DNA from: a bacterium | Lineage (GTDB): Bacteria; Thermosulfidibacterota; Thermosulfidibacteria; Thermosulfidibacterales; Thermosulfidibacteraceae | Assembly (NCBI GenBank): GCA_027022065.1 | Contig: JALVZS010000209.1 | Span: 1-6,324, forward strand | Direction: 5' to 3' | Length of the DNA stretch: 6,324 bases | Shown: piece by piece, positions 1 through 6,324 of the stretch | Position numbering within the stretch: the first letter of the stretch is position 1 | How the letters are laid out: every line of letters starts with the position of its first letter | Program-made: the position numbers and the translations under genes | The notes under the pieces: model-generated | Databases searched by the model: none | Told to the model about the DNA's origin: nothing | The model's input: the letters and a program-made list of their open reading frames with translations, nothing else

Positions 1-1303
1 CTTTTATAAAGGTGAGCTCTACAACTCCCGTTGGGCCATTCCTCTGCTTTCCTATTATTATCTCTGCCACATTAGGTTTGGGCGTGTTTTTGTTGTAAAC
101 CTCATCTCTGTATATGAAAATCACCACATCTGCGTCCTGCTCAATGGCACCCGATTCCCTGAGATCTGAAAGCAAAGGTCTTTTGTCGCTTCTCGCCTCC
201 ACCGCCCTTGAGAGCTGGGACACCGCTATTACGGGTACATTTAGCTCCTTCGCTAGCTCTTTCAGGGACCTTGAAATTTCTGAAATCTCCTGCTGGCGGT
301 TCTCGCTTCTGGTTCTTCCCTTCATGAGCTGTAGATAGTCTACTATGATGAGGGATAGGCCATGTTCTGCCTGTAGTCTTCTTGCCTTGGCCCTCATTTC
401 AAGCACCGATATGGCAGGTGTGTCATCTATGAATATGGGAGCCTCTGCCAGCTCACTTGCCGCATCTATTATGGCCCTCCAGTCCTCTGGCGTAATAGTT
501 CCTGTTCTTATCTTCTGGTAGTTTACCCTAGCCTTGGAGGCCAGCATTCTCATGGCGAGCTGTTCCTTGGACATCTCCAGGCTGAATATGGCCACCGTGC
601 CACCTTCCTCAACCGCCACATGCTGGGCTATGTTTAGGACAAATGCGGTCTTTCCCATGCTGGGCCTTGCAGCCACTATAATAAGGTCCCCTTGTTGTAA
701 TCCTGCGGTGAGCTTGTCAAAGTCGTGAAAGCCAGTGGGGATGCCCGTTACGAGCTGTCTTCTGTGGGATAAAGTTTCAATCTGGGCTATGGCAGCTTTC
801 ACCAGCTCCCTTGCAGGGGAAAAGTCCGTCTTCATGCGCTTTTCTGAAATGGCAAAGATAAGGCGCTCCGCCTCATCCAGAAGCTCCTCCACATCCACAT
901 CGGCATCGTGGCATTTTTTGATGATGCTGTGGGAGGCGTTTATAAGTTCCCTCAAAACCGCTTTTTCCTTAACAATCTTTGCGTATCTGGTGATGTGGGC
1001 AGAGGTGGGGACAAACTCTGCAAGCTCCATAAGATACTCTATGCCCCCCACCTGGTCCAGCACCTTCATGTCCTGTAGCTCGTTCTGAACCGTTATGAGG
1101 TCTATGGGATCTCCTCTTTCAAAGAGCTTTAGAAATGCCTGATAGATGTAGCTGTGCTCTTTGCGGTAGAAGTCATCGGGAGAGAGGGTGTCAATGATTC
1201 TGAAGAGGGACTGATTGTCCAAAAAGACAGACCCCAGAACACCCTTTTCTGCTTCTATGTTCTGGGGCGGTAAAAGTCCAAGATCTAAAATTTCCTTCTT
1301 CAA
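1..1303 (-). CDS. dnaB: Replicative DNA helicase DnaB (C-terminal end cut by window edge)
   Basis: Hexameric helicase that unwinds DNA at the replication fork and recruits primase. I translated 434 codons by hand, with no frameshift and no intein. The N-terminal DnaB domain (about residues 13-115) starts with the typical LPPQNIEAEKGVLGS. The RecA-like domain (about 180 onward) shows Walker A ARPSMGKTA (212-220), the catalytic Glu in SLEM (E243), Walker B IIVDYLQLM (D322), the sensor glutamine in VSQLSR (Q363), the H4 motif around SDLRESGAIEQDADV (379-393), and KQRNGPTG (419-426), which carries the arginine finger. Compared with the usual 450-470 residues, only about 20-40 are missing beyond base 1. 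The start is a TTG at 1303, two bases after the rplI stop. It is the first possible start after an in-frame TGA, and GAAGAG inside the rplI tail can serve as ribosome site. No ATG lies near the conserved N-terminus. Co-transcription with rplI is very likely. Confidence 0.97.
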   Translation of the reverse strand, partial: MKKEILDLGLLPPQNIEAEKGVLGSVFLDNQSLFRIIDTLSPDDFYRKEHSYIYQAFLKLFERGDPIDLITVQNELQDMKVLDQVGGIEYLMELAEFVPTSAHITRYAKIVKEKAVLRELINASHSIIKKCHDADVDVEELLDEAERLIFAISEKRMKTDFSPARELVKAAIAQIETLSHRRQLVTGIPTGFHDFDKLTAGLQQGDLIIVAARPSMGKTAFVLNIAQHVAVEEGGTVAIFSLEMSKEQLAMRMLASKARVNYQKIRTGTITPEDWRAIIDAASELAEAPIFIDDTPAISVLEMRAKARRLQAEHGLSLIIVDYLQLMKGRTRSENRQQEISEISRSLKELAKELNVPVIAVSQLSRAVEARSDKRPLLSDLRESGAIEQDADVVIFIYRDEVYNKNTPKPNVAEIIIGKQRNGPTGVVELTFIK

Positions 1304-1305
1304 GG

Positions 1306-1752
1306 CTACTCTTCAGGCACAACTTCCACTGCCAGCTCTGCCTCTATCTGATAGGGGAGTTTAACCTTTACAGTGTATTTACCAATGGACTTGATGGGTT
1401 CCTCAAGCTCTATCTTCTTTCTGTCCACCTCATACCCCATGGCATCAAGGGCCTCGGCTATGTCTCTGGATGTGACGGAGCCAAACAACTTGCCCTCTTC
1501 ACCGGCCTTCTTTTTGATAACCACGTTGAGCTCGCCAAGCTTATTCGCAAAGGCCTCGTATCTCTTTTTCTCCTTGTTTATCTTTTGAAGTATCATCTGC
1601 CTCTGCTTTTCAAGGGCCTTAACGTTCCTAGCAGTGGCCCTTATGGCCAGACCTTTAGGAATGAGGTAGTTTCTGGCATATCCATCCTTTACGGTTACTA
1701 TATCTCCCGCGTTTCCAAGACCTTCCACATCCTCCTTCAGAATCACCCTCAT
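1306..1752 (-). CDS. rplI: 50S ribosomal protein bL9
   Basis: Structural protein of the large ribosomal subunit, with an N-terminal 23S rRNA-binding domain, a long central helix and a C-terminal domain. At 148 residues it has normal family length. The bL9 signature is intact: G13, G16-D17, V21, G24-Y25, R27-N28, L30, P32, G34 and A36. A charged helical stretch (about 43-75) is followed by the C-terminal domain with GKLFGSVTSRDIAEAL (87-102). The ATG is preceded by a strong AGGAGGAG (complement of 1756-1763). It is followed after 2 bases by dnaB, an arrangement common in bacteria. It has its own promoter in the gap behind the chemoreceptor gene. Confidence 0.98.
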   Translation of the reverse strand: MRVILKEDVEGLGNAGDIVTVKDGYARNYLIPKGLAIRATARNVKALEKQRQMILQKINKEKKRYEAFANKLGELNVVIKKKAGEEGKLFGSVTSRDIAEALDAMGYEVDRKKIELEEPIKSIGKYTVKVKLPYQIEAELAVEVVPEE

Positions 1753-1755
1753 TCT

Positions 1756-1763
1756 CTCCTCCT
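1756..1763 (-). promoter_or_regulatory. Shine-Dalgarno site of rplI
   Basis: Read on the minus strand this is AGGAGGAG, ending four bases before the rplI ATG. It is a near-ideal ribosome binding site, as expected for a ribosomal protein gene. Confidence 0.8.
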
Positions 1764-1780
1764 GACTTGAAGTGGGGAAA

Positions 1781-1802
1781 GTGTAGTTACCCTATAACTC
1801 AC
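1781..1802. repeat. Imperfect inverted repeat over the rplI promoter -10
   Basis: On the minus strand GTGAGTTA, a 5-base loop TAGGG, then TAACTaCAC: eight pairs with one bulged base, and a perfect five-base core AGTTA/TAACT. It overlaps the -10 box of the rplI promoter. It could be an operator or, in readthrough RNA from the chemoreceptor gene, a small hairpin. It has no T-run and so is not a typical terminator. It may also be chance. Confidence 0.35.
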
Positions 1803-1820
1803 CCCTTTTCAAGCTGTCAA
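1791..1820 (-). promoter_or_regulatory. Sigma-70-type promoter for rplI-dnaB
   Basis: On the minus strand a perfect -35 box TTGACA (complement of 1815-1820) is followed after 18 bases by TATAGG (complement of 1791-1796; TTATAG one base earlier would give 17). The -35 begins only 4 bases after the stop codon of the chemoreceptor gene. Transcription would start near 1784, giving a leader of about 30 bases before rplI. The promoter was read by eye, not tested. No terminator separates the chemoreceptor gene from it, so some readthrough into rplI is possible. Confidence 0.7.
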
Positions 1821-1824
1821 CCTC

Positions 1825-3957
1825 TTACACCTTGAACTTGGAGACCTTCTCGTTGAGCTCGTTGACCCTCTCGTTGATGTCCATTATGGCCTTGACAGTT
1901 TCATTAACACCGTTGGCCACCTCTTCCATTGCTTGGCTAGTTTGAGCTACATTCTCAACTACCTCGTTTATGGCCTGCATCTGTTCTTCGGACATTTTTC
2001 TCACTTCTGCCATTCTCTCCTTAACGGCTCTGGCCTCCTCTGCCATGCTCTCAAGCATCTCTGAGGATTCAATGATCCTCTCTGCCTGTTTTTCTGCCTG
2101 GGATGCGTACTCGTTTATTGTTTGTGCAAAGGTGGCAACTATGTGACCTATTTCTTCCACCATCTTTTCTATCTCGCTTGTGGACTTCATGGTTTCCTCT
2201 GCGAGCTTCCTTATCTCATCCGCCACAACGGCAAAGCCCCTACCATGCTCTCCAGCCCTTGCCGCCTCAATCGCGGCGTTTAGAGCAAGCAGGTTAGTTT
2301 GATCCGCTATGTTTGTTATAACATCAACTATGCCGGTTATCTTGTTGGCAGCTTCCGTTACCTTATCGGCTTCCTCAGCTATCTTGCTAAGCTCCTTTAT
2401 GGCTACCTCTTTGTTCCATTGAGCTGTTTCTTTGAAGGTCGTAACTCCTTCCATAGCGGCCTTTTCTGATTTCTCAGCAAGTTCTGCCGATGCCTCTATG
2501 TGCTCCACAAGAGATCTCACTGATGCGGACAGTTCCTCCATGGCTCCAGCTACTCTGCTTAAGTTGTCCTTTGTATTCTGGGTTATCATATTTATTTCTT
2601 CTGTGCTTGCAGAGACCTGGGTGGTGGCGGATACCACTATTTCCGTGGTTTCTATAATGGAGGAGATGGTTTCCTTGGTGCTTTCAACAAGCTTACGGAT
2701 GTAACTAACGGTTTCTCCAAGCTCATCCATGGAGAGGACTTTTGGTGCTTCCCTTAAGTCTCCCTCAGCGTTTTTCTTAGCAGTAGTGTTAACTTCTTCA
2801 AGAGCTTTCTTTAAGTCATCTGCGATGAAATAAGCTGCTGCTACTATAATTATGATGAGCATAACAACCATTATTAAGTTTTTCTCTCCAAGCTCTTTTC
2901 TTAGGTATTTCAGATACTGCTCAGCCTCTTTATGGAGGGTGTCTATATAAACTCCACTTCCTATAATCCAATTCCACGGCTTGAAAAGCTTAACATAAGA
3001 AATCTTAGGTGAAGGAACTGTGCTTCCCAAATGAGGCCACCAGTAGGATACAAAGCCTTCTCCGTATTTCCTGCACTTTTCTATCATCTCCTGGAACAGG
3101 TATTTGCCCTTTTTGTCCTTAAGGTAGTAGAGATTTTTCCCTATAAGGCTCTTTTTTGGATGAACCAGCATTACACCATTCATGTCGTTAATCCACACAT
3201 AGTTCTTGCCGTTGTCGTACCTTATTGCTCCCACATCCTCCAGCGCTAGCTTCTTGGCTTCCTCTACGCTCATCTTACCTTCCTGTGCGAGCCTGTAGTA
3301 CTTCTCAACTATGTGGTAAGCCGTTTCAACTATCTTTTCTACGCTCTTCTCGCGTAATTTTAGCATTACTGTATATACCTGCTTTCCCGTGGATACATCC
3401 CCCATGCCGTAAATGGTCATACCTGTTGCAAGGGCAACGGCTATAAATGCAAAGATAAGTTTAGACTTGAGGGTTACAGAGTGCCCTACAAATCCGTATA
3501 GAGAGCCCACATCTTCCCAAACCTTTGAGGTAATCTTTATAATTACAGGATAGCCTAGGGTGAAGATGAGGAGTCCTCCGGATAATACAATAATACTAAT
3601 AGACACGCCTTCAGGTATGTTCCCCTGGCGGTTAAGCACCCATGTTGCTAGCCCCGATGATATAAAGGAGAATACTATGTGGGAGAAAAACAGTACCTTG
3701 GGATATATCTTCGCAAAGCTTTCTGCCTTTTCCCTGCTTTCCTCAACCCCGGAGGACATACTTCTTGTTAAGAAACAGGTTGCAACTGCGTAGAGAAACA
3801 TCCAGCCTGCGTTGTATGGATTGGCTATGGCTTTGAGGGCATTTTCAAGCGAGGTTATCCCTGAAAGCAAGATATAAAAGATCCATATTATAGGGCCTGC
3901 AACCGCTGCAAAGAGTATGTATAAAACCCACCATTTACACCAGTTCTTCTTTTCCAT
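1825..3957 (-). CDS. Methyl-accepting chemotaxis protein with single Cache sensor and extra N-terminal membrane module
   Basis: Chemoreceptor of 710 residues that would control a CheA/CheW array at the inner membrane. By eye it has six membrane helices: about 10-32, 49-64, 88-108, 118-140, 166-185 and 361-379. Basic loops place the N-terminus and the 141-165 loop in the cytoplasm. Residues 186-360 form the periplasmic sensor and fit the single Cache (sCache_2) pattern: [15 protein letters not shown] (253-267), GKYLFQEM (284-291), [19 protein letters not shown] (321-339). A HAMP-like segment with DELGE follows (380-427). The coiled-coil signalling domain has its conserved hairpin tip at 549-589 (core [20 protein letters not shown]). 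It ends in SKFKV with no CheR-tethering pentapeptide. The ATG at 3957 is the only start after an in-frame TGA, with AAGGAGGG upstream. It is divergent from the PII-lut operon. Ligand is unknown; sCache domains in some bacteria bind small carboxylates, so lactate or pyruvate is an inference from the neighbours. Confidence 0.95.
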
Positions 3958-3965
3958 TACACATG

Positions 3966-3973
3966 CCCTCCTT
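3966..3973 (-). promoter_or_regulatory. Shine-Dalgarno site of the chemoreceptor gene
   Basis: On the minus strand AAGGAGGG, with GGAGG ending nine bases before the ATG at 3957. An ATG closer to it (complement of 3962-3964) is out of frame, so the ATG at 3957 is the start despite the slightly long spacing. Confidence 0.7.
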
Positions 3974-4006
3974 CCTCAGCGTTCTGCTCATTAATAACTT
4001 CGGATT

Positions 4007-4032
4007 TTATCAGCTCTTCTTAAGAAAGATTA
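4007..4032 (-). promoter_or_regulatory. Possible sigma-28 (FliA) promoter, alternative for the chemoreceptor gene
   Basis: On the minus strand TAAT (complement of 4029-4032), 14 bases, then GCTGATAA (complement of 4007-4014). The sigma-28 consensus is TAAA-N15-GCCGATAA, so the -10 matches in 7 of 8 positions while the -35 matches 3 of 4 with a spacer one base short. Chemoreceptor genes are often sigma-28 dependent. It overlaps the sigma-70 candidate and is the weaker call. Confidence 0.25.
4017..4026. repeat. Perfect 10-base palindrome TTCTTAAGAA
   Basis: A perfect palindrome located at the expected transcription start of the chemoreceptor promoter, between its -10 box and its leader. It could be a repressor half-site pair, but a 10-base AT-rich palindrome can occur by chance. 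Confidence 0.3.
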
Positions 4033-4057
4033 TACAGTGCTTTTGGAGCTTGAGCAA
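4029..4057 (-). promoter_or_regulatory. Sigma-70-type promoter for the chemoreceptor gene
   Basis: On the minus strand the -35 box TTGCTC (complement of 4052-4057), a 17-base spacer, then a perfect -10 TATAAT (complement of 4029-4034). Transcription would start near 4022, giving a leader of about 64 bases. Its -35 overlaps the -35 of the divergent plus-strand promoter by four bases. Confidence 0.6.
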
Positions 4058-4078
4058 TTGATGCCGTTAAGGTAAAAT
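4050..4078 (+). promoter_or_regulatory. Sigma-70-type promoter for the PII-lut operon
   Basis: TTGAGC (4050-4055), a 17-base spacer, then TAAAAT (4073-4078). Transcription would start near 4085, leaving a leader of about 20 bases that contains the ribosome site. A second TAAAAT at 4084-4089 is an alternative -10 but has no convincing -35 at the right distance (TTGATG at 4058-4063 would need a 20-base spacer). Confidence 0.5.
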
Positions 4079-4090
4079 TGTTTTAAAATT

Positions 4091-4100
4091 TAAGGGGGTG
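4091..4100 (+). promoter_or_regulatory. Shine-Dalgarno site of the PII-like gene
   Basis: TAAGGGGGTG matches the full anti-Shine-Dalgarno complement TAAGGAGGTG in 9 of 10 positions and ends four bases before the ATG at 4105. This supports 4105 over the second ATG at 4111. Confidence 0.75.
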
Positions 4101-4104
4101 CAGG

Positions 4105-4449
4105 ATGAAGATGATTGTTGCTTATGTAAACCCGGAAAAGCTGTGGGAGCTTAAAAAGAGCCTGTTTGAGCTAGGGGTTCCAGGGATGAGCGTGGACAAC
4201 TTCATGGGCATAGGAAAGCCCATGAGACACTTCAAGGAGCTTATGGACAAGCACGGTGCTGTTCCCAAGTTCTTCCCCAAAGCCAGGGTGGAGATTGTTT
4301 GTGAGGACGCTCTTGTTGAGGAGGTTCTTTCCACCATAAGGAAGTGCTGTTGCACCGATCACCCTGGAGATGGTAAGGTTTTTGTGCTGCCCGTTGAGGA
4401 TGCTTTGAGGATCAGAACGGGAGAGAGAGGAGAGGAAGCTCTGAGGTGA
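4105..4449 (+). CDS. PII-like signalling protein (divergent GlnB/GlnK family)
   Basis: Small trimeric regulator family that reads ATP/ADP and often 2-oxoglutarate and controls partner proteins through a flexible T-loop. At 114 residues it has PII length and aligns with E. coli GlnB almost gap-free: G24-V25 with G27-M28, GIGK at 35-38, FFPKARVEIV at 56-65 where GlnB has FLPKVKIEIV, GDGKVFVLPVE at 88-98, and RIRTGERGEEAL at 102-113. The nucleotide-binding B- and C-loop residues (G88, G90, K91, R102, R104) are kept. Unusual points: the Gln that coordinates 2-oxoglutarate in GlnB (Q39) is Pro39, the uridylylated Tyr51 is absent, the T-loop is one residue longer and otherwise dissimilar, and a triple Cys (81-83) precedes the B-loop, with another at C66. 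It is the first gene of the operon; its TGA overlaps the GTG of lutC. Probably binds nucleotide with changed or lost 2-oxoglutarate sensing; its target is unknown, and the downstream Lut proteins are the nearest candidates. Confidence 0.85.
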   Translation: MKMIVAYVNPEKLWELKKSLFELGVPGMSVDNFMGIGKPMRHFKELMDKHGAVPKFFPKARVEIVCEDALVEEVLSTIRKCCCTDHPGDGKVFVLPVEDALRIRTGERGEEALR

Positions 4450-4901
4450 GCGTAAAAGAGGACTTCCTCAGGAAGTTCCAGGAGGCGGGAGGGGAAGTTG
4501 CCCCATCCCTTGAGAAGGCCCTTTTAGGCTTTAAAGATGCTATTTTCTGCGTGGACAAAAGGCTTAAGAGGCGTACTAAGAAGTTCGCCATAAGAGAGGT
4601 TCCTCCTGAGGAGGCGGAGGTTTCCATAACCAGGGTAGATGCTGCGGCTGCTGAAACGGGAAGCCTCATTTTCGGCTTTAAGGAGGGGGAGGGGCACAAA
4701 CTCATAAGCCTTCCAAAGGTGCATATTGCCGTTCTTTCAACGAGGAGGCTTTACAGAAGCCTTGATAAGGCCCTTTCCAAGGTGGATGGGGATTATATTT
4801 CTATAGTAACCGGTCCCAGCAAGACGGGGGATATTGAGCTCATCCATGTGGCAGGGGTGCACGGGCCTGAGAGGGTAATTCTTGTGCTGGAGGGAAGGTG
4901 A
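4446..4901 (+). CDS. lutC: LutC/LldG-type LUD domain protein
   Basis: Subunit of the LutABC (LldEFG) complex, which oxidises L-lactate to pyruvate in bacteria lacking or supplementing the flavin enzyme. The LUD-domain hallmarks are present in order: ITRVDAAAAETGSLIF (61-76, with ETGS at 70-73), LPKVHIAVL (89-97), TGPSKTGDIE (122-131) and GVHGP (137-141). At 151 residues it is clearly shorter than B. subtilis LutC or E. coli YkgG (about 230-240); the missing part is N-terminal to the core. The start is a GTG that shares GTGA with the stop of the PII-like gene; no in-frame ATG lies nearby. GAGG-type ribosome sites lie in 4428-4438. The substrate may be lactate or another 2-hydroxy acid; sequence alone does not decide. 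Confidence 0.88.
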   Translation: MSVKEDFLRKFQEAGGEVAPSLEKALLGFKDAIFCVDKRLKRRTKKFAIREVPPEEAEVSITRVDAAAAETGSLIFGFKEGEGHKLISLPKVHIAVLSTRRLYRSLDKALSKVDGDYISIVTGPSKTGDIELIHVAGVHGPERVILVLEGR

Positions 4902-6324
4902 GGGAGCTGAGGCGCTATCTTAACAATCCTAACATAAGGGAGGCCCTTAGAAGAGCCGCGTTAAGGTTTGCAGAGGGTAGGGTAAAGGCCCTTTCCGAGC
5001 TCGGGGACTTTGCCGAGGTAAGAAAAAAGACTAGGAAGGTTAGAGAAAGGGCTCTTGAAAGGGCGGATGAGATATGGGGCAGGGTGGCGGACCATCTCGT
5101 TTCCTTGGATGTGAAGATAGTTTTTGCCGAAACCGCTGAGGAGGCAAGGGAAGTTATATGGGACATTCTGAGTAAGCACGGCGTTTCTTTGTTGGTTAAG
5201 GGCAAGTCCATAACCAGCGAGGAGATACACCTCAATCCTTTTCTTGAGGAGAAGGGGATAGAGGTGGTGGAAACGGATCTCGGCGAAAGGATCCTTCAGC
5301 TTTTGGGAGAGAAGCCCTCTCATCTTATAGTTCCCGCCATACACAAAACCAAGGAAGAGGTTGCGGAGCTTTTCAGTAACTACTTTGGCAGAAAGGTCCC
5401 TCCCGATCCCTATGTGATAACCAAGGAGGTGAGGAGGGATTTAAGGGGCCGCTTTCTTTCTGCAGATGCGGGGCTTACGGGGATAAATGTGGTTTCTGAG
5501 GATCCTGTGGCCTTTTATCTCATGACCAACGAGGGGAACGGAAGGCTATGTGCAACCATGCCCGATGTTTATGTGACCCTCTGCGGGTATGAGAAGGTTG
5601 TTGAGAAAATGGAGGATGCCCTGTGGATACTGAGGGTGCTTCCCAAAAACTCTGTGGGCTTGAGCTTTTCCAGCTATGTAAGCGTGTTTAAGGGGCCGTT
5701 TAGGTGGAAGGCAAGGAGCTGGTATGTGGTTGTGCTGGACAACGGCAGGAAAAAAGCTTTGTCCGATTCCAAGCTCTATCATGTCTTAAGGTGTATCAGG
5801 TGTGGTGCCTGTATGAATGTCTGTCCCATATACAGGGTGCTTAGTGGGCAGGTCTTTAGCCATGTTTATATGGGAGGAATAGGCGTTGCCTGGACGGCAA
5901 TTACAGAGGGGGTGGAGAAGGCCTACCATGTGGCCTCTTTGTGCACCAGTTGTGGCACCTGCAACCAGGTCTGCCCCGTGGAGATACCCATAAGGGAGCT
6001 TGTTGAGGAGGTTAGGGCAAGGGCCGAAAGAAAAACCGTTATTGAGGAGAATGCGCCTAAAGTAATGCTGAATAGGAAGAAGCTCTTTGCCTCAATAGCA
6101 GAGGCGGGAAAGATAGCTGGTCTTTTCTCTAACTCGTCTCCCTTTACCTCCAGATTTAGAAGCGAGGAGGGGGATGTAAACCTCTATGTGGGCTGTGTTA
6201 TTGATCACCTTATGCCTGAGATAGCGGAGGATGCCTTTTCCCTGATGCAGGATGCTGGGGGCAGGGTGAGGGTTCTTGATGAGAGCTGTTGCGGTCTTCC
6301 CGCAAGGGTCTATGGAGATAAGGG
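4898..6324 (+). CDS. lutB: LutB-LutA (LldF-LldE) fusion iron-sulfur protein, right end cut
   Basis: Electron-carrying core of the L-lactate oxidation complex; I translated 475 codons by hand. Residues 1-290 are the LutB-type LUD region: PNIREALRRAALRFAEGR (11-28), ITSEEIHLN (105-113), GIEVVETDLGERI (120-132), HLIVPAIHK (142-150) and TNEGNGR (210-216). Two [4Fe-4S] ferredoxin-type motifs follow: Cys299, 302, 305, 309 (CIRCGACMNVCP) and Cys349, 352, 355, 359 (CTSCGTCNQVCP). Instead of ending, the frame runs through a linker (about 380-426) into a LutA/GlpC-type cysteine-rich domain: YVGC (C433) and ESCCGLPAR (C464, C465), where the window stops; the rest of the LutA part, perhaps 180-200 residues, lies beyond. 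In the LUD part the usual ADTGS/AETGT stretch is replaced by VSEDPVAFYL (199-208). Start is GTG, overlapping the lutC stop as GTGA, with GGAGG at 4889-4893. A LutB/LutA fusion next to lutC is also known from the Desulfovibrio lactate operon (LldEF). Confidence 0.9.
   Translation, partial: MRELRRYLNNPNIREALRRAALRFAEGRVKALSELGDFAEVRKKTRKVRERALERADEIWGRVADHLVSLDVKIVFAETAEEAREVIWDILSKHGVSLLVKGKSITSEEIHLNPFLEEKGIEVVETDLGERILQLLGEKPSHLIVPAIHKTKEEVAELFSNYFGRKVPPDPYVITKEVRRDLRGRFLSADAGLTGINVVSEDPVAFYLMTNEGNGRLCATMPDVYVTLCGYEKVVEKMEDALWILRVLPKNSVGLSFSSYVSVFKGPFRWKARSWYVVVLDNGRKKALSDSKLYHVLRCIRCGACMNVCPIYRVLSGQVFSHVYMGGIGVAWTAITEGVEKAYHVASLCTSCGTCNQVCPVEIPIRELVEEVRARAERKTVIEENAPKVMLNRKKLFASIAEAGKIAGLFSNSSPFTSRFRSEEGDVNLYVGCVIDHLMPEIAEDAFSLMQDAGGRVRVLDESCCGLPARVYGDK

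Follow-up and report, generated by a model that had tools for sequence, protein, structure and literature searches.

A gene for a PII-family regulator stands at the head of, and overlaps with, the genes for a LutC-like protein and a LutB-LutA fusion (LutBA), and this arrangement is conserved in the order, made up of uncultured bacteria, to which the source genome belongs. Our observations directly support the gene order, the overlap, its conservation, the subfamily to which the PII belongs, the residues that this PII has lost and the conservation of the T-loop in the LUD-linked set. We propose that a dedicated PII, probably responding to ATP and ADP only, docks on LutC or LutBA through an altered T-loop and gates lactate-type oxidation, a reading to which we give an even chance of being correct.

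The window, i.e., the whole stretch of 6,324 nucleotides analysed here, is an entire contig (C209) of a 1.57 Mb genome comprising 251 contigs. Three genes were identified on the forward strand: one for a PII-family regulator of the Pro39 (GIGKP) subfamily (positions 4105–4449; 114 amino acids; PF00543, E = 6.6e-21), one for a short LutC-like LUD protein (4446–4901; 151 amino acids; PF02589, E = 3.6e-20) and one for an LdhH-type LutB-LutA fusion, which is open at the contig end (4898–6324; 475 amino acids; PF02589, E = 7.9e-33; Fer4_8, E = 6.3e-16). As both the PII/lutC and lutC/lutBA junctions are 4-nt GTGA overlaps, the order and the overlaps of the ORFs confirm the original prediction of a PII gene leading, and coupled to, a lutC-lutBA module. 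The gene upstream of the PII gene is divergent, and the latter fits the position of the first gene in an operon. A possible sigma70-like promoter (TTGAGC-17-TAAAAT) was found 5' of the PII gene on the same strand (4050–4078), but it is a weak match, of which 0.8 are expected by chance. A chemoreceptor gene with Cache and MCP signal domains (1825–3957, reverse strand) is located between rplI-dnaB and the PII operon. The plasmid search returned no match other than those of less than 60% identity.

The order was sampled by nine genomes including that of the window, and eight of them, again including that of the window, carry this PII; the proteins of the seven relatives share 57–70% identity with the window PII. 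The PII gene is followed by lutC in all eight orthologous loci (in G003, LutC was read from a frame translation), the order PII-LutC-LutBA is kept in seven of the eight, and the PII gene overlaps lutC by 1–4 nt in seven of the eight. In the ninth genome (G007), we found lutBA and lutC cut by a contig end, beyond which a PII gene may lie. The unit is kept intact in changing surroundings: rplI-dnaB is divergent from it in most genomes, a different upstream context is found in G004, and the chemoreceptor gene intervenes in the window. The immediate divergent neighbour of the PII gene in G002 and others is rplI. The link between PII and LUD genes in this order is thus not due to chance, albeit the LUD-linked case is built on eight orthologues, all from one order. 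In G004, the PII gene and lutC stay together while lutBA is on a different contig, pointing to LutC as the likely partner of the PII.

Canonical PII paralogues and AmtB are located separately in the order, so the LUD-linked PII is an additional one. The sole other PII detected in the window genome (contig C27, L046:13183–13491; 102 amino acids; PF00543, E = 3.1e-17) lacks most of the T-loop, and its gene overlaps rpiB by 4 nt. A full-length canonical PII precedes rpiB in G007.

Adjacency of the genes could mean joint expression rather than contact between the products. Downstream of the unit lie genes for a YhaM-like OB-HD protein and/or a UbiB/ABC1-family protein, the latter in several relatives and the former in others, and members of the same PII subfamily stand beside unrelated genes in other phyla, as described below. 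The PII might therefore control a target other than the LUD proteins, such as a UbiB-type kinase or quinone step or the YhaM-like protein, with lutC-lutBA merely co-expressed. We regard this as unlikely, since no gene but lutC both occurs in eight of eight cases and overlaps that of the PII, whereas the YhaM and UbiB genes vary between families.

The identification of the first gene product as PII-like held well, as the PF00543 match spans the whole domain (75 bits against a gathering cut-off of 25). The nearest solved structure by sequence was 2eg1 (E = 3e-25), and the AlphaFold model (pLDDT 84.8) presented the PII fold, matching PII structures at E = 1e-11, with a helical T-loop modelled at lower confidence. 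The window PII resembles canonical GlnB/GlnK (PF00543) in length, fold and the nucleotide-site residues GDGK and RxRTGE. Nevertheless, it departs from GlnB/GlnK in that (i) Gln39 is replaced by Pro, with GIGKP in place of GFGRQ, (ii) the T-loop (residues 38–59 examined) lacks the Tyr that is modified by uridylylation or adenylylation, the aligned position 52 being Ala against Tyr in 94 of 94 canonical rows, and (iii) neither AmtB nor glnA adjoins the gene. The NCBIfam equivalog cut-offs for GlnB and GlnK were missed by a wide margin (70.9 against 202 bits and 68.1 against 181 bits, respectively). The residues of the ATP/ADP pocket (G35, G37, G88–K91, R102 and R104 in the window numbering) are invariant in the eight LUD-linked members. 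Across the four sets compared, R102, R104 and D/G/K at positions 89–91 are invariant, G88 is changed to Ser in half of the yggS-linked members, and the identity of the nucleotide-site loops between groups ranges from 0.74 to 0.94 (0.74–0.89 for the LUD-linked set against the others).

The principal contacts of 2-oxoglutarate are Gln39 and Lys58, and Lys58 mutants do not bind this ligand (PMC6908673). Gln39 is absent throughout the subfamily, being replaced by Pro, or by Ser in G003, and sensing of 2-oxoglutarate is consequently unlikely. The LUD-linked set and G350 keep Lys58 (Lys59 in the window), most yggS-linked members have Cys, Arg or Gly in its place, and the lplA-linked members Arg or Leu. 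Given that Lys58 is kept in the LUD-linked set, this PII may bind a weak or different acid ligand. The same Lys58, together with the PII fold, could be taken to mean that we are dealing with an ordinary PII, which still senses 2-oxoglutarate and conveys nitrogen status to carbon oxidation in the way that a canonical PII serves several targets. We find this improbable, as every subfamily member tested carries Pro39 (Ser in one), the T-loop has lost its Tyr and shows an identity of only 0.12 to canonical PII, the GlnB/GlnK scores are far too low, and the order possesses separate canonical PIIs. Among known structures, Archaeoglobus GlnK2 (3ncp/3ncq) shares the PII fold with the window PII at 43% identity in the structural match. 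Archaeoglobus GlnK2 reportedly does not bind 2-oxoglutarate, which makes it a lead at most.

The orthologue-profile scores were bimodal (at least 129 bits against at most 109 bits), and the upper group reaches three further phyla. Its signature is the replacement of GFGRQ by GIGKP: of the 43 subfamily rows of the PII tree, 42 have Pro39 and one, G003, has Ser, while no row outside has Pro39 and Gln predominates there at this position. Twelve canonical-type PIIs of myxobacteria carry Thr39 (GRTGGK) instead of Gln (L053, L064, L067, L074, L077, L078, L084, L087, L093, L101, L108 and L119). In this quick tree (142 rows, 112 columns), the 43 GIGK[P/S] rows form one side of a single branch with an SH-aLRT support of 92, and the trait requires one change against a mean of 37 upon shuffling. 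The original prediction also named a triple Cys alongside Pro39 as a feature of homologues to be sought; both Pro39 and Cys80–82 are present in the window PII, but the triplet is private to this sequence and one Cys alone recurs, so that it was rejected as a mark of the subfamily.

The neighbours of the subfamily differ between lineages. In the phylum of G013, which is probably Nitrospinota because the other PII region of G013 is closest to Nitrospinota records, 45 of 77 genomes hold a member, and yggS is directly 3' of the PII gene in all 30 loci inspected (28 short loci plus G013 and G300), with proC next where the contig allows (L152–L179 and L242–L251). In the phylum of G211 and G341, a member was found in 4 of 24 genomes, each time next to a lipoate-protein-ligase-like gene (L150, L151, L240 and L241). 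No LUD gene was found after the PII gene in G350, and one subfamily member outside the order stands alone. Thus, the neighbourhood of Pro39 homologues, in which the original prediction expected LUD genes to recur, bears out the LUD link inside the order, and shows yggS-proC or lplA in its place in other phyla. The prediction was to be refuted by homologues lying scattered and unlinked to LUD genes, and we partly see this outcome, since the subfamily outside the order is linked to non-LUD genes. The original explanation is plausible, but it applies to a single lineage within a broader branch of PII.

Within the LUD-, yggS- and lplA-linked sets, the identity of the T-loop is 0.67, 0.61 and 0.37, respectively; between the three sets it is 0.21–0.29, and to canonical PII 0.12–0.18. 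The T-loop of the LUD-linked set has an identity of 0.12–0.22 to the other sets. Docking of each set on its own distinct partner would predict such a pattern, but shared descent within the sets contributes to it as well. Shared descent might also explain the conserved neighbourhood without any regulatory tie, all eight cases being from one order in which rplI-dnaB is likewise a shared neighbour in most genomes, but this is as improbable as an ordinary PII, since the overlapping frames persist at 57–70% protein identity, the pair in G004 persists in another context, and two further lineages each hold subfamily members by one specific gene.

The association of PII with LUD genes does not extend across bacteria. 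A contig-wise comparison of 386 genomes gave no adjacent PII and lutB in other genomes among the matches listed, and a bacteria-wide PII-LUD link was rejected on these data. G145 and G282, which belong to one family, have a spacing of ~5 kb between PII and LutB, with a canonical PII and intervening genes. Of 79 other PII loci, for some of which the flanks are incomplete, one has a LUD-like match in the flank, ~5.5 kb off. The original claim of a PII dedicated to LutC and LutBA is well supported inside the order by the conserved and overlapping genes; as a general reading, it has to be corrected. In the literature searched, we found no paper joining PII, LutC and lactate.

That the enzyme oxidises lactate, as originally proposed, is an inference. 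The window LutBA carries the LUD domain, the 4Fe-4S dicluster and the start of CCG before it is cut by the contig end, and its complete relatives are 675–704 amino acids long; the LUD, 4Fe-4S dicluster and CCG architecture of LdhH, with a LutC partner, is kept. Curated cut-offs were missed: against the LdhH cut-off of 800, full-length relatives reached 511 and 589 bits and the contig-cut window protein 444 bits, and LutBA scored 353–374 bits against the LutB cut-off of 444.8. In the window LutC, the PF02589 match covers only positions 83–188 of the 189 in the profile, and alignment with relatives indicated that this LUD domain has a reduced or diverged N-terminal part. A LutC structure prediction from just two sequences had a pLDDT of 38.8, too low for any conclusion. 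Compared with the known LutABC and LdhH-LutC modules (PMC3924224), LUD in both proteins, the 4Fe-4S dicluster and CCG are shared, whereas the scores below the curated cut-offs, the shortened LutC and PII as the first gene set the present module apart.

Neither a lactate transporter nor an LldR-type regulator was found in the PII-linked operon. G005 and G006 possess a second LutC-LutBA copy that lacks a PII and adjoins a sodium:solute symporter (L212:572–6282 and L213:1693–7475), and in G005, where scanned, an LldR-like GntR regulator lies beside it; the symporter and the regulator thus accompany only the PII-less copies. These copies also indicate that PII is inessential to the enzyme. Because the second copies adjoin a symporter and, in G005, the symporter-side and PII-linked LutBA share 86% identity, the two types probably have the same or similar activity. 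A 2-hydroxyacid, for example lactate, is the likely substrate. We also considered the PII-linked LutB as a clade of its own, which was ruled out because the PII-linked sequences enclose the symporter-linked copy of G005 in the tree. The window genome (G000) has one lutBA. The same genome encodes a divergent LctP-family permease (contig C142, L237:1883–3463), which scored well under the NCBIfam cut-off and adjoins a glutamine-synthetase adenylyltransferase-like gene.

A precedent for a dedicated PII is GlnZ-NadE, in which PII is a dissociable subunit of NadE, a relationship first suggested by gene clustering (PMC7196632). Both there and here, the gene clustered with that of the PII encodes a metabolic enzyme not concerned with ammonium transport, but the enzyme here is a lactate-type oxidase, and the Azospirillum PII responds to 2-oxoglutarate (PMC7196632) while the window PII probably cannot. 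In cyanobacteria, PipX-PipY (YggS) places a PII-network gene beside yggS, often with proC nearby (PMC9605639), similar to the Pro39 PII beside yggS-proC in the probable Nitrospinota; PipX is not a PII, whereas in the latter the PII gene itself precedes yggS.

Under the dedicated-PII proposal, a PII trimer would be specialised to a single target. With the ATP/ADP pocket kept and Gln39 gone, the adenylate state (ATP versus ADP) would probably be the sole input. The altered T-loop would dock on the LutC or LutBA translated from the shared, overlapping transcript. Depending on energy charge, this docking would switch on or off both the oxidation of a 2-hydroxyacid, lactate or another, and the flow of electrons from it to quinone. 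It is attractive to speculate, more tentatively, that the entire subfamily gave up 2-oxoglutarate and became dedicated energy-charge subunits, of which the T-loop was rewired in each lineage for LutC/LutBA, for YggS-ProC (PLP homeostasis and proline) or for lipoate-protein ligase.

PII is the textbook sensor of nitrogen and carbon. The Pro39 branch appears to comprise dedicated regulators, which probably sense energy. A coherent branch of PII that lacks Gln39 and whose metabolic neighbour differs from one lineage to the next would illustrate how a sensor scaffold is re-aimed by changes in the T-loop, and the small pairs PII-LutC, PII-LplA and PII-YggS allow this re-aiming to be tested directly.
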